Positions 1-64,000 of a stretch of 64,000 bases of DNA are shown here, one piece after another. The stretch's first letter is position 1. Each line of letters starts with the position of its first letter. Both the position numbers and the translations under genes were made by a program. The DNA is from Planotetraspora kaengkrachanensis (GTDB lineage: Bacteria > Actinomycetota > Actinomycetes > Streptosporangiales > Streptosporangiaceae). The DNA is taken from assembly GCF_016862895.1 (NCBI RefSeq), contig NZ_BONV01000035.1:62001-126000 (forward strand), in the 5' to 3' direction. A model generated the notes under the pieces. That model was not told the DNA's origin, made no database searches, and saw only the letters and a list, made by a program, of their open reading frames with translations.

Positions 1-384
1 CTCACTCTGCCGCTCGCCATGGCTTGTTCATCTGAGGGCGGGAGCCATCCGTCGGTTCAGGGCCACGCCCTCGGTACCCACACCTTGGGTGCCGGTCCGC
101 CGTTGAGCGTCGAGCAGTTGGCCGCCAAGAGCGGCTGCGTTAGCCCGAACGTACAGATCGATGCCGACGAACTGCGTCAGGCGATCTGCCAGACACCGCG
201 GGGGCGCTACACCATCACCAGCTTCGCCACCGAGAAGGGCAAGCGGGACTGGCTGGACTCCGCCCAGTCGTACGGCGGGGCGTATCTCGTCGGCAACCGA
301 TGGGCCGTCATCGCGAGCCCGGACCTCTTGTCATCGCTGCACGGTCAGCTCGGCGGACAGATGGAAACGACGCAGGGACATTAG
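1..384 (+). CDS. Small lipoprotein, 5' end outside the window
   Basis: The frame is open from base 1 and reads LTLPLAMAC around the first internal ATG (base 19). This is the end of a lipoprotein signal peptide with a lipobox, so the true start lies upstream and the ATG at 19 is not the start. The lipidated cysteine is encoded at 25-27. The mature part is about 120 residues, with two further cysteines about 18 residues apart that could form a disulphide, and a C-terminal half rich in Gly, Tyr and Trp (YGGAYLVGNRWAV). No catalytic motif is visible. It lies 54 bp upstream of the copC-like gene on the same strand, so a surface role linked to copper or oxidase assembly is possible, but this is inference from position. 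Confidence 0.7.
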   Translation, partial: LTLPLAMACSSEGGSHPSVQGHALGTHTLGAGPPLSVEQLAAKSGCVSPNVQIDADELRQAICQTPRGRYTITSFATEKGKRDWLDSAQSYGGAYLVGNRWAVIASPDLLSSLHGQLGGQMETTQGH

Positions 385-438
385 AGCCGCCGTGCTCCAC
401 CCGGACAGAAGGCTTGAGCCGCCGCGCTAGGAGGTGTG

Positions 439-1089
439 ATGTCTCGACGGTCGGTTCGCCGGGCGTTGGTAGGGCTGTTCTGCATCGTTTCCTTTGGCTG
501 CGCGTCAACGGTTGCGGCCCAGGGCGCCTTCGCCCACAACGTTCTCGAGGCCAGCAATCCCAAGGACAAGTCCGAGCCGCACACCGCACCCCGAACCATC
601 CTGCTGGATTTCAACGACACGGTTCTTCCTCAATTCGCGACGGTGATCGTGAGTGGGCCAGGAGGGAAGCGATACGAGGATGGATCAGTTGCGATCAAAC
701 GCGACACGGTTCGCCAATCGCTGAAGCCGCTCCAGGCAGCGGGAAGGTACGTCGTCGCCTTCCGAGTGGTGTCGGCTGACGGTCATCCGATCAAGGGGCA
801 GATCTCCTTCACGCTGACCACGTCAGCCCTTACCGCGACGGCCGAGGCCGCCTCTTCAGACGAATCTCCGGACGAGAAGCCGTCGCCATCGGGTCGGGAT
901 GTCTCTCCTACTCCAACTGTGGCGCTACCGCCTGGAGCGCACGTGCCCTCCATGGCGCGGCCGGCTACACAAACGGAGGGCCTGGGGACGCGAGCGCTCA
1001 TTGCGCTGGGAATCGCCGCCCTCGCCCTCATAGGAGTCGGCGCGCTGTCCATGCGGCGACGGGGAGATGTGGATGAGGACAGTCACTGA
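439..1089 (+). CDS. CopC-domain copper-binding protein, membrane anchored
   Basis: The 216-residue protein has an N-terminal signal peptide ending near AFAH, a CopC/YobA-type beta-sandwich of about 95 residues, a Ser/Pro/Thr-rich linker and a C-terminal transmembrane helix followed by RRR, giving an extracytoplasmic domain tethered to the membrane. The mature N-terminal His and the DGHPIKG motif match the usual CopC Cu(II) ligands (N-terminal His, Asp, His). ATG 439 is chosen over GTG 436 because AGGAGG at 429-434 leaves 4 bases to 439 but only 1 to 436. The end overlaps the CopD/CtaG gene, so the two are probably translationally coupled. CopC proteins deliver or buffer periplasmic copper, which fits the oxidase-assembly partner. 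Confidence 0.85.
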   Translation: MSRRSVRRALVGLFCIVSFGCASTVAAQGAFAHNVLEASNPKDKSEPHTAPRTILLDFNDTVLPQFATVIVSGPGGKRYEDGSVAIKRDTVRQSLKPLQAAGRYVVAFRVVSADGHPIKGQISFTLTTSALTATAEAASSDESPDEKPSPSGRDVSPTPTVALPPGAHVPSMARPATQTEGLGTRALIALGIAALALIGVGALSMRRRGDVDEDSH

Positions 1090-3019
1090 GAAGAGGAGGA
1101 CTGTTCGCGGATATTTCGCCGGTGCCGCCGCATGCAGCATCGGGATCCTGGTCCTGGGCCTGTGGGTCGGTGGAGCCGGAGCCGATGGTGATCTCGCATA
1201 CCTCCTGCCTACGGCGGGTGCCGTGGTCACCTGGACCCTGCCGTTGGTTCGTCTTGCGCACGACGTGTGCGCCATGGCGACCGTCGGCGCGTTGTTCACC
1301 GGGACGGTCCTGGTGCCGACATCAGCGGGTGAGCTGAGCCCGGCTGCCACGCGGTGCATCCGGGCCGCGGGCACATGGGCGCTGGGCTGGGCGGTGAGTA
1401 CCGCGTTCGTGGTCGTCCTGACGGCGTCTGACGTCTCAGGAGTGCCGCTTTCCAAGATCGGCTCCGTCGCGGCGGTGGCGGATCTGACCCTGTCGATCAC
1501 GCAGGGACGGACTTTCCTTATCGTCGCCTTGATCGCCCTCGTCATCGGTGCCGTGTGTCGCAATGTGTCGCGAACCGGATGGGCGCGTGCGCTGTTGGCG
1601 GCGAGCGTCTTCGGGCTTGTGCCGCCTGCCTTCGCCGGGCACGCGACGTCGGCCGTCGACCACGACCTGGCCGTATCGGCCATGATGGTCCACATCGTCG
1701 CCGTCGCGGTGTGGATGGGGGGCCTGGTCGGCGTCCTGCTCTACCTGCGCAATGAGCGCGAACTTCTACCTTCCAGTATCAGCCGTTTCAGCCGTGTCGC
1801 GCTGACGTGCTTCATCGCGGTGGCCCTGTCGGGTGCGGTCGCCGGCTGGCTTCGGCTTGGTGAGCCGTCTCAGTTATGGACGTCGCGGTACGGCCTGCTG
1901 CTCGGCGGCAAGATCTTGGCGCTGTTCGTGCTGGGATACGTCGGCTGGAGACATCGCCGTACCACGATGGCCGGACTGGCAAGCGGGCAGTCCAAGCGGC
2001 CGTTTTTCCGGCTCGCCGCCGGCGAGGTCGCGGTCATGGGCGCGACGATCGGACTCGCGGTCGCACTGTCTCGTACCGCACCTCCCGCTGTGTCTCCCGT
2101 CACGGCAACAAATGTGCAGAGCGGTGAACTGCTTTACCTCCGGCACCTACTCGGATACGAGGTGCTTCCCTTCACGTTCACCCGGCTGATCACCGAGTGG
2201 CGCCCCAACCCCTTCCTGATTTCGCTGTTCCTCGCTGCCGCGGCGGCGTATTCGGTGGGGGTTCGCCGCGTGACCATGAGAGGAATCGCATGGCCGCGAA
2301 GACGGACATGGGCGTGGTTCACGGGTCTCGGAATGCTCGCGCTGGTAGAGGTGACCGGTATCGGAACCTACGCACGAGTGATGTTCTCCCTGCACTCCGT
2401 CCAGCACGTGGTCATCACGGTCTTGGGTCCCGTGCTGCTGGCCGGTGGCGCTCCGGTCACCTTGACCTTGCAGGCTCTCGGCCGACCGGCAGACGTGCTG
2501 AGCAACCGCTTCGCAAGGTGGGCGACCAAACCGATCGTGGGCTTCCTCGCCTACGTGATCCCGGTGTTCTCGTTCTATGCGACCGACTGGTTCGGATACT
2601 CCCAATCGAGTCAGGCCGTGAATCTTGCGACCCAGCTGACGTTCACGGCTACGGGCCTCCTCTACTTCTGGGTGGCCGCCGGAATCGATCCGCTGCCTGT
2701 GCCGCTGGGCTCGGCCACCCGTGCGCGGCTGGTTCTCGGCGGCGTCGCCGTCCAGACGGTGCTCGTCACCGTCTTGCTGACCTGGCCGTTGATCGGAGAG
2801 CAGTGGTACCGGCAACTCGGCTTGATGTATAGGCCATTGCAGCAGGACCCCGTCCTGGGAAGCCCCACCGGCGGGTTGATCGCGGAACTGAACTCCCTGG
2901 CCATCGATCAGCACATCGGGGGCGCGGTACGGGGAGTCATCGCCATTGGCGCCCTCTACGTGCTTCTTTTTCTCTCACGAGCAAGGTCTGCCAAGCCGGG
3001 GCCGGGGGAGTGCGGGTAA
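1073..3019 (+). CDS. CopD / CtaG (caa3) fusion membrane protein
   Basis: This is a polytopic membrane protein of 648 residues with about 14 hydrophobic segments. The N-terminal half carries a CopD-type copper-transport region, with GHATSAVDHD and MVHIVAVAVWMGG as the conserved His-containing segments. The C-terminal half (about residues 365-620) resembles the CtaG/caa3 cytochrome c oxidase assembly family, with SLHSVQHVVI and a following LxGAPVTL-type stretch. The fusion is common in actinobacteria and is thought to import copper for heme-copper oxidase biogenesis. ATG 1073 is preferred because GGGGAG (1061-1066) is 6 bases upstream; ATG 1067 would abut it. The gene overlaps copC by 17 bases. 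Confidence 0.88.
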   Translation: MRTVTEKRRTVRGYFAGAAACSIGILVLGLWVGGAGADGDLAYLLPTAGAVVTWTLPLVRLAHDVCAMATVGALFTGTVLVPTSAGELSPAATRCIRAAGTWALGWAVSTAFVVVLTASDVSGVPLSKIGSVAAVADLTLSITQGRTFLIVALIALVIGAVCRNVSRTGWARALLAASVFGLVPPAFAGHATSAVDHDLAVSAMMVHIVAVAVWMGGLVGVLLYLRNERELLPSSISRFSRVALTCFIAVALSGAVAGWLRLGEPSQLWTSRYGLLLGGKILALFVLGYVGWRHRRTTMAGLASGQSKRPFFRLAAGEVAVMGATIGLAVALSRTAPPAVSPVTATNVQSGELLYLRHLLGYEVLPFTFTRLITEWRPNPFLISLFLAAAAAYSVGVRRVTMRGIAWPRRRTWAWFTGLGMLALVEVTGIGTYARVMFSLHSVQHVVITVLGPVLLAGGAPVTLTLQALGRPADVLSNRFARWATKPIVGFLAYVIPVFSFYATDWFGYSQSSQAVNLATQLTFTATGLLYFWVAAGIDPLPVPLGSATRARLVLGGVAVQTVLVTVLLTWPLIGEQWYRQLGLMYRPLQQDPVLGSPTGGLIAELNSLAIDQHIGGAVRGVIAIGALYVLLFLSRARSAKPGPGECG

Positions 3020-3092
3020 AGCCGCAGGCAGGGCCAGGGAGTGGGTTCGCCCCAGATTGGTAGCGTGATTCTGTTCCGGAAGGGGGTCCGCG

Positions 3093-3512
3093 ATGCCCGA
3101 TGTCATCGATCGGTTGATGAGCGCGATCAATGCCCATGATCAGGGAGCGCTGCTGGAGTGTTACGTCCCAGGGGCCGTCATCGTGGCGCCCGAGATGCAG
3201 GCAGAAGGTTGGGACGAGATCGTCGCTTTCCGCGGGCACATCGTTGAAGGCTTTCCGGACTTACGGGTGACGGTGTGGGACAAGTTGGTCTGCGACGACA
3301 ACGTGGTGGTCGAGGGAACGGTCACAGGTACTCACACGGGGCCGTTCCTGCTGGCCGAGGGCGAGGTGCTCGAGGCGACCGGTCGCAGCGTCAGTGTGCG
3401 TTGCTGCTGGGTCTTCACGGTGGAGCATGACCACATCGTCAGCCAGCGCGGCTACTACGACCAGTTGGAGTGCTACAGCCAGCTCGGCTTGAAGTTTCCC
3501 GCGCCGGAGTGA
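3093..3512 (+). CDS. SnoaL-like / ester cyclase family protein
   Basis: The 139-residue protein has the SnoaL/NTF2-like fold signature: an N-terminal helix followed by an H-D-Q-G-A-L stretch, a central VVVEGTVTGTHTGPF segment and a C-terminal strand ending in YYDQLECYSQLG. Members act as small-ligand cyclases, isomerases or ligand-binding proteins. Nothing here fixes the substrate. The start has a purine-rich GGAAGGGGG about 8 bases upstream. Its last 74 bases overlap the 3' end of the convergent acyltransferase gene. Confidence 0.75.
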   Translation: MPDVIDRLMSAINAHDQGALLECYVPGAVIVAPEMQAEGWDEIVAFRGHIVEGFPDLRVTVWDKLVCDDNVVVEGTVTGTHTGPFLLAEGEVLEATGRSVSVRCCWVFTVEHDHIVSQRGYYDQLECYSQLGLKFPAPE

Positions 3513-4854
3513 CGTTCGCCCGGCTCTCGCGGGAGGCGCCTTCCAGGTGTGACCTGTGCCGCTCCCGCTCGTCGGCGGCGCGGGCGAGACGGCGCCCGAG
3601 ATGCTGGGCGGGTTTCTCGATGAAGTGGTAGCTCAGCGCGGCACAGCCGATCGCCGTCGTGAAGAGCGCTGCCTCCCACGCCAGCCGCACCGGCAGCGGG
3701 ATCCCCGAAGGATCCACAGTCAGCCTTCTGACGACCTGCAGGATCAGAGGGTGCAACAGGTAGATGGAGTAACTCACCAGGCCGAGCCACACGAGAAGGG
3801 GCGGGAGCCTTCGACGGCGCAGGGCAAGACCGGCGGCGAACGTCAGCCATGCCGCGACGACGGCGGTGGACCAGCTCCACTTGAACGCGTGCTGCTCGGC
3901 TTCCGACATGCCCCACCCCGGCCCGAGTACCACCGCCGCGGTGACGGAGAGGACGGGCACCAGCCCGATCATCCAGCGCGATCTCACCCATCCGGCGGGC
4001 GACCGTTCCATACGGTGGATGGCGGTTCCGCCGAACATGGTGGCCAGGATGATCAGGCTCTGCCACGCGCCTACTCTGCTGTTGAGGGTGAGGAGTATGA
4101 GGGCGAGGACGGCGATGAGGGCGGCGCCGTGCCGCCGTACGTCGTGGTGTGTGCTGAGGGCGGCGGCGATCCCGCCGACCAGCGCGACGGCCGCGACCTC
4201 CACCACGCCTTGTCCCATGTTGTGGGACAGCCAGCCCGCCGGTACGAGGGCGCCGGCTATGAGCGCGCACACCGCGAACGTCAGCGAGGCGCGGGTGCTG
4301 GCCCGGTGGACGCCGAACACGAACATCGCGGTCACGAGCAGGTAGAACGCCATCTCGTACGAGAGGGTCCAGAAGACGTTGACGACGCTGGGCACCTGGA
4401 GCAGGTCCTGCAGCATCGTCATGTGTGCCAGGGTGAAGGTCACCGGCTGCCTGGCAGCCTGAGCGGGCAGGGCGGAATAGACCCCGGCGGTGCCGAACAC
4501 GGTGCCGACCACCGCTGCCAGCCCCCACAGGGGGTAGAGACGAAAGAAGCGAGTGATCCAGAACCCGCGGACACTGCCTCGGCGTTCTAGCGAAACCGGC
4601 ACGACATAACCGCTGACCAGGAAGAAAACCAGCACGCCGTACTGTCCGAAGTCGAACCACGGGCTGACCCATCGTCGGATCTCGGGCAGCAGGGCGTCGA
4701 GCGAGTGCTCGAAGACGACGATCAGCGCGGCGAATCCGCGCAAGGTGTCGAGCCAGGACTGCCGCGTGCTTTTGGACGATGAGGGCGAGGGGGCCGAGCG
4801 GGTTGCGACGAGCATTCGTCCTGCGCTGCCCTGGATCTCTGCTTCCCTAACCAC
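3439..4854 (-). CDS. Acyltransferase family 3 membrane protein
   Basis: The 471-residue protein belongs to the acyltransferase-3/OafA-like family, which O-acylates sugars, lipids or antibiotics at the membrane. It has about ten membrane segments between residues 40 and 420. Family motifs visible are the N-terminal LDTLRGFAALIVVFEH with a conserved His, FFLVSGYVVP, the RFFRLYPLW arginine motif and the terminal SYHFIEKPA. The last 45 residues are hydrophilic and low in complexity and are encoded over the opposite gene, so this tail may be a non-conserved extension. It stands alone and has no obvious acceptor-synthesis neighbour. Confidence 0.85.
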   Translation of the reverse strand: MVREAEIQGSAGRMLVATRSAPSPSSSKSTRQSWLDTLRGFAALIVVFEHSLDALLPEIRRWVSPWFDFGQYGVLVFFLVSGYVVPVSLERRGSVRGFWITRFFRLYPLWGLAAVVGTVFGTAGVYSALPAQAARQPVTFTLAHMTMLQDLLQVPSVVNVFWTLSYEMAFYLLVTAMFVFGVHRASTRASLTFAVCALIAGALVPAGWLSHNMGQGVVEVAAVALVGGIAAALSTHHDVRRHGAALIAVLALILLTLNSRVGAWQSLIILATMFGGTAIHRMERSPAGWVRSRWMIGLVPVLSVTAAVVLGPGWGMSEAEQHAFKWSWSTAVVAAWLTFAAGLALRRRRLPPLLVWLGLVSYSIYLLHPLILQVVRRLTVDPSGIPLPVRLAWEAALFTTAIGCAALSYHFIEKPAQHLGRRLARAADERERHRSHLEGASRESRANVTPARETSSRAGCSTPTGRSSRAG

Positions 4855-5200
4855 TCAGATAACACTATTGGCACAATCATGCTGAAAAGCGACTAACTAC
4901 CGCATAGCACCCTGTGAGTCTGACGACAGACCAGCTTGAACATGCCGCGGGGGAGCCGGCGAGATCGGCTGGGGACGGCCGGGCCGGGTCGCCGAAAGGA
5001 CGGTGACTCAGCAACAGTGCCCTGTATGCGTCGTCTTGACCTGCTTGGGTGCGGCCTCGAATCCGGCCTGCGCTATATGTGCGACGAGGACTGCATCCCG
5101 CAGCACCTTTCCGCCGCTCCCGGCCAATGCCCCGTGGGACGACTCGTTCAGCGATGACGCTGCGCTGGGCCGTACGCCATCAGACCGACAGGAACACATC
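4855..5200. other. Intergenic region, divergent promoters
   Basis: This 346-bp gap separates the divergent acyltransferase and SDR genes. Its left part (4855-4915) is AT-richer than its surroundings, as expected for promoters. A reading frame continues upstream of the SDR through this gap, but its sequence does not resemble the family. I see no RNA gene and no convincing -35/-10 pair. Confidence 0.4.
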
Positions 5201-5968
5201 ATGACCGTCTTGGACTCGTTCTCTCTGCGCGGCAAGGTCGCCGTGGTCACCGGTGCCAGCCGCGGCATCGGACGGGCACTCGCCCAGGCACTGGGCGAGG
5301 CGGGCGCCGCGGTCGCGGTGACCGCGCGTACCCTCCCTCCTGCCGAACGAGCGGCGGAGGAACTTCGCCACGCCGGCATCACGGCGCTGCCCGTCAGCCT
5401 CGAGGTGACCGATCCGGCTCAGGTCGACCGGATGGTGGAATCGGTCACTGGGCAACTGGGCCCGATCGACGTGCTGGTCAACAATGCCGGCATCAGCATC
5501 GGCCGACCGGCTCTGGACACCCCGGACGAAGTCTGGCGGGAGGTGCTGGCCACCAACCTGGACGGGCTCTGGTACTGCAACAAGGCCGTCGGCGCGCAGA
5601 TGGTCGCACGGGGCGGCGGGAGCATCATCAACGTCGGCTCGATGTCCGCCATGATCGTCAACCGGCCTCGATGGCAGCCGGCGTACTTGGCCTCCAAGGC
5701 GGCGGTACACCAGCTGACCAAGGCGTTGGCCGCCGAATGGGGGCCACGCGGAGTGCGGGTGAACGCGCTGGCTCCCGGTTACATCCTCACCGAGGCGTCC
5801 CCGGTGGACCAGCCGGAGTACCGCGAGTGGTGTGTCGAGCCGGCCGCGATGAAGCGGTACGGACTGCCCGAGGAACTCGGTCCGGCGGTGGTCTTCCTGG
5901 CCGGCCCGGCGTCCAGCTTCATGACCGGCGCGGTGATGGTCATCGACGGCGGATACACGCTGTTCTGA
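5201..5968 (+). CDS. Short-chain dehydrogenase/reductase
   Basis: This is a classical SDR of 255 residues. It shows the TGASRGIG nucleotide-binding loop near residue 16, the NNAG motif, and an active site with Ser in NVGSMSAM and the YLASK Tyr/Lys pair. The segment between Ser and Tyr (NRPRWQPAYLASKAA) and the C-terminal FMTGAVMVIDGGYTLF recall polyol/sugar dehydrogenases such as the NADP-dependent mannitol/sorbitol group; that substrate is inference. ATG 5201 gives the family length; a frame extending to 5003 is not conserved. A hairpin terminator follows at 5993-6016. Confidence 0.88.
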   Translation: MTVLDSFSLRGKVAVVTGASRGIGRALAQALGEAGAAVAVTARTLPPAERAAEELRHAGITALPVSLEVTDPAQVDRMVESVTGQLGPIDVLVNNAGISIGRPALDTPDEVWREVLATNLDGLWYCNKAVGAQMVARGGGSIINVGSMSAMIVNRPRWQPAYLASKAAVHQLTKALAAEWGPRGVRVNALAPGYILTEASPVDQPEYREWCVEPAAMKRYGLPEELGPAVVFLAGPASSFMTGAVMVIDGGYTLF

Positions 5969-5992
5969 TCAGTCCGCGGCGGACGACAAAAG

Positions 5993-6016
5993 GGCAAGGA
6001 GTGAGATCTCCTTGCC
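5993..6016 (+). terminator. Hairpin terminator after the SDR gene
   Basis: A perfect 9-bp inverted repeat (GGCAAGGAG at 5993-6001 and CTCCTTGCC at 6008-6016) with a 6-nt loop lies 25 bp after the SDR stop and 24 bp before the RAE. It lacks a T-tract, as is common in actinomycetes. It would insulate rph from readthrough. Confidence 0.6.
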
Positions 6017-6039
6017 ACTTCCAACGTATAGCGCACAGG

Positions 6040-6071
6040 GGGGCTTGCGGCAAGACCCGGGTCTTGCCGCA
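6040..6071 (+). promoter_or_regulatory. Rifamycin-associated element (RAE)
   Basis: The sequence GGGGCTTGCGGCAAGACCC at 6040-6058 matches, with one difference from the consensus I recall, the 19-bp rifamycin-associated element found upstream of rifamycin-inactivation genes in actinomycetes. Here it is part of a 26-bp perfect palindrome (6046-6058 against 6059-6071, no spacer). It lies about 87 bp upstream of the rph start. RAEs are linked to rifamycin-inducible expression of rph, arr, rgt and RNA-polymerase-rescue helicase genes, so rph here is probably inducible. Confidence 0.85.
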
Positions 6072-6157
6072 GAATCGACGGCCGGGCACAGCACCGACGA
6101 CGAAATGGGGGGCACGACGTGGGTGTGTCGTCGATGTACGGGGGACGCGGAATCCCA

Positions 6158-8758
6158 ATGATCGAGCAGTACGTGTTGGATCTTCAAGAGATCGACGAGA
6201 CGCAGGTCGCGGTCGTCGGCGGCAAGGCCGCGCACCTGGGCGGGCTGTCACGGATCGAGGGCATCCGCGTGCCGGCTGGGTTCTGCGTGACGACGGCCGC
6301 CTTCCGGCGGATCATGGCGGAAGCGCCGTCGATCGGCGATCGGCTCGATCAGCTGTCGCGCCTGAACCCGGATGACCGGGAGGCGATCCGCACGCTCAGC
6401 GCGGAGATCCGCCTGAGCATCGAAGGGATCGCCATCCCGGGCGATCCGGCGGCGGCGATCACCCGCGCGCTCGCCCGGTTCGGCGAGCAAGCCGCCTACG
6501 CCGTGCGATCCAGCGCGACGGCAGAGGACATGCCGACGGCCTCCTTCGCGGGCCAGCAGGACACGTACCTGAACGTCGTGGGGCCGGCGGCGGTCCTCCA
6601 GCACGTCAGCCGGTGCTGGGCGTCGCTGTTCACCGAGCGGGCCGTGACCTACCGCCTGCGCAACGGCATCGACCACCGTACGGTCCACATGGCCGTGGTC
6701 GTGCAGCAGATGGTCTTCCCGGATGCGGCCGGCATCCTGTTCACGGCCGACCCCGTCACGGGCAACCGGAAGGTCGCCACCGTGGACGCCGGCTTCGGCC
6801 TCGGCGAGGCCCTGGTTTCCGGCCTGGTGAACCCGGACGTCTTCAAGGTGCGCGACGGCGAGGTCGTCGCAGCGGCGGTCGCCGCCAAACAGCGTGCCGT
6901 TCACGCCCTGCCGGCGGGCGGGACGCAGGAAGTGGCGATCGACCCGCGGCGACAGGAGCAGCCGGCGCTGACGGACGCGCAGGTCGTGCGGCTCGTGCAG
7001 CTCGGACGGCGGATCGAGGCGCATTTCGGCCGCCCGCAGGACATCGAATGGTGCCTGGTCGACGATGACTTCCAGATCGTGCAGAGCCGGCCGATCACCA
7101 CGCTGTTCCCCATCCCCGCGGCGGGCGACCGGGATGACCACATCTACCTCTCCGTTGGTCATCAGCAGATGATGACCGACCCCATGAAGCCGCTGGGGCT
7201 CTCCATGTGGCGGCTGACGGCCATGGCGCCGATGCTCGAGGCCGGCGGGAGGCTGTTCGTCGACGCCACCCGGCGCCTGGCCTCGCCCGCGAGCCGCGCC
7301 GGCTTCCTGGAGATGGTGGGGAGATCCGATCCGCTGACCAGGGACGCGCTGGAGACCGTCCTCGACCGCCACGACTTCGTCCCGACGCTCCCTGAGGCCG
7401 GCCCCGGCGGGCCGCCCGCCGGCGGCGCGTCCGCCCCGATCGAGACCGATCCGGCCATCGTCACCGAGCTGGTCGAGCGCAGCCAGGCCTCCATCGCCGC
7501 CCTGCGCCGCGACATCCGGACGAAGACCGGACCGGCGCTGTTCGACTTCCTGCTGGAGGCATTCCAGGAGCACAAGAGGGTCCTCGGTGATCCATTGAAC
7601 ATGCAGGCGATCATGGCGGGGATGGAGGCCACCTGGTGGCTCAACGACCGGCTGCAGGAATGGCTGGGCGAGAAGAACGCGGCCGACACCCTCACGCTGT
7701 CCGCCCCCGGCAACGTCACGTCGGAGATGGGACTGGCACTGCTCGACGTCGCCGACGCGATCCGCCCGCATCCCGAAGTGGTGGCGTTCCTGCAGGGCGT
7801 CGAGGACGACGGCTTCCTGGACGAGCTGCCGAAGTTCGCGGGCGGGACCGAAGCGCGCGACGCCATCGAGGCCTACCTCGACCGGTACGGCATGCGTTGC
7901 GTCGGCGAGATCGACATCACGAGGCCGCGTTGGAGTGAACGCCCCACCACGCTCGTGCCCGTGATCCTCGACAACGTCAGGAACTTCGAGCCGGGCGCCG
8001 CCAAGCGGCGCTTCGAGCAAGGGCGGCAGGAGGCGCAGAAGAAGGCGCAGCAGGTGCTCGAACGCCTGCGGGCACTGCCGGACGGGGAGCAGAAGGCCGA
8101 CGAGACCAAGCGGATGATCGACCGGGTCCGGACCTTCATCGGCTACCGGGAGTACCCGAAGTACGGCATCGTCAGCCGCTACTTCGTCTACAAGCAGGCC
8201 TTGCTGGAAGAGGCCGAGCGCCTCGTGCAGGCCGACGTGCTCCCCGAGAAGGAGGACGTCTTCTACCTCACATTCCAGGAGTTCCACGACGTCGTGCGCT
8301 CGAACCGGGTGGATGACGAGCTGATCCGGCAGCGCAAGGACGCGTTCCGGTCGTACCACGCGCTCACGCCGCCCCGGGTGCTGACATCGGACGGCGAGGC
8401 CATCGCCGGGGCGTACCGACGCGACGACGTGCCGACCGGCGCCCTGATCGGCCTCCCGGTCTCCGCCGGGACCGTCGAAGGGCGCGCCCGCGTCATCCTG
8501 GACATGGCCCAGGCTGATCTCGAACCGGGTGACATCCTCGTCACGGCCCACACGGACCCGAGCTGGACGCCCCTCTTCGTCGCCGTCGCGGGCCTGGTGA
8601 CGGAGGTCGGAGGATTGATGACACACGGCGCGGTGATCGCACGGGAGTACGGCCTGCCGGCTGTCGTCAGTGTGGTGGACGCCACCCGGCTGATTCCCGA
8701 TGGGCAGCGGATCCGCGTACACGGAGGCGACGGGTACGTCGAGATTCTGCCTGACTGA
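6158..8758 (+). CDS. rph: Rifampin phosphotransferase
   Basis: The 866-residue protein matches the rifampin phosphotransferase family in length and throughout its sequence. These enzymes use ATP to phosphorylate the ansa-chain hydroxyl of rifamycins, giving AMP and phosphate and inactivating the drug. Three domains are visible: an N-terminal ATP-grasp domain (GGKAAHLGG near residue 20, YAVRSSATAEDMP near 115, FAGQQDTYLN), a central rifampin-binding helical domain (about 330-750, with YREYPKYGIVSRYF), and a C-terminal swivelling His domain with GGLMTHGAVIAREYG, where His823 is the phospho-carrier. All key residues are present. ATG 6158 is chosen over an upstream GTG at 6119 because it gives the family N-terminus. 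An RAE precedes it. Confidence 0.95.
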   Translation: MIEQYVLDLQEIDETQVAVVGGKAAHLGGLSRIEGIRVPAGFCVTTAAFRRIMAEAPSIGDRLDQLSRLNPDDREAIRTLSAEIRLSIEGIAIPGDPAAAITRALARFGEQAAYAVRSSATAEDMPTASFAGQQDTYLNVVGPAAVLQHVSRCWASLFTERAVTYRLRNGIDHRTVHMAVVVQQMVFPDAAGILFTADPVTGNRKVATVDAGFGLGEALVSGLVNPDVFKVRDGEVVAAAVAAKQRAVHALPAGGTQEVAIDPRRQEQPALTDAQVVRLVQLGRRIEAHFGRPQDIEWCLVDDDFQIVQSRPITTLFPIPAAGDRDDHIYLSVGHQQMMTDPMKPLGLSMWRLTAMAPMLEAGGRLFVDATRRLASPASRAGFLEMVGRSDPLTRDALETVLDRHDFVPTLPEAGPGGPPAGGASAPIETDPAIVTELVERSQASIAALRRDIRTKTGPALFDFLLEAFQEHKRVLGDPLNMQAIMAGMEATWWLNDRLQEWLGEKNAADTLTLSAPGNVTSEMGLALLDVADAIRPHPEVVAFLQGVEDDGFLDELPKFAGGTEARDAIEAYLDRYGMRCVGEIDITRPRWSERPTTLVPVILDNVRNFEPGAAKRRFEQGRQEAQKKAQQVLERLRALPDGEQKADETKRMIDRVRTFIGYREYPKYGIVSRYFVYKQALLEEAERLVQADVLPEKEDVFYLTFQEFHDVVRSNRVDDELIRQRKDAFRSYHALTPPRVLTSDGEAIAGAYRRDDVPTGALIGLPVSAGTVEGRARVILDMAQADLEPGDILVTAHTDPSWTPLFVAVAGLVTEVGGLMTHGAVIAREYGLPAVVSVVDATRLIPDGQRIRVHGGDGYVEILPD

Positions 8759-8808
8759 CCACTCACCACGGGACCGCGTCGGTGCGGTACCTGCCATCGC
8801 GGGCACGT

Positions 8809-9420
8809 TCACGCAAGCGTTCTGCGCAGGGTGCCGAGGGCCAGGGTGATGGCGGCCTCGGCGGCGTGGGTCTCCCGCAGCGCGTCGAGCATCACGAAGT
8901 CGTGGATGATCCCCTGGAAACGTACGGCGGTCACCGGCACCCCGGCCTGCCGCAGCTTGTTGGCGTACGCCTCGCCCTCGTCGCGCAACACGTCGGCCTC
9001 GCCGGTGATGACGAGCGCCGGGGGAAGCCCCTTCAGCTGCTCGACGGTGGCGCGCAGGGGCGAGGCGGTGATCTCGGCGCGTTGCGCCGGGTCCGTCGTG
9101 TACTGGTCCCAGAACCACTGCATGCCGTCCCGGCGCAGGAAGTACCCTTCCGCGAACTGGTGGTAGGAGTCGGTGTCGAACGACGCGTCGGTGACCGGGT
9201 AGAACAGCACCTGCTGGACGAAGGCCACGTCGCCGCGCTCCTTGGCCATCAGGGTCACGGCGGCGGTCATGTTGCCGCCGACCGAATCGCCGGCGATCGC
9301 GATCCGCGCCGTGTCCAGCCCCTTGGCCGCCCCATCGGTGACGATCCACCTGGCGAACCGGAGGAGTTCGAGAGGACGCGGGCCAGCCTGCGGCGCCTGA
9401 CCGCCAACGTGTCGGCCCGG
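8809..9420 (-). pseudogene. Remnant of an alpha/beta hydrolase (HSL-type esterase)
   Basis: Read leftward, the frame gives RFARWIVTDGAAKGLDTARI, then a GDSVGGN nucleophile elbow (catalytic Ser at about 9285), YPVTDAS, the acid-residue region VITGEADVLRDEG and the catalytic His in FQGIIHDF. This is the C-terminal 200 residues of a hormone-sensitive-lipase-type esterase, normally 300-340 residues long. The N-terminal half with the HGGG oxyanion hole is missing: upstream the frame becomes unrelated sequence and meets a stop near 9495. An ATG at 9270 lies after the nucleophile, so no functional start is apparent. I read it as a 5'-truncated pseudogene. Confidence 0.7.
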
Positions 9421-9608
9421 ACGGCGTCCCTGCGCTGAAGAACCTCGTCGACGGCCGTGCCGTCGAATTGCGCTGCCCCCCGCAGGGCGTGCTCATGTCG
9501 ACCAGGCATCATCGTTGCTGACGACGGAGTGGATCGGTTTCTTCTGTTGGACAACTCAATCCGGTCGCGCAGAACGCCGATATGGATCTCGTAGTGAGAG
9601 GCAGAACG

Positions 9609-10640
9609 ATGGAGTACCGCACCTTGGGAGGCACCGGCACAGTGGTGTCCTCGCTGTGCCTGGGCACGATGACTTTCGGCAATGAGAGCAGCGAGGAGGT
9701 GTCGCATGCTCAGCTCGACCGGTTCGTCGAGCGCGGGGGCAACTTCATCGACACCGCCAATGTGTACTCCCGCGGATTGTCCGAGGAGATCATTGGTCGC
9801 TGGCTGGCGGCCCGGCCGGGCGTACGGGATCAGCTCGTCATCGCGACGAAGGGCCGTTTTCCGATGGGGGGCGGGCCGAATGACGCGGGCCTGACCCGCA
9901 CCAACCTGTCTCGGGCGTTGGAAGCGAGTCTGCGGCGGCTCGGGGTCGAGGCCGTCGACCTCTACCAGGCCCACGCCTGGGATCCCCTGACCCCGATCGA
10001 GGAGACGCTCGGCTTCTTCGACGACGCGGTGCGTGCCGGCAAGATCCGCTATGCGGGCGTCAGCAACTTCCTCGGCTGGCAGTTGCAGAAGGCGGCGCTG
10101 CTGACGCAGTTCCGTGGGCTCGCGCCGATCGTGACGCTGCAGCCCCAGTACAACCTGTTGGTGCGTGACATCGAGTTCGAGCTGGTCGACGTGTGCCGTA
10201 ACGAGAACATCGGGATCCTGCCGTGGTCGCCGTTGGCCGGTGGCTGGTTGACCGGGAAGTACGCACGTGACCATGTGCCGACCGGGGCGACTCGGCTCGG
10301 CGAGGACCCTCAGCGTGGCATGGAGGCCTATGCCCCGCGCAACGCGCAGGAGCGCACCTGGCAGGTCATCGACACGGTGCGCCAGGTCGCCGAGGCGCGG
10401 GGCGTGTCCATGTCACAGGTGGCGCTCGCCTGGGTGGCCGACCGGCCTGCGGTCACGTCGGTGATCCTCGGCGCACGCACGCTCGAACAACTCGACGACA
10501 ACCTCGGCGCCGCCGGGTTGCACCTGTCCGAGAAGGAGACGGACCTGCTCGCCGAGGCCAGTTCGCCGATCGCGTCGGTGTATCCGTACGGCGCACCAGG
10601 CATCCAGCAGCGCTCGCGTGCCCTGAACCCGCTCAATTGA
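9609..10640 (+). CDS. Aldo/keto reductase
   Basis: This 343-residue NAD(P)H-dependent AKR shows the family landmarks: LGGTGTVVSSLCLGTMTFG at the N-terminus, FIDTANVYSRGLSEEIIG with the catalytic Asp and Tyr, VIATKGRF with the Lys, the VDLYQAHAWDP active-site His, and the C-terminal cofactor loop VTSVILGARTLEQLDDNL. It belongs to the YajO/Tas-like oxidoreductases that reduce aldehydes and ketones; the substrate is not deducible. ATG 9609 is favoured by GAGAGG at 9596-9601 with 7-nt spacing, over ATG 9582. It converges with a histidine kinase gene. Confidence 0.9.
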   Translation: MEYRTLGGTGTVVSSLCLGTMTFGNESSEEVSHAQLDRFVERGGNFIDTANVYSRGLSEEIIGRWLAARPGVRDQLVIATKGRFPMGGGPNDAGLTRTNLSRALEASLRRLGVEAVDLYQAHAWDPLTPIEETLGFFDDAVRAGKIRYAGVSNFLGWQLQKAALLTQFRGLAPIVTLQPQYNLLVRDIEFELVDVCRNENIGILPWSPLAGGWLTGKYARDHVPTGATRLGEDPQRGMEAYAPRNAQERTWQVIDTVRQVAEARGVSMSQVALAWVADRPAVTSVILGARTLEQLDDNLGAAGLHLSEKETDLLAEASSPIASVYPYGAPGIQQRSRALNPLN

Positions 10641-10652
10641 TCAAGGGTTCAC

Positions 10653-10666
10653 GCGGTGGTCACCGC
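10653..10666. terminator. Short palindrome between convergent genes
   Basis: GCGGTG at 10653-10658 and CACCGC at 10661-10666 form a perfect inverted repeat in the 27-bp gap between the convergent AKR and histidine kinase genes. It may act as a bidirectional terminator, but the 2-nt centre makes a long hairpin doubtful. Confidence 0.3.
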
Positions 10667-10667
10667 A

Positions 10668-12077
10668 CTAGCCGGGGGGAGCGGGATCGGTAGGGCCGCT
10701 CGCCGATGGCGCACACGGAAGGCGAAGGACGAAGTGTGCGCCGCGGGAGCTGTCCTCGATCCGCAGGGTCCCCCCTGCGGCCTCGGCGATCTGGCGCGCG
10801 ATCGCCAGGCCCAGTCCCGTTCCTCCGGCGCCGCGGGATCGGTCGCTGTCGAGCCGGGTGAACCGCTGGAACACCAGCTCGCGGTTGTCTGGATCGATGC
10901 CGGGCCCGTCGTCGACGACCTCCAGCACCGCGGCGCCGTACGGCGTGCGTTGATCGCCGCACTGGCCTCCCGGCTCGTGCCGCACCGTGACGGCGACCAT
11001 GGTTTCGGCGTGCCTTTCGGCATTGTCGAGAAGGTTGGTGACCACGCGAGCCAGCTGTGACCGGTCGCCGATCACCACGGCGCCGGGTCCGAGTGAGTAC
11101 TCGATCCTTTTCGCCCGATCGCGGCGGATCCGGCACTCGGCGACGAGTTCTGCCAGGTCGATCAGGTCGCGTGCGCCCGGCACCCCGGCGTCCAGGCGTT
11201 CGAGGGTCAGCAGATCCTGCACGATCGCCTGCAGCCGGTCCACGCTGACGAGAACGCTGCGCACCACCGTGGCCACACTGGTCTCCTCGGGTGCGTGCAG
11301 GGCGTCCTCCAACTCGGCTCGCATGGCGGCCACCGGGCTGCGCAGGTCGTGGGAGGCGTTGGAGAGGAACTGACGCAGGTGTCGCAGGGTGGTGTCCAGC
11401 CGGCTCAGGGTGCGGTTGACACTTTCGGCCATGTCGTGAATCTCGTCATCGGCGGCCGGCACCGGCACCCGGCGGTGCGGAGCGGCCGCGTTGATCTCCT
11501 CGAGTTCGGCTCGGATGGCCTTCACCGGCCTGAGGGATGCCCGGGCGTTGCGCCGGCCGAGGTAGGTGATGGCCGCGGCGAGTGCCAGCGCGCTCCCTCC
11601 CACCGCCCCGGCGAGCCGCGGGTCGACCCACGGAGGGATCGAGGGGGAGGAACTGTAGACGAGCCATCTCTCGCCGGCGCGGTGGGCCCATTGCGCGACG
11701 ACGATGTCGCAATCGCCAGGTGGGAAGACTCCGCCGCACACGACGGAGGTGGCGCTGTTCTTTCCGTCGGGAGTGAATGTCGCCATGGCCGGCTTGCCCT
11801 GCAGCTTCGAGGTCGAAGCGACCACCCGACCCTGTGGGTCGACGACCTGGATGTTGCGTCCCGGACGTTCTGCAAGGGGGTAGCCCAACCGGCCCCGCTC
11901 CATTTCCACGGCCACGCGGCCACCGGCCGAGGTGATCTCCTCAGTGGCGTCCGCGACGGCGAAACGGTTGATGGCGATCATGAGGACTATGGCGAGCAGG
12001 GAGCAGAGCAGGCCCGCCACTACGCCGGCGAACAGCGTGATGCGGGTCGTAATGGGCAATTGGTATCGCGTGCTCAT
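10668..12077 (-). CDS. Sensor histidine kinase (paralogue of the divergent kinase)
   Basis: The 469-residue membrane sensor kinase has an N-terminal transmembrane helix (about 12-35), an extracytoplasmic domain of about 110 residues with a Cys pair in VVCGGVFPPGDC, a second transmembrane helix, a HAMP-like linker, HisKA with the phospho-acceptor His in FLSNASHDLRSP, and HATPase_c with NLLDNAERHA, VDDGPGI and GTGLGL. ATG 12077 is used because residues encoded further upstream are not kinase-like. No response regulator lies next to it. It is back-to-back with a clear paralogue starting at 12230, and the 152-bp gap must hold both promoters. Confidence 0.9.
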   Translation of the reverse strand: MSTRYQLPITTRITLFAGVVAGLLCSLLAIVLMIAINRFAVADATEEITSAGGRVAVEMERGRLGYPLAERPGRNIQVVDPQGRVVASTSKLQGKPAMATFTPDGKNSATSVVCGGVFPPGDCDIVVAQWAHRAGERWLVYSSSPSIPPWVDPRLAGAVGGSALALAAAITYLGRRNARASLRPVKAIRAELEEINAAAPHRRVPVPAADDEIHDMAESVNRTLSRLDTTLRHLRQFLSNASHDLRSPVAAMRAELEDALHAPEETSVATVVRSVLVSVDRLQAIVQDLLTLERLDAGVPGARDLIDLAELVAECRIRRDRAKRIEYSLGPGAVVIGDRSQLARVVTNLLDNAERHAETMVAVTVRHEPGGQCGDQRTPYGAAVLEVVDDGPGIDPDNRELVFQRFTRLDSDRSRGAGGTGLGLAIARQIAEAAGGTLRIEDSSRGAHFVLRLPCAPSASGPTDPAPPG

Positions 12078-12229
12078 CCAAAACGGCCCCTCTGGCCAGT
12101 GGAACACATAGCCCGGGGAGTGCCGGCAAAGGGCCCCGCCTACGGTTAAGGCCTGGTCAAGGCCACCCCCTGCGCAGAGGGGACATACGCCACGTGCTGG
12201 ACTGGTCACGGGAAAGGGGGCCCAGGTCA

Positions 12230-13615
12230 GTGAGCATTCGGCGGTATACGGAGAGAGCTCGCCTGATGCTGTTTCTCGGCGTAGCGGTGGCATTGCTCAG
12301 CACGCTCATGTCCGGGATGGTCATGTTCATCGTCCATCGCCTGGCGACTGAGTCGCGCACGGCCACCGTGACCGGGATGGCGACCGAGGTCGCTTCTCTC
12401 ATCCCCCGGGGAGAATTACGAAATCCGATCTCCGATCAGGTGATTCCCTACGTCCAGGTGCTCGATTCACAGCGGAGGGTCATCGCCTCCACCGTGGACT
12501 TGCGCGGACGGCCGCCCATCGCGAGCTTCCTGCCCGCCAACACCGAGAGCGAGCGGACCGAGGTCATCTGCGGCAGGGCCATCCCGGCAGGGGAGTGCGC
12601 CCTGGTCGTCGCCGTCATAGCCACCGACAGCGGCAACACGTGGACCGTCTACGGCGCCGCACCGGCAGTCCCCTTCTACGTCGATCCCCTCCTGGCGTTG
12701 CTACTGGTCGCCGGCACGGTGATCATCGTCGGCCTCATCGTCTTCGCCAGCTATCGGATCATCGTCGGATACATCGAGCCGGTGAGACTCATCCGGGCCG
12801 AGCTGGGTCACCTGCGACCCACACGGTTGAGCGAACGGGTCCCGGTGCCGTCACGCTCCTACCGGGAGGCCCATGATCTGGCGACGACGGTGAACAGGAC
12901 GCTGGATCAGCTGCAGGCCATGATGGAGCGGGAGCGTCAGTTCACCTTCGACGTCTCTCATGACCTGCGCAACCCGATCACCGCGATGCGAACAGAGATC
13001 GAGGATGTGCTGCTCGCCCCGGACGAGGTTGACGTGGTCAAGCTGGGTTCGACCCTGCTCGCCGATCTGGACAGGTTGCAGGCGATCGTGTCCGACCTTC
13101 TCATGCTGGCGAAGCTGGACGCCGGGGCGCCCACGACCTGCCAGTGGGTCGACCTGGCGGAGCTCGCCACCGCCGAATGCGCTCGCCGGTCCGGCAAACA
13201 GGTCATTTGTGAGGCCGCCCCGGGAGCGGTGGTGAAAGGCGATCGGGGACGGCTCGCGCGGCTGGTCAACAATCTGGTCGCCAACGCCGAACGGCATGCG
13301 AGTTCCAAGGTCACCGTCCGGGTGTCCCGTCAGGGCGGCGATACGGGGTCAGACGCGGGCACGGCGGTGCTCGAGGTCATCGATGACGGCGAGGGGATAG
13401 CCCCTGGCGATCGTGAGACGGTCTTCGAGCGTTTCGTACGGTTGGAGGCCGGGAGGAGGAAGGATTCCGGCGGCACCGGCCTCGGCCTTCCGATCGCCAG
13501 ACAGATCGCGGAAAGTCACAGCGGCACGCTGACGATCGAAGACAGCGACAGGGGCGCTCACTTCGTCCTGCGGATCCCCCTCCGATCGGCGAACGTCGAC
13601 ACCGAACCGGCCTGA
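12230..13615 (+). CDS. Sensor histidine kinase (divergent paralogue)
   Basis: The 461-residue protein has the same architecture as its divergent neighbour: transmembrane helix, extracytoplasmic sensor with a matching Cys pair (VICGRAIPAGEC) and a shared WxVYxxxPxxPxxVDP end, second transmembrane helix, HAMP, HisKA (FDVSHDLRNPITAMR) and HATPase_c (NLVANAERHA, IDDGEGI, GTGLGL). GTG 12230 is the preferred start, with purine-rich GGAAAGGGGG upstream at 12211-12220; GTG 12194 and ATG 12266 are alternatives. No response regulator is adjacent, so both kinases are orphans here. The pair looks like an old duplication, with similar but clearly diverged sensors. Confidence 0.88.
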   Translation: MSIRRYTERARLMLFLGVAVALLSTLMSGMVMFIVHRLATESRTATVTGMATEVASLIPRGELRNPISDQVIPYVQVLDSQRRVIASTVDLRGRPPIASFLPANTESERTEVICGRAIPAGECALVVAVIATDSGNTWTVYGAAPAVPFYVDPLLALLLVAGTVIIVGLIVFASYRIIVGYIEPVRLIRAELGHLRPTRLSERVPVPSRSYREAHDLATTVNRTLDQLQAMMERERQFTFDVSHDLRNPITAMRTEIEDVLLAPDEVDVVKLGSTLLADLDRLQAIVSDLLMLAKLDAGAPTTCQWVDLAELATAECARRSGKQVICEAAPGAVVKGDRGRLARLVNNLVANAERHASSKVTVRVSRQGGDTGSDAGTAVLEVIDDGEGIAPGDRETVFERFVRLEAGRRKDSGGTGLGLPIARQIAESHSGTLTIEDSDRGAHFVLRIPLRSANVDTEPA

Positions 13616-13678
13616 ACGCTGAGTGTCGCCCGTCCCTGTGCCGAGTCCGGAAGTCACAGCACGCACGGCGGGGTCGCG

Positions 13679-14125
13679 TCAGGGCACGACGGTGACGGGC
13701 CACCGGCCGGCGCGGACGAGGCGGATCGCCACCGAGCCGATGAGGCGGTGGGCGGCCTGAGTTGACGCGCCCACGACCACTGTGTCGGCTTTGACCTCGT
13801 TGCTCACCCTGATCAGGGCGGATGCGGGGTCACCGCGTTCGGACCTGAAGCTGTACGTGACCGGCTGATAGGCGGACCCGGCCTTCTCTATCCGCTCGCG
13901 TAGGTCGGCGAGCACGCCCTCGCCGGCCTCGATGGCCAACACGGTCGCGTCGGGCAGGAACGGCGTCATCGTGCTCGTGCCGACGACCAACACGAAGATC
14001 AACCTAAAGCCCTGGCGACGGGCGAGCCCCCAAGCGTAGGCGACCGCGCGGAGCGAGGTATCCGAGCCGTCGACCCCGACGACGATCACCCCCGGCCCAT
14101 CGGCGCCCATCTCGAAGTCGCTCAT
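13679..14125 (-). CDS. Universal stress protein (UspA family)
   Basis: This single-domain 148-residue USP starts its core with VIVVGVDGSDTSLRAVAYAWG and ends with VVVGASTQAAHRLIGSVAIRLVRAGRWPVTVVP. The C-terminal ATP-binding motif of the family (G-2x-G-9x-G-S/T) is only partly kept: the second glycine is Thr here while the GS pair is present, so nucleotide binding is uncertain. USPs are cytoplasmic stress-response proteins. The start is the only well-placed ATG. It faces the preceding kinase gene convergently. Confidence 0.88.
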   Translation of the reverse strand: MSDFEMGADGPGVIVVGVDGSDTSLRAVAYAWGLARRQGFRLIFVLVVGTSTMTPFLPDATVLAIEAGEGVLADLRERIEKAGSAYQPVTYSFRSERGDPASALIRVSNEVKADTVVVGASTQAAHRLIGSVAIRLVRAGRWPVTVVP

Positions 14126-14291
14126 GGCACGACACTATGGCCGCTTCAGATGTCATCTTCACTCAGGGTGCTTCCGCCGCATCGGCGGCGGGAGGTCGGT
14201 GCAGCGTTCGAACGCGATCCTGAAACAGCGATCCCTGCCTTGCCGCTCACGTACGGCGCCGAGGTATTCGAGCGTGTGCAGAGCCGATCGA

Positions 14292-15209
14292 TCAGCGATG
14301 GGCCGTTGCAATGAGGCGCCGCAGTGCCGCCTGGGCGGGTGGGCCCCACGTGGCCTTGCCGCCTGGGCGGCCGCGGACGCCGGCTTCTCCGATATGGATG
14401 CCGCCGAGGGCGCGGCGTACCGCCCATCCGCGGGCGCGGCGCAGGGTCGCGGCGTCCGGGGCCGGCTGGTAGGCGTCATGAAAGCGGTCGGCGGCGCCGT
14501 CCGGCAGCAGGCTCCAGGCGGCGGCGAGGTCGCCGGCCGGATCGCCCGCGAAGAGGTCGCCGAAGTCGATCACGCCGCAGATGGTGCCGTCCGCGGTGAG
14601 GACGTTGGCCGGATGCAGGTCGCCGTGGAGCCATAGCGCCGGGCCGGCCCAGTCGGGCGCGGCGACGGCGTCGTCCCAGACCGCGCGGACGGCGTCCGGG
14701 TCGGGGATCAACCCCATCTCGGTGGCCGAGGCGAGCCCCTTGACGAACCCCTCGGAGTAGTCGGCCAGCGGCCCTCCGCGGTCCCGGCCGGCGGGCGCCT
14801 GATCGGGGGCGGGCTGGTGCAAAGCCGTCAGGAAGGCGGCCAGGACGTCGGCCGCCTCCGCAGCGCGCGTGACGGGGGCGCGGTCGGCAGGCTCCCCCGG
14901 CACCCACGTGGTGACGATCCAGGGTCGTGGAAACAGAGCGGAGGGCTCGCCGAGCCGCTGCGGGACCGGAACCGGCAGAGGAAGGCGCGGGGCGAGGACG
15001 GGCAGCCAGGTGTGCTCTTTACGCAGCAGCGCGTCCGCAGACTGCGTCGCCCAGGGCAATCGGACGGCGAGGTCGTCACCGAGCCGCCAGAGCTGGTTGT
15101 CCCAGCCACGCGCGCCGAGCCGCAACGGGCGATCGGCCAGGTCGGGGTGCTGGTCGCGCAGCAGATCCCGCACGAGCTCCGCGCTGATCTCGATCTCGGT
15201 GTGAGTCAT
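14292..15209 (-). CDS. Aminoglycoside/macrolide phosphotransferase-family kinase (APH)
   Basis: This APH-fold protein of 305 residues carries the catalytic loop WLHGDLHPANVL and the metal-binding VIDFGDLFAGDP; the N-lobe ALVRLPW-like segment (LAVRLPWATQ) lies near residue 50. The family phosphorylates small-molecule hydroxyls (antibiotics, homoserine, choline and others), and resistance cannot be assumed. ATG 15209 begins MTHTEIEISAELVRDLL, a typical N-terminus of this subfamily. It is monocistronic in appearance; a 287-bp gap upstream shows no gene. Confidence 0.88.
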   Translation of the reverse strand: MTHTEIEISAELVRDLLRDQHPDLADRPLRLGARGWDNQLWRLGDDLAVRLPWATQSADALLRKEHTWLPVLAPRLPLPVPVPQRLGEPSALFPRPWIVTTWVPGEPADRAPVTRAAEAADVLAAFLTALHQPAPDQAPAGRDRGGPLADYSEGFVKGLASATEMGLIPDPDAVRAVWDDAVAAPDWAGPALWLHGDLHPANVLTADGTICGVIDFGDLFAGDPAGDLAAAWSLLPDGAADRFHDAYQPAPDAATLRRARGWAVRRALGGIHIGEAGVRGRPGGKATWGPPAQAALRRLIATAHR

Positions 15210-15496
15210 GCGGAGCAACAGTAACCGGATGGCGGCCCGCCCGTTTCCTCCCCGGTTCAAGGCTTCAGGCCTGGGAGCCGGTCCCGGCCGCCAGCAGCTC
15301 GGGCCGCGCGAACGAACGTCGCTCAAGCCGGCCTCTACCAGGACGGCAACCACTGACCAGCGTAGGTGTGCGTCCGCTGGTAACGCTCCAGCACTCCGGG
15401 TCCTCCACCCCGCATGATCGACTCGGTGGCGTCCTCAGGGAGCGTCGACATGCGGCTTGATCCGGACGGATGATCAATAGGCGCCCGCAGGGTCGA

Positions 15497-16900
15497 TCAG
15501 AAGTCGAACTGCTCCAAATGAATGCGGCGATCAGGCACACCGGCGCGACGTAGGGCATGCCGGGCCGCGGTCGTCATCCCGGCGGGACCGCACAGGTACA
15601 CGTCGTGCATGGCCAGGCTGGGAATGAGGGCCCTCAGTGACCGTCCGGTCAGCGGTACGGCACGGCCGCGCCGTGATCCGGGTGTCTCGTCGACGGTGTA
15701 AAGGACCTTGGCGCCCCGCGCTGCCGCGATGGCGTCCAGCTCGTTGCGCAGGACCAGGTCCTCGTCCCGGCGAGCCAGGTAGACCAGCGTCACCTGGCCC
15801 GGCAAGGTCTCGAAAAGCGCGCGCAGCGGGCTGATGCCCACGCCACCGCCCACCAGCAGCACCTGGGGACGCCGCCGGCGAGCCGCGGTCAGCGCGCCGT
15901 ACGGACCCTCGGCCCACACCCGGACACCGGGCCGCAGACCGGCGAGCGCGCGGCTGTGGTGACCGACCGCCTTTACGGTGATCCGCAGGAAGCGGGGGTT
16001 GGGCGGAGCGGATAACGAGTAGGGATTCGCGGTCCACCACAAGCCCCGAGTCAGGAATCGCCAGCGGAAGAACTGCCCGGGCTCGGCGCCTAGCTCGCGC
16101 AGGTGCTCGCCGATCAGGTAGGCCGACACCACGCCGGGCGACTCCCTGCGGATCTCGGCCACCGTGAGACGGTGACGCAGACCCCGGCGCACGGGCGTGA
16201 GGAAGCGATACCAGATCAGCAGGATGGTGGCAGACACGTAAAGAGCCAGCCACAGGGCTGTGGCCAGTTGGTCGCCGAGAAAGTCCGGCCCGAGCAACTG
16301 GTGCCCGTATGCCAGAAAGATCCCGGCATAGGTGACGAAATGCAGGTAATGCCAGAGCTCGTAGGGCAGCCGGCGCCGCACCTTCCGGACCGAGACGATC
16401 CCGACGCCGACGAGGAGCGCCAGACCGACCGTCGCCTCCGGCAACTCGGGCCCGTCCACGATCAGTCCCACGGAGTTGCCCAGCAGGCCCGCTCCGGAGC
16501 CGTCGACGCGGGCAGCGGTCGCGAAAACCATGTGCGCGAGCGAGAGCACGATCGTGTGCCGGGCGATCACCGCGTGCCAGCGGGCCAGGCGGTCAGAGCC
16601 GATCCCCCGGTCCAGCAGCGGCGTCCGCGACACCAGCGTCACGAGAATCGCGCAGGCATATCCGGCGAGCAGGCCGGTGAGCCGGCCCGCCCAGGCGAGC
16701 CAGCCGTCCAGCCCGTTCACCGAGCCCATCCCCGACCAGCATCCGGAGGTCGCGGCGATGGCGCCTCCGGCGATCAGGATGAGCACGACCAGCGGATGCG
16801 CGTGCGGCGCCGCTGCCCGTTCAGGCATCCTGCGCCGCCTGGGCGCGGTGGGAACGGCTTTGCCGTCGTGAACGGGTCGCACGGCCGCGGCGTTCCTCAC
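15497..16900 (-). CDS. Ferric reductase-like transmembrane flavoprotein
   Basis: The 467-residue protein has about six membrane helices with paired histidines (RWHAVIARH, LAHMVF, ELWHYLHFVTYAG, YGHQL) that would hold two b-type haems. A ferredoxin-NADP reductase-like C-terminal half follows, with NPYSLSAPP (flavin), VGGGVGISPLRALFE (pyridine nucleotide) and YLCGPAGM. It should pass electrons from NAD(P)H across the membrane through FAD and haem to an extracytoplasmic acceptor (metal or quinone). Its start overlaps the DUF305 stop by 4 bases (16897-16900), so the two are co-translated. FMN-binding partner proteins often found with this family are not seen here. Confidence 0.88.
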   Translation of the reverse strand: MRNAAAVRPVHDGKAVPTAPRRRRMPERAAAPHAHPLVVLILIAGGAIAATSGCWSGMGSVNGLDGWLAWAGRLTGLLAGYACAILVTLVSRTPLLDRGIGSDRLARWHAVIARHTIVLSLAHMVFATAARVDGSGAGLLGNSVGLIVDGPELPEATVGLALLVGVGIVSVRKVRRRLPYELWHYLHFVTYAGIFLAYGHQLLGPDFLGDQLATALWLALYVSATILLIWYRFLTPVRRGLRHRLTVAEIRRESPGVVSAYLIGEHLRELGAEPGQFFRWRFLTRGLWWTANPYSLSAPPNPRFLRITVKAVGHHSRALAGLRPGVRVWAEGPYGALTAARRRRPQVLLVGGGVGISPLRALFETLPGQVTLVYLARRDEDLVLRNELDAIAAARGAKVLYTVDETPGSRRGRAVPLTGRSLRALIPSLAMHDVYLCGPAGMTTAARHALRRAGVPDRRIHLEQFDF

Positions 16901-17514
16901 TGCCCGACGCCTTCGAGCCCGGTGAGCTCACCCGCGTGAGCCTCGGCCATCGTCGCGGCGAACGCCCTGGTGTCCGCGTCGGCCCCCGCGTCCTGCTCTC
17001 CCCGCGCCACCAGCACGGACTGCCTGAGGAAGTCGCGCGCGTGCTGGGCGAAGAGCCGGTCGAACGCCGCGCCGTCGGCCGCGTTGATCACTTCGAGATC
17101 GGCCGCCGTCACCATGCCCGGCATGTTGTGTCCCTCGTGCACGTTCACGTACGGCGTGCCTGACCGGTCGAGCAGGCGGTGCAGGCGCCCCAGCTCGGCG
17201 CGATGCGCGGCGCCGAGGGTCTTGGACAACGACACGATCTCCGGGTTGGAGGTCTTGTCCAGGGCCAGATCGAAGAGCCGCACGGCCTGCTCGGTCATCG
17301 GGATCATCAGTTGCAACCATGCGACGTCGGTCGCGTTGAAGGAGTCCGACGAGGTGACCGCTGGTGCCGGCGCGCCGCCCGGAATCGGCTGTACGGCCTG
17401 CGCCTGCGCTGCCAGATGGCTCGAATGGGCGGCCGGCCCGGCGGCGACGCACCGCGTGACGAGCAACACCGTGACCGCTGCGAGGATCGGCGCACCGATC
17501 GTGCCCGCTCGCAT
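16897..17514 (-). CDS. Secreted DUF305-like protein lacking the usual His pairs
   Basis: The 205-residue protein has a signal peptide (ILAAVTVLLVTRCVAAG), a short Ala/Pro linker and an all-helical DUF305-type domain. DUF305 proteins normally carry MIPHH and a second HH motif. Here the first reads MIPMTEQAVRLF and the corresponding second region is QHARDFLRQSVLVARGE, so both canonical His-His motifs are lost, although other His and Met residues remain (HEGHNMPGM). Metal binding may therefore differ. It is sandwiched by 1-nt and 4-nt junctions between a 60-residue membrane protein and the ferric reductase-like gene, which suggests a shared redox or metal role outside the membrane. Confidence 0.75.
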   Translation of the reverse strand: MRAGTIGAPILAAVTVLLVTRCVAAGPAAHSSHLAAQAQAVQPIPGGAPAPAVTSSDSFNATDVAWLQLMIPMTEQAVRLFDLALDKTSNPEIVSLSKTLGAAHRAELGRLHRLLDRSGTPYVNVHEGHNMPGMVTAADLEVINAADGAAFDRLFAQHARDFLRQSVLVARGEQDAGADADTRAFAATMAEAHAGELTGLEGVGQ

Positions 17515-17515
17515 G

Positions 17516-17698
17516 TCAGCTCCTCTCGCCAGGGGCGCTCGGATCTCGGAAGAAGCGAGGCCCAGATGCGGTGGCCGTGCCGGTCACGGACACCAAGCCG
17601 GCGCCCAGCAATGCGGCGAGCGCGCCGACGGCCATGACACGGCCGGCTCGACGTGCTTTGCCACCGGATGCGACGGCGCGCGGGACAGTCTCACTCAT
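17516..17698 (-). CDS. 60-residue single-pass membrane or exported protein
   Basis: This short gene (MSETVPRAVASGGKARRAGR at the start) encodes a basic N-terminal segment, one hydrophobic helix (VMAVGALAALLGAGLVSVTG) and a short tail with FFRDPSAP. It ends one base before the DUF305 start codon, so it is the first gene of a three-gene operon. It may be a signal-peptide-only small exported protein or a single-pass partner of the redox complex. I do not recognise a family. Confidence 0.6.
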   Translation of the reverse strand: MSETVPRAVASGGKARRAGRVMAVGALAALLGAGLVSVTGTATASGPRFFRDPSAPGERS

Positions 17699-18325
17699 GA
17701 GGGATGAGGTCCTTGGTGGGAGAGGGTTGTGGACAGGCCGTTCTGGACGACGTCTCCGGCCGGATCGAACAGACCGGTCAGCAGGTGCGTCCCGCCGGAG
17801 GAGATCGTGCGGCATGGACGGCCGGCCCGGCACCCGTGCACCGGATCTGCTCGGTCTCAGACCGTGAGGCCATGACGAGAACGCTCTCCGTGCAGAGAGT
17901 CCTTTCTCTATGGAGACGCTGTGGAGACTCGCCGAATCACAGAAAAATCGAGCCGAATGCGATTGGCAACGAACGAACCACACGACATGGGGAACGATCC
18001 ACAAAGGCTCCCTGGGAACGCGACATCATTCCCTTGCGGAAATATGCCAGCCGCGATCTTTCGTGCGCCCGGCGGACGGCGCTGACGACGTGACATTGCG
18101 GCGGATCTTTGTGTCCGTAAGCTCGTCGCCTGCCGGTGGAAGTCCCGTCCGGGTACCTGCCAGGAGGCCGAATAGCAGACTGGCGGCGTCACGTCGGCGC
18201 CATGCGACTGGACCAACCTGGCGCGCAGCACGGCGCATGCCGTTAATGAACATGGTTGCGTCCACCGTGCCGGTGACCCTGCGAATCGCGGAATCACCGG
18301 CACGGTCGTGCGACGTGGGGATCGG
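17699..18325. other. Intergenic region between two leftward units
   Basis: The 627-bp gap contains no convincing gene in either direction; the open frames in it have no family-like sequence. The right end holds the hairpin terminator of the DUF1996 gene (18264-18306). The left part, next to the 60-residue gene, must carry that operon's promoter; 17900-18060 is AT-richer than average. I could not fix -35/-10 elements. Confidence 0.4.
18264..18306 (-). terminator. Strong hairpin terminator of the DUF1996 gene
   Basis: A perfect 13-bp GC-rich inverted repeat (ACCGTGCCGGTGA at 18264-18276 and TCACCGGCACGGT at 18294-18306) with a 17-nt loop begins 19 bp beyond the stop codon of the leftward DUF1996 gene. 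Confidence 0.75.
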
Positions 18326-19489
18326 TCAGCTGTTCCAGCCGGGGGTGGTGCCGCACTTGGCGTCCGCGTTGATGCAGATCTTCACCAGCGCGCCGAGCTT
18401 CTCCGGCTTCCATGCGTTCATGAAGTCCCCGTGCATCGAGGACGCCATGCCCGACGACAGCTTCAGGCCGTTACCGCCGAGGGAGTTGTAGCCGACCATG
18501 AGCGAGATGTTGGGGACCGCGACCGGGTACTTGCCGGAGCACTTGCCGTTGGTGGCCGGCCCCATGTGCGACTTGTGGTCGGGCGAGTCGATGTGCTTGC
18601 CGTCCCAGCAGTCCTCGAACGTCACCTGACGAATCAGATTGCCGCCCTTCGCGCAGACCGGCCAGTTGCCGTCGGCGCTGCGTCCGGTCTCCGCGCTGCC
18701 GGCGCACCAGAACTGGCCGGAGGCGCCCTTCGGCGTCGCCACCTGTCGCTTGGCGTCACCGGTCACCATGACCAGACCCGGGGGGAACGGCACGACCGTC
18801 GACGGGTCCTTGAGCCGGGAGCCGTAGTACACGCGGAAGTTCTTCATTGGGACCGGCTTGCCGTCACGCAGCAGTTGCGGAACCCAGTAGGCGCTGTGGT
18901 CCCCGGGCGCGTTGCAGGTCGTGGGGCTCGCGAGCAGCTTGGCCGGCGTGGTGGTGGCATTCACTTTCGGACCGAAGAAAGTGTGCATGTGGGAGGCGCC
19001 AGGCAGACCGGGCAGCACGATCGGGTCGTCCGCCGCCTGGGAGGACACCGAGCAGTCGGTGTGGAACTCGGGGACTCGCACGATTCCCGCGGGGACCTTC
19101 TTGGGTGCGACCTTGCGGTAGACGTCCAGGGCCTGCTTCCATGCGGCCTGGTTCACCGGCACCCAGCCGCCGCGAACGGTGCTGGCCGCCGCGCTGCGCG
19201 ACGGTGTCGGCGAGGACGGTGCCGACGGCTTGGCCGGGGTGGACGGCTTGGCCGACGTCGACGGCTTGGCCGACGTGGACGGCTTGGCAGGCGTGGACGG
19301 CGTGGACATTGCGGCCCCCGCGGCCGAGACGGTATCCGTCTCGGTTGCCGACTCGAGACCGCTGGACTGGGACGAACCGGAGGCGCCGGGGGGCGCCGCC
19401 TGGCTGTTGCAACCGGTGGTCAGGGCCACGGTGAGCAGCAGGACGGCAGCCACAGGTGGAAGTTTACTTACGCTGTTTTGCCAATTCAT
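18326..19489 (-). CDS. DUF1996 secreted lipoprotein
   Basis: This 387-residue protein has a lipoprotein signal (VAAVLLLTVALTTGC, lipobox LTTGC), a 100-residue Ser/Thr/Ala/Pro linker with repeated AKPST units, and a DUF1996 domain of about 240 residues. Conserved pieces are HMHTFFG, HSAYWVPQL, FWCAGS, FEDCWDGKHIDSPDHKSHM and SMHGDFMNAW. Such domains occur in fungal and actinobacterial secreted proteins, probably on the cell surface; the activity is unknown, though the many conserved His, Asp and Trp suggest carbohydrate or metal interaction. ATG 19489 is preferred; GTG 19501 is an alternative. A strong terminator follows. Confidence 0.82.
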   Translation of the reverse strand: MNWQNSVSKLPPVAAVLLLTVALTTGCNSQAAPPGASGSSQSSGLESATETDTVSAAGAAMSTPSTPAKPSTSAKPSTSAKPSTPAKPSAPSSPTPSRSAAASTVRGGWVPVNQAAWKQALDVYRKVAPKKVPAGIVRVPEFHTDCSVSSQAADDPIVLPGLPGASHMHTFFGPKVNATTTPAKLLASPTTCNAPGDHSAYWVPQLLRDGKPVPMKNFRVYYGSRLKDPSTVVPFPPGLVMVTGDAKRQVATPKGASGQFWCAGSAETGRSADGNWPVCAKGGNLIRQVTFEDCWDGKHIDSPDHKSHMGPATNGKCSGKYPVAVPNISLMVGYNSLGGNGLKLSSGMASSMHGDFMNAWKPEKLGALVKICINADAKCGTTPGWNS

Positions 19490-19639
19490 CGAGGAGCGCA
19501 CCCTTTCTCTCGGGGAGGAACAATACAGCCCTGTGACCCTCTCTTTGGAAGAGAATGGTTAGGTCTACTTCGACTCGCCCGCATTGCGTCCGACCTGCCG
19601 CGTCAGTCCGATGTACTTTTCATTAAATTCTCAAAAAAC

Positions 19640-20120
19640 TGTTGTCCGTCGATGATCCAGAGCGTCAGCACAATTGCCGGTTCCTTTGACCCGCAGGACA
19701 GTCCAACGTACGCATTGGACGGGCGCACCTTTTCGTTCGAGCGCGTGCCGGCCGCGCCCAGGACGTCGTCTGGCGGCATTGGGTCGGACTCGGACCCTGG
19801 CGTCCTGGTGGCCCCGCCGCCGATGGCGGTCACCGACTGCGCTCTCGAGCCGCAGGCGGGCGGGCGCGGTTCTCGAGTACCGCGATGCCGAAGGGCGGTA
19901 TTGCTCCGAAGGACAGGTCCAAAGGAACTTGAGCTCCTCGTGTTCGACCTTTCGGTGCTGGATACGGCGGGGGCGGTCTCGTTCACCGGCCACTGCAACC
20001 TGACGCTCAGCGCGGCCCCGAACGGCACCCTGCTGCGGCTTGGCCTGCGCATCACGGAAACGAGCGCCGAGGCCGCCCCCACGATCGGCAAACTGGCCAT
20101 GTTCCTCGCCGTCCGATACC
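19640..20120 (+). pseudogene. Frameshifted SRPBCC/AHSA1-like gene
   Basis: Pieces of one SRPBCC (Hsp90-activator-like) protein are spread over different forward frames. GRTFSFERVPAAPR and PPPMAVTDCALEPQAGGR lie in one frame, LASWW and LEYRDAEGRYCSEGQV in another, and ELELLVFDLSVLDTAGAVSF followed by a Thr/Leu-rich strand and RITETSAEAAPTIGK lies again in the first. This is the order expected for an intact protein, so at least two frameshifts have broken it. The region is flanked by a DUF1996 gene and further debris. The assignment is by recognition of sequence character only. Confidence 0.45.
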
Positions 20121-20202
20121 GGCCTGGGTTCGCGGCCCGCAAGACCAAAGAGCCGAAGCCGGTCAACCTGGACACCCGGTGGGCCCGCTTCGCCCAGTGG
20201 AA

Positions 20203-20380
20203 TCGCGAAGTCAGCAGGCGACGGCTGGACTCGATGAGCGATCGCCGGTGGGGAGTTCCCGTGACCCTGCTCAGCGCGTCGGTTGGGATTCCGCCGCTCT
20301 ACGGCGTCGCCCTGATCGGCGGGGCGAGCCGGATGGGCTGGCTCAACTTCAGCCTCTCGGTTCTGGCCGAGGCCCAGCTC
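20203..20380 (+). pseudogene. Fragment of a small membrane protein gene
   Basis: The forward frame reads RRWGVPVTLLSASVGIPPLY, then GVALIGGASRMGWLNFSLSV, and then loses its hydrophobic character. The pattern resembles one half of a VTT/YqaA-like membrane protein. No start codon, ribosome site or complete domain is present. It follows the broken SRPBCC gene and ends about 100 bp before a perfect palindrome, so it is best read as decayed DNA. Confidence 0.35.
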
Positions 20381-20480
20381 GGTGCGTGTCGGGACGACCT
20401 CGATTCCGACTGCGGCATCACGAGCACAGCCCGGAATGAATCCTCGATGGACCCACAGGTAGCCCTTGTTGTTCCACCTG

Positions 20481-20513
20481 TGCATGTCGTGTAATTTAAT
20501 GACACGACATGCA
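20481..20513. promoter_or_regulatory. Perfect 12-bp palindromic operator upstream of the MBL-fold gene
   Basis: TGCATGTCGTGT (20481-20492) and ACACGACATGCA (20502-20513) are exact reverse complements separated by 9 AT-rich bases. The element ends 19 bp before the hydrolase start. Arm length and centre spacing suit a TetR-, GntR- or LacI-type dimer rather than a terminator. The cognate regulator is not identified. Confidence 0.6.
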
Positions 20514-20532
20514 ATCTGGGAAAGGCTGCGAA

Positions 20533-21411
20533 ATGACCCCCTCGACCGATCCGATCGCGCGTGTATCCGTCATCAGCACCGGCTCGGTGGCCATCAGGCC
20601 TGAGCATGTCGGGCCGACGTGGAAGAACGTCTACTTCTGGCTGTTCACCTCGACGCGGTGGACCGCTCCCCGGCCGATCAACGTCTATGTGATCGAGCAC
20701 CGAGATGGCGTGGTGCTGTTCGACACCGGGCAGGACCGCGCCTCGGTGACCGACCCGGACTACTTCCCCGGCGGAATCAACGGGCTGATCTACTCACGTC
20801 TCGCCAAATTCGTCGTCGAACCCGACCAGACACTCACGGCCGGCCTGTCCCGGTTGGGGTACGCCATCCACGACGTGGACACCGCGGTGATCTCACACCT
20901 GCACCAGGACCACATCGGTGGATTGCCGCTGCTCGGCCATGCCGACATCGTCATCAGCCAGGACGAGTGGCAGTCCCTGCACAAGCCGCTGCCGGAGGCC
21001 CGCGGCCTGATGCCGTCACACATCGACCTGCCAGGGCTCAACTGGAAAACGATCACACCCGAGCCGCTCGCGGATCCGGCCCTGGCACCTTTCGACAACG
21101 GCCACGACCTGTTCGGCGACGGAAGCATCGTGCTCCTGCCCACTCCTGGGCACACACCCGGCTCGCTGTCCATGCTGATCCGCCGCCCAGGCCACGCCCC
21201 CCTGATGCTGGTCGGCGACCTCACCTACGACGCAGATCTCCTGGCCATGGGCCGACTGCCCGGAGTGGGCGACAAAAGGCAGATGCGCGACGCGGTCGGC
21301 AAGGTGAACGCCCTGCGTGGCTCGATGCCCGGCCTGACGGTCCTGGCCGCCCACGACCCTGGAGCGGCCGACCGCCTCGCCGAGACGCTCGACCACGTCC
21401 CGAGCGCATGA
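20533..21411 (+). CDS. Metallo-beta-lactamase-fold hydrolase (lactonase-like)
   Basis: The 292-residue MBL-fold protein has the dinuclear zinc motif HLHQDHIGG, a second-shell GHTPGS(L) His, the VGDLTYD Asp and a C-terminal AAHDPG His. Overall it resembles the AHL-lactonase/AttM-like branch, with NVYVIEHRDGVVLFDTGQD at the N-terminus. It may open a lactone ring or hydrolyse another ester; quorum quenching is only one possibility. ATG 20533 is preferred to ATG 20509 because the latter lies inside the operator palindrome and GGGAAAGG sits 7 bases before 20533. The next gene follows after 61 bp. Confidence 0.85.
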   Translation: MTPSTDPIARVSVISTGSVAIRPEHVGPTWKNVYFWLFTSTRWTAPRPINVYVIEHRDGVVLFDTGQDRASVTDPDYFPGGINGLIYSRLAKFVVEPDQTLTAGLSRLGYAIHDVDTAVISHLHQDHIGGLPLLGHADIVISQDEWQSLHKPLPEARGLMPSHIDLPGLNWKTITPEPLADPALAPFDNGHDLFGDGSIVLLPTPGHTPGSLSMLIRRPGHAPLMLVGDLTYDADLLAMGRLPGVGDKRQMRDAVGKVNALRGSMPGLTVLAAHDPGAADRLAETLDHVPSA

Positions 21412-21472
21412 GACCGGCGTTATCCGATCCGCCCGGGCTCACCTGTCCGGCATTTCACCAAAGGAGTGAACG

Positions 21473-21964
21473 ATGATCACAGGCTTGTTCGGATCCTCAC
21501 GGACGAAAAGGAACGTCAGGTTCCGCAACACGTTACGCATCGAGCGTCCGGTCAGCGTGGTGTTCGACTATCTAGCCGATCTGCGCAACCTGCCCGCGTG
21601 GAACCATGCGATTCGCAGAACTCAACCGGTCACGCCGGGACCGGTTCGTCTCGGCACCGTGTTCGAGCAGTTCCGCACCCTGCCCAGGCCCATGTGGGAA
21701 CGGCTCGAGATCATTGAGTACGAGCGCGACCGCCGCCTCGTGATCGAAGGCGGCTTCGGGTCCTTCCAGGGGCGCGCGATCTACGATCTCGAGAGGTCCG
21801 CCACCGCGACCGACCTGGTCAACGAGATGGAACTCGAGGCGAGGGTACTGAGCATGCCGAGCGGCCTGCTGGCCCGTGGCATGACCGGTGCCGTCGCCCG
21901 GAATCTGCAGGTTCTGAAGGACATCCTCGAGTCTCCTGACGCGGGGAACGGATTCGTACGGTGA
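21473..21964 (+). CDS. SRPBCC family protein (polyketide cyclase/dehydrase-like)
   Basis: The 163-residue START/SRPBCC-fold protein has the N-terminal IERPVSVVFDYLADLRNLPAWNHAI signature and a C-terminal helix (GLLARGMTGAVARNLQVLKDIL) that closes the cavity. It probably binds a hydrophobic ligand. A clear AAGGAG at 21461-21466, 6 bases upstream, fixes the start. It is likely co-transcribed with the preceding hydrolase gene. Confidence 0.82.
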   Translation: MITGLFGSSRTKRNVRFRNTLRIERPVSVVFDYLADLRNLPAWNHAIRRTQPVTPGPVRLGTVFEQFRTLPRPMWERLEIIEYERDRRLVIEGGFGSFQGRAIYDLERSATATDLVNEMELEARVLSMPSGLLARGMTGAVARNLQVLKDILESPDAGNGFVR

Positions 21965-22146
21965 CGCGGCTTCGGCCGTCTCCCGTCCCGGCCGGCCGAT
22001 CAAGAGGGAACAGCGCGGACACATGCCGTCGGCCTGCTTCGTGACACGCCACCATCGCCGCACTCACGGGCGAAGACCGACGGCACGTGAGGCTGACGCT
22101 CACGACAACCGGCCGGACGGGCGCTCGTGCCAGGCCCGGGCGCGCC

Positions 22147-23196
22147 TCAGCAACGAGCTCTTCCGACTGAAGCACCCCGGCCCGGTCCGGCACTGTGATC
22201 ATCTCCTGCGCGAGGCCCGAGGTCTGGTCGGGCGGCGGGGATCGCCGCGTGGAAGGTGTGGCGATACGCGGTGGGCGATACGCCCAAGGCTGCGGTCATG
22301 TGCTGCCGCAGCGAAGCGCCTGTTCCGAAACCCGCCTCCACAGCGACTCCGTCCACTGGGAGGTCGGTGGTCTCCAGCAGGCGGCGGGCGTGTTCGACGC
22401 GCTGTCGGATGAGCCACTGACCCGGCGTCACGCCGACCTCCTCCCGGAAGCGGCGGGAGAAGGTACGGACACTCATCTGGGCGCGCCCGGCCATCTCCGA
22501 CAGGGAGATAGGCCGGTGGAGGCGCTCGAGGGCCCACGCGCGGGTCGCGGACGTGGATGAGGCCGTCGGCTCCGGGACGGGTCGTTCGATGAACTGCGCC
22601 TGGCCACCCTCCCTCCACGGCGGTACGACACAGCGCCGCGCAACCTGGTTGGCGATCTCGGCTCCGTGGTCGCGGCGCACAAGATGGAGGCACAGGTCGA
22701 TCCCCGCCGCCACACCGGCGGCTGTAAGGACGTCTCCGTCGTCCACGAACAGCACGTTGGCATCCACATCGACCTGCGGGAACATCCGCTGGAAATGCTC
22801 GGCGACGTTCCAGTGCGAGGTGGCGGGACGGCCGTCGAGCAGACCCGCGGCGGCGAGCACGTAGGACGCCGTGCAGATGGACATCACTCGCGTCCCGGGG
22901 CGGATCCGGGCCAGCGCGGCGGCGACAGGTTCGGGTAGCCAGTCCTGTGTGTCCTCCGGGTCGCATACGAACGGCGGGATGACCACGGTGCCGGCCGTGG
23001 CGACGACGTCGATGCCGTAATCCACGTTGATGCTGAAGTCGGCGCTGGTCCGGACGGGTCCAGCGGTGACGCCGCAGGTCACCACCTCATAGAGCGGCTT
23101 TCCTTCGGCTCCTGTCGCGGTGCCGAAGATCCGCTGCGGGATCGTCAGCTCGAACGGGTACACGCCGTCCAGGGCCAGGACTGCGACGCGATGCAT
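22147..23196 (-). CDS. GlxA-type AraC family transcriptional regulator
   Basis: The 349-residue regulator joins an N-terminal DJ-1/PfpI-like domain (VAVLALDGVYPFELTIPQRIFG; CTASYVLAAAGLLDGR with the nucleophile-elbow Cys; ATSHW) to a C-terminal AraC double helix-turn-helix (LSEMAGRAQMSVRTFSRRF and VEAGFGTGASLRQHM). ATG 23196 is supported by GGAAGGA about 9 bases upstream; an in-frame ATG at 23214 is less likely. It is divergent from a quinone-reductase-like gene with 115 bp between them, the usual layout for a regulator and its target. Confidence 0.9.
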   Translation of the reverse strand: MHRVAVLALDGVYPFELTIPQRIFGTATGAEGKPLYEVVTCGVTAGPVRTSADFSINVDYGIDVVATAGTVVIPPFVCDPEDTQDWLPEPVAAALARIRPGTRVMSICTASYVLAAAGLLDGRPATSHWNVAEHFQRMFPQVDVDANVLFVDDGDVLTAAGVAAGIDLCLHLVRRDHGAEIANQVARRCVVPPWREGGQAQFIERPVPEPTASSTSATRAWALERLHRPISLSEMAGRAQMSVRTFSRRFREEVGVTPGQWLIRQRVEHARRLLETTDLPVDGVAVEAGFGTGASLRQHMTAALGVSPTAYRHTFHAAIPAARPDLGPRAGDDHSAGPGRGASVGRARC

Positions 23197-23311
23197 GGCC
23201 AGATCCTTCCACATATTGGCGATCTAGCCACTCGCCGAGGTTTCCTCTCGGATGGCAGCCTGAGCGGACCCGGCGGTCCGGCCGGGACGGCTCCAGACAG
23301 GGAGACAGGTC

Positions 23312-24241
23312 ATGCGCGCAGTGGTCCAAGACGACTTCGGCGGGCCCGAGGTGCTGAAGATCACCAATGTGGACCGGCCCGAGCCGGGCCCGGCGGAAGT
23401 GCTGGTCCGCGTGCGCGCGGCTGCGGTCAACCCGACGGACGTCTGGCACAGGATGAGCGGCGGGCTGGCGGGGCGGGTCGTCCGGCTGGGCTGGGACGTG
23501 TCCGGCGTGGTCGAGGCCGCCGGCGCGGGCGTCACACTCTTCGCGCCGGGCGACGAGGTCATGGGCCTGCCACGCCACCCGCTCCCGGCCGGGACGCATG
23601 CCGAGTACGTGGTCTCCCCGGCGCGGCATCTCGTGCGCAAGCCCGCCTCTCTCACCCATGAGGAGGCAGGAGCGCTTCCGCTGGCCGGCCTGACCGCCTG
23701 GCAGGCACTCGCCGAAATCGCCGATGTGAGACCGGGGCAGCGCGTGCTCGTCCACGCCGCGGCAGGCGGCGTCGGCCACATCGCGGTCCAGATCGCCCAG
23801 GCACGCGGGGCGTACGTCATCGGCACGGCTCGCGCCGCCAAGCACGAGTTTCTACGCCGGCTCGGCGCGGACGAGCTGATCGATTACATGGAGGTGGACT
23901 TCGCCGAGGTGCTGAGCGACCTGGACGTGGTGATCGACACCATCGGCGGCTCGTACGGCCCGCGCTCGCTTCGTACTCTTCGCGAGGGCGGCATCGTGGT
24001 GTCCCTCGCCTCTCCCGGCGAGGCTTATCTGGCAGACGAAGCGCGGGCTGTCGGAAGGCGCGCCACATTCATGGTCGTCGAGTCGGACCAGGCGGGACTG
24101 CGCGAACTCGCGGCACTCGCCGAGGCGGGCCGACTGCTCCCTGAGATCGCCGCCGTCTTCCCACTGGACGCCGTCGCCAAGGCCCACGATCTCCTCCAGA
24201 CCGGCCACACCACCGGCAAGATCGTTCTCACGCTGCCCTGA
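23312..24241 (+). CDS. NADP-dependent quinone oxidoreductase-like MDR protein
   Basis: This 309-residue medium-chain reductase lacks the catalytic zinc ligands and shows the cofactor loop VLVHAAAGGVGHIAVQIAQARGA, the N-terminal VRVRAAAVNPTDVWHRMSGG and the C-terminal LLQTGHTTGKIVLTL. It likely uses NADPH to reduce quinones or enones. The start has GGGAGACAGG upstream. The divergent GlxA/AraC protein is the probable regulator. Confidence 0.9.
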   Translation: MRAVVQDDFGGPEVLKITNVDRPEPGPAEVLVRVRAAAVNPTDVWHRMSGGLAGRVVRLGWDVSGVVEAAGAGVTLFAPGDEVMGLPRHPLPAGTHAEYVVSPARHLVRKPASLTHEEAGALPLAGLTAWQALAEIADVRPGQRVLVHAAAGGVGHIAVQIAQARGAYVIGTARAAKHEFLRRLGADELIDYMEVDFAEVLSDLDVVIDTIGGSYGPRSLRTLREGGIVVSLASPGEAYLADEARAVGRRATFMVVESDQAGLRELAALAEAGRLLPEIAAVFPLDAVAKAHDLLQTGHTTGKIVLTLP

Positions 24242-24420
24242 TGTTCGTTCGATGGAGATCGCCCGCTGAGCCGGGGCGACGGGGGCCGCCGCCTGCCGCA
24301 GCCGACTGGCGCCGGTCCGCAACTCAGTCATGATGACTCGGGCGCGGAGGCGCTGCAGGAAGTCAAAGACGCCGGCGGCGCCAAATCCACTTCGCGACTG
24401 TCACTCGCTCAGCCGGCTTC

Positions 24421-24894
24421 TCAAGAGGCGATGCGGCGGGCCAGGGCCCGACCGGCCGGCAGGTCGGCGACGAATGCTCGGAGAAAGCCGGTGATCTGAT
24501 CGGTGTCGCGCCCCTCGACAGCGGCGTCGATGGACCGGTAGAGGTCCTCTTCGATCGCGGTGATCTGCCCGGCGAGCCGCCGCCCCTCCTCTGTGAGGGT
24601 CAATTCGACGTGGCGGCGATCGAAAGCCGATATCTGGCGGTCGACCAAGCCCGCGGACGTGAGCCGGTCGACCAGCCTGCTGGGACTGTTCCCGCTCTCG
24701 CAGACCAGCAGGTCGCCGAGGCTGTTGAGGGCGAGCGGCTGGTGGTCCTGCAGGATACGGATCACTTCGGCCTGTGAAGGGGTGATGCCCAACGGTCGCA
24801 GGGCTTGGAGGAGCAGCCGATTCCCCTCTCGCTGGGCGGCCAGGATGAGGTACCGGAGTTCTTCGGTGGGTCTCATGCGATGGGGCACCGGCAC
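24421..24894 (-). CDS. MarR family transcriptional regulator
   Basis: The 157-residue winged-helix regulator has recognition-helix region LGDLLVCESGNSPSRLVDRLTSAGLV and wing DRRHVELTLTEEGRRL. MarR proteins are dimeric repressors released by phenolic or oxidant ligands. ATG 24876 (MRPTEEL) is an alternative start. A well-formed promoter with a palindromic spacer lies just upstream (24931-24958), consistent with autoregulation. The MFS exporter gene lies upstream on the same strand. Confidence 0.9.
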   Translation of the reverse strand: MPVPHRMRPTEELRYLILAAQREGNRLLLQALRPLGITPSQAEVIRILQDHQPLALNSLGDLLVCESGNSPSRLVDRLTSAGLVDRQISAFDRRHVELTLTEEGRRLAGQITAIEEDLYRSIDAAVEGRDTDQITGFLRAFVADLPAGRALARRIAS

Positions 24895-24930
24895 CTTCTT
24901 GATCGAAGTCGTCGCGTCGCGGTCGCAAAT

Positions 24931-24958
24931 AGATTACGCGACATATATGCCACGTCAA
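24931..24958 (-). promoter_or_regulatory. Promoter with embedded palindrome for the MarR gene
   Basis: On the minus strand TTGACG (24953-24958) and TAATCT (24931-24936) are separated by 16 bp, a good vegetative sigma promoter. The spacer holds GGCATATATGTC, whose CATATATG core is a perfect palindrome, the expected place for a MarR dimer to repress its own promoter. Confidence 0.65.
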
Positions 24959-25081
24959 CGGCAAGCTCAGACGATGTGGACGCCCGAGCCGAGTGCTCCC
25001 AGTCGCCCCATCGCCACGCGTTGTCCGGCTCGTGATGGTCGGCAGGCGGGCCGCCCTGTCCGGGCTGGTCGGGAGCCGGTG

Positions 25082-26266
25082 TCAGGCCTGTGCGGGAGAG
25101 GTGACGAACATCCGCCGACCGGCGAGCATAAGCGCCGCGCCCGCGGTGACTCCACACGCCCCCATCACCGCGGCGACAGACGGCCCGCCGTGGAGCAGCA
25201 GCGATCCACCGGCGGCCGAGCCGCCGGCGATGCCGGCGCCCACCAGCGTCACCAACCAGGAGAACGCCTCCGTGACGGTTCCCTCAGGGGCGAGGTCGCC
25301 CACCATGCCGAAGGAGACGGAGAGCAATGGCGCGAAGAAGACCCCGGTGACGACGGCGACCACCGCCATGCCGGCCGGCCCGGGCACGAGGGCCACCAGC
25401 CAGTAGGAGGCCGCCATGCCGAACGCCAGCAGCGCCGCCTTCCGCGCGGGTGTGGCCGGCCAGTGGCGTGCGCCGTAGGTCCCGTAGCAGATCGCGCCGA
25501 TGAGGGCCCCCGTGGCGTTCAGCGCCAGCAGGGTCCCGGCTCCGCCCGGAATGTGGTGGGAGTCGGCATAGGCCACGCTGAAGACGTTGAACGACCCCAC
25601 GGCCAATCCCGCTCCGGCCAGGCCGAGGATGAGCAGCAGCAGGGCGGGGCTGTGCAGAGCGCCTAGCCAGTGCGGTGTCCGCACGGCCGGTGCCCATGAT
25701 CGTGAAGGCTCCGAGGTGCTCATCACGAGGGCGCCGACGAGGCCGAGAGCCGCCGACACCCACAGGGCCGCCTGGGGTGACCCCGCCGCCGCGATGCCGG
25801 TAACCGCCAGAGGTCCGGCGATGAAGAGCAGTTCCTGGGCGCCGGCGTCCAAGGAGTAGGCGGATTCCAGTTCGCGGGGCTCCACCAGTTGTGGCCACAG
25901 GGCGCGCAGGCACGGCTCGAGGGGAGGGGTGGCGGCTCCGGCGATGACGGCGCCGAGGAAGGCGAGCGCCGTGCTGTGCGGTGCCAGCGCCAGCACCGCG
26001 TATCCGCCTGAGGCGACGATCGCCGACGCGGTGAGGACCTTCGGTTGCCCGAGCCGGTCGACGCAGCGTCCCAGGAGCGGCCCCGCGATCGCCTGCGCCA
26101 CGGCGAAGGTTCCGGTGACCAGACCCACGGTCGCGTAATCGGCGCCTGCCTGACGGAGTGTCAGCGCGATGGCCAGGGCGGCCATCGCCGCGGGGAGGCG
26201 CCCGATCAGGGAGCCGCCCAGGAGACGGCCGACGTAGGGACGGCGCAGGACGACGGTGTACGGCAT
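25082..26266 (-). CDS. MFS transporter
   Basis: This 394-residue major facilitator protein has 12 predicted membrane helices, a motif-A-like loop GRCVDRLGQPKVL between helices 2 and 3, and a Pro/Gly-rich helix 5. It resembles small-molecule exporters. Substrate unknown. It lies between the MarR and GntR regulator genes on the same strand, either of which might control it. The GntR gene is upstream with an 87-bp gap. Confidence 0.85.
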   Translation of the reverse strand: MPYTVVLRRPYVGRLLGGSLIGRLPAAMAALAIALTLRQAGADYATVGLVTGTFAVAQAIAGPLLGRCVDRLGQPKVLTASAIVASGGYAVLALAPHSTALAFLGAVIAGAATPPLEPCLRALWPQLVEPRELESAYSLDAGAQELLFIAGPLAVTGIAAAGSPQAALWVSAALGLVGALVMSTSEPSRSWAPAVRTPHWLGALHSPALLLLILGLAGAGLAVGSFNVFSVAYADSHHIPGGAGTLLALNATGALIGAICYGTYGARHWPATPARKAALLAFGMAASYWLVALVPGPAGMAVVAVVTGVFFAPLLSVSFGMVGDLAPEGTVTEAFSWLVTLVGAGIAGGSAAGGSLLLHGGPSVAAVMGACGVTAGAALMLAGRRMFVTSPAQA

Positions 26267-26353
26267 GGTGATCCTTGCAGCGGGGTGGATGACGGTCGCG
26301 GCCCGGCGCTCGGGCCGTGAGCGGGGCCGGGGGAGGGGCTGGGAAGGGCGCCG

Positions 26354-27130
26354 CTACCCGGTCTGCAGGATGGACAGGTGGCCTGCCCGGCTGAGGACCA
26401 GGTGCTTGGCGAGGTAGCACGGGGCGCCGCTCAGTGCGGCCGTCTGCGTCATGATCAGGACGGGCTCGCTCGCGGGGGTTCCGAGGAGCGCCGCACGTGA
26501 CTCACCGGGAACGCCCGGCATGATCCGGACGGCTCCGGGGCCGATCCGCGGCCCGTACCTGTCCAGGAGGATCGACAGCAGGCTGCCGCTGTCGGCCGTC
26601 CGCATGGCGGCGATCGCGTCGCTGGTGCCGGCGTCGATCGCCCCAGCGGCAGGGAAGTGCTCCTGACTGAGCGCGACCGCCTCGCCGTCGCGGGACAGGA
26701 CGGTCTCGAAGAACCAAGTCGCGGCGTTCGCCGGCAGTCCTAGTCCCTCGGTGACGAAGGTGGCGGACTGATGCTGGAGCGTCACCTCGCTGCGGCTGAG
26801 CACGACCGGAGATGCCGGCGTGCTCAGGAGTTCCTCGAGCGGCCTGATGCGTTCGAGCCCCATCGGCGGGAGGGTGTCGGCCACGAAGCGTCCGACGCCA
26901 CGGCGGGAGAAGAGGAAACCATCCTCGTCCAGGAGCATCAGGGCCTCCCGCACGACAGTGCGGCTGACCCCCATGAGCTGTCCGAGTTCCGTCTCCGTCG
27001 GGATCATGGACCCGGGCGGCAGCACTCCGGAGCGGATGGCGTCGAGGATGCGACTGTGGACCCGGGCCCGCAGTGGGACGCCGGTGTCTCGCGGGATCTC
27101 CTCGGACAGGAAGGAGAGGCGGTCGACCAC
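26354..27130 (-). CDS. GntR family regulator with UTRA domain
   Basis: The 258-residue protein has an N-terminal GntR winged helix (ILDAIRSGVLPPGSMIPTETELGQLMGVSRTVVREAL, wing FLFSRRGVGRFV) and a C-terminal chorismate-lyase-like UTRA ligand domain. These repressors respond to sugars, histidine or similar metabolites. It starts with GTG. A pair of direct repeats lies upstream (27165-27183). It may control the downstream MFS gene. Confidence 0.88.
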   Translation of the reverse strand: MVDRLSFLSEEIPRDTGVPLRARVHSRILDAIRSGVLPPGSMIPTETELGQLMGVSRTVVREALMLLDEDGFLFSRRGVGRFVADTLPPMGLERIRPLEELLSTPASPVVLSRSEVTLQHQSATFVTEGLGLPANAATWFFETVLSRDGEAVALSQEHFPAAGAIDAGTSDAIAAMRTADSGSLLSILLDRYGPRIGPGAVRIMPGVPGESRAALLGTPASEPVLIMTQTAALSGAPCYLAKHLVLSRAGHLSILQTG

Positions 27131-27164
27131 GTGGCATCGTCTCCGGGGTGCGGCGGGAGTTGTT

Positions 27165-27183
27165 ATACAAGCTCATCATACAA
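27165..27183 (-). promoter_or_regulatory. Direct-repeat operator candidate upstream of GntR
   Basis: On the minus strand TTGTAT occurs twice (27178-27183 and 27165-27170) separated by 7 bp, a 13-bp period, in an AT-rich patch 35-53 bp upstream of the GTG start. TATAAC and TATGAT words in the same patch could serve as -10 elements, so this may be promoter and operator combined. Confidence 0.4.
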
Positions 27184-27220
27184 CCCCACCGAATCGCGAA
27201 ATGTCGGCCTTGGGGCGGGT

Positions 27221-27532
27221 TCAGCGCGGAGGACTGTCCGGGTGCTCCGCGTGGGCGACGACGTCCACGGTGGTGAGGACGGCGCTGACGACGCCGACCC
27301 GGGCGGCCTGCCGGGTACCACTCTCGACAAGTGCCTTGAATCTGCCGGCCGACTCCAGGTCGTGGAAAACGGCCGTCGTGTGACTCCTGCCGCTCTCCGG
27401 ATCGTGCATCCAGTAGCCGGTCAGAAACCCGGGCTGGCGCCTGACGAGCGGGATGATCTCTTCCCGCAGCAGGCGGTGCTGCTCGTCGTGCCAGGCCGGG
27501 TCCACCGTCCAGATTCCGATCACCGCATGCAT
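27221..27532 (-). CDS. Antibiotic biosynthesis monooxygenase-like (ABM/dabb fold) protein
   Basis: The 103-residue alpha/beta-barrel protein begins MHAVIGIWTVDPAWHDEQHR and contains a FLTGYWMHDPESGRSHTTAVFHDLES strand-turn-strand. It belongs to the ABM/stress-responsive dimeric barrel group, which includes haem- and quinone-forming monooxygenases and many proteins of unknown role. ATG 27532 gives family length; an upstream ATG at 27619 adds unrelated residues. It follows the large LuxR regulator gene by 99 bp. Confidence 0.7.
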   Translation of the reverse strand: MHAVIGIWTVDPAWHDEQHRLLREEIIPLVRRQPGFLTGYWMHDPESGRSHTTAVFHDLESAGRFKALVESGTRQAARVGVVSAVLTTVDVVAHAEHPDSPPR

Positions 27533-27631
27533 GACGCCGGATCCTCCCTCAGCCGCTCGATCGGCTACGCCATCGGTCAGGCTAGGCACCTCGATGCCGG
27601 CTGCCATCGGGGGGATCACTCAGGCCGGTAC

Positions 27632-30409
27632 TCAGCCGGCGTGCCTGCGCGCGGTGTACCAGGCGGCGACGCCGGCGCGGGAGTCGAAGCCGAGCTTGGT
27701 CAGGATGTGCGTGACGTGGTTTTCCGCCGTGCGTTCCGCCATGCGCAGGCGGTGCGCGATCTGCCGGTTGCTGAGCCCCTCGGCGATGAGTTCGGCGACC
27801 TGTTCCTCGCGTGGGGTGAGCACGCCCGCGCGTCCCCGGGCCTCATGCAGCGCCTCGGCGTCGGCCAGCAGCGACGGCATGCCCAGGCGGCGGGCGATCC
27901 GCAGCGCGCCGTCGAGATGCTCCTCGGCGGCCGCGCCCGCGCCCGACGGCGGGTGCAGTCGCAGCAGCCTGGCCAGTTCGAATCGTGTGTACGCCTCGTA
28001 CGGCGCCGAGCCCATCGCCTGGCAGGACGCCAGCGCGGCGTGCAGATGATCCCCTGCAACCTCCCACCGGCGCAGGAGCGTCGCGAGCATGCCGAGATAC
28101 AGCGACACGGGGCCGGAGCTCGGGTTGTGCGCTATGGGGGCCACCTGCCGGTCGGCGTACGGAAGCAGGGCCTCGTAGACGGCCGCGGCCGTGACGCGGT
28201 CGTCGAACGCGACGCAGAGCTGGGCGTTCCCGGCCCCGGAGACGATCCACTCCGGTGCGTCACGGGGGAAGGCGGCCAGATGCGGGGTGATCGCCTCCCA
28301 CAGGGCTTCGGCGTCGTCACGTCGTCCCATGCCGGTGAGCACGAGCGCGTGCCAGCTCCGCGCCAGGTACGGGCCGGTCTCCACGAACCCGCGCACCGCG
28401 GCCTCGACCTGGTCGAGCCCCGCCCCGTTCTGCAGGCCCAGATGCGAGCGGAAGACCAGGTGGATGAACGCCGCGCCCTCGTGGCCGGCGCGTAATCCGA
28501 TCGCCAGCGCCTCGTCGGCGAGCCCACCCGCCTGCTCGAACCGGCCCTCCAGCAGCGCCACCGCCGCCTGCGTCAAGATGAGCCTCCACCGCCACAGCGG
28601 CTCTCGCAGTTGAGCCACCACGACGCCGAACGCCTTCAGTTCGGTGTCGAGCTGGACTCGTCGGCCCAGCTCCCAGAACGCGTCGAGCCGCCAGGTGTGT
28701 CCCCAGGCCGCGTATTCATGGTGTCCGGTCTCGCGCGCGAGACGGATCGCGCGTTCACCGATCGACAGCTGCTCCAGCACGTGCCGGCCGTCGGCCAGCT
28801 CGGTGTAGCGCGCCTGCATGGCCAGGAACCGGGCGTCGGGATCGCCGGTCGCCTCGGCCGTCCGCAGGGCGCGCAGGCCCAGGTCGCTCTCTCCGCGTTC
28901 GGCGAAAGGGTCTGCCGTGATGACGAGCTGTGCCAGCGCCTTCGCCTCGCGCACCTCATCGGAGCCGTCCAGCAGGTTCAGCGCCTCCCGGCACATCACG
29001 TGGATCGCAGCCGTCACCGGCGAGTTGGAGATGCCGCGCAACACGGTCGCGGCGTCCGCAACGACCGCTCCCTCGCCCGTCGCCCGCCCCAGGTCGGCCG
29101 CGATCTGGCACGACCGCCACGCCTCCTCGACCGCGCCGGAACGGAACTCGCATCGTGCCAGCTCCAGCAGCAGTTCCGGCTGCTGAGCGGCGCCGTTCGG
29201 CAGCAGCGTCAGCAGGTCGAGCGCCGCACGGTACTGGAAGGCCGCGTGCTCGTAGGCCAGTTGGGCGCGTGCCCTCGTCGCGGCCGCACGCGTGACCCGC
29301 AGCGCCTCCTCCGCGTTGCCGAGCGGAGCGGACTGACGCAGGTGGTATGCGAGGGCGTCGACCGGAACGTCCTGCGCACTCATCGACCTGACGACGTCGG
29401 CCGCCTGCGCGTGCAGCCGGCGGCGCGTGGCGGTGGGCAGCTCGGCGTACAGCACCTCCTGGGTCAGCACATGTGTGAAGCGCAGAAAATGCCCGTCGGC
29501 GCGGATCACCTCCGCCGCGAGTGCGGGATCCAGGAGGTCGAGCGCGTCCTCGACGCTCTCGCCGACGAGCGCACCCAAGGCCTCGCCGGTGAAGTCGCGA
29601 CCCAGCACCGCGGCATGCCGTAGCAGCCGGCGGGTCGCGGCCGGGAGGCCGTCCAGGCGGCGTCCGACGACATGGCGCACGCCGCCGGGCAGTCCGAGGT
29701 CGAGGGTCCCGGCCGTCTCGACCAGCCGCAGCAGCTCCAGCACGAACAGCGGATTGCCCTCAGCACGCTCCTCCACCGTCCGCAGCAGGGCACGCGCCGG
29801 GCGATGCCCGAGCACATGCTCAGCCAGCTCGGCGACCTCGGCCGGGGCGAGGCCCCCCAGGCTGAGGCGGGTGGAGGCCCGCTCCCGGGTCAACGGCAGC
29901 AGCGCCTCGGCCGGGCCCGCGTGCGGGAACCCGTCGCCGGCGCGATAGAGCCCGATCACGAGCAACCGGGAGTCGGCGACCGCCGACGCGACCGCCTGCA
30001 GCAGCCGTATCGACGGAACGTCCGCCCAGTGCAGGTCGTCGAGGACCAGCAGCAGGCCGGCATCTTCGGCCGCGCCGCGCAACACACCCACGACGTCCTC
30101 GAAAAGGTGAAAGCGGCTGCCCGTCTCCGCGGCCGCCGGGTCGAGCGGCAATGCGGAGGAGTGCCCCAGCTCGCGCAGGATCTGGACCCACGGCTGGTAC
30201 GCGGGTGCGCCTTCACCCTCGCGGCAGGCACCCCACACCGTCCGCACACCGGCACGCCGCGCGAGATGCACGACCGAATGGGCAAGAGCCGTCTTTCCCG
30301 CACCGGCCTCGCCCTCCACCAGGACCAGCGCACCGCTGCCCTCGCGGGCCGCGGCCACACGCCTTTCCAGAGCTGCCAGCTCTCGGACCCGGCCGACGAA
30401 GACCTCCAT
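27632..30409 (-). CDS. Large ATP-binding LuxR family regulator (LAL)
   Basis: This 925-residue regulator starts [18 protein letters not shown]. It contains an AAA-type ATPase module with Walker [10 protein letters not shown] and Walker [13 protein letters not shown], a long helical repeat (TPR/MalT-like) sensor region from about residue 300 to 840, and a C-terminal LuxR helix-turn-helix ([25 protein letters not shown]). LAL regulators activate specialised metabolism or sugar-use genes. ATG 30409 is chosen because residues further upstream are unlike the family. It is divergent from a membrane protein gene with 103 bp between them. Confidence 0.92.
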
Positions 30410-30430
30410 TGAATGATCGTAAACTCCGGT

Positions 30431-30509
30431 CCGGACGGTGTGGGGGGTCTGAGTACTTCGCTGAGTGGTTTCCCGGATGGCGTCGCGCCGACCGTTCTCT
30501 ACCGTCCGG
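30431..30509. promoter_or_regulatory. Spaced inverted repeat between LAL regulator and membrane gene
   Basis: CCGGACGGT (30431-30439) and ACCGTCCGG (30501-30509) are exact 9-bp reverse complements 61 bp apart, at either end of the divergent promoter region. They could be half-sites for a looping regulator or two separate sites; chance cannot be excluded at this GC content. Confidence 0.3.
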
Positions 30510-30512
30510 CAT

Positions 30513-31202
30513 ATGAACATCACCTCCGCAACCGGGACGCAGCCCGGTTTCGTGCGCGTCTCCGGCCGGCTCTGCCTGGCCGGCGCGATCGTCGGCGTGC
30601 TCGTCGCGCTGGTCGGCCTCTTCGTGTCGCCCTCCGTCGGCACCGACCGGTACAGCTACCCGCACACTCCGGGGGCCTTCGCCGTCTCGGAAAGTCTGAT
30701 CATCGTCAACCACCTGCTGTTGCTCGCCGGTGTGTTCGGGCTCATCCGCTCCGGTGCCGCCGGCGGCGGTCTGGGCCGGGCCGGTTCGTGGACGGCCATG
30801 GTGGGTCTCGTGGGGCTGACCTTCTGTGAGGCCGGCGCGATCGTGCTGGCCGACTCCGCGTATCCCACGTCGCAGACCGACGCCCTCGATACGGGCTACG
30901 GCATCACCAGCATCCTCATCGGCATCGGGTTCGTCCTGGCCGGAATCGCCACCATCAAGACCAGGCAGTGGACGGGATGGGCCGCGTACGCCCCGCTGAC
31001 CTGCGGCCTGGCGGTCTTCCTGCTCGTCCTGCCCGGTGTCTTCCTGTTCGGCGACGACACCTTCACCGTCGGCCGGCTGACGCTCATGGCCTGGATGCTC
31101 GCCTTCGCCGCGCTCGGCCTGGCCCTGGGCCGCCGGGCACCGGTGGAAGCGGCCGCCGGCCTTCGTCCCGCACAGAGCCCATCGACTGCGAGCGATCGGT
31201 GA
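30513..31202 (+). CDS. Polytopic membrane protein of unknown function
   Basis: The 229-residue protein has about seven hydrophobic segments, beginning [20 protein letters not shown] and followed by [17 protein letters not shown]-like and [16 protein letters not shown] segments. No catalytic motif is visible. It looks like the small integral membrane proteins found beside regulators in actinomycetes. The divergent LAL regulator may control it. ATG 30513 places the first helix 20 residues in. Confidence 0.6.
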
Positions 31203-31540
31203 GATCCGCTTGCTCCGGCCGGAATGGGGTGCCGACTCAGCAGCCGGTTCCCTGAGGCGAATCCGCTTGATCACAAGTCCGACCCGGCCGAGCCAGCGAC
31301 GTACTGATGTTCACCGGTGACATGCGCCATCGGACGCATTCGCCGGCATCAGATCGGCGCGGGCTCGGCGCCGGCATGTGGTCGACGCTCGCGGATGTTC
31401 GCGCAGGTGACTGCCACTTGTGCCGCAGAGCGGATGCGCGTTCTGTTTACTTCACACCGAAGAGGTCACCCGGCCTGGTCTCAAGGTCGACCTCGCTTGG
31501 TACGGTGCCGGCGAGGTAGGGAGGGCACAGGGGGATCGGC
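31203..31540. other. Intergenic region without recognised genes
   Basis: This 338-bp stretch has no reading frame with protein-like sequence and no hairpin that I could find. GC content falls here compared with the genes to the left, marking the start of the less conserved 31-37.5 kb region. Confidence 0.35.
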
Positions 31541-31648
31541 ATGACGGCTCACACGGCGCTGACGGCGCTCCGCGAGGGAGGGCTGATCTGCACGGAGAAG
31601 AGCATGGAGTCGTTCGTAGCCCGCCCGGTGCGGTCGGAGGAGTCGTGA
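31541..31648 (+). CDS. Possible 35-residue leader-like ORF
   Basis: A short frame beginning MTAHTALTALREGGLICTEK runs to a TGA that overlaps the GTG start of the next membrane protein gene (GTGA at 31645-31648). A purine-rich GGGGGAT precedes the ATG. The exact overlap suggests translational coupling, but there is no homology to support it. Confidence 0.35.
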   Translation: MTAHTALTALREGGLICTEKSMESFVARPVRSEES

Positions 31649-31863
31649 CCAGACGTCAGGAAATCATCCGGGCGGTGCTGTTCGCGGCACTCGCTCTCGC
31701 TGCGCCTCTCGTCCTTTTGTCCTTCCTGCTGCTTGATGTGCCATGGGGCACTTTGATCATGGCCGCGTGGCTCGGGGCGGGCGTAGGCATCTCGCTCTGG
31801 GAACGGCGGCTGCAGAAGATTCAAGCTGACCCGCGTACTCCGATCGAGGCCCGCCCGGAGTGA
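31645..31863 (+). CDS. Small membrane protein, 72 residues
   Basis: From GTG 31645 the protein reads VTRRQEIIRAVLFAALALAA and continues with two hydrophobic helices separated by DVPW, ending in a charged tail (LWERRLQKIQ). GGAGG at 31636-31640 is well placed. It is unrecognised. Eleven codons of similar start sequence (VTRR) recur immediately after its stop, at 31866. Confidence 0.5.
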   Translation: MTRRQEIIRAVLFAALALAAPLVLLSFLLLDVPWGTLIMAAWLGAGVGISLWERRLQKIQADPRTPIEARPE

Positions 31864-31881
31864 CTGTGACCAGACGCCACG

Positions 31882-32079
31882 ATGATGAGCTCTCTTGACC
31901 CGGCGCTCAAGGACGCGCTTCGTCAACTGAGGGCCGTTCGCTCCAACCGTCCAGATCATTCCGCCAAACCATCGGTGCCGTTCCCTGATAAGGAAGAGGT
32001 CCCAGGTTCAATGGGGCGCTTCGTGCCGCCCCGCGCCCGAGCTAGTGGACCGCTCTCTCAGCGGACCCCCAGCCAATAG
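31882..32079 (+). CDS. Possible 65-residue hydrophilic protein
   Basis: The frame begins MMSSLDPALKDALRQLRAVR, an amphipathic helix, then becomes Pro/Arg-rich. It overlaps the 3' end of the convergent gene by 22 bases. No clear ribosome site and no family are visible. It might be the remains of a duplicated neighbour. Confidence 0.25.
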   Translation: MMSSLDPALKDALRQLRAVRSNRPDHSAKPSVPFPDKEEVPGSMGRFVPPRARASGPLSQRTPSQ

Positions 32080-32459
32080 AAGACGAAGACGAGAGCCCAC
32101 AGCGCAATAATGGCCATTGGCAGGCCAGGCATTATTTGAACTGCTGTCCGTCGAAGCCGGATAAACCGCCTAGGCGCCAAGCCGACGAAGAGCCCCACTA
32201 CCAGCCAAACAAGGGGAGTGGCAAGCCATCCGAAGCTACCTACGGTTAGCCACATACCCGTTGGGCCACATGCAGTGGTCCAGGATTTCCTGTACAGATC
32301 AAAATCACACTCATGCATGACCTGCCCGCTCACCAGGGCACCGGCGACGAAGGCCGCGACCCACGCCATGATCGCGGTAAGCATCGCCCGGGAAACCCGC
32401 CCCTCCGGTCGCGAGAACTCCACACCCGTAACCGTCGAGTCGGTCGAGACATCAGCCAT
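32058..32459 (-). CDS. Three-helix membrane protein of unknown function
   Basis: The 133-residue protein starts MADVSTDSTVTGVEF (ATG 32459) and has three hydrophobic segments (AMLTAIMAWVAAFVAGALVS; a WLTVGSFGWLATPLVWLVVG segment; and a C-terminal IIALWALVFVFYWLGV). A loop carries two cysteines about 17 residues apart (HECDFDL and TTACGPTG). No family is recognised. Codon use is less GC-biased than in neighbours. It sits in a region of small, unconserved genes. Confidence 0.55.
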   Translation of the reverse strand: MADVSTDSTVTGVEFSRPEGRVSRAMLTAIMAWVAAFVAGALVSGQVMHECDFDLYRKSWTTACGPTGMWLTVGSFGWLATPLVWLVVGLFVGLAPRRFIRLRRTAVQIMPGLPMAIIALWALVFVFYWLGVR

Positions 32460-32771
32460 GATCGGCATTGTACGTTTGCCTCGATCGTCAGCGAGTCCAG
32501 GGCAGAGAGGGCCGGGGCGCTTTGGGGGCACACGGCTTTCATAGAGTGCTGGCAAGCGATGACAACGAACGGAAGCGTTTTCCCAGGTCGCTTGTGGTTC
32601 AGAGCGAATCCGTGCAGGTAGAGAGCGTGCGCAATCTGAACCCGGCCTACAGGCCGACTCTAGGCGTGCCGCCTAACCCCGATCAGTCCCGCCGCGGTGC
32701 AACTGCGAGAGCGGGCTCCTGAGAGAGGATGCACCGAGAGGATGTCGCCGACGTCCGATTAGATGATCCTT
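32460..32771. other. Divergent intergenic region with a dispersed repeat
   Basis: This 312-bp gap separates two unrecognised divergent genes. It contains a GTTCAGAG...GAACCCGGCCTACAGGCC stretch (32597-32655) that recurs in shortened form at 36452-36492. Nothing else is recognised. Confidence 0.4.
32638..32655 (+). repeat. Dispersed repeat, copy 1
   Basis: GAACCCGGCCTACAGGCC; its 3' part GGCCT-AC-AGGCC is a small palindrome. Copy 2 at 36475-36492 differs by one base, and related GTTCAGAG and CGCAGG/TGCAGG words precede both copies. Confidence 0.5.
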
Positions 32772-33473
32772 ATGACTGCTTATGACGTGGCCCGGCTATT
32801 GCCGGATGTCCCGGTGCTTCGCGACCTGTGCCGCTCTATGGCGGTGCTGGAGGCGGTCCTGAGTCCGGACTGGGAGAGCCGCTACCACTCCTTCGACGCG
32901 AACTGGGATCCGGCGGAGGAGATGGCATCGATGCGGAACGGCTCGGGAGACGAATACTCCATCGTTTTCTTGGCCGGCGGCGCGTATATCCGCGGTTTCG
33001 ATCACGAGGCGGTGATGAGCCCTTATGGGAACGACGGCCCGTGGCCGGGGCTGCTGGAATCTGTCCCGGACACCTTCCACCACTGTGTGGAGGAGCCCGC
33101 GTTCTGCGATGAGGACGGTATGCCGGTCGTGACCGTCTGCCTGTGGCGGGAGGATGCCGACGACCGTTGGCGGGTGGGAGAGATCGAGTATCCGGAGGCT
33201 GAGAGGGACCCCGACGGCTCCGCGCACCTGTTCGCGCTGCTTATCGATCCGTCTCCGGAGGCGTTCCAGCGGTTCGCTGAGGACTACTACGAAGTTCCCG
33301 TGAACCTGGATGCGGTGCGGCACATCTATGCTCTCCGTCCGCTGACGCAGGCAGTGGTCACCCTGCTTAACGCCGACCTCACCTTGGAGGACCTTGCCGA
33401 AGACCTTGCGGCGTGCCGCTATCCGTCTGCCACAGAGTGGGATGCAAGTAGACCAGCGGGCTCCTCTGCGTGA
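32772..33473 (+). CDS. Conserved-looking protein of unknown function
   Basis: The 233-residue acidic cytoplasmic protein (MTAYDVARLLPDVPVLRDLC...) has no signal peptide or membrane segment. It is rich in Trp, Asp and Glu, with segments such as SGDEYSIVFLAGGAYIRGFDHE and DDRWRVGEIEYPEAERDPDGS. The single-domain, acidic, aromatic-rich character recalls SMI1/KNR4- or immunity-type proteins of actinomycetes, but I cannot assign a family. ATG 32763 is an equally possible start. A pentapeptide-repeat remnant follows. Confidence 0.6.
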   Translation: MTAYDVARLLPDVPVLRDLCRSMAVLEAVLSPDWESRYHSFDANWDPAEEMASMRNGSGDEYSIVFLAGGAYIRGFDHEAVMSPYGNDGPWPGLLESVPDTFHHCVEEPAFCDEDGMPVVTVCLWREDADDRWRVGEIEYPEAERDPDGSAHLFALLIDPSPEAFQRFAEDYYEVPVNLDAVRHIYALRPLTQAVVTLLNADLTLEDLAEDLAACRYPSATEWDASRPAGSSA

Positions 33474-33690
33474 CGAACTGCGTGACAACGCCAACGGATG
33501 CGTTCCAGAAGTCGTTGAGTGTCTCGACCTCCCGACCGCGGAGGTCAACGATCAACTCGCTGTCCGTCATCCCGGAGACTATCCAGCGGCCAGTGGCGGG
33601 TACTGCTGACGAGTGCACTGCACGATCACTTGCGTGCCACAGATGTGCCAGTCGAGACGGTCAACGAGGAAACCGCGGGGACTCGCGGGC

Positions 33691-33822
33691 GGCACGTTCT
33701 CGGACAGCGTGATCTTGTTCGGCGAGGCTACGTTCTCGGGCGGAAAGGTCGCGTTTCAGCGGGCCACGTTCTCGGACGGCAAGGTCCTGCTCGACGACCC
33801 TCGGGATTGGTCTCGGCCGCCA
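33691..33822 (+). pseudogene. Remnant of a pentapeptide-repeat-like protein
   Basis: About 44 codons read GGTFSDSVILFGEATFSGG followed by KVAFQRATFSDGKVLLDDPR and WSRPP. Three near-copies of an ATFSxGKV unit appear at a 36-nt period (around 33691, 33726 and 33762). This is the typical C-terminal end of an actinobacterial pentapeptide-repeat protein, but no start or earlier repeats are present in the frame, so it is a fragment. Confidence 0.55.
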
Positions 33823-33905
33823 ACTGGCCTTCCTGATCAGGCACCAGGACTGCGCTTGCCCACGTCCAGGGACGGGACCACAGAGGCAGCACCGCTGTCG
33901 GACCT

Positions 33906-33950
33906 CGGTTGATGGTTGACGGATTGGTCTCGGGTGATGATTTATATGAT
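33906..33950 (+). repeat. 45-bp repeat upstream of the CxxC protein gene, copy A
   Basis: It begins CGGTTGATGGTTGACG and ends TTTATATGAT. A second copy in the same orientation lies at 34568-34612, just after the gene, and two inverted partial copies lie at 34507-34546. It contains TTGACG and TATATG/TATGAT words and may also supply the promoter of the gene at 34011, although their 23-bp spacing is too long for a standard promoter. Confidence 0.55.
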
Positions 33951-34010
33951 CACAGCAAGGCTGACCCCCAAGCTCGGGCCTTCGTGACGCCATCGGGCAT
34001 CCTGGGCGCC

Positions 34011-34481
34011 GTGAGTGATATGTACATCCGTCTGATTCCGACCGACCTGAATTGGCAGCCGAGCCCCGAGGTCGCCGGCGCGGCCGTGGCCTACGTCGCC
34101 GGGCTCTTCTCTGGTCCCGGCGATGCCGTGGAGTATGTCGACTATGAGTTCTACGACCGGATCACCCTGATAGACGCTGGCGAGAACACCAGCCAGATCA
34201 CGTGCTCGCGCTGCCGAAGTGATATCAGCGTGGACTGGTTGGGCGACGTGGTCAGGGAAAACGGCGGCGTGAGCTTCGACCACCTGGACATGACGGTGCC
34301 CTGCTGTGGCGCCGTGGTCGGGCTGGATACGCTCCACTACGACTGGCCGGTCGGCTTCGCGCGATTCGAGGTGAGTGCCATGAACCCCACTCGCGCCCAA
34401 TACGAACTCGACGCCCAGGAACTCGCCGACATGGCCAGCATTGTCGGCCACCCCGTTACCCAGGTCCTCGCGCACTACTAA
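34011..34481 (+). CDS. Unrecognised protein with a likely zinc-binding CxxC/CC motif
   Basis: The 156-residue protein (VSDMYIRLIPTDLNWQPSPE...) has a central CSRC and, 34 residues later, a CC pair (TVPCCGAVVGLD), which together could bind one zinc. It is acidic, with no membrane segment. Neighbours do not suggest a role. The gene is enclosed by copies of a repeat carrying CGGTTGATG(G/C)TTGAC on both sides, which suggests it arrived or is regulated as a unit. ATG 34020 is an alternative start. Confidence 0.6.
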   Translation: MSDMYIRLIPTDLNWQPSPEVAGAAVAYVAGLFSGPGDAVEYVDYEFYDRITLIDAGENTSQITCSRCRSDISVDWLGDVVRENGGVSFDHLDMTVPCCGAVVGLDTLHYDWPVGFARFEVSAMNPTRAQYELDAQELADMASIVGHPVTQVLAHY

Positions 34482-34506
34482 TCAGGCACGCCTCCGGATT
34501 GATCAT

Positions 34507-34546
34507 GTCGACCGTCAACCGAGGCCGCAATGTCAAGCATCAACCG
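34507..34546 (-). repeat. Two inverted partial copies of the CGGTTGATGSTTGAC element
   Basis: On the minus strand 34507-34521 reads CGGTTGACGGTCGAC (13 of 15 match copy A) and 34532-34546 reads CGGTTGATGCTTGAC. The latter is the exact reverse complement of 34568-34582, giving a 15-bp perfect inverted repeat with a 21-nt loop that could also terminate the preceding gene. Confidence 0.6.
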
Positions 34547-34567
34547 AAGCAGGACAATGTCAGACCG

Positions 34568-34612
34568 CGGTTGATGCTTGACGCTTCGGCCCCGCCTGAT
34601 GCTTTACATGAT
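34568..34612 (+). repeat. 45-bp repeat downstream of the CxxC protein gene, copy B
   Basis: It begins CGGTTGATGCTTGACG and ends TTTACATGAT, matching copy A (33906-33950) base for base at about 70% of positions without gaps, and the similarity continues for another 10 bp (CAC-GC). The remaining stretch to 34832 shows no gene. Confidence 0.55.
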
Positions 34613-34832
34613 CACGGCTAGGCCGGCGACACTTCCTCTTCTGCCGATGTGCGGACGTCAGACCGGGCGCAACAGCAACCCAGCCTTACGGCTGCGGACG
34701 CTCAACAGACCGGACCAACAGCGCAGGCCGAAGCAATCTGAATCTCGCAGTACGGCAACACGTGGAGTCGTGTTGGACGTCCGCAGACGTGCTGTCCTGG
34801 GGTCTTCACCTGAAGGCATCAGCCCCGGTGTA

Positions 34833-35429
34833 TCAGCCGCGGGGCAGTCTCCGGCCGTCGGGCAGCGCGCGGCCGCTCAGGAATGCCACTAGCGAGCCGC
34901 TGTCGGCTCGAACGAGCCGGCCGTTTCCCCAGCTCCAGTCGGTGTCGGCGGCCTCGAGCCGGACATCGGTCAGGTCGACTCCGAACCAGGTGCCGTTGGC
35001 GGCGGTGAGCTGGTCGAGGATGGCGGTCGCAGCTTCTCCCGGTGCAACCGCGGGCCGGTCGAGCGCGATCGTCACGTCCAGGGAGTGGATGACGGCATGG
35101 CTCAGTGCACCGACTGCACCGCCGCCCGGCGGCTCCCACGCATGCAGTCTCGGCGATCGGAGCTGGTCGAGGAGGTCGGCGACCGGCAACGAAGCGTCCC
35201 GCGCGGCCACGGTGTCGGAGAGCACGGTGAAGTCGCCGCCCGCCGCCGCCATCTCGGCCCCGAACTGCGCGGGAGTCAGCCGCGTCGGCATCGTCACGTG
35301 CGCGATCACGTGGCGCACGAGCCACTTCTCGCACAGCGACGGGGCGTCCCAGGTCCCGATGGCCGCGGCGGCGAGCAGGTCGGCGAGCCGGTCGTAGGTC
35401 GGCGCCACCCAGGACTGCAGGTCGGTCAC
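34833..35429 (-). CDS. DinB/maleylpyruvate isomerase-like mycothiol-dependent protein
   Basis: The 198-residue protein has the N-terminal four-helix DinB-like bundle of the maleylpyruvate-isomerase family: WDAPSLCEKWLVRHVIAHVTMPTRLTP with a His ligand, and HAWEPPGGGAVGALSHAVIHSLDVTIALDRP with two further His. The three His would bind a divalent metal. Members perform mycothiol-dependent isomerisations or transfers. GTG 35429 has AAGGAG 8 bases upstream and overlaps the end of the SRPBCC gene by 4 bases, so it is the last gene of the ArsR-led operon. Confidence 0.82.
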   Translation of the reverse strand: MTDLQSWVAPTYDRLADLLAAAAIGTWDAPSLCEKWLVRHVIAHVTMPTRLTPAQFGAEMAAAGGDFTVLSDTVAARDASLPVADLLDQLRSPRLHAWEPPGGGAVGALSHAVIHSLDVTIALDRPAVAPGEAATAILDQLTAANGTWFGVDLTDVRLEAADTDWSWGNGRLVRADSGSLVAFLSGRALPDGRRLPRG

Positions 35430-35866
35430 GATCGGTCTCCTTGCACGTGGTGGGAGAGGTGCTCCTCGAGCTTGTCGAGGGAGGTGAGGAAGCCAGCGCG
35501 GGCATTGGGCATGCGCATCGCCTCGGGCACGTACCGCTGATGGATGACGACCGCGGTTGTGCCGTCGCCGCGGTCGTTGAGCGTGGTGGTGGTGTGCATC
35601 CCGCTCGCTGGCTCGACCCAGGCGAGCCGCTCGGGCGGGACGACCTCGGTGAAGGTGGCGACCATCCGGTGGCTGCCGAGCTCGCCGAGCATCAGGGTCT
35701 CGAAGCGGCCGCCGGGGCGGAGTTCGACGATGATGCCGTCGATCGGGGTGACCATGCCGCGCGGACCCCAGAAATGCGCGAGCTCGGCGGGCTCGGTGAG
35801 GCACCGCCACACCAGCTCGCGCGGCGCGCGGAAGACCCGCCGGTAGACGAGTTCGTCGTCGTTCAC
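35426..35866 (-). CDS. SRPBCC (AHSA1-like) protein
   Basis: The 146-residue SRPBCC protein has the AHSA1 signature VYRRVFRAPRELVWRCLTEPAELAHFWGPRGM, the central GGRFETLMLGELGSHRMV and the C-terminal GFLTSLDKLEEHL helix. GTG 35866 overlaps the ArsR stop (35863-35866), and its own stop overlaps the next start, so all three genes are translationally coupled. ArsR-SRPBCC pairs are frequent in actinomycetes; the ligand is unknown. Confidence 0.85.
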   Translation of the reverse strand: MNDDELVYRRVFRAPRELVWRCLTEPAELAHFWGPRGMVTPIDGIIVELRPGGRFETLMLGELGSHRMVATFTEVVPPERLAWVEPASGMHTTTTLNDRGDGTTAVVIHQRYVPEAMRMPNARAGFLTSLDKLEEHLSHHVQGDRS

Positions 35867-36210
35867 TGGTTCGCACCCTTCTGCAAGCAGGCGAGGTGCG
35901 TCTCCAGCCGGTCCATTCGCTCTGACCATGTGCGCCGGCTCTCCTCGATCCACGAGACAGCGGCCTCCAGCGCCGCCGGTTCGAGCCGACACGGCCGGGT
36001 TTGCCGGTGCCGCCCTCGGCTGATCAGGCCGGACCGCTCGAGCACCCGGATGTGCTGCGACACGGCCTGCATGCTCATGGCGTACGGCTCCGCCAGCTCC
36101 TTGACCGTCGCCTCGCCCGCGCTCAGCCGGACCACGATGTCGCGCCTGGTGGGGTCGCTGAGCGCCGTGAACATGGCATCGAGCCGCTGATCCTCGATAG
36201 TGATTCCCAT
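35863..36210 (-). CDS. ArsR family transcriptional regulator
   Basis: The 115-residue winged-helix protein reads MFTALSDPTRRDIVVRLSAG, then VKELAEPYAMSMQAVSQHIRVLERSGLI and a wing with RGRHRQTRPCRLEP. No metal-site cysteine motif (ELCVC) is present, so it probably senses something other than arsenic-type metals, as in ArsR-SRPBCC pairs. It leads a three-gene operon and presumably represses it. Confidence 0.9.
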   Translation of the reverse strand: MGITIEDQRLDAMFTALSDPTRRDIVVRLSAGEATVKELAEPYAMSMQAVSQHIRVLERSGLISRGRHRQTRPCRLEPAALEAAVSWIEESRRTWSERMDRLETHLACLQKGANQ

Positions 36211-36474
36211 GCGGGGTACTCAAGCATCTGCTTTATCAAGCGTCAACTGGAGGACCTCGCTCCAACCAACGCGCGGCTGTGGCTGCGGCGCCCTGTGACT
36301 GACCAGATGCGCGACAACGCCGATGGGTGACTGTCGTCGGGAGGGGCCGTTGTTCCGTCTCTGTTCCGCCGGCGCGCGAGATCTCCGAACCGTTGGCAAA
36401 CTGCTAGACAATGAAATCCCAGCTCAGGCCCGGTTTCGGAGAGCAGTCGCAGTTCAGAGAAAACGCAGGGATTA

Positions 36475-36492
36475 GAACCCGGCCTTCAGGCC
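36475..36492 (+). repeat. Dispersed repeat, copy 2
   Basis: GAACCCGGCCTTCAGGCC, one base different from 32638-32655 and preceded by GTTCAGAGAAAACGCAGGG. It ends 11 bp before the stop of the leftward lipoprotein gene, and its GGCCT-TC-AGGCC palindrome may contribute to termination. Confidence 0.5.
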
Positions 36493-36502
36493 CATGTGAT
36501 CG

Positions 36503-37408
36503 TCACTTCAGGATCGACGCGGCCCTTGCGTATGCCTGACTGGTCAGGTCGGCAAGCATGGCCCGATCGCCGGCAATGTCGTCGGGAACGTCTGCTGAAA
36601 AGGGGAGCACGATGAGGCGCACCTCGATGAGGTAGTCACCGTGGCGGATCAGGGCGGCCCAGGTCGCCGCGTTGGCTCCGGATGGGTCCCACAGACGGTA
36701 CGCCTTCGCGCCCGCGGGGCTCGGTAGCGCGACCTGCTCGTAGCGATGTGTCCACCTCTTCTGCCCGTCGGTCAGGCGCACGGTGGCACACGAATCGGGC
36801 GGGCCGGCCTCTAGGCGGTCCAGGGCGGGACCGGGGGCGTACACGATCGACTCGCTCAGCGCCGGCCCACCGAAGGCGCCCTTGGTGGAGTCGACGAGGA
36901 AGGCACCGCCGAGCACTCCGTCGGGCTCTTTCTTCAGCGAGGTGACGGTGCTCCAAATGCCCTGGGTCCACTGCTGGCACTCCGGGTGGTCGACTGGCGG
37001 GGCGCCGATCTGCGTCTGACCCATATCCGCGATCCGCTCGCTGGTGAACGGCAGCGCCTCGGCCGGCACCCCGTCCAGGACCGTCGCATCGTGGAATCGC
37101 CTCAGCAGGGCCCGCCGTACGAGGTCGCCCCGGCTTCCCACAGGCCACTCCCATGCGGAGGGCTGCGGGGCTATCGGGATCCTCGCGTCGAACTCGAAGT
37201 CGCTCGGCCACACGCGAGGCGAGGAGTCGGCAGGCGAAGGCGTCAAGGGGGCGCCTGGCGAGAGTGGGGTGATGCCCGCATGCCCTGATCCCGTAGCCGC
37301 AGCGCATGCCGACGTGGCTGCACTGGCCAGGCACAGAGCCAGCAGGACTGCCACCGCGGCCCACCGGCGTCGCCGACCGTCGCTCGGCCTGTCCAAACGC
37401 GTGCGCAT
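36503..37408 (-). CDS. Putative secreted lipoprotein (sensor-domain-like)
   Basis: The 301-residue protein has a basic N-terminus (MRTRLDRPSDGRRRRW), a hydrophobic signal and a plausible lipobox ATSAC, then a Pro/Ser linker and a mature domain of about 220 residues. That domain has two Cys (HPECQQW and DSCATVRL) and a LIRHGDYLIEVRL core. The pattern resembles the PknH-sensor-like/LpqN-type extracellular domains of actinobacteria. ATG 37414 is an alternative start. It is monocistronic in appearance. Confidence 0.6.
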   Translation of the reverse strand: MRTRLDRPSDGRRRRWAAVAVLLALCLASAATSACAAATGSGHAGITPLSPGAPLTPSPADSSPRVWPSDFEFDARIPIAPQPSAWEWPVGSRGDLVRRALLRRFHDATVLDGVPAEALPFTSERIADMGQTQIGAPPVDHPECQQWTQGIWSTVTSLKKEPDGVLGGAFLVDSTKGAFGGPALSESIVYAPGPALDRLEAGPPDSCATVRLTDGQKRWTHRYEQVALPSPAGAKAYRLWDPSGANAATWAALIRHGDYLIEVRLIVLPFSADVPDDIAGDRAMLADLTSQAYARAASILK

Positions 37409-37666
37409 GATCATCCCGCCGGAGGCTACTGAATGCACCGAGGGAAGTCGAGAGGTGGCATGTCCGAACGGACCACGCGCCCTCAGTAGTGGCCGAGTCG
37501 AACTGAGTGACATCCGGGTTGCCCAGCCCAGCCCTTCAGTGCACATCCATGCACTGAACATGAGCCTTCACCTGGACAAACGTCAGGGCATGACCAGCGC
37601 TTCGTGAGCAAGAAGTCACAACGCCTACGACGGGACCCTGGGACGCGTGGGGCCGGTCATAATTGG

Positions 37667-38725
37667 TCAGCGCTGCTGGCCGGCCAGAGATGACGCGAGC
37701 TTCAGCCAGTTCTGGAGGGTGGTGGCGGCGCCGCCGCTATCAATGGCGTGGCGCGCTTCCTCCAAACCGGTCGCGAAGGCGTTATGGAGGCCTCCGCCGA
37801 GGTTGCGGTGGGCGGCGAGGGCTCCGGCGGCGTTGGCGAGAACGGCGTCGCGGACGGCGCCCGGCTCACCCGCCAAGACTCGGTGGACGACCGAGGCGTT
37901 GTAGGCGGCGTCACCGCCGCGGAGCGCGTCCGGTGTGCTGCGCCGGAGTCCGAAGGCGGCAGCGTCCAGCGTCTCCTCCCGGACGCCGTCGATGTCGGCG
38001 ATCCAGACGTTGGTGGGGGCGGCGGTGGTGATTTCGTCGAGCCCGTCCTCTCCGCGCACGACCAGGGCGCTGGTACCCCGTTCGGCGAGGACACGCGCCA
38101 AGACCGGGACAAGGGCGACATTGGAGCAGCCGACAAGGGCGGCACGGGGACTGGCGGGGTTGGTCAGCGGCGCCAGGTAGTTGATGGCGGTGGGGACGCC
38201 GAGCGCCTTGCGGACCGGGACGGCGTGACGCAGCCCGTGGTGAAAACGCGGGGCGAAGGTGAAGCCGATACCGACCTCGCGCAAGCACCGGGCGATGTCG
38301 TCAGGCGTGAGATCGAGCGGAAGGCCCAGGGCTTCCAGGACGTCGGCGGAACCGGCCTTACTGGACACCGATCGGCCGCCGTGCTTGACGACTGGGGCGC
38401 CGGCGGCGGCCACAACGATCGCCGCCATGGTGCTCACGTTCACGGTGTGGGCGCCATCGCCGCCGGTACCCACGATGTCGACGACGTCCGCGCCGTCTAC
38501 TGGGAGGGGTACGACCCGTTCCATAAGGGCGTCGAGCATTCCGCGGAGCTCTGCGCTGCTCTCACCCTTGGCACGCAGGGCGACCAGGAATCCAGCGAGT
38601 TGGGCGGGATCGGCCGCGTCGTCCATGACCTGTCGCATGGCCCATCGGGTGTCGTCCGCATTGAGGTCGTGCCCCCGCAGAAGCGCTGCGAGCAGGCGTG
38701 GCCAGGAGCGGACGGGCTCGGTCAC
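37667..38725 (-). CDS. trpD: Anthranilate phosphoribosyltransferase
   Basis: The 352-residue enzyme condenses anthranilate with PRPP in tryptophan synthesis. It shows the PRPP/Mg motifs [18 protein letters not shown] and [23 protein letters not shown], plus [20 protein letters not shown] and [13 protein letters not shown] 38725 is supported by GGGAGG about 8 bases upstream. It is divergent from trpBA with a 259-bp gap that holds the GTTATAGAAC repeats. Being separated from trpE, trpC and trpF, it may be a second copy serving a dedicated tryptophan supply. Confidence 0.93.
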
Positions 38726-38940
38726 TGAGGTCCTCCCGATGCGACCCGCGGCGGGGCGGATGGTGTCTCCGAGCGTAGCGGCCGCCATGCACAGGCTGAA
38801 CGGGGACCATGCGTCATGCATGAAGCCCGTCGAAGGAACTGATCCGCACGCTCGTGCCGCGATTCGCCGCCGAAGGCCCTCCTGACTGCCGTGCCGGGTA
38901 CCGGTGGTGGCGCGTCCACGCCGCCCATGCCACACTCACT

Positions 38941-38970
38941 GTTATAGAACTCATTGAAGAGTTATAGAAC
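38941..38970 (+). promoter_or_regulatory. GTTATAGAAC direct-repeat operator upstream of trpB
   Basis: Two exact GTTATAGAAC copies (38941-38950 and 38961-38970) are 20 bp apart centre to centre, two helical turns, with an inverted AACTC/GAGTT pair between them. The site ends 14 bp before the trpB start, suited to block transcription. The TATAGAA core is shared with the palindrome after the GntR gene (TATAGGA), so the GntR protein may bind both. Confidence 0.55.
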
Positions 38971-38984
38971 GATGGGAGCATGGC

Positions 38985-40184
38985 ATGCGAGACATGTCGC
39001 CGTGGCCGGTCCCGCTGGACGGGACGATGGGCGAGCCCCGAGAGCGGGGCCGATTCGGCGAGTACGGCGGACGGTACGCGCCGGAGTCCCTGGTCGAGGC
39101 GTGCCGCGAGGTGGATGAGGCGTTCCGTGAGGCCTGGGTGGATCCGGGCTTCCGCGGCGCCCTGGCGCGACTGCTCGCCGTGCACGCCGGGCGGCCGACC
39201 CCGCTCACACCGGCCGGACGGCTTTCGGAGGCGCTGGGCGTGCGGCTGTACCTCAAGCGCGAGGATCTCACCCACACCGGCTCCCACAAGATCAACAATG
39301 TGCTGGGCCAGGCCCTGCTTGCCACCCGGATGGGACGGCGCAGGCTGATCGCCGAGACGGGAGCGGGCCAGCACGGGGTGGCCACCGCGACCGCCGCCGC
39401 GCTGCTCGGGCTGGAGGCCACGGTGTTCATGGGCGAGCGCGACATCGAGCGGCAGGCGCTGAACGTCTTCCGGATGCGCATGCTGGGCGCCGAGGTGGTC
39501 CCGGTGACCACGGGGAGCCGTACCCTCAAGGACGCGACCAGCGAGGCCATGCGGCACTGGGTGGGCGCGACCGGCGACTCCCACTACTGCATCGGCTCGG
39601 TCGTCGGGCCGGATCCGTACCCATGGATGGTCAGGGAGTTCCAGCGGATCATCGGCGACGAGGCCCGCGGGCAGTGCGCCGCCGAGCTGCGGACCGGCGT
39701 CCCCGACTACGTGGTCGCGTGCGTCGGCGGCGGCTCCAACGCGGCCGGCACGTTCGCCGGATTCGCCGACACCCCGGCGCGCCTGGTCGGTGTCGAGGCG
39801 GAGGGCGGCGCCGGGGCGGCACGCGGCCGGCTCGGCGTCCTGCACGGCTGCCGCTCGCTGTTCCTGCAGGACGACGACGGGCAGATCACCGAGGCGCACT
39901 CCATCGCCGCCGGGCTCGACTATCCGGGCGTCGGCCCGGAGCACGCGCACCTGCGCGACCTGGGCCGGGCCCGCTACGTCACGGTGACCGACGACGAGGC
40001 GGCCGGCGCGGCGGTGCGGCTGGCACGTACCGAAGGCATCGTCCCCGCGCTCGAATCGGCGCACGCCCTCGCCTGGGTGATCCGCGCGGCGGGTGACGGA
40101 GACCTGCCCTCGGGATCGACGGTGCTGATGACGTTGTCCGGCCGGGGCGACAAGGACGTCTCAACCCTGAAGGAGCTGCTGTGA
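38985..40184 (+). CDS. trpB: Tryptophan synthase beta subunit
   Basis: The 399-residue PLP enzyme carries [29 protein letters not shown] with the PLP lysine K102, the catalytic Glu in [12 protein letters not shown], and the phosphate loop [14 protein letters not shown]. It joins indole and serine to give tryptophan. It is the conventional TrpB1 type that pairs with TrpA. ATG 38985 has GGGAG 6 bases upstream. Its stop overlaps the trpA GTG start. Confidence 0.95.
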
Positions 40185-41002
40185 CGAACCCCACCCTGGC
40201 CGCGGGCGCGGGCGCGGTCGAACGCCACCTGCGTTCCCGCCGGGACACCGGCCGCGGCCTGCTCATGCCGTACGTGACCGGGGGGATCACGCCCGGCTGG
40301 ACGGACTACCTGCGGGCGTTCGCCGCCGCCGGGGCGGACGCGATCGAGCTCGGCCTGCCCTTCTCCGACCCCACGCTGGACGGCGTCACCATCCAGCAGG
40401 CGAGCGAGACGGCACTGGCGCGGGGGGCGAGCACCCGCCGGATCCTCGCCGACCTGTCCGGTATGCCGGACCTGGGCGTGCCGCTGGTCGTCAGCACCTA
40501 CTACAACCTGGTGCTGCACGACGGCCCCGAGGCGTTCTGCGCAGCGCTGCGCCGGGCCGGCGTCGGCGGCCTGATCGTGCCCGACCTGCCGGTGAACGAG
40601 GCGGACGAACTGACGGACGTGGCCGCCGCCGCTGGGATCGAACTGGTCCTGCTCGCGTCGCCGGCGACGCCGCAGCCGCGGCTGGCGGAGATCGCGTGCC
40701 GCAGCCGCGGATTCGTCTACGCGGTGTCGCTGATGGGCACCACCGGTGAGCGGGCCGCCCTCGCCGCTTCGGCGGCGGAGCTCACCGAGCGGATCAGGCG
40801 CGTCACCGACCGGCCGGTCTTGCTAGGATTTGGCGTTTCCACCCCGGACCAGGCACGCGAAGCCCGTCGGCACGCCGACGGCGTGGTGGTCGGCGCCGCG
40901 GTCATGCGGCGGGTGCTCGACGGGGCCGGGCCGGACGACCTGCGCGCCTTCCTCGCGAGCCTGCGGCAAGCCCTCGACCAGGAGTGTGACCGAGCACGAT
41001 GA
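40181..41002 (+). CDS. trpA: Tryptophan synthase alpha subunit
   Basis: The 273-residue TIM-barrel subunit cleaves indole-glycerol phosphate. The catalytic Glu56 ([11 protein letters not shown]) and Asp67 (TLDGVTIQ) are present, as are the YYNLV loop and the phosphate-binding [13 protein letters not shown] 40181 overlaps the trpB stop, and its end overlaps the GntR start (ATGA at 40999), so trpB-trpA-GntR is one coupled operon. Confidence 0.95.
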
Positions 41003-41757
41003 CCCCCGACGCCGGGCACGAGGCGAGATACCGCGCCATCGCCGCCGACCTCGCCGCGAAGATCCGGTCGGGACACTACGCCCCCGGTGAGGCCCTGCCG
41101 CCGCAACGGGAGCTGAGCGCCTCCTACGGGGTGACCCTCATGACGCTGCGCCAGGCGTTGCGGGAGCTCAGCGACGAGAGGCTGATCGTGCAGCAGCCCG
41201 GCAGGGGTACGTTCGTCGCTCCACCCCATCTGGCGTACCAGCTCGACTCGCTCCGCAGCCTGGTCGACGACCTGCGTAAACAGGGCCACGATGTGCGCAC
41301 CGCGGTGGCCGGGCGGGCGGTGCGCCGAGCCCCCGCCCGCATCGCCGCGGAGCTGCGGCTGCGTCCCGGCGACAGCGCACTGCGGCTGGAGCGGGTCCGC
41401 GAGTTCGCGGGACGCCCCGCCGTACACCAGGTGTCCTGGGTCCGCCGGCCGGTGGCCGACCAGATCCGCGACCGCGACTTCACCGCCGTCTCCCTCTATA
41501 CGGCCCTCGCCGACGCGGGAGTGACGGTCGCGCAGGCGTCAGAGGTGGTCCGGCCCGGACTGCTCGACCCCGCCGCCGCCCGCCACCTCAACGAGCCGCA
41601 GGGCAGCCCGGTACTCGTCAGCACCCGGATCACCTACACGCTCGACGCCACGCCCGTGGTGTCCGACCACGCCACCATCCTCGGCAGCATGATGGAGATC
41701 CGTACCGAACGCGCCGCCACCGGCCTGTCCCTCACCTGGGGCGCCACTATTCCCTAG
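40999..41757 (+). CDS. GntR/HutC family regulator of the trp-dioxygenase unit
   Basis: The 252-residue protein has a winged helix (IRSGHYAPGEALPPQRELSASYGVTLMTLRQAL, wing VQQPGRGTFVAPP) and a UTRA ligand domain with ALRLERVREFAGRPAVHQVSWV. It is encoded directly after trpA, unusual for tryptophan genes. Its stop codon lies inside the palindrome preceding the dioxygenase gene, suggesting that it controls both the trpBA promoter and the dioxygenase. The ligand may be a tryptophan-derived compound; this is inference. Confidence 0.88.
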   Translation: MTPDAGHEARYRAIAADLAAKIRSGHYAPGEALPPQRELSASYGVTLMTLRQALRELSDERLIVQQPGRGTFVAPPHLAYQLDSLRSLVDDLRKQGHDVRTAVAGRAVRRAPARIAAELRLRPGDSALRLERVREFAGRPAVHQVSWVRRPVADQIRDRDFTAVSLYTALADAGVTVAQASEVVRPGLLDPAAARHLNEPQGSPVLVSTRITYTLDATPVVSDHATILGSMMEIRTERAATGLSLTWGATIP

Positions 41758-41780
41758 TCAACCTATAGGAATAGTTGACT
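41756..41780. promoter_or_regulatory. Palindromic operator between GntR and the TauD-like gene
   Basis: AGTCAAC (41756-41762) and GTTGACT (41774-41780) are exact inverted repeats. The 11-bp centre continues the symmetry with CTAT and ATAG. The site overlaps the GntR stop codon and lies 66 bp before the dioxygenase start. GTTGACT could double as a -35 element. Confidence 0.6.
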
Positions 41781-41846
41781 TTGTGGTCGGTGTGACAGAC
41801 GCTGTGGTTGGCCCCGCACACACCGTCCTCGAAAGGTGTCAGGGAA

Positions 41847-42791
41847 ATGACCCAGCTTCATGACGCGACGCCCGCCCACGTCGACGACTCCTTCCGGCAC
41901 ATCGAAGTCACCCAGGTCGGCGGCGTGATCGGCGCTGTCGTCGCGGGCATCCGGGTCGGCGGCGACGCCGCCCCGGCCGCGGTCGCCGAGCTTCGCGCCG
42001 CCCTGCTGCGCCACCGTGTGGTCTTCCTGCGCGACCAGCGGCACGCCACCGACGCCGACCAGCTCGCGTTCACCAGGCTGCTCGGAACCGTCACCAAGCC
42101 GCACCCGACGGTGACCGGAGACGGGGAGGCCGTGCTCCCGATCGACTCCGAGCAGGGCAAGGCCAACAGCTGGCACACGGACGTGACCTTCGTCGACCGG
42201 ATCCCCGCGATCAGTGTGCTGCGCGCCGTCACGCTCCCGCACTACGGCGGGACCACGGTGTGGGCCAACACGGTCGAGGCGTACCGGCGGCTGCACCCCG
42301 GTCTGCAGGCGCTGGTGGGACAGTTGCGCGCGGTGCACTCCAACCTGTACGACTACGCGGCGCAGCGCCCGCAGATCGGCGGGATCGACGTCAAGGAGCA
42401 GGAGTATCGCGAGGCGTTCCGGAGCAGTGAGTTCGAGACCGAGCACCCCGTCGTCCGTATCCACCCGGAGACCGGCGAGCCGTCCCTGCTCCTCGGCCAC
42501 TTCGTCAGGTCATTCGAGGGTCTGAGCAGCGCCGATTTCCAGGATCTGTTCGCCCTGCTGCAGCGGCACATCACGCGGCTGGAGAACACGGTCAGGTGGA
42601 CCTGGCGGGCCGGTGACATCGCCATCTGGGACAACCGGGCCACGCAGCACTACGCCGTCGCGGACTACGACGACCTGCCCCGCCTGCTGCACCGGATCAC
42701 GCTCGCCGGCGACATCCCGATCGGCATCAACGGCGACACCAGCGTGGTCCGCAAGGGAGACGCCGGCGCCTACTCGCCCATCGCCGCCTGA
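41847..42791 (+). CDS. TauD/TfdA family Fe(II)/2-oxoglutarate dioxygenase
   Basis: This 314-residue non-haem iron dioxygenase has the iron-binding His-X-Asp in WHTDVTF, the distal His in [14 protein letters not shown], and a 2-oxoglutarate-binding Arg expected in LLHRITLAG. The [27 protein letters not shown] segment is characteristic of the TauD/AtsK sulfonate/alkylsulfatase branch. In context it could instead hydroxylate a tryptophan-derived compound. ATG 41847 is preferred over GTG/ATG at 41808 on ribosome-site grounds (AGGGA upstream). Confidence 0.88.
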
Positions 42792-42819
42792 GCGTGCGCG
42801 GCGGGCCGGTCGCGCGCCG

Positions 42820-43044
42820 TCAGGCATGCCGCCCGCCGGGAATGGCCGTGAGCAGTTCCCGTGTGTAGGGGTGGTTCGGGCGGTCGAAGAGCTCGCCGGG
42901 CGTGCCGATCTCGACGATCCGGCCGGCCCGCATGACGGCCACCCGGTGGGCGATCTGCCGCACCACGGCGAGGTTGTGGGAGATGAACAGGTACGCGACG
43001 CCGGTGGCCGCCTGCAGTTCGGCGAGCAAATCACTCATGACCAC
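42820..43044 (-). pseudogene. C-terminal fragment of a peptide ABC transporter ATPase
   Basis: Read leftward it gives [20 protein letters not shown] and [20 protein letters not shown], then [21 protein letters not shown]. This is the H-loop and C-terminus of a DppF/OppF-type ATPase. Walker A, the signature motif and Walker B are missing and the upstream frame is unrelated, so about 75 of some 330 residues remain. It lies between two rightward genes with no transporter neighbours. Confidence 0.8.
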
Positions 43045-43176
43045 GAGGACCGGGTTCGTTCCTACCGGTTGCTCGCGGACGAATGGCGCCGGCGGTGAGG
43101 CGGCCGGATGACCTCGCCGCCGCCCAGCCACCGGACCATCGGTCCGGATGACGCCGGTCCCCTGAGGAGCCCTTCG

Positions 43177-44043
43177 ATGGACATGCGTGCGCTCGTCGTC
43201 GACCCCGATGCGCCCGGTTCCCAGCGTTTGGGAACGGCTGCCGAACCCCGGCCCGCGCCCGGCCAACTGGTGCTTGATGTCCGGCACATCTCGCTCAACC
43301 GCGGCGAGATACTGTTCGCCGGTCAGCGCCCCGCTGGCACCGTGCACGGCTACGACGCGGCAGGTGTCGTCGTACGTGCCGCGGCGGACGGCACCGGGCC
43401 GGCGGCGGGCGCCAGAGTCGCGGCGTTCGGCGCCGGAGCATGGGCACAGCGGATGACGGTGGACGTCACCGCGGCGGCCGAAGTGCCCGCCGAGGTAGAC
43501 CTGGCCGACGCTGCCGCCTTGCCGATGGCCGGCATCACGGCGCTGCGCACACTGCGTTCCCGCCCCATCCTCGGCCGGCGGGTACTGATCACTGGAGCGG
43601 CCGGCGGCGTCGGCCGGTACGCGGTCCAGTTGGCGGCATTGGCAGGCGCCCACGAGGTGGTGATCGGCCTGGAGGGCGTCGACCGGCCGGTCGACCTCAT
43701 CCTCGACACCGTGGGCGGAGCACAACTGGCCGCCGCCTGGGCGCTTCTCGCACCGGGTGGCGACGTGCAGAGCATCGGCTGGGCGTCCGGCGAGCCGGCG
43801 GTCTTCGTGCCGAACTCGCTCTTCTCCGTCGGACCGGTCAAGACGATCAGTTCGTTCGGCGACGTCCACGAGGTCGGCCCCGACCTGGCCACCTTGCTCG
43901 GATTCGTGGCGGCTGGGCGGCTCTCTCCGGAAGTCGGCTGGCGCGGCCCCTGGGAACGCGTAACCGAGGCCGCCGAAGCGTTGCTGGAGCGGCGTATCGC
44001 GGGCAAGGCGGTGCTGGACGTAGAACCTCCGACCTCGGGCTGA
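43177..44043 (+). CDS. Quinone oxidoreductase-like MDR protein
   Basis: The 288-residue zinc-free medium-chain reductase starts [16 protein letters not shown]. It has the N-terminal [18 protein letters not shown], the dinucleotide motif [23 protein letters not shown] and the C-terminal [21 protein letters not shown]-dependent reduction of quinones or enones is likely. GAGGAG at 43164-43169 fixes ATG 43177. It stands alone between the ATPase remnant and the sigma factor gene. Confidence 0.85.
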
Positions 44044-44208
44044 CGATCGTGGGCAGCGGCCATTCACTCTTCCGACGGGCGTTTCGCACGTGTCGTGGGG
44101 CCCCGCTCTTGCGTGCTGGTGAGCCTGTCCAGCACCTTGTAGACCGGTTTTGGGCGAGGCGCCATCGCGGCGGCGGCGGACTCGCGCCGCGCGATCTAGG
44201 ATCGCGTC

Positions 44209-45153
44209 ATGCCCTTGACCGCGAACGACGTCGACCGGTTCGAGGCCTCCAGGCCGCGGCTGGAGGCCATCGCCTACCGCCTCCTCGGCTCCGCCGGGGA
44301 GGCCGAGGACGCCGTGCAGGAGACGTTCCTGCGCTGGCAGGCCGCCGACATCGACCGCATCGAGGTCCCCGAGGCCTGGCTGACGAAGGTCCTCACCAAC
44401 CTGTGCCTCAACCAGCTCACCTCCGCGCGGGCGCGCCGAGAGACCTATGTGGGCCAATGGCTTCCCGAGCCGCTTCTCGCCGGGGACCCGATGCTCGGCC
44501 CGGCCGAGACCGCCGAGCAGCGCGAATCGGTCTCGTACGCGGTCCTCACCCTCATGGAGCGCCTCTCGCCCAACGAGCGGGCGGTGTACGTGCTGCGGGA
44601 GGCCTTCGACTACCCGCACCGGGAGATCGCCGAGATCCTCGACATCACCGAGGCCACCAGCCAGCAGATCTTCCACCGCGCCAAGAAGCACGTCGCGGAC
44701 GGCAAGGCCCGCACCGAGATCGACGAGGCCTCCACCCGGCGGATCGTCGAGGAATTCCTGGCGGCCGCCACCAGCGGCCAGATCGAACCGCTCGTGCGCC
44801 TGCTCACCGAGGACGCCATCTCGATCGGTGACGGTGGCGGGAAGGTCCCGGCCCGCGCCAAGGCGGTCGCGGGCGCCGTCGCGGTCGCGAAGTTCCTGAG
44901 GGGCCTGTTCAAACCCGGCGAGGCCAAGCGCGCCCTGGCCGGCGGCACGCCCGAGGTCTACGCCTGGACCGCCAACGGCGACCCCGCCGTCGTGGCCGTC
45001 GTGGACGGCCGGGTCATCGGCGTCATGTGCCTGGAGGTCACGGCCGAGGGCATCGCCGCGTGCCATAACCAGGTCAACCCCGACAAGCTCGAACGCGCGA
45101 CCGCGCACTGGGCGGCCGCCGACCACGGGAAGCCCCTGTTCAACGCCTTCTGA
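44209..45153 (+). CDS. ECF41-type RNA polymerase sigma factor (SigJ-like)
   Basis: The 314-residue sigma factor has region 2 ([21 protein letters not shown]), region 4 ([20 protein letters not shown] and [21 protein letters not shown]) and a C-terminal SnoaL-like extension. The three ECF41 hallmarks are all present: WLPEP in the linker, DGGGK in the extension and NPDKL near the end. ECF41 factors have no anti-sigma factor; the extension regulates them, and they usually drive one adjacent oxidoreductase-type gene, here the flavoprotein 94 bp downstream. Confidence 0.93.
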
Positions 45154-45158
45154 TCGCT

Positions 45159-45193
45159 ATGTGAGGTGCTTCACATCGCGTTCCTGTCAGGAA
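45159..45193 (+). promoter_or_regulatory. Palindromes and possible ECF41 promoter upstream of the flavoprotein gene
   Basis: ATGTGA (45159-45164) and TCACAT (45171-45176) form an inverted repeat, and TTCCTG-T-CAGGAA (45181-45193) a second one. TGTCAGG (45185-45191) partly matches the TGTCACA -35 box known for ECF41 promoters, with CGGT about 15 bp later instead of the expected CGTC. The match is suggestive only. Confidence 0.35.
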
Positions 45194-45246
45194 ACGGCGG
45201 GCCGCCCGGTTCATGTGGCAAACCCGCGCAAGACAGGAGCAAGGGA

Positions 45247-46443
45247 ATGCAGCACCGCATCGTCGTCCTCGGAGCCGGATACACCGGAGCCATCGCCGCC
45301 GGCCGCCTCGCCAAGCGGCTCCGCCGCGAGGACGTCGCCATCACCCTCGTCAACGCCGAGCCCGACTTCGTCGAACGCGTCCGCATGCACCAGCTGGCGA
45401 CCGGCCAGGACCTCAAGCCCCGGCCATTCAGTGAGATGTTCGCGGGCACCGGCGTCGAACTGAGGCTCGCGAAAGTCACCGGCGTCGACGTCGACCGCAA
45501 GACCGTCGCCGTCGTCGACGCGAACGGCGCCGAAGAACTCGCCTACGACACGCTCGTCTACGCCCTCGGCAGCGGCTGGAACGCCCAAGGCGTCCCCGGG
45601 ACCGCCGAGCACGCCTATGAGATCGCCGGCCGCCCCGGAGCACTCCGGCTGCGCGAGCGCCTGGCCCGCCTCGACGCCGGGCAGACCGTGGTCGTCGTCG
45701 GCGGCGGCCTCACCGGCCTGGAGGCCGCGACCGAGATCGCCGAGGCCCGCCCGGACCTCGACGTCGCCCTCGCGGCCCGCGGCGGCCTCGGCGACTGGCT
45801 CTCGCCCAAGGGCCGCGAGCACCTGCGGAAGGTCTTCGGCAGGCTCGGGATCACCGCGCATGAGCACGCCGCCGTCACCGCGGTCGAAGCCGACCGCGTC
45901 GCCACCGCCGACGGCAAGGCCATCCCGGCCGCGGTCGCCGTGTGGACCACCGGCTTCGCGGTCCACCCGATCGCGAAGGCGACCGCCCTGGAGGTCACCG
46001 ATATCGGCCAGATCGTGGTTGACGGGACCATGCGCTCGGTCTCGCACCCGGACGTGTACGCCGTCGGCGACGCGGCCATGGTGATGGGCCCCGGGGACAA
46101 GCCGCTGCGGATGTCGTGCGCCTCGGGAAGTCCGACCGCGTGGCAGGCCGCCGACGCGATCGCGGCGCGCCTGACCGGCGGGAAGCTCCCGAACGTGCCG
46201 ATCCGCTACTTCAACCAGTGCATCTCTCTGGGCCGCAAGGAGGGCTTGATCCAGTACGTCACCGCCGACGATCGCGCCGTACGGGCGGTCCTGACCGGAC
46301 GGCTCGCCGCCCTCTACAAGGAGCTGATCTGCAAGGGCGCCGCCTGGAGCGTCGCCAACCCGACGCTCGGGCTGCCGACCCGACGCCACCGCGTCACGCG
46401 GGAGCAGGCCGCGGCGGGCTCGGCCGTCGAGGCGACGGCGTAG
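45247..46443 (+). CDS. FAD-dependent NAD(P)H oxidoreductase (NDH-2-like), ECF41 partner
   Basis: The 398-residue flavoprotein has an N-terminal FAD fold (IVVLGAGYTGAIAAGRLA), the NAD(P) fold VVVVGGGLTGLEAATEIAE and the FAD-ribityl site DVYAVGDAAMV. It resembles type II NADH dehydrogenases and their soluble relatives; membrane association is uncertain. ATG 45247 has AGGAG at 45235-45239. It follows the ECF41 sigma gene on the same strand and is its likely target. Confidence 0.88.
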   Translation: MQHRIVVLGAGYTGAIAAGRLAKRLRREDVAITLVNAEPDFVERVRMHQLATGQDLKPRPFSEMFAGTGVELRLAKVTGVDVDRKTVAVVDANGAEELAYDTLVYALGSGWNAQGVPGTAEHAYEIAGRPGALRLRERLARLDAGQTVVVVGGGLTGLEAATEIAEARPDLDVALAARGGLGDWLSPKGREHLRKVFGRLGITAHEHAAVTAVEADRVATADGKAIPAAVAVWTTGFAVHPIAKATALEVTDIGQIVVDGTMRSVSHPDVYAVGDAAMVMGPGDKPLRMSCASGSPTAWQAADAIAARLTGGKLPNVPIRYFNQCISLGRKEGLIQYVTADDRAVRAVLTGRLAALYKELICKGAAWSVANPTLGLPTRRHRVTREQAAAGSAVEATA

Positions 46444-46536
46444 AGCACGAAGCGAAGCGAGTGCCCTCGAGGCTGCCACGTCCCAGGCCGGCCCTCCTCG
46501 TGAACACCCCCTGAAGATCCGAACTCCGTACAGGCC

Positions 46537-47181
46537 CTAGTTGGCGAGGCCGCTTTCGTAGGCGTAGATGACGGCATGGATGCGGTCGCGGAGTTGGAGC
46601 TTGGCGAGGATGCGGCTGACGTGGGTCTTGACCGTGCCTTCACCGATGACGAGATGGTCGGCGATCTCCAGGTTGGACATGCCCTGGGCGATGAGTGAAA
46701 GAACGTCGCGTTCGCGGGACGTCAGGAGGGCCAGGCCTGAGCCGTCCGCCGGGCGCGGTGCCGTGTCGACGAAGTGCTTCACCAGGCGGCTGGTGACCGT
46801 GGGCGCGGCGACGTTCTGACCCGCGGCGACCGTGCGGATCGCGGCGACCAGGTCGGCCGCGAGGGTGTCTTTCAGCAGGAACCCCGCGGCACCCGCGTGC
46901 AGGCCCGCGTAGACGTATTCGTCCAGGTCGAAGGTGGTCAGGATGATCACATGCGGGCCGGACTCCGCGGAGCGCAGGCGGCGGGTCGCCTCGATGCCGT
47001 CGATCCCGGGCATCCGGACGTCCATGAGGACGACGTCAGGCGCCTCTTCGGCGGCGACCGACAGCACCGCGAGGCCGTCGGCGGCCTCACCGGCCACCCG
47101 GATGTCGTCGGTCTCGTCGAGGATCATGCGGAAGCCGGTGCGGACCAGGGCCTGGTCGTCGGCGATCACGACCCGGATCAT
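46537..47181 (-). CDS. NarL/LuxR family response regulator
   Basis: The 214-residue protein has a receiver domain (IADDQALVRTGF, phospho-acceptor Asp in VVLMDVRMPGIDG, Thr in ILTTFDLDEY, Lys in LLKDTLA) and a LuxR helix-turn-helix (LTSRERDVLSLIAQGMSNLEIADHL). It overlaps its kinase gene by 4 bases (47178-47181). The divergent efflux-like operon is its probable target. Confidence 0.92.
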   Translation of the reverse strand: MIRVVIADDQALVRTGFRMILDETDDIRVAGEAADGLAVLSVAAEEAPDVVLMDVRMPGIDGIEATRRLRSAESGPHVIILTTFDLDEYVYAGLHAGAAGFLLKDTLAADLVAAIRTVAAGQNVAAPTVTSRLVKHFVDTAPRPADGSGLALLTSRERDVLSLIAQGMSNLEIADHLVIGEGTVKTHVSRILAKLQLRDRIHAVIYAYESGLAN

Positions 47182-48485
47182 GCGGCCGCCACCGGCAGGA
47201 CCGTGGTGACCTCGAAGCCGCCGTGGTCGGCCGGTCCCGCCCGGAACGTCCCGCCCAGTGCGGCCACCCGTTCCGCGATGCCGCGCAGCCCGTTGCCGAA
47301 GACCGGTGTCCCCCCACCCGCGCCGGTATCGGCGACCCGGATGTGCAGGGTGTCGGGATTGAAGGACAGGTCCACGCTGCAGCGGCTGCCCGGCGGGGCG
47401 TGCTTCAAGGCGTTCGTGAGCGCCTCCTGGACGATCCGGTAGGCGGACAACTCGATGCCCGCGGGCAGCGTGGCGGGCTCGCCGATGATCGCGAACGTGA
47501 CCGGGGTTCCGCTGGACCGGACGCGCTCGATCAGGTCGGGGAGCGCGGCCAGGCTGGGCTGGGGAGCGAGCGACGGGTCGGCGCGTACCAGGCCGAGCAG
47601 GCGGCGCATCTCGGCCAGCGAGGCCCGTCCCGTAGTGATCACATTGGCCAGCGCGACCTCGCTGCGTTCCGGATGCCGGTGCAGAGCCGCCTGCGCCCCT
47701 TGGGCCTGGACGACCATCACGGAAAGGCCGTGCGCGACGACGTCATGGAGTTCGCGTGTGATCCGTCCGCGTTCGGTCGCGACGGCCAGGGCCGTCCGCT
47801 GCTCCTGTTCGCGTTCCAGGTCGGCCGCCCGTGCCTGCAGGACGGCCAGGTGGAAACGGCGGGTCCGGGCGTTGTCACCCGCGGCCCAGGCGATGCCCAG
47901 CAGCAGCGCTGGAACTACCGCATACGACAGCGCCTGCCACAGCACGTCCGCCAGCGGGTCCGCCAGAGCGAGTTTGTCGACAGGGCTCTTCGCCGGGTTG
48001 GTCTTCGCCAGGATGGTGAGTATTGGGGTGTCAATGAGAGGGCCGACCAGGCCGATGCCGACCAGCCCGGCTTCGAGGGTGACGAGCACCGCCAGCGACA
48101 GCCTGCGAGTGCCGGCGGCACTCGCCAGCGCGTACAGAACGACCAGAACGACCAGGTCGAGGGGCAGCAGATCGCTGCCAAGCATCGCTTTGGGACTCGG
48201 CGAGACCAGCATCATCGCCGGCCAGCCGAGAAGGTGCGAGGCCGCGCACGCTGTGGCTAGCAGCATCGCCGCCAGCGGCCACCGGTGCCGGGCGAAGACC
48301 GCCGCGACCGCGAGCAGGGCCGCCAGCCACCAGCAGAGAATCTGCAGTCGCCAGTCGTCCACCGACCCGTAGACGCTGATCATCTTGCGCTGGGCCGGCG
48401 TGTTGAAGAAGGGGTCGGCGCCCAGCAGCGCACTGGTCACGGCCAGCACGATGACCATGGCGCAGTCGCCCAGGAACGTGCGCAT
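47178..48485 (-). CDS. NarX/DesK-type sensor histidine kinase
   Basis: The 435-residue kinase has about five N-terminal membrane helices and no large external domain, so it probably senses within the membrane. It then has HisKA_3 (RGRITRELHDVVAHGLSVMVVQAQ, His phosphorylated) and HATPase_c (VQEALTNALKHA, GNGLRGIAERVAALGG). ATG 48485 is the only start that places the first helix at the N-terminus. It is coupled to the response regulator and divergent from the lipoprotein-led transporter operon; such layouts usually sense envelope stress or an antimicrobial. Confidence 0.9.
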   Translation of the reverse strand: MRTFLGDCAMVIVLAVTSALLGADPFFNTPAQRKMISVYGSVDDWRLQILCWWLAALLAVAAVFARHRWPLAAMLLATACAASHLLGWPAMMLVSPSPKAMLGSDLLPLDLVVLVVLYALASAAGTRRLSLAVLVTLEAGLVGIGLVGPLIDTPILTILAKTNPAKSPVDKLALADPLADVLWQALSYAVVPALLLGIAWAAGDNARTRRFHLAVLQARAADLEREQEQRTALAVATERGRITRELHDVVAHGLSVMVVQAQGAQAALHRHPERSEVALANVITTGRASLAEMRRLLGLVRADPSLAPQPSLAALPDLIERVRSSGTPVTFAIIGEPATLPAGIELSAYRIVQEALTNALKHAPPGSRCSVDLSFNPDTLHIRVADTGAGGGTPVFGNGLRGIAERVAALGGTFRAGPADHGGFEVTTVLPVAAA

Positions 48486-48596
48486 GGCGGCAGGGTATCC
48501 GCGCCGTAATGAAAAGCGGATCTGTCGTGAGATATACATCCGGGTCCGCCGGACGGCAGACGCGGCGGCCCGGGCGGCGCGTCCAGCCTTGGGAGC

Positions 48597-49151
48597 ATGA
48601 AACGCATCCTTGCCTGTACGGCCCTGGCCCTGGTGTGCATCACCGGGTGCTCGGCCGCCGGCGGCGCCGACAGTCCGTCCCCCTCGCCCAGTCAGAACAA
48701 CGTCCAGCGCTTGATGACGATCGGAAGGCAAATGGCCCAGTGCGCCCGGACCCACGGCCACCCGAACTTCCCCGACCCGGTCGTGAACGCCGAAGGCGAC
48801 GACATCGTCTTCAACCTTCCCGGTGGAAACGGCGATGTGAAGACCGTGTTCCGCTCGCTGGAGGGCTTCCCCGAGTGCAAGTCGCTCCTCAACCAGATGT
48901 CGGACGCATCCCCACCCAGGAAGAGCAGGCCGCCCCGAGTGGGGGACCCGGGTCCGAAGGACGTGCCCGCCCTGCGGAACTTGGCGAAATGCCTTCGCCA
49001 GCACGGACTTCCGGAGTGGCCCGATCCCAAGGCCGACGGGAGCTTCCCGCTGTCCGGGACGCCGCTGCAGGCCGAGGGCAAATCGAACCGCATCAGGACC
49101 GCCATGGTCGCGTGCGAGCAGTTCTGGTCCGGCAGGATCCTCAGCTCATGA
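48597..49151 (+). CDS. Lipoprotein with duplicated HGxPxxPDP motif
   Basis: The 184-residue protein has lipobox ITGC and a mature domain with two similar segments, QCARTHGHPNFPDP and KCLRQHGLPEWPDP, each beginning with a Cys and followed by an acidic stretch. Further Cys at FPECKSLL and VACEQFW make two disulphides likely. Such lipoproteins are commonly encoded with MacAB-like exporters in actinomycetes. Its stop overlaps the adaptor start (ATGA at 49148). The gap of 111 bp to the divergent kinase gene holds an ATCCGC/GCGGAT inverted repeat (48497-48521). Confidence 0.75.
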   Translation: MKRILACTALALVCITGCSAAGGADSPSPSPSQNNVQRLMTIGRQMAQCARTHGHPNFPDPVVNAEGDDIVFNLPGGNGDVKTVFRSLEGFPECKSLLNQMSDASPPRKSRPPRVGDPGPKDVPALRNLAKCLRQHGLPEWPDPKADGSFPLSGTPLQAEGKSNRIRTAMVACEQFWSGRILSS

Positions 49152-50235
49152 GGACCACGCGCGTGCTCGTTGTCGTCGCCGCGGTCGCGGCGGCCGGGAC
49201 CGGTGCCTGGGCGATCACCCGTCAGGATCCTGCCGCTCCCAAGGTGAGCGGATCGCCAGTGGCCGTCACGTCGGTGACGGTCGGCCGGGGTGACATCGTC
49301 GCCCGGATGCCGCTCGGGGGGACCCTCGGCTACGACGGGTCGTTCACGATCGTCAGCCAACTCCCGCCCGGAGTGATCACCTCGGTTCCCGCACCGGGTG
49401 CGGTGATCAAGCGCGGCGGCCGCCTGTTCGCCGTCGGGGCGGCGTCCACGGTCCTGCTGTATGGCCGGACGCCCGCCTACCGGGCTTTCGCACTGGGCAT
49501 GACCGACGGCGCCGACGTCAAGCAACTCGAACGCAACCTGGCCGCGCTGGGCATGGAACCGGGGACCGTGGACCGGCATTTCTCCGCCTCCACCGCGGCG
49601 GCCGTGCGGCGCTGGCAGAAGGCGCGCGGCCTGTCCTACGCGTCCCGGACGGGACGACTGGAGCCCGGCGACGTGATATTCCTGCCGGGGGCTGTGCGGG
49701 TCACGCAGATCCACAGCCCCGCGGGCGCTCTGGCCGGGCCGGGCGCTCAGGTGCTCGTGGTGAGCTCCACGACGAAGGTCGTCCGGGTCTCCCTGACGAC
49801 CGATCGGCGGTCGCAGGTGCATGTGGGAGACCGGGTCAGCGTCTCCCTTTACGGATCTTCACACACCTATGACGGGCGGATCCGTTCCATCGGGAAAGTG
49901 GCGACCGCGCCGCCCCAGCAGCAGCAGGGGCCGCCGGGTAGTGAGGGCCCGGCCACCATCCCGCTGACGATCAGCCTGGTCAAGCCGGGCAGAGAACTCG
50001 CCCAACTCGACCAGGCTCCGGTCAACGTCGACGTGATCAGCCAGCGGCGACAGGACGTGCTGACCGTCCCGGTCACCGCCCTGCTGGCCGGTTCCAACGG
50101 CGGTTACCAGGTCGCGGTGCTGGACGGCACCGCCCGCAGGCTCGTCCAGGTCGTGCCCGGGCTCTACGACGACCAGTCGGGAACCGTCGAGGTGACCGGC
50201 ATCGAGGAGGGCGCCAAGGTGGAGGTGCCCGTCTC

Positions 50236-50239
<4 letters not shown>
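49148..50239 (+). CDS. Membrane-fusion adaptor with peptidoglycan-binding domain
   Basis: The 363-residue protein has an N-terminal membrane anchor ([18 protein letters not shown]), a split HlyD-like lipoyl/beta-barrel region, an inserted PG_binding_1 domain ([40 protein letters not shown]) and a C-terminal barrel with [11 protein letters not shown]. This is the actinobacterial counterpart of MacA, reaching from the membrane into the wall. It is coupled by ATGA overlaps to the lipoprotein before it and the ATPase after it. Confidence 0.88.
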
Positions 50240-50957
<718 letters not shown>

Positions 50958-50961
<4 letters not shown>

Positions 50962-52142
50962 CCACGCCCGTCTCCCGGCTGCGCGCCGGTGACCTGGTGC
51001 CGCTGGCCACGGTCGGGCTGCGCAGCCGCAGGACGCGGACCGCGCTGTCGACGCTCGGCATCGCCATCGGCATCGCCGCGATCGTGGCAGTACTGGGCAT
51101 CACCCGCTCCAGCCAATCCGAACTACTCGACCGGATCGACCGTCTCGGCACCAACCTACTGACCGTGGCCGAACTCGGCGGCAACGAGGAACCACTACCA
51201 CCGACCGCGCGCACGAGCATCGCCCGCACCGACGGCGTCGAACACGTCACCGCCACCGCCCAACTCCACGACACCGGCGTCTACCGCAACGATCGCATCC
51301 CCGCCGGGCAGTCGGGCGGGATGGAGGTCCGGGTCACCGAAACGACGCTGCTGTCCACCCTGGACGGCCACCTCGCAGCTGGGAGGTTCCTCACCCCGGC
51401 CACCAGCGGCTACCCGGTCGTGGTGCTCGGCCACGGGGCCGCCGAGACGCTGGGCATCGCCCACCTGGATCCGGCCACCCGCGTCTGGCTCGGCGGCCGA
51501 TGGTTCACCGTCGCGGGCATCCTGCAGCCCGTCGAGCTCGCCCCCGAGATCGACCGGTCCGCGCTCATCGGCACCGGCATCGCCGCCTCACTCGGCTACA
51601 CCGGCCACCCCACCCTCCTCTACCTACGCGCGGCCACCGAACACGTCACGAAAACCGCAGGCCTGCTGGCCCGTGCCGTCAACCCCCAGTTCCCCCAGGA
51701 AGTCGCGGTCACCCGCCCGTCCGACGCGCTCGAATCGCGCTTGCTCGTCGCCGACTCCACCACGTCCCTCCTCCTCGGCCTGGGCACGGTCGCCTTGCTC
51801 GTCGGCGGCATCGGCATCGCGAACGTCATGGTCATCTCCGTGCTGGAACGCCGTACCGAGATCGGCCTGCGCCGCGCCCTCGGCGCCACCCGCCCGCACA
51901 TCGCCACCCAGTTCCTGCTCGAATCGCTGCTCCTGGCCACGCTCGGCGGCCTCACCGGGACGATCCTCGGCTCGGCCGCGACCTACATCACCGCGATCAA
52001 CCACCACTGGCACCCGCTCATCCCGCCCACGGGCATCGCCGCCGGCCTCGGAGCAGCCGTACTGATCGGCGCGCTCGCGGGCCTCTACCCGGCCACGCGA
52101 GCCGCCCGCCTCGCCCCGACCGACGCACTGCGCTCCGCCTGA
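50958..52142 (+). CDS. MacB/FtsX-type ABC transporter permease
   Basis: The 394-residue permease has one N-terminal helix after a cytoplasmic [25 protein letters not shown] motif, a large extracytoplasmic MacB_PCD domain of about 200 residues, and three C-terminal helices (FtsX domain, with [18 protein letters not shown] and [17 protein letters not shown]). It completes a lipoprotein/adaptor/ATPase/permease exporter and overlaps the ATPase gene by 4 bases. Substrates of such systems include peptides, lipids and antibiotics. Confidence 0.92.
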
Positions 52143-52243
52143 GCCATCGGCGATGTCCCGGACTCGGCCTGCCGGGCGATGACGCCTGCCACTCGCCCGG
52201 TTTTGCCTGATTTGCAGATATATGACGCTCTGTGTACCTTTGT

Positions 52244-52256
52244 GTATACGGTATAC
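52244..52256. promoter_or_regulatory. GTATACGGTATAC operator-like site
   Basis: Two GTATAC words (each palindromic) are separated by one base in an AT-richer patch of the gap between the ABC permease and the muramidase. The site lies 125 bp upstream of the muramidase start and may be its operator. Confidence 0.35.
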
Positions 52257-52380
52257 GCCGCTACGGGCTTTCGTTGTCCCAGCCGGCGCCGTTCGTCGCC
52301 CGGGCCGCGCGTCTTTTGCCGGCCGGCCCGCAGAGCACTTCCTGCCCGAATCCGTCGACCAGCCCAGCCTGGTAGGCGCC

Positions 52381-53136
52381 ATGAAAGCAAGGAGTCAATC
52401 TTTCATGCCCACCCATCGGATCCTCTCGCCCGTGCTTTCGCTCAAGATCCGGCTGAACCTCGCCGGCAGGCGTGTCCGCTCCGTCGTCGCCGGTATGAGC
52501 GTGGCCGTGTCTATGATCACGCCCGTCGTCGCTCTGACCGGCTCTGCGCACGCCACCTCGCTCACCTACGGCCAGGACGTCTCCGGCTACGAGTCGAACT
52601 ACGACTGGAGCGCCAGCCCGGCCAAGTTCGGCATCGTCAAGGCGACCGAGGGCCTGAACTTCCGCGACCCCTCCTTCGTCCGGCAGTGGCGGGAGTTGGC
52701 CGGCAAGGGCATCGTGCGCGGCGCCTATCACTACGGCCACCCGGGCGACGATCCCGTCGCCGAGGCGGACCACTTCCTGTCCGTGGTCAACGAGCAGCCC
52801 GCCAAGCGCGGAGACCTGTTGGTGCTGGACCTGGAGACCACCGACGGCGAGTCCGTCGCCCACGTCAACGCCTGGGCCAAGACGTGGCTGGCCCATGTGA
52901 AGGCCGAGACCGGTGTCGCCCCCATCTTCTACAGCGGTCGGGACTTCGCCGACACCTACGGCCACGGCCTGGCGGGCTATCCCCTGTGGGTGGCCGCCTA
53001 CGGCCCGGCTACGGAGCGTGTCGCACCGCCGGCCGACTGGAAGAAATGGATCATCCACCAGTACACCGACACTCCCATCGACCAGAATGTCTCTTCGCTG
53101 ACCCCGCAGCAGTTGCGCGCCCTCGGCCGTCGCTGA
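52381..53136 (+). CDS. Secreted GH25 muramidase (lysozyme)
   Basis: The 251-residue protein has a long N-terminal region with signal peptide (SVVAGMSVAVSMITPVVALT, cleavage near AHA) and one GH25 domain. The catalytic Asp and Glu are in YGQDVSGYES and LLVLDLETTDG; FGIVKATEG, RGAYHYGHP and the closing WIIHQYTD are conserved. It cleaves the muramic acid-glucosamine bond of peptidoglycan. There is no wall-binding repeat. Start: ATG 52381 with AAGGAG only downstream, so the alternative ATG 52405 (MPTHRIL), preceded by AGGAG, may be used instead. Confidence 0.9.
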   Translation: MKARSQSFMPTHRILSPVLSLKIRLNLAGRRVRSVVAGMSVAVSMITPVVALTGSAHATSLTYGQDVSGYESNYDWSASPAKFGIVKATEGLNFRDPSFVRQWRELAGKGIVRGAYHYGHPGDDPVAEADHFLSVVNEQPAKRGDLLVLDLETTDGESVAHVNAWAKTWLAHVKAETGVAPIFYSGRDFADTYGHGLAGYPLWVAAYGPATERVAPPADWKKWIIHQYTDTPIDQNVSSLTPQQLRALGRR

Positions 53137-53218
53137 TGGCGGGCACGGCATTCCGGCGTCTCGGCCACGCGGTGCACGGCGTCGCTCTCCGTGGATCGGG
53201 TTCCGTGCCTCGACGGTG

Positions 53219-54271
53219 TCAGGTGGCCGGGACGAGCATGGTCTTGATCGATGTCCTGGAGGCCATCGCGGTATAGCCCTGTGCGACGTCCTCCAGGGGA
53301 AGGACGTTGTCGAACACCACGCCGGGGTCGAGGGTTCCCGCTGTGATCCGCGAGATCAGGTCGGGGAGATGGCGGCGTACGGGGGCGATGGCGAGGCTCA
53401 GGCTGAGGTTGTGGATGAGGGGCTGGAAGAGCGGCAGCGTCGGCGCCGTGTGCGGCACGCCGACCGCGCCGATCGAGCCGCCGTCCCTGGCCATGCCGAT
53501 CGCCATGGCCCACGACTCCGGAGTGCCGACCGCCTCGATCACATGCCGCACCCCGAGGCCGCCGGTCTGCTCGCGCACCGCGGCGATCCCCTCATCGCCT
53601 CGCTCGGCGATGATGTCGGTCGCTCCGAAGGACTTGCCGATGGCGGCGCGGTCCGAGTGCCTGCTCATCAGGAAGATCCGGTCGGCACCGAGGACGGCCT
53701 TCGCGCCGAGCACGGCGCACAGCCCGACGGCGCCGTCGCCGATGACGGCGACCGTCGACCCCTCGGTGACACCTGCCATGACGGCTCCGTGCAGGCCGGT
53801 GCCCATCACATCCGAGGCGGCCAGGAGCGCGGGGTACAGCGACTCGTCGACGCCGCCCAGGCCTCCGGGCACCGCCACCAGGGTTCCGTCGGCCCACGGA
53901 ACCCGCACGGCCTCTCCCTGGCCGCCGTCGGTGCCCGGCGCGCCGAAGGTGCCGCCGTTCTCGCATGAGGTCTGGATTCCGTCCAGGCAGGCAGGGCAGG
54001 TGTTGTCGGACCACTTGAAGGGCGCGACGACCAGATCGCCGGGGCGGAAGGTGCGAACGTCGTCGCCGACCTCCTCCACGATGCCGATGAATTCGTGTCC
54101 CATCCGGGATCGTTCGGCACGGGTGATGACGCCGCGGTAGGACCACAGGTCCGACCCGCAGACGGCGGCACGCAGAACCCGGACGACGGCGTCGGTCGGT
54201 TCGGACACGGCGGCGTCGGGCACGTCGTCGACGACGACGTTGCCCGCGGACATGTAGAGCGCGGCGCGCAT
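53219..54271 (-). CDS. Zinc-dependent alcohol dehydrogenase (Tdh-like MDR)
   Basis: The 350-residue enzyme has the catalytic zinc site (AAVCGSDLWSYRG and GHEFIG), a structural-zinc-type CPACLDGIQTSC segment, and the NAD(P) loop VAVIGDGAVGLCAVLGAKAVLGA. It oxidises an alcohol or reduces an aldehyde. It starts 27 bp after the KPR-amidase fusion gene on the same strand and is probably co-transcribed. Both are divergent from the peptide importer operon, so the substrate may be a product of that pathway. Confidence 0.9.
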   Translation of the reverse strand: MRAALYMSAGNVVVDDVPDAAVSEPTDAVVRVLRAAVCGSDLWSYRGVITRAERSRMGHEFIGIVEEVGDDVRTFRPGDLVVAPFKWSDNTCPACLDGIQTSCENGGTFGAPGTDGGQGEAVRVPWADGTLVAVPGGLGGVDESLYPALLAASDVMGTGLHGAVMAGVTEGSTVAVIGDGAVGLCAVLGAKAVLGADRIFLMSRHSDRAAIGKSFGATDIIAERGDEGIAAVREQTGGLGVRHVIEAVGTPESWAMAIGMARDGGSIGAVGVPHTAPTLPLFQPLIHNLSLSLAIAPVRRHLPDLISRITAGTLDPGVVFDNVLPLEDVAQGYTAMASRTSIKTMLVPAT

Positions 54272-54298
54272 CGGGAAATCGCCTCCGTTGAGGGTTGA

Positions 54299-56440
54299 TC
54301 AGTGCAGGGCGGGGGTGCGGGCGTCGACGGCGAGCGTCGACTCCACGTGAGCGGCCACGGCGAGCAGGTCCATGTCGGTGCCCAGCGGGGACGACAACTG
54401 GAGACCTATCGGCAGGCCGTCGGCGCTCCAGCCGCAGGGCAACACGAGCGCGGGGGCACCCGTGAGGTTGTGCACGGCGGTGAACAGACCTTCCGCGGCG
54501 CCCTGCGGAGTGTCGACCGGAGGCGTCGTGACGGGCGCGACGAATGGCGCGGCGGGGGTCAGCAGGACGTCGACGCCCGTGTAGACCTCCGCGGCGGCGG
54601 GCAGCAACCGCTCGCGCGCGGCCATGGCCGCGCGGTAGTCGTCCTCGCTCACCGCTGATCCGGAACGAAGCAGCCGCAAGGTCTCCGGGCCGTAGTGGCC
54701 GGGAGACGTCGTCACCCGGTCACCGTGGACCTGCCAGGCTTCGAACAGCAGGATGTCGGAGAAGGTCTTCTCCAGTTCGTCGAAGGCCGAGCCGTCGACC
54801 TCCACGATCGTGCAGCCGGCGTTACGCAGACTCTCGATCGCGTCGCGTACGGCTGCCGCCACGTCGGGTTCGAACTCGGCACGTTCGAGCTGCCCGCGCA
54901 GGACGCCGACGCGGAGCGTGGTTTTCGTGAGTTCCGCTGGCGTGTCTCCCGTCAGCGCGGAGAAGACCGCGACCGTGGTCGCGATGTCGCGGGCGAGCAG
55001 GCCCACATGGTCGAGGGTGGGGGAGAGCGCCTGCACGCCGTCGAGTGGCAGCGCGCCGTGGCTCGGTTTGAACCCGACGGTGGCGCAGTAGTGCGCCGGG
55101 ATGCGGATCGACCCCCCGGTGTCCGTGCCGAGGGCCACCGCGCAGGCGCCGACGCCGACGAGGGCCGCGGAACCGCCGCTGGATCCGCCGGCGGTCCGCC
55201 GGGGATTGAAGGGGTTCATCGCCTCCGGCACGCCGGGGTGGACGGCGCCCGCGGCGTACTCGAGTAACGACGTGGCGGCGAAGACGTCGGCGCCGGCCGC
55301 GCGCAGCGACGCGACGACGGGGGCGTCCGCGGGGGCGGGCCGCCCGCGCATCGCTTCCGGGTTGCCGTTGCCGCGCGGGTGCCCCGCGATGTCGATCAGG
55401 TCCTTGACCGCGATCTGGACGCCGTGCAGCGGCCCGCCCGCGGCGCGCGCGGGCGCGTGGAACAGCTCGACCACGGCGTTCAGGGGACGGCCGAGCCGCT
55501 CCGCGCGCTCGTAGGCGGCGAGGAGATCCAGGTTGGCCACCTCGCACGTCCGCTCACCCCGCTCGATCGCCTTGATGATCTGGCCGGCGTAGGTGGTCAG
55601 CGGGCCGGCGAGATCACGGAGCAGGTCGTCGACCTCCGTCTTCCGCTTGCGGACCATCAGGTCCCGGTAGATGCCGCTGTGCGACTTGGCGCTGCCGCGG
55701 TTGAAGGCGACCAGCCGGGCGAGGGAGCCCTCCAGGTCGGCCGGCTCGAAACCGTCGAAACCCTCGGGCTCCACCGGAGCCTGCGCGAGCACCTCCCTGG
55801 CGACGGCGAGCATGAGCGGCCGCCACCGCGGGTCTTCCAGGGAGTCCGCGATGGACAGGTCGGAGACGGCGCCTGCGTAGAGCATGGCGCCGTAGGCCTC
55901 CTTGCCCCACAGGAACCCCATGATGTTGCCGGTGGCCTCGGCGTACGGGAGGGCGTCGACCAGTTCGCGCAGCCGCGGGGTGATCTCGCCGGACAGCTCG
56001 CCGACCCGGAACGTGCCGACGTTGCCCTGCATGATGCGGCCGGGACCGAGGACGTCCGCGCCGAAGTTCACGAAGCTCACGATCAGCCGCTCCACGCCGA
56101 CCACGGCGGACAACATGTCAGCGGTCAGGCCGTTCTGGAAGCTGACCAGGTAGCCGTCCGGGGCGAGCCGGCCGCGTAGCAGTTCGGCGGCCTGCTCGGT
56201 GTGGTGGCTCTTGACGGCGATCGCGACACGATCCAGGCGGTCGGGCAGGTCGTCGGGGGTGACGGCATGCGCGGTCACCGTGAAGTTCTCGACCGGGCCT
56301 TCGATGGACAGCCCGTCGCGGTTGATCGCCTCGACGTGCGCGGGGTCCGCGTCGCAGAACAGCACGTCGTGCCCGGCCCTGATGAGGTGGGCGCCGATCG
56401 TCCCGCCGATCGCGCCGGCTCCGATGATGGTCAGCTGCAT
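54299..56440 (-). CDS. Ketopantoate reductase-like / amidase fusion protein
   Basis: The 713-residue protein joins two enzymes. Residues 1-315 are a ketopantoate-reductase (ApbA/PanE) type dehydrogenase with LTIIGAGAIGGTIGAHL, AVKSHHTEQA and the conserved Lys180 in FLWGKEAYGAML. Residues about 318-713 are an amidase-signature hydrolase with the complete triad: Lys346 (VQIAVKDLID), cis-Ser421 (RRTAGGSSGGSAA) and nucleophile Ser444 (TDTGGSIRIPAHY). The reading frame is continuous across the junction. The dehydrogenase may not act on ketopantoate; such paralogues reduce other 2-oxo acids. An in-frame GTG at 56452 is an alternative start. I know this fusion only as an unusual arrangement. Confidence 0.85.
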   Translation of the reverse strand: MQLTIIGAGAIGGTIGAHLIRAGHDVLFCDADPAHVEAINRDGLSIEGPVENFTVTAHAVTPDDLPDRLDRVAIAVKSHHTEQAAELLRGRLAPDGYLVSFQNGLTADMLSAVVGVERLIVSFVNFGADVLGPGRIMQGNVGTFRVGELSGEITPRLRELVDALPYAEATGNIMGFLWGKEAYGAMLYAGAVSDLSIADSLEDPRWRPLMLAVAREVLAQAPVEPEGFDGFEPADLEGSLARLVAFNRGSAKSHSGIYRDLMVRKRKTEVDDLLRDLAGPLTTYAGQIIKAIERGERTCEVANLDLLAAYERAERLGRPLNAVVELFHAPARAAGGPLHGVQIAVKDLIDIAGHPRGNGNPEAMRGRPAPADAPVVASLRAAGADVFAATSLLEYAAGAVHPGVPEAMNPFNPRRTAGGSSGGSAALVGVGACAVALGTDTGGSIRIPAHYCATVGFKPSHGALPLDGVQALSPTLDHVGLLARDIATTVAVFSALTGDTPAELTKTTLRVGVLRGQLERAEFEPDVAAAVRDAIESLRNAGCTIVEVDGSAFDELEKTFSDILLFEAWQVHGDRVTTSPGHYGPETLRLLRSGSAVSEDDYRAAMAARERLLPAAAEVYTGVDVLLTPAAPFVAPVTTPPVDTPQGAAEGLFTAVHNLTGAPALVLPCGWSADGLPIGLQLSSPLGTDMDLLAVAAHVESTLAVDARTPALH

Positions 56441-56504
56441 GGGGAAATCCACTCATGGGGAGTTCATCTCGGTTGGTCCGAGAACGTCCTGCCGCCGGAC
56501 CTTA

Positions 56505-56518
56505 CCAAAGCACTTTGG
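56505..56518. promoter_or_regulatory. CCAAAG-CA-CTTTGG palindrome
   Basis: An exact 6-bp inverted repeat with a 2-bp centre lies 65 bp upstream of the KPR-amidase start, in the divergent promoter region. It is a candidate operator for the leftward unit. Confidence 0.4.
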
Positions 56519-56563
56519 AGATCTATCCGGCCCATCCCCGTGGCGACTGATGCGAAAGTTGCT

Positions 56564-56577
56564 CGTAAGGCCTTACG
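56564..56577. promoter_or_regulatory. CGTAAGGCCTTACG palindrome
   Basis: A perfect 14-bp palindrome sits mid-way in the 302-bp divergent gap, followed by TAATAT (56598-56603), a possible -10 element for the rightward importer operon. No gene is seen in the gap. Confidence 0.5.
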
Positions 56578-56742
56578 TATGACAGGTGGTTCGTGCGTAA
56601 TATGTCCTAAACGTTCCCGTGCTCCCATGTTTCACGGTGGACAGGTCCAGGCGTGCCCGACCGCGGACCCGCTACATCCCTCATGTCCCCAGACCGACTT
56701 TGGCGACCGCTCCGCCCATCGCAAAATCACGAAGGAGCTGGC

Positions 56743-58347
56743 ATGTTCGACGATATTCCCGAGGGCCTCCGTGTCCCTGCCATCAGCAGGCGCCGGCTGC
56801 TGCAGCTGGGCGCGCTCGGCATCGGAGCGTTCTCGGCCGCGCCGCTGCTCGCGGCCTGCGGGTCGTCCACCGACACCGCCTCCACCCCCGCCTCCGGGGG
56901 GAAGAAGAAGGGAGGCGACCTGGTCATCGTCCGTGACCACGACGCGGTGAACATGGACAAGACGACGGTCTTCAGCAACGGCTCCATCTGGATCTACGTC
57001 CAGATGTACGAGCCGCTGGTGGCCATGACGGACGACGGCCAGGGGGTGAAGCCCTGGCTCGCCGAGAGCTACGAGATGTCGCCGGACAACCTGTCCTGCA
57101 CGCTGAAGCTTAGGAAGGACGTGAAGTTCCACAACGGCCAGCCGATGACCTCCGCCGATGTGAAGTTCTCCATCGACGAGTCGAGCAAGACCAAGGGCGG
57201 CTGGGAGTTCATCAACTCCGCGATCAAGGAGGTGACCACGCCGGACGACTACACCGTCGTGGTGACCACCAAGTACCCCTGGGCGCCGCTTCTCGCCGAC
57301 CTGAGCTGCCCGAACAACGGAATCATCCCCAAGGACTACGCCGGCAAGACGAAGGACGAGTTCTACGCCGCCCCGATCGCCACCGGCCCGTTCATGTGGG
57401 GCACCTGGCAGAAGGGCAGCTCCCTCACGCTGAAGAAGCACCCGTCCTACTGGCAGGCGGGCAAGCCGTACCTGGACTCGGTCACCTGGAAGGTGGTCGC
57501 GGACAGCAACGCCCGCGCGATCCAGTTGCAGGGCGGGCAGGCACACATCAACGAGGCTCCGCCGTTCTCCAGCCTCGCTCAGGTCAAGAGCACGCCCAAC
57601 CTGAAGGTCGACGTGTTCCCGTCCACCAGGACGGACTACATCATGATGAACCAGCAGAAGAAGCCGTACGACGACGTGCACGTGCGCCGGGCGATCTCCT
57701 ACGCCGTCGACCGGGAATCGCTGATCAAGAGCATCCTGTTCGGCAACGGCACCCCGGCGAACTCGTTCATGATGCCGTCCACGCCGTACTACGACAAGAA
57801 CACCCCGGGCATCCAGTACGACATGGCCAAGGCCAAGGAGGAGATGGCCCAGTCGAGCGTGCCGAACGGCTTCACCACCACGTGGCTGGCGATGTCCGGC
57901 GACGCGGTGGACGCGGCGATCGCGCAGGTCATGCAGGCGTCGCTGAAGGAACTCGGGATCACGATGAACATCCAGAACGTGGACCCGAGCGCGCAGCACG
58001 ACCTGACCAACAAGCTGGACTACGAGATCGCGCACTCGTACTGGACGATGGACCTGGCCGACCCCGACGAGCTCGCCCAGTTCGCGCTCGACCCCACGAC
58101 CGGCGGGCACTCCTTCGACACCGGCTTCAACGATCCGGAGATCATCGACCTGGTGCACCGGGCGGAGAAGGAATTCGACTCGACCAAGCGCCAGGCCCTG
58201 TACAGCGAGCTTCAGGCGAAGGCCGCCGAGTCCGCGTGGCTGGCGTTCCTGTTCTACACGCCGTTCCCGTACTCGCGCGCCGCCAACGTCCAGGGCTTCA
58301 AGGTCCTGCCCACCGGCACCTACCACATGGAAGACGTCTCGCTCTGA
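56743..58347 (+). CDS. Peptide ABC transporter substrate-binding lipoprotein
   Basis: The 534-residue SBP_bac_5 protein has a twin-arginine-like lipoprotein signal (SRRRLLQLGALGIGAFSAAP, then lipobox LLAAC) and the family segments SNGSIWIYVQMYEPLV, VKFHNGQPMTSADVKFSID, GTGPFMW-type ATGPFMWGTW and the VRRAISYAVDRESLI helix. It captures peptides or similar ligands outside the cell. ATG 56743 has GAAGGAG at 56731-56737. It is the first gene of a seven-gene operon. Confidence 0.93.
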   Translation: MFDDIPEGLRVPAISRRRLLQLGALGIGAFSAAPLLAACGSSTDTASTPASGGKKKGGDLVIVRDHDAVNMDKTTVFSNGSIWIYVQMYEPLVAMTDDGQGVKPWLAESYEMSPDNLSCTLKLRKDVKFHNGQPMTSADVKFSIDESSKTKGGWEFINSAIKEVTTPDDYTVVVTTKYPWAPLLADLSCPNNGIIPKDYAGKTKDEFYAAPIATGPFMWGTWQKGSSLTLKKHPSYWQAGKPYLDSVTWKVVADSNARAIQLQGGQAHINEAPPFSSLAQVKSTPNLKVDVFPSTRTDYIMMNQQKKPYDDVHVRRAISYAVDRESLIKSILFGNGTPANSFMMPSTPYYDKNTPGIQYDMAKAKEEMAQSSVPNGFTTTWLAMSGDAVDAAIAQVMQASLKELGITMNIQNVDPSAQHDLTNKLDYEIAHSYWTMDLADPDELAQFALDPTTGGHSFDTGFNDPEIIDLVHRAEKEFDSTKRQALYSELQAKAAESAWLAFLFYTPFPYSRAANVQGFKVLPTGTYHMEDVSL

Positions 58348-58388
58348 GCAGGGCAGAAGCCGACTGAGCACTTGGAGCGAGAGAAACG

Positions 58389-59330
58389 ATGAGGTATCTC
58401 GTCTACATCCTGAAGCGAGTGGTGTCGCTGATCCCGGTGCTCATCGGGATCTCGTTCATCGTCTTCTTTCTGATCCGGCTGATACCGGGAGACCCGGCGG
58501 CGACACTGCTCGGGGTCCACGCCACCCCGCAGGCGGTCAAGGAACTGCGCGAGCAGATGGGTCTCGAGGATTCGCTGCCGAGTCAGTATCTGACGTTCCT
58601 CGGCCACCTGCTGCAGGGCAACCTCGGGTACTCCTACGTGTACAGCAGCTCGGTCGTGGACCTGATCACGGTCAGCCTGCCGGTGACGATCTGGCTGCTG
58701 ATCTCGGGCACCGTCTTCACTCTGCTGATCGCCGTGCCGCTGGCCGTTCTGGCCGCGGCGCGGCGCAACGGAGTCGTCGACAACATCATCCGGGCGGTCC
58801 CGGTCGTGGGACTGGGCATGCCGGCCTTCTGGCTCGGCATCATGCTGATCTTGGTCTTCGGGCTGAAACTCGGCTGGTTCCCGGTCGCCGGCTACGGCAC
58901 CGGCGTGGTCGACCATCTGCGCGGCATCGTGCTGCCCGGCATCACGATCGCACTGACCCTGTCGCCCATCCTGATCCGCAGCCTGCGGGCCAGCATGGTC
59001 GATGTGCTGGGCAGCGACTACATCGTGACGGCGCACAGCAAGGGCATCAGCACCGCACGGGTGGTGCTCGGGCACGCGCTGCGCAACGCCGCCGTCTCGT
59101 CCGTCACGGTCCTGGGCGTGAACATCGCCTACCTCACCGGATCGACGCTGGTGGTCGAACGCGTCTTCTCGCTTCCCGGAATCGGGCAGCAGATGATCAA
59201 TTCCATCCTGGGAAGGGACTTTCCCACCGTGCAGGGAATCACTCTGGTCTTCGCGATCATGGTCGTGGTCGTGAACCTGCTGACCGACGTGACGCATGCG
59301 GCCCTCGATCCGAGGGTCAAGCTCGCATGA
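58389..59330 (+). CDS. Peptide ABC transporter permease (DppB-type)
   Basis: The 313-residue inner-membrane permease starts MRYLVYILKRVVSLIPVLIG. It has the LRLIPGDPA-type motif, six membrane helices and the EAA loop (YIVTAHSKGISTARVVLGHALRNA). It forms a heterodimer with the next gene product. GGAGCGAGAG precedes the start. Its stop overlaps the second permease start by 4 bases. Confidence 0.93.
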   Translation: MRYLVYILKRVVSLIPVLIGISFIVFFLIRLIPGDPAATLLGVHATPQAVKELREQMGLEDSLPSQYLTFLGHLLQGNLGYSYVYSSSVVDLITVSLPVTIWLLISGTVFTLLIAVPLAVLAAARRNGVVDNIIRAVPVVGLGMPAFWLGIMLILVFGLKLGWFPVAGYGTGVVDHLRGIVLPGITIALTLSPILIRSLRASMVDVLGSDYIVTAHSKGISTARVVLGHALRNAAVSSVTVLGVNIAYLTGSTLVVERVFSLPGIGQQMINSILGRDFPTVQGITLVFAIMVVVVNLLTDVTHAALDPRVKLA

Positions 59331-60190
59331 GCGCGGCAACGACCATCGCCCCCGCCCTGCCGGCCTCCGGCAACCGCCGCCGCAGGCGCGGGCGGTGGAA
59401 CGCACCGCTCGTGGCGGGCCTGATCCTGTTCGGCCTCATCGTCGCCTGCGCGCTGTGCGCTCCACTGCTGACGAGCCAGGATCCGCTCAAGCAGGACCTC
59501 GCGAACGCCTTTCTCGCACCCGGCGCCAAGGGCCACCTCCTCGGCACCGACGAACTCGGGCGCGACGTGCTGGCCCGATTGCTCTACGGCGCCCGTGTCG
59601 ACCTGCGGGTCGGCGTGCTGGCGGTCATCTCGCCGCTCATCCTCGGCAGTCTGATCGGTCTGATCGCGGGATGGTTCGGCGGCTGGATCGACGCCGTCAT
59701 CGGCCGGATCGTCGACATAGTGATCGCCTTCCCGTTCCTGGTGCTGGTCATCGCGCTGGTCTTCGCCATGGGACCGGGGACGACGAGCATCTACACGGCG
59801 ATCACCCTGGTCGGCTGGGTGGCGTACTGCCGCATCGTGCGCGGTCAGGTGCTGGTCGCCAAGGAGCAGGAGTACGCCATGGCGGCGCGGGCCAGCGGAC
59901 TGCCGACGTGGCGGATCCTGCTGCGGCATCTCCTGCCCAACGTCGTCCTGCAGGCGGTCGTCTTCTCGATGAGCGACATCGTGCTCACCCTGCTGGCGAT
60001 CGTGACCCTGGGATTCCTCGGCCTCGGCGTGCCGCCGCCCACCCCTGACTGGGGGACGATGATTCAGGAGGGTCAGCAGTTCATATTGGACAAGTGGTAC
60101 ATGTCCACGATCCCGGGTCTGGCCATCATCATCACCGGCCTCGCGCTCGCGCTCATCGCGGACGGCATCGTGGAGAAGGCGAACCAATGA
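59327..60190 (+). CDS. Peptide ABC transporter permease (DppC-type)
   Basis: The 287-residue partner permease has an N-terminal cytoplasmic Arg-rich segment (RRRRGRWNAP), the periplasmic LLGTDELGRDVLARLLYGARVDL motif, and the EAA loop (YAMAARASGLPTWRILLRHLLPN). ATGA overlaps link it to the genes on both sides, giving tight stoichiometry. Confidence 0.93.
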   Translation: MSAATTIAPALPASGNRRRRRGRWNAPLVAGLILFGLIVACALCAPLLTSQDPLKQDLANAFLAPGAKGHLLGTDELGRDVLARLLYGARVDLRVGVLAVISPLILGSLIGLIAGWFGGWIDAVIGRIVDIVIAFPFLVLVIALVFAMGPGTTSIYTAITLVGWVAYCRIVRGQVLVAKEQEYAMAARASGLPTWRILLRHLLPNVVLQAVVFSMSDIVLTLLAIVTLGFLGLGVPPPTPDWGTMIQEGQQFILDKWYMSTIPGLAIIITGLALALIADGIVEKANQ

Positions 60191-61203
60191 CCCCTCCCTT
60201 GCTCGAAGTGCGCGACCTGCACGTCGAGATCCCCATGCCGCACGCACGGCTGCACGCGGTCCGCGGAGTGTCCTTCTCGGTGGGCACCGCCGAGTCCGTC
60301 GGGCTCGTGGGGGAGTCCGGCTCGGGTAAGAGCCTCACGCTCCGCGCGCTGCTCGGCCTGCTTCCCCGCCCGGCGAAGGTCGTCTCCGGCACCATCCTCA
60401 TCGACGGCGAGGACGTCACCGGGTTGCCGGCCAAGAGCCTGAAGCATCGGCTGACCGACACGATGAGCATGATCTTCCAGGACTCCCTGACGGCGCTCAA
60501 CCCCGTGATGCGCGTGGGCGACCAGATCGCCGAGGCGCCGCTGCGCAAGCTGGGCAAGTCGCGCGGCGAGGCGCGGGCGATCGCCGTCGACCTGATGCGA
60601 GAGGTCGGGATCGCCGATCCCGAGCGCCGCTACCAGCTGTATCCGCACCAGTTGTCGGGTGGCATGCGCCAGCGGATCTGCATCGCGATCGCGTTGTCGA
60701 CCAAGCCACGGCTCATCCTCGCCGACGAGCCCACCACGGCCCTCGACGTGACGATCCAGGCCCAGGTCCTCGGCGTCCTGCGCCGGCTCAAGCAGGAGGA
60801 GAACGTCGGTCTGCTGCTGGTCAGCCACGATCTCGCCGTGGTCAGCCAGACCTGCTCGCGGCTGTACGTGATGTACGCCGGCAAGGTCGTCGAGTCCGGC
60901 GACCTGCTGGACCTGGTCACCGGTCCCCGGCATCCGTACACGTTCTCCCTGCTCCGCTCGGTGCCCGACCCGGATCGGCGGGTCGCCAGGCTGCTGACGA
61001 TCGACGGGCGGCCCCCGGACCTCAGCGAGGGGGTGACGGGGTGCTCCTTCGCCCCCCGGTGCCCGTTCGCCGAGGACGCCTGCCGGGAGTGGGAACCGGA
61101 GCCGGTGGCCGCGGGACCGGGGAGGGTGAGCGCCTGCCGGCGCATCGACACGGCGGATCGGTGGACCTCGATGGTGTCGGAAGAAGCGGTGAGCCAGCAG
61201 TGA
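60187..61203 (+). CDS. Peptide ABC transporter ATPase (DppD-type)
   Basis: The 338-residue ATPase has Walker A GESGSGKS, signature [15 protein letters not shown], Walker [13 protein letters not shown], the H-loop [10 protein letters not shown] and the C-terminal oligopeptide/dipeptide extension with a cysteine cluster ([14 protein letters not shown]) that binds a [4Fe-4S] cluster in characterised members. It pairs with the next ATPase. Confidence 0.93.
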
Positions 61204-62246
61204 CGGCGGGAAACGAAATCCTTTCGGTCGAGGGACTGGTCCGGCACTTCACGCCCAGCGTGTCGGTGACCGACCGGCTCTTCGGCAAGAAGCCGGTGGT
61301 GAACCCCGCCGTCGACGGCGTGGACCTGGTGCTGCACAGAGGGGAGACCCTCGGCCTGGTCGGAGAGTCCGGCTGCGGCAAGTCGACCCTCGCCCGCACT
61401 GTCGTCGGCCTCTACCGCCCAACCGCGGGCACGATCCGCTACGACGGCGAGATCCTGCCGGAGAAGCGGACGCGGGCTCAGCAGCGCGCCATCCAGATGG
61501 TCTTCCAGGATCCCTACAGTTCGCTGAACCCGCGCATGACGGTCGGGCAGATGTTGTCCGAGCTGCTCCGCTTCCACAAGCTGGTCCCGCGCGACAGGGT
61601 GGGGGAGCGTAGCAGGGAACTGATGCACCTGGTCGGTCTGCCCGAGCGCGCCCTCGAACAGCGCCCGCGGCAGTTCTCCGGCGGGCAGCGGCAGCGCGTC
61701 GGCATCGCGCGGGCGCTGGCGCTGGAACCCACCGTGCTGGTCGCCGACGAACCGGTGTCCGCCCTCGACGTGTCGGTCCAGGCCAACATCATCAACCTGC
61801 TCGCCGACCTCAAGGAGACGCTCCACCTGTCGGTCGTCTTCGTCTCGCACAACATGGCGGTCGTGCGGCAGATCAGCGACCGGACCGCCGTGATGTACCG
61901 CGGCCGCATCGTCGAGACCGGGAACACCGACACCCTGTTCGACGACCCGGTCCATCCGTACACCAGGCTGCTCATCGGCTCCGTCCCCCGGCTCGCCGAC
62001 GCGGAGAGCCAGGCCGAAGCGGAGGCGGAGGAGGAGGAGACTGCCGCCGGTCTCGACGCCGTCAGGCAGGAGGTCGCGCGGTCCTCGGCGAGCGGCGGCA
62101 CCCACCCGTGCCGTTTCGCCGACCGCTGCCCGTCCGTCGTGGCCGCGTGCGCGGCCGAGCCGCCGCTTCTGGCCGATCCACGCGATCCCGCCAGGTGGGC
62201 CGCGTGCGTCCACATGTCCCAGCGGGCCGAAGGAGCCGTCGCGTGA
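61200..62246 (+). CDS. Peptide ABC transporter ATPase (DppF-type)
   Basis: The 348-residue ATPase has Walker A GESGCGKS, signature [15 protein letters not shown], Walker [13 protein letters not shown] and H-loop [10 protein letters not shown]. Its C-terminal extension has a Glu-rich insert ([12 protein letters not shown]) before a partial cysteine set ([15 protein letters not shown]). GTG 61200 overlaps the previous stop. It completes an SBP, two permeases and two ATPases. Confidence 0.93.
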
Positions 62247-63190
62247 CCAGTCCCATCGTCATCGGCAGCGAGCGGAGCGAGAACGGTCTGCCCGCCGCCA
62301 TGGAGATCCTCGCCCGCGGCGGCTCCGCGCTGGACGCGGTCGAGGCCGGACTGCGGCGGTGCGAGGACAACCTGGACGACCACTACGTCGGCACCGGAGG
62401 GCTGCCGAACGCCCAAGGGGTGGTGGAGCTCGACGCGTCCCTGATGGTCGGCTCGACCCGGGCCTTCGGCGGCGTCGGCGCGGTGAAGGGCTTCCCCAAC
62501 CCGATCTCCATCGCCCGTGCCGTACTCGAACGGCTGCCGCAGCACAGCCTGCTCGTCGGCGCCGGGGCCGAGCTGTTCGCCGAGGAGAACGGGTTCACCC
62601 GGGCAGACCTGCTGACCGAGGAGTCCAGGAAGCTGTTCCTGTACGCGTTGCAGCCCTCGGACGAGTCCGTCGAAGGCGAGCGCACGGCCGCGCAGGCCGG
62701 TGACGACCTCTACCGCAGGACCGCGCTCGACCTGGTCAACCGGTTCGCCCCGCACGAAGGACCATGGGGGACCATCAACATCCTCGCCCTGGACTCCTCC
62801 GGCGAACTGGTGGTGGGCGTGTCCACCAGCGGCTATCCCTGGAAATATCCGGGAAGGGTGGGGGACTCCGCCCTCCCGGGGGCTGGGAACTACGCCGACC
62901 TCCGGTACGGCGGCGCCGCCTGCACCGGCCGAGGCGAGCTGAGCATGCGTGTCCTGGGCGCCCGCGGCATCGTCGCGGATCTGGCGCACGGCCTGGAGCC
63001 CACCGAGGCGTGCCTGGCCATGCTGGCCGAGGCGGCCGGCCTGCCGGACGAGTTCCGCGCCGAGTTGCGCTGCATCGCGCTGACGCCGGACGGCCGGCAC
63101 GGCGCCGCGGCGGGGCAGGAGGGCTCGGTCTACGCGGTGATGACCGAGACCTCGACAGAGCCGGAGTTCCACCCGAGGAGCGTGCTTTGA
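62243..63190 (+). CDS. N-terminal-nucleophile asparaginase/glycosylasparaginase-family hydrolase
   Basis: The 315-residue Ntn-hydrolase precursor should cleave itself before Thr177 (PWGTINILALD) to expose the nucleophile; downstream, TSGYPWKYPGRVGDSALPGAGNYAD is the conserved substrate-binding segment. The family includes glycosylasparaginase and isoaspartyl peptidase, which hydrolyse amide bonds on an Asn/Asp side chain. Cytoplasmic; no signal peptide. GTG 62243 overlaps the ATPase stop, so it is made with the importer and probably acts on imported material such as isoaspartyl or modified-Asn peptides. Confidence 0.85.
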   Translation: MTSPIVIGSERSENGLPAAMEILARGGSALDAVEAGLRRCEDNLDDHYVGTGGLPNAQGVVELDASLMVGSTRAFGGVGAVKGFPNPISIARAVLERLPQHSLLVGAGAELFAEENGFTRADLLTEESRKLFLYALQPSDESVEGERTAAQAGDDLYRRTALDLVNRFAPHEGPWGTINILALDSSGELVVGVSTSGYPWKYPGRVGDSALPGAGNYADLRYGGAACTGRGELSMRVLGARGIVADLAHGLEPTEACLAMLAEAAGLPDEFRAELRCIALTPDGRHGAAAGQEGSVYAVMTETSTEPEFHPRSVL

Positions 63191-64000
63191 AGATCTTCAT
63201 CTCTTCCGACATGGAAGGGACCGCCGGAGTCGTCGACTGGGATCAGTGCGTCATCGGCGGATCGCAGTACCCCTACTACACCGGTCTGCTGACCGGTGAG
63301 ATCAACGCAGCGATCGAGGGCGCGTCGGAGGCCGGGGCCACCGAGTTCCTGGTGAACGACGCGCACTCGAAGATGGCCAACCTGAAACCGGACGAGCTCG
63401 CCGGGCGCGCGAGTTATCTGTCCGGACGGTACAAGCCGATGTACATGATGCAGGGCCTCGACGAGAGCTTCGACGCCGTCTTCCTGGTGTCCTACCACGG
63501 GTCGATGGGAAGCGAAGGCTCGGTCCTGTCGCACACCTACTTCCCCTCGGCGTTCGCCGAGGTGACCGTGAACGGGGTCGTCGCAGGTGAGGCCGGCATC
63601 AACGCGCTCGTCGCCCGCGCGTACGGCGTACCGATGGTGCTGGTGACCGGCGACGTCACGACGGCCGAGGAGACCGAGCGGTTCTGCCCGGGCATCAAGA
63701 CCGCGGTGGTCAAGAAGTCCATCACCCGCTTCTCCGCCGAGGCGCTGCACCCGGAGGCGGCGCGGGACCTCATCCGCGAGCGGGCACGGGCCGCCGTCGC
63801 CGACCTGCCGGGCGCGGCGCCGCCGTCCATCGACCTGCCCGTCACCCTCGGCATCTCCTTCCGCAGCAGCGACTACTGCGAGCTGGCCGCCAGGATCGCC
63901 GGGGTCGAACGGACCGGAGCCCTGTCGGCGGTCATCACCGGCGACGACCCGCTGCGGATCTACCAGAGCTTCATCACGGTCGTACTGCTGTGCCGGGGGC
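63187..64000 (+). CDS. M55 family D-aminopeptidase (DppA-like), runs off the window
   Basis: From TTG 63187, overlapping the previous stop (TTGA), the frame reads MKIFISSDMEGTAGVVDWDQ and stays open to the window end (271 residues seen; family about 275). Metal ligands of Bacillus DppA are in register: Asp8, Glu10, His60 (NDAHSKM), His104 (YHGSMG) and a Glu in GEAGIN near residue 135; a His in LSHTYFP fits the catalytic His. M55 enzymes release D-residues from the N-terminus of D-peptides. With the coupled importer this points to use of D-amino-acid-containing peptides, for example from peptidoglycan or antibiotics. Confidence 0.9.
   Translation, partial: MKIFISSDMEGTAGVVDWDQCVIGGSQYPYYTGLLTGEINAAIEGASEAGATEFLVNDAHSKMANLKPDELAGRASYLSGRYKPMYMMQGLDESFDAVFLVSYHGSMGSEGSVLSHTYFPSAFAEVTVNGVVAGEAGINALVARAYGVPMVLVTGDVTTAEETERFCPGIKTAVVKKSITRFSAEALHPEAARDLIRERARAAVADLPGAAPPSIDLPVTLGISFRSSDYCELAARIAGVERTGALSAVITGDDPLRIYQSFITVVLLCRG

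Follow-up and report, generated by a model that had tools for sequence, protein, structure and literature searches.

An HH-less DUF305 clade adjoins DUF1996 genes and, in part of the family, a transmembrane reductase, suggesting a metal-and-electron supply module

What does a DUF305-type protein that lacks both His-His pairs do beside a transmembrane reductase, and which of its neighbours belong with it? We addressed this question at a locus of Planotetraspora kaengkrachanensis, within a window of 64,000 nucleotides (contig NZ_BONV01000035.1, positions 62,001 to 126,000). An initial annotation had described a three-gene redox operon, and the coordinates bear out its layout of three minus-strand frames of 60, 205 and 467 codons (17516..17698, 16897..17514 and 15497..16900), the first two 1 nt apart (TGA-C-ATG) and the last two joined by a -4 nt overlap (GTGA). 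A Shine-Dalgarno-like GAGAGGAG lies directly 5′ of the 205-codon gene, hereafter DUF305v, and a scan of 15300-20600 for promoters and terminators returned nothing informative. As an operon, the DUF305v-reductase pair stands, the 60-codon member is not confirmed, and an upstream partner had been overlooked, a DUF1996 gene on the minus strand at 18326..19501 (Pfam PF09362, 147.8 bits; cut-off 27). The earlier observation is thus partly confirmed, and its interpretation, a complex moving electrons outward, is partly supported.

DUF305v matches Pfam PF03713 (DUF305) at 69.3 bits (cut-off 27), with a weaker, overlapping match to PF13628 (DUF4142; 37.4 bits, cut-off 27). Its score against the NCBIfam CopM model NF049983 is 22.3 bits, below the cut-off of 90; that model matches 31/66 members of the clade described below at E up to 0.001. 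An AlphaFold2 model (pLDDT 84) aligns with Deinococcus DUF305 (3bt5) at Z 20.4 and 1.6 Å over 147 residues; this chain and S. coelicolor DUF305 (2qf9, Z 19.6) are the best structural matches and are profile matches as well. The four-helix fold is also that of Synechocystis CopM (5fej, 5ffa, 5ffc-5ffe; Z 16.6 to 17.6), with which DUF305v, a secreted or membrane-anchored protein, shares a signal peptide and an extracytoplasmic place. Unlike CopM, however, DUF305v has no HH in either half; as originally noted, both pairs are missing, and their positions read IPMTEQ and FAQHARDF. Partner genes differ too, being copRS for CopM (PMC4335983) and DUF1996 and the reductase for DUF305v.

The initial annotation had proposed asking whether relatives share this loss, and we found that they do: the helical HH motif was present in 0/80 relatives, these being the best 80 of 180 loci that matched the peptide pattern GH[DN][MI]PGM[VP], so that part of the linker motif was predetermined. 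In a DUF305 tree built by a quick method with the motif columns kept in, all 81 HH-less rows fell on one side of a single branch, split from canonical DUF305 at 100. Unlike DUF305v, the canonical actinobacterial DUF305 sequences examined keep HH (at least one in 58/58 rows), as do 40/40 canonical-like rows read from a total of 49. Variant and canonical-like rows were sorted by profiles made from the two groups themselves, which may be circular; the tree separates the two groups at 100. To judge from these sequences, the helical HH sites were, most simply, lost once in the DUF305v clade. At an E cut-off of 1e-40, the clade turned up in 3/396 genomes of a phylum-wide sample, one of them being that of the window; its distribution is therefore patchy.

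The linker of DUF305v reads H126-E-G-H129-N-M131-P-G-M134, the sequence pattern of the second site of CopM; the CopM linker GMHQGHGMM and the corresponding VHEGHNMPGM both hold HxxH with a nearby Met. In a set of variants gathered independently of the linker pattern, some of them from the same species, HxxHx[MIL]PG was present in 52/52, as against 25/58 canonical DUF305, while G128 varied within the set (EQH, TTH and VQH were seen). In CopM peptides, the linker MHxxH binds Cu(II) via two His and two Met and holds it more weakly than the helical MxxHH does (PMC11836926). Judged by its motifs, DUF305v has lost the helical HH sites of CopM and has fixed a putative equivalent of its weaker linker copper site (HxxHxMPG). 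Because this motif is kept, we favour an altered metal carrier over a structural partner as its likely role, the two having originally been offered as alternatives.

DUF1996 is the commoner partner of DUF305v; the reductase has been added in some members of the family. At the best 80 of 180 loci, a DUF1996 gene lies upstream of the HH-less DUF305 gene in 64/80 and a reductase gene downstream in 15/80; the remaining 65/80 have no downstream reductase, and its electrons are therefore not generally needed. Among the matches listed for 200 genomes of the host order, 36 of 57 variant rows lie by DUF1996 and 22 by a reductase, with 12 having both partners and 11 neither (two of the 57 are partial C-terminal matches, without which 34 of 55 lie by DUF1996). 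These 11, which include the window genome's own second DUF305v copy, remained partnerless after 68 reductase and 52 DUF1996 rows were added, and DUF305v can therefore act alone or with unlinked genes. A contig edge lies near two partnerless loci, L161 and L197. Canonical-like DUF305 (49 rows among the matches listed, down to E 4e-30) adjoined DUF1996 in 0 cases and a reductase in 0, and the count within 2.5 kb was still 0 with the added rows; for two canonical-like rows (G174 and G176), a remote relative of the reductase is 7 to 10 kb away. Among the strong DUF1996 rows in the matches listed (>140 bits; n = 98), 62 have no variant within 2.5 kb, and in the window genome no DUF305v was seen by DUF1996 at another two loci with strong DUF1996 matches or at two with weak DUF305 matches. 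In the open-licence papers searched, DUF305 and DUF1996 appear together in one database paper, DUF305 and ferric reductase in two algal papers, and DUF305 with lytic polysaccharide monooxygenase (LPMO) in none; the accessible part of PMC4520260 holds no discussion of DUF305 itself.

That the downstream frame encodes a haem/flavin reductase holds up. It scores 57.3 bits against Ferric_reduct (cut-off 28), NAD_binding_1 is also above its cut-off, and 39 to 41 of 41 rows keep the haem-type His pairs H109/H123 and H187/H200. Simple hydropathy scanning picks out only four segments in the protein. Its intact haem and nucleotide motifs (His-X13/X12-His pairs, the NADPH motif GVGISP at 353) and C-terminal FAD/NAD(P) region liken it to SpNOX and the FRD superfamily, and its nearest solved chain by sequence is the SpNOX-type 8qt6 (E 3e-11). 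Unlike NOX, it gave no match to the FAD motif H[PSA]F[TS][LIMV] (as defined in PMC5676040), reading PYSL at 293 instead, and its gene is tied to DUF305v. By analogy with the reductase family, outward electron flow is plausible.

The coupling of the two genes is real, with 22/24 reductase rows (the 23 best plus a split copy from G208 added by hand) adjoining an HH-less DUF305. At 40 reductase loci, read mostly to 5 kb either side, an HH-less DUF305v gene adjoins the reductase at 13, and 7 of those 13 also hold a third DUF305 type in which HN and HQ replace HH. MIPHH, the motif that in this context would have marked the window copy as a degenerate exception, was found at none of the 40. In a reductase tree (n = 40; L126 is left out because its reductase is split, and L148 and L149, although linked, are absent too), a single branch with support of 100/100 sets apart the 13 DUF305v-linked sequences, the window's included.

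The 60-codon frame, originally taken for a membrane-protein gene of the operon, is probably a relic of a cut-off signal peptide from an F5/8-type secreted protein. Residues 1-45 resemble, at 51% over 45 aa (E 4e-7), the signal peptides of F5/8-type secreted neighbours, and GC content by codon position is flat (0.70/0.70/0.73, compared with 0.73/0.51/0.89 for the DUF305v gene). Near-full-length matches at the loci searched came only from two Planotetraspora species, in which the frame is kept at 95-97%, and from Sphaerisporangium perillae; against Sphaerisporangium, dN and dS are 0.16 and 0.19 for the frame and 0.06 and 0.10 for DUF305v. The frame has mostly or entirely disappeared from two congeneric genomes: the P. 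silvatica genome (L013) matches its last 16 residues only, and no match was found at L014 and L056 of the same-genus genome G001. The signal-peptide likeness, dN/dS and flat codon-position GC make a subunit unlikely.

To our knowledge, no biochemical activity is known for DUF1996, fungal or bacterial, and few DUF305 proteins have one. By eye, the window DUF1996 protein is a lipoprotein (LTTGC) with a Ser/Pro/Thr-rich linker followed by the DUF1996 domain; H171, H173, H309, H312, H357 and eight Cys are conserved. The lipobox pattern marks only 6/64 DUF1996 partners as lipid-anchored, and most would therefore be shed or otherwise held. F5/8 type C domains occur in DUF1996 homologues, and glycosidases of the GH16 or PF11790 type are found upstream or occupy the DUF1996 place, as does the F5/8-PF11790 glycosidase at L144 (S. 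subroseum) and L091 and the F5/8-GH16 protein at L264. HxH, DxSxYW and HxD are invariant columns and recur in Beauveria Vlp1-3 (formula from PMC4738358); the Beauveria proteins are vacuolar, whereas those studied here come with signal peptides and in many cases F5/8 domains, and are encoded beside DUF305v. Solved structures offered no relative by sequence up to E 10, and the fold search gave no match (VIA-align returned two rows only, Z 2.6 and 2.5), so that a catalytic nature is a guess. We set aside a PHM-type copper monooxygenase, the Foldseek PHM rows being at noise level (E 1.7 to 4.7, TM 0.11 to 0.13), an absence from which no conclusion is drawn, and likewise an AA10 LPMO, since the lipobox would make Cys the mature N-terminus and leave no N-terminal histidine brace; no LPMO model was among the Pfam matches of the window protein up to E 1.

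In the same bacterial family, DUF305-type genes also adjoin genes encoding a secreted enzyme. At 14/17 loci read (three picked for known adjacency, one the window genome's own, the remainder chosen by frame length), the first tested gene 3′ of an AA10 LPMO gene belongs to a separate DUF305 clade, and a DUF305 gene was found in 11/14 of the loci not picked for adjacency. This LPMO-linked clade is distinct on the tree and keeps more of the first-site His motif (HN, HS or HH) than DUF305v.

Together, these associations suggest that DUF305v and DUF1996, sometimes with the reductase, form a dedicated metal-and-electron supply module, and for its metal, electron acceptor and activity we infer the following, as a tentative reading to which we give somewhat less than even odds. 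A secreted or lipid-anchored DUF1996 protein and DUF305v would make up an actinomycete surface module, of which the window would hold one copy and to which part of the Streptosporangiaceae would add a transmembrane NAD(P)H reductase dedicated to it. On the outside of the membrane, DUF305v would carry a metal ion that can be exchanged, copper being the likeliest, and either pass it to DUF1996 or keep it close by; the reductase would pass electrons outward to the metal centre, and DUF1996 would act on glycans, perhaps oxidatively. Metal uptake or detoxification, with the reductase reducing extracellular Cu(II) or Fe(III), DUF305v binding the reduced ion and DUF1996 a non-enzymatic surface metal-binding or stress protein, seems to us rather unlikely. 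It draws support from the FRD superfamily, which takes in ferric reductases. The DUF305 protein CopM acts in copper resistance (PMC4335983), and fungal DUF1996 mutants are metal- and oxidation-sensitive, the Beauveria deletion mutants to several metal ions and not to Cu2+ (PMC4738358), the last point counting against copper in our main reading. The carbohydrate-type F5/8 domains of DUF1996 homologues and the glycosidases among their annotated neighbours, however, argue against uptake or detoxification.

We consider it unlikely, too, that DUF305v has ceased to bind metal and instead anchors DUF1996 (and the F5/8 glycosidases that can take its place), helps it fold or regulates it, with the reductase producing superoxide or feeding electrons to a different acceptor close by. 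The relatives examined lack both helical HH sites, near-invariant non-metal residues in helix 1 (D63 65/66, W66 65/66, L69 66/66) suggest a binding surface, and F5/8 glycosidases take the DUF1996 position at the three loci named above; but the linker His pair and Met are conserved in the variant and variable in canonical DUF305, the reverse of what is expected if metal function had been lost. A single electron-export complex of the 60-aa protein, DUF305 and reductase, for which the tight junctions and the conservation in two congeners would speak, is very improbable given the signs of a relic and near-full-length matches in three species only among the loci searched. Chance adjacency or a degenerate copy is scarcely credible: we found nothing in its favour, the gene order recurs in many genera, the HH-less state is common to one clade, and none of the 49 canonical-like rows has either neighbour at a distance of up to 2.5 kb.

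The metal-and-electron supply module admits a bolder extension that we hold to be decidedly doubtful, namely that DUF1996 is a secreted metal-dependent, probably copper-dependent, oxidative glycan-active family, that DUF305 clades serve specifically to supply copper to oxidative enzymes secreted by actinobacteria, and that DUF1996 is wired to a private reductase in some Streptosporangiaceae. If this were true, the HH-less clade would supply DUF1996 and another DUF305 clade AA10 LPMOs, and the NAD(P)H reductase would be a bacterial counterpart of the external electron donors for LPMOs. The conserved module gives DUF1996 and DUF305 named partners for joint testing, with the reductase as a candidate reductant, and offers a natural series of the CopM copper sites in which the helical sites appear lost and the linker site kept.

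Four frames follow one another on the minus strand in transcription order. A DUF1996 gene (19501-18326) comes first and then a 60-codon frame at 17698-17516; next are a DUF305-type gene, at 17514-16897, and one for a ferric-reductase-like protein (16900-15497), the three genes being assigned by Pfam. The initial annotation had joined the last three by tight junctions, which we recovered as TGA-C-ATG and GTGA, and had taken the 60-codon frame for a membrane-protein gene of the operon, which was not borne out. Residues 1-45 of the frame are similar (51% over 45 aa; E 4e-7) to signal peptides that F5/8-type DUF1996 and glycosidase proteins carry at related loci, with its last 15 residues falling outside the match, and its GC per codon position is flat (0.70/0.70/0.73 vs 0.73/0.51/0.89 in the DUF305 gene). 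Compared with Sphaerisporangium perillae, dN and dS were 0.16 and 0.19 for the frame and 0.06 and 0.10 for the DUF305 protein; within Planotetraspora, sequences were too close for dN/dS to discriminate. The frame is reduced in P. silvatica, where only its final 16 residues were matched, and had no match in genome G001 of the same genus. Although 95-97% conservation in two congeners counts against this reading, the frame is very probably a stranded signal-peptide relic, judging from sequence. Elsewhere in the window, two sensor-kinase-like genes stand back to back and divergent (10668-12077, minus strand; 12194-13615, plus strand), the latter resembling heavy-metal sensor kinases with a score below the cut-off.

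The product of the third gene is a DUF305 protein by sequence and fold. Its Pfam scores exceeded the cut-off for DUF305 (69.3 bits) and DUF4142 (37.4 bits), and its AlphaFold2 model (pLDDT 84) matched the DUF305 structure 3bt5 (Z 20.4; 1.6 Å; 147 residues) and structures of CopM, the DUF305 copper metallochaperone of Synechocystis (Z 16.6 to 17.6). Since it scored 22.3 with the NCBIfam CopM model (cut-off 90), it is not a CopM-type metallochaperone. At the MIPHH and MIxHH places of canonical members, the alignment has MIPMTEQ and FAQHARDF, in agreement with the earlier claim that both His-His (HH) motifs are missing, and this loss proved common to relatives of the variant (0/80 with helical HH; best 80 of 180 in a scan of named genomes). 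Among named genomes, the closest proteins, at 95-96% identity, come from Planotetraspora mira, P. phitsanulokensis and P. silvatica, and HH-less relatives occur in Streptosporangiaceae, Streptomyces, Micromonosporaceae and others. In a quick-method tree of 122 DUF305 proteins, a single branch (SH-aLRT 100) had all 81 HH-less rows on one side; the simplest reading is that HH would have been lost once and the loss then retained. The window genome holds nine DUF305 matches, four of them above 150 bits, and HH is kept in the three of these four that were aligned (L002-L004). By pattern, 65/80 variant N-termini carry a lipobox; in 13/80, Planotetraspora among them (N-termini noted at L136-L149), Arg precedes the Cys, and anchoring of those may therefore differ.

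Among the named loci (best 80 of 180), a DUF1996 gene with the same orientation as the variant lies no more than 2.5 kb upstream of it in 64/80, a reductase gene downstream in 15/80, both in 9/80 and neither in 10/80. A second, separate survey covered 200 genomes of the order, with counts among the matches listed: 36 of the 57 variant rows adjoin DUF1996 and 22 a reductase, with both partners beside 12 rows and no partner beside 11, and canonical-like DUF305 adjoined DUF1996 in 0/49 rows and a reductase in 0/49, still 0 and 0 after the other listed reductase and DUF1996 rows were added. HH was present in 40/40 sequences fetched from those 49 rows (39 by pattern, 1 by eye). Among the same listed matches, a variant was close by for 22/24 reductase rows and 36/98 strong DUF1996 rows; because 36/98 stands against 64/80 and 36/57, DUF1996 often occurs without the variant, whereas the variant mostly occurs with DUF1996. 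We hold the module association and the shared HH loss to be close to certain. The window genome's second variant copy (contig 17) adjoins neither partner gene; the second Planotetraspora copy (L140-L142) also stands without both, its scanned neighbours including a CHAP-domain gene and a metallo-beta-lactamase-like gene.

The solved chain nearest to the reductase by sequence is 8qt6, which we take to be of SpNOX type. The reductase has the domains Ferric_reduct and NAD_binding_1, and its His pairs H109/H123 and H187/H200 are kept in 39 to 41 of 41 rows. Using motif definitions from a published study (PMC5676040), a scan recovered the NADPH motif GVGISP and the flavin motif PYSL; the NOX FAD motif was not found in the window reductase. 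From its family, it would follow that the reductase exports electrons to the outer face. In a tree of 40 reductases, the 13 variant-linked copies (window, a Planotetraspora sp., Streptosporangium, Herbidospora, Acrocarpospora and some others) formed one side of a branch (100/100), in a set that did not include the linked reductases from Sinosporangium and Microtetraspora; this suggests a single recruitment and then joint inheritance with the variant. On the tree of 122 DUF305 proteins, reductase-linked rows needed three changes of state, and therefore reductase losses or separate gains happened too. In S. perillae (L139, 6588-7624), the linked reductase is split across two reading frames; either the gene is broken or the sequence contains an error.

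For CopM, a study of peptides proposes two copper sites, a strong helical MxxHH and a weaker linker MHxxH binding Cu(II) via two His and two Met; crystals soaked with Cu(II) allowed the linker to be traced as well (PMC11836926). In contrast to CopM, the variant has lost the helical HH of both halves but retains the linker His, with H126, H129 and M134 in 66/66 rows and M131 in 62. Because the named-locus scan pattern includes part of the linker motif, we checked 52 variants found without it: HxxHx[MIL]PG was present in 52/52 and helical HH in 0/52, the lone pattern match sitting in an N-terminal linker. The linker motif also occurs in 25/58 canonical rows. With helical HH lost and linker His and Met kept, conserved metal ligands thus seem shifted from helices to linker, a shift that would fit metal-ion exchange over storage, and we lean slightly towards the variant being an exchangeable metal handler.

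The window DUF1996 protein has conserved His 171, 173, 309, 312 and 357 and conserved Cys, and shares HxH, DxSxYW and HxD with the fungal formula (PMC4738358). Its model is confident (pLDDT 87.8), and no solved-structure match was found by sequence, by Foldseek or by VIA-align. F5/8 type C domains occur in DUF1996 homologues (L046, L165), and F5/8-GH16 genes lie upstream of DUF1996 and the variant at L158, L213, L266, L271, L274, L277 and L279. The DUF1996 place is occupied by an F5/8-GH16 gene at L264 and by an F5/8-PF11790 glycosidase at L144 and L091, and a PF11790 gene lies upstream of DUF1996 at L139; these loci were picked via profile matches and therefore show the existence of the arrangement, not its frequency. 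The F5/8-GH16 arrangement is possibly a beta-glucan cluster, and a fungal proteomics study suspects a tie of DUF1996 to polysaccharide degradation (PMC7679414). Beauveria mutants are reported not to be Cu2+-sensitive, which counts against copper for DUF1996 (PMC4738358). That DUF1996 is an oxidative glycan-active enzyme we judge rather unlikely. Set against the copy in the window, the DUF1996 gene of P. phitsanulokensis (L137, 3935-5080) fails to keep to a single frame past the linker; its score is below those of the congeners, and it may be disrupted.

At seven Herbidospora loci, an AA10 lytic polysaccharide monooxygenase (LPMO) gene and then another DUF305 gene follow the variant-reductase pair (AA10 assigned by PF03067 for L150, by similarity for the others). 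A DUF305 gene adjoins downstream, within about half a kilobase, at 14/17 AA10 loci read, three of which were picked for known adjacency; the window genome's own AA10 gene has no DUF305 gene beside it. The LPMO-DUF305 loci, in Streptosporangiaceae, are L150 (10406-11821), L283-L289, L291, L293-L297 and L302. Their DUF305 proteins have HN, HS or HH at the first site and [HQE]QDDA at the second, and formed one side of a branch in the quick-method tree of 122 (SH-aLRT 99). In the open-licence literature searched, we found no paper on DUF305 together with LPMO. Since a DUF305 protein stands beside a known secreted copper enzyme in the same bacterial family, it becomes more likely, by analogy, that the variant supplies metal at DUF1996.

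Two other readings were weighed. A role in metal uptake or detoxification appears doubtful. That the variant, with both helical HH lost and its linker ligands conserved, is a protein-only partner seems a shade less probable still. Transfer of electrons from the reductase to metal of DUF1996 or the variant is a tentative proposal. The best single account, itself provisional, is a module in which the variant would handle metal alongside DUF1996 and the reductase would supply electrons, with the enzymatic step left open.
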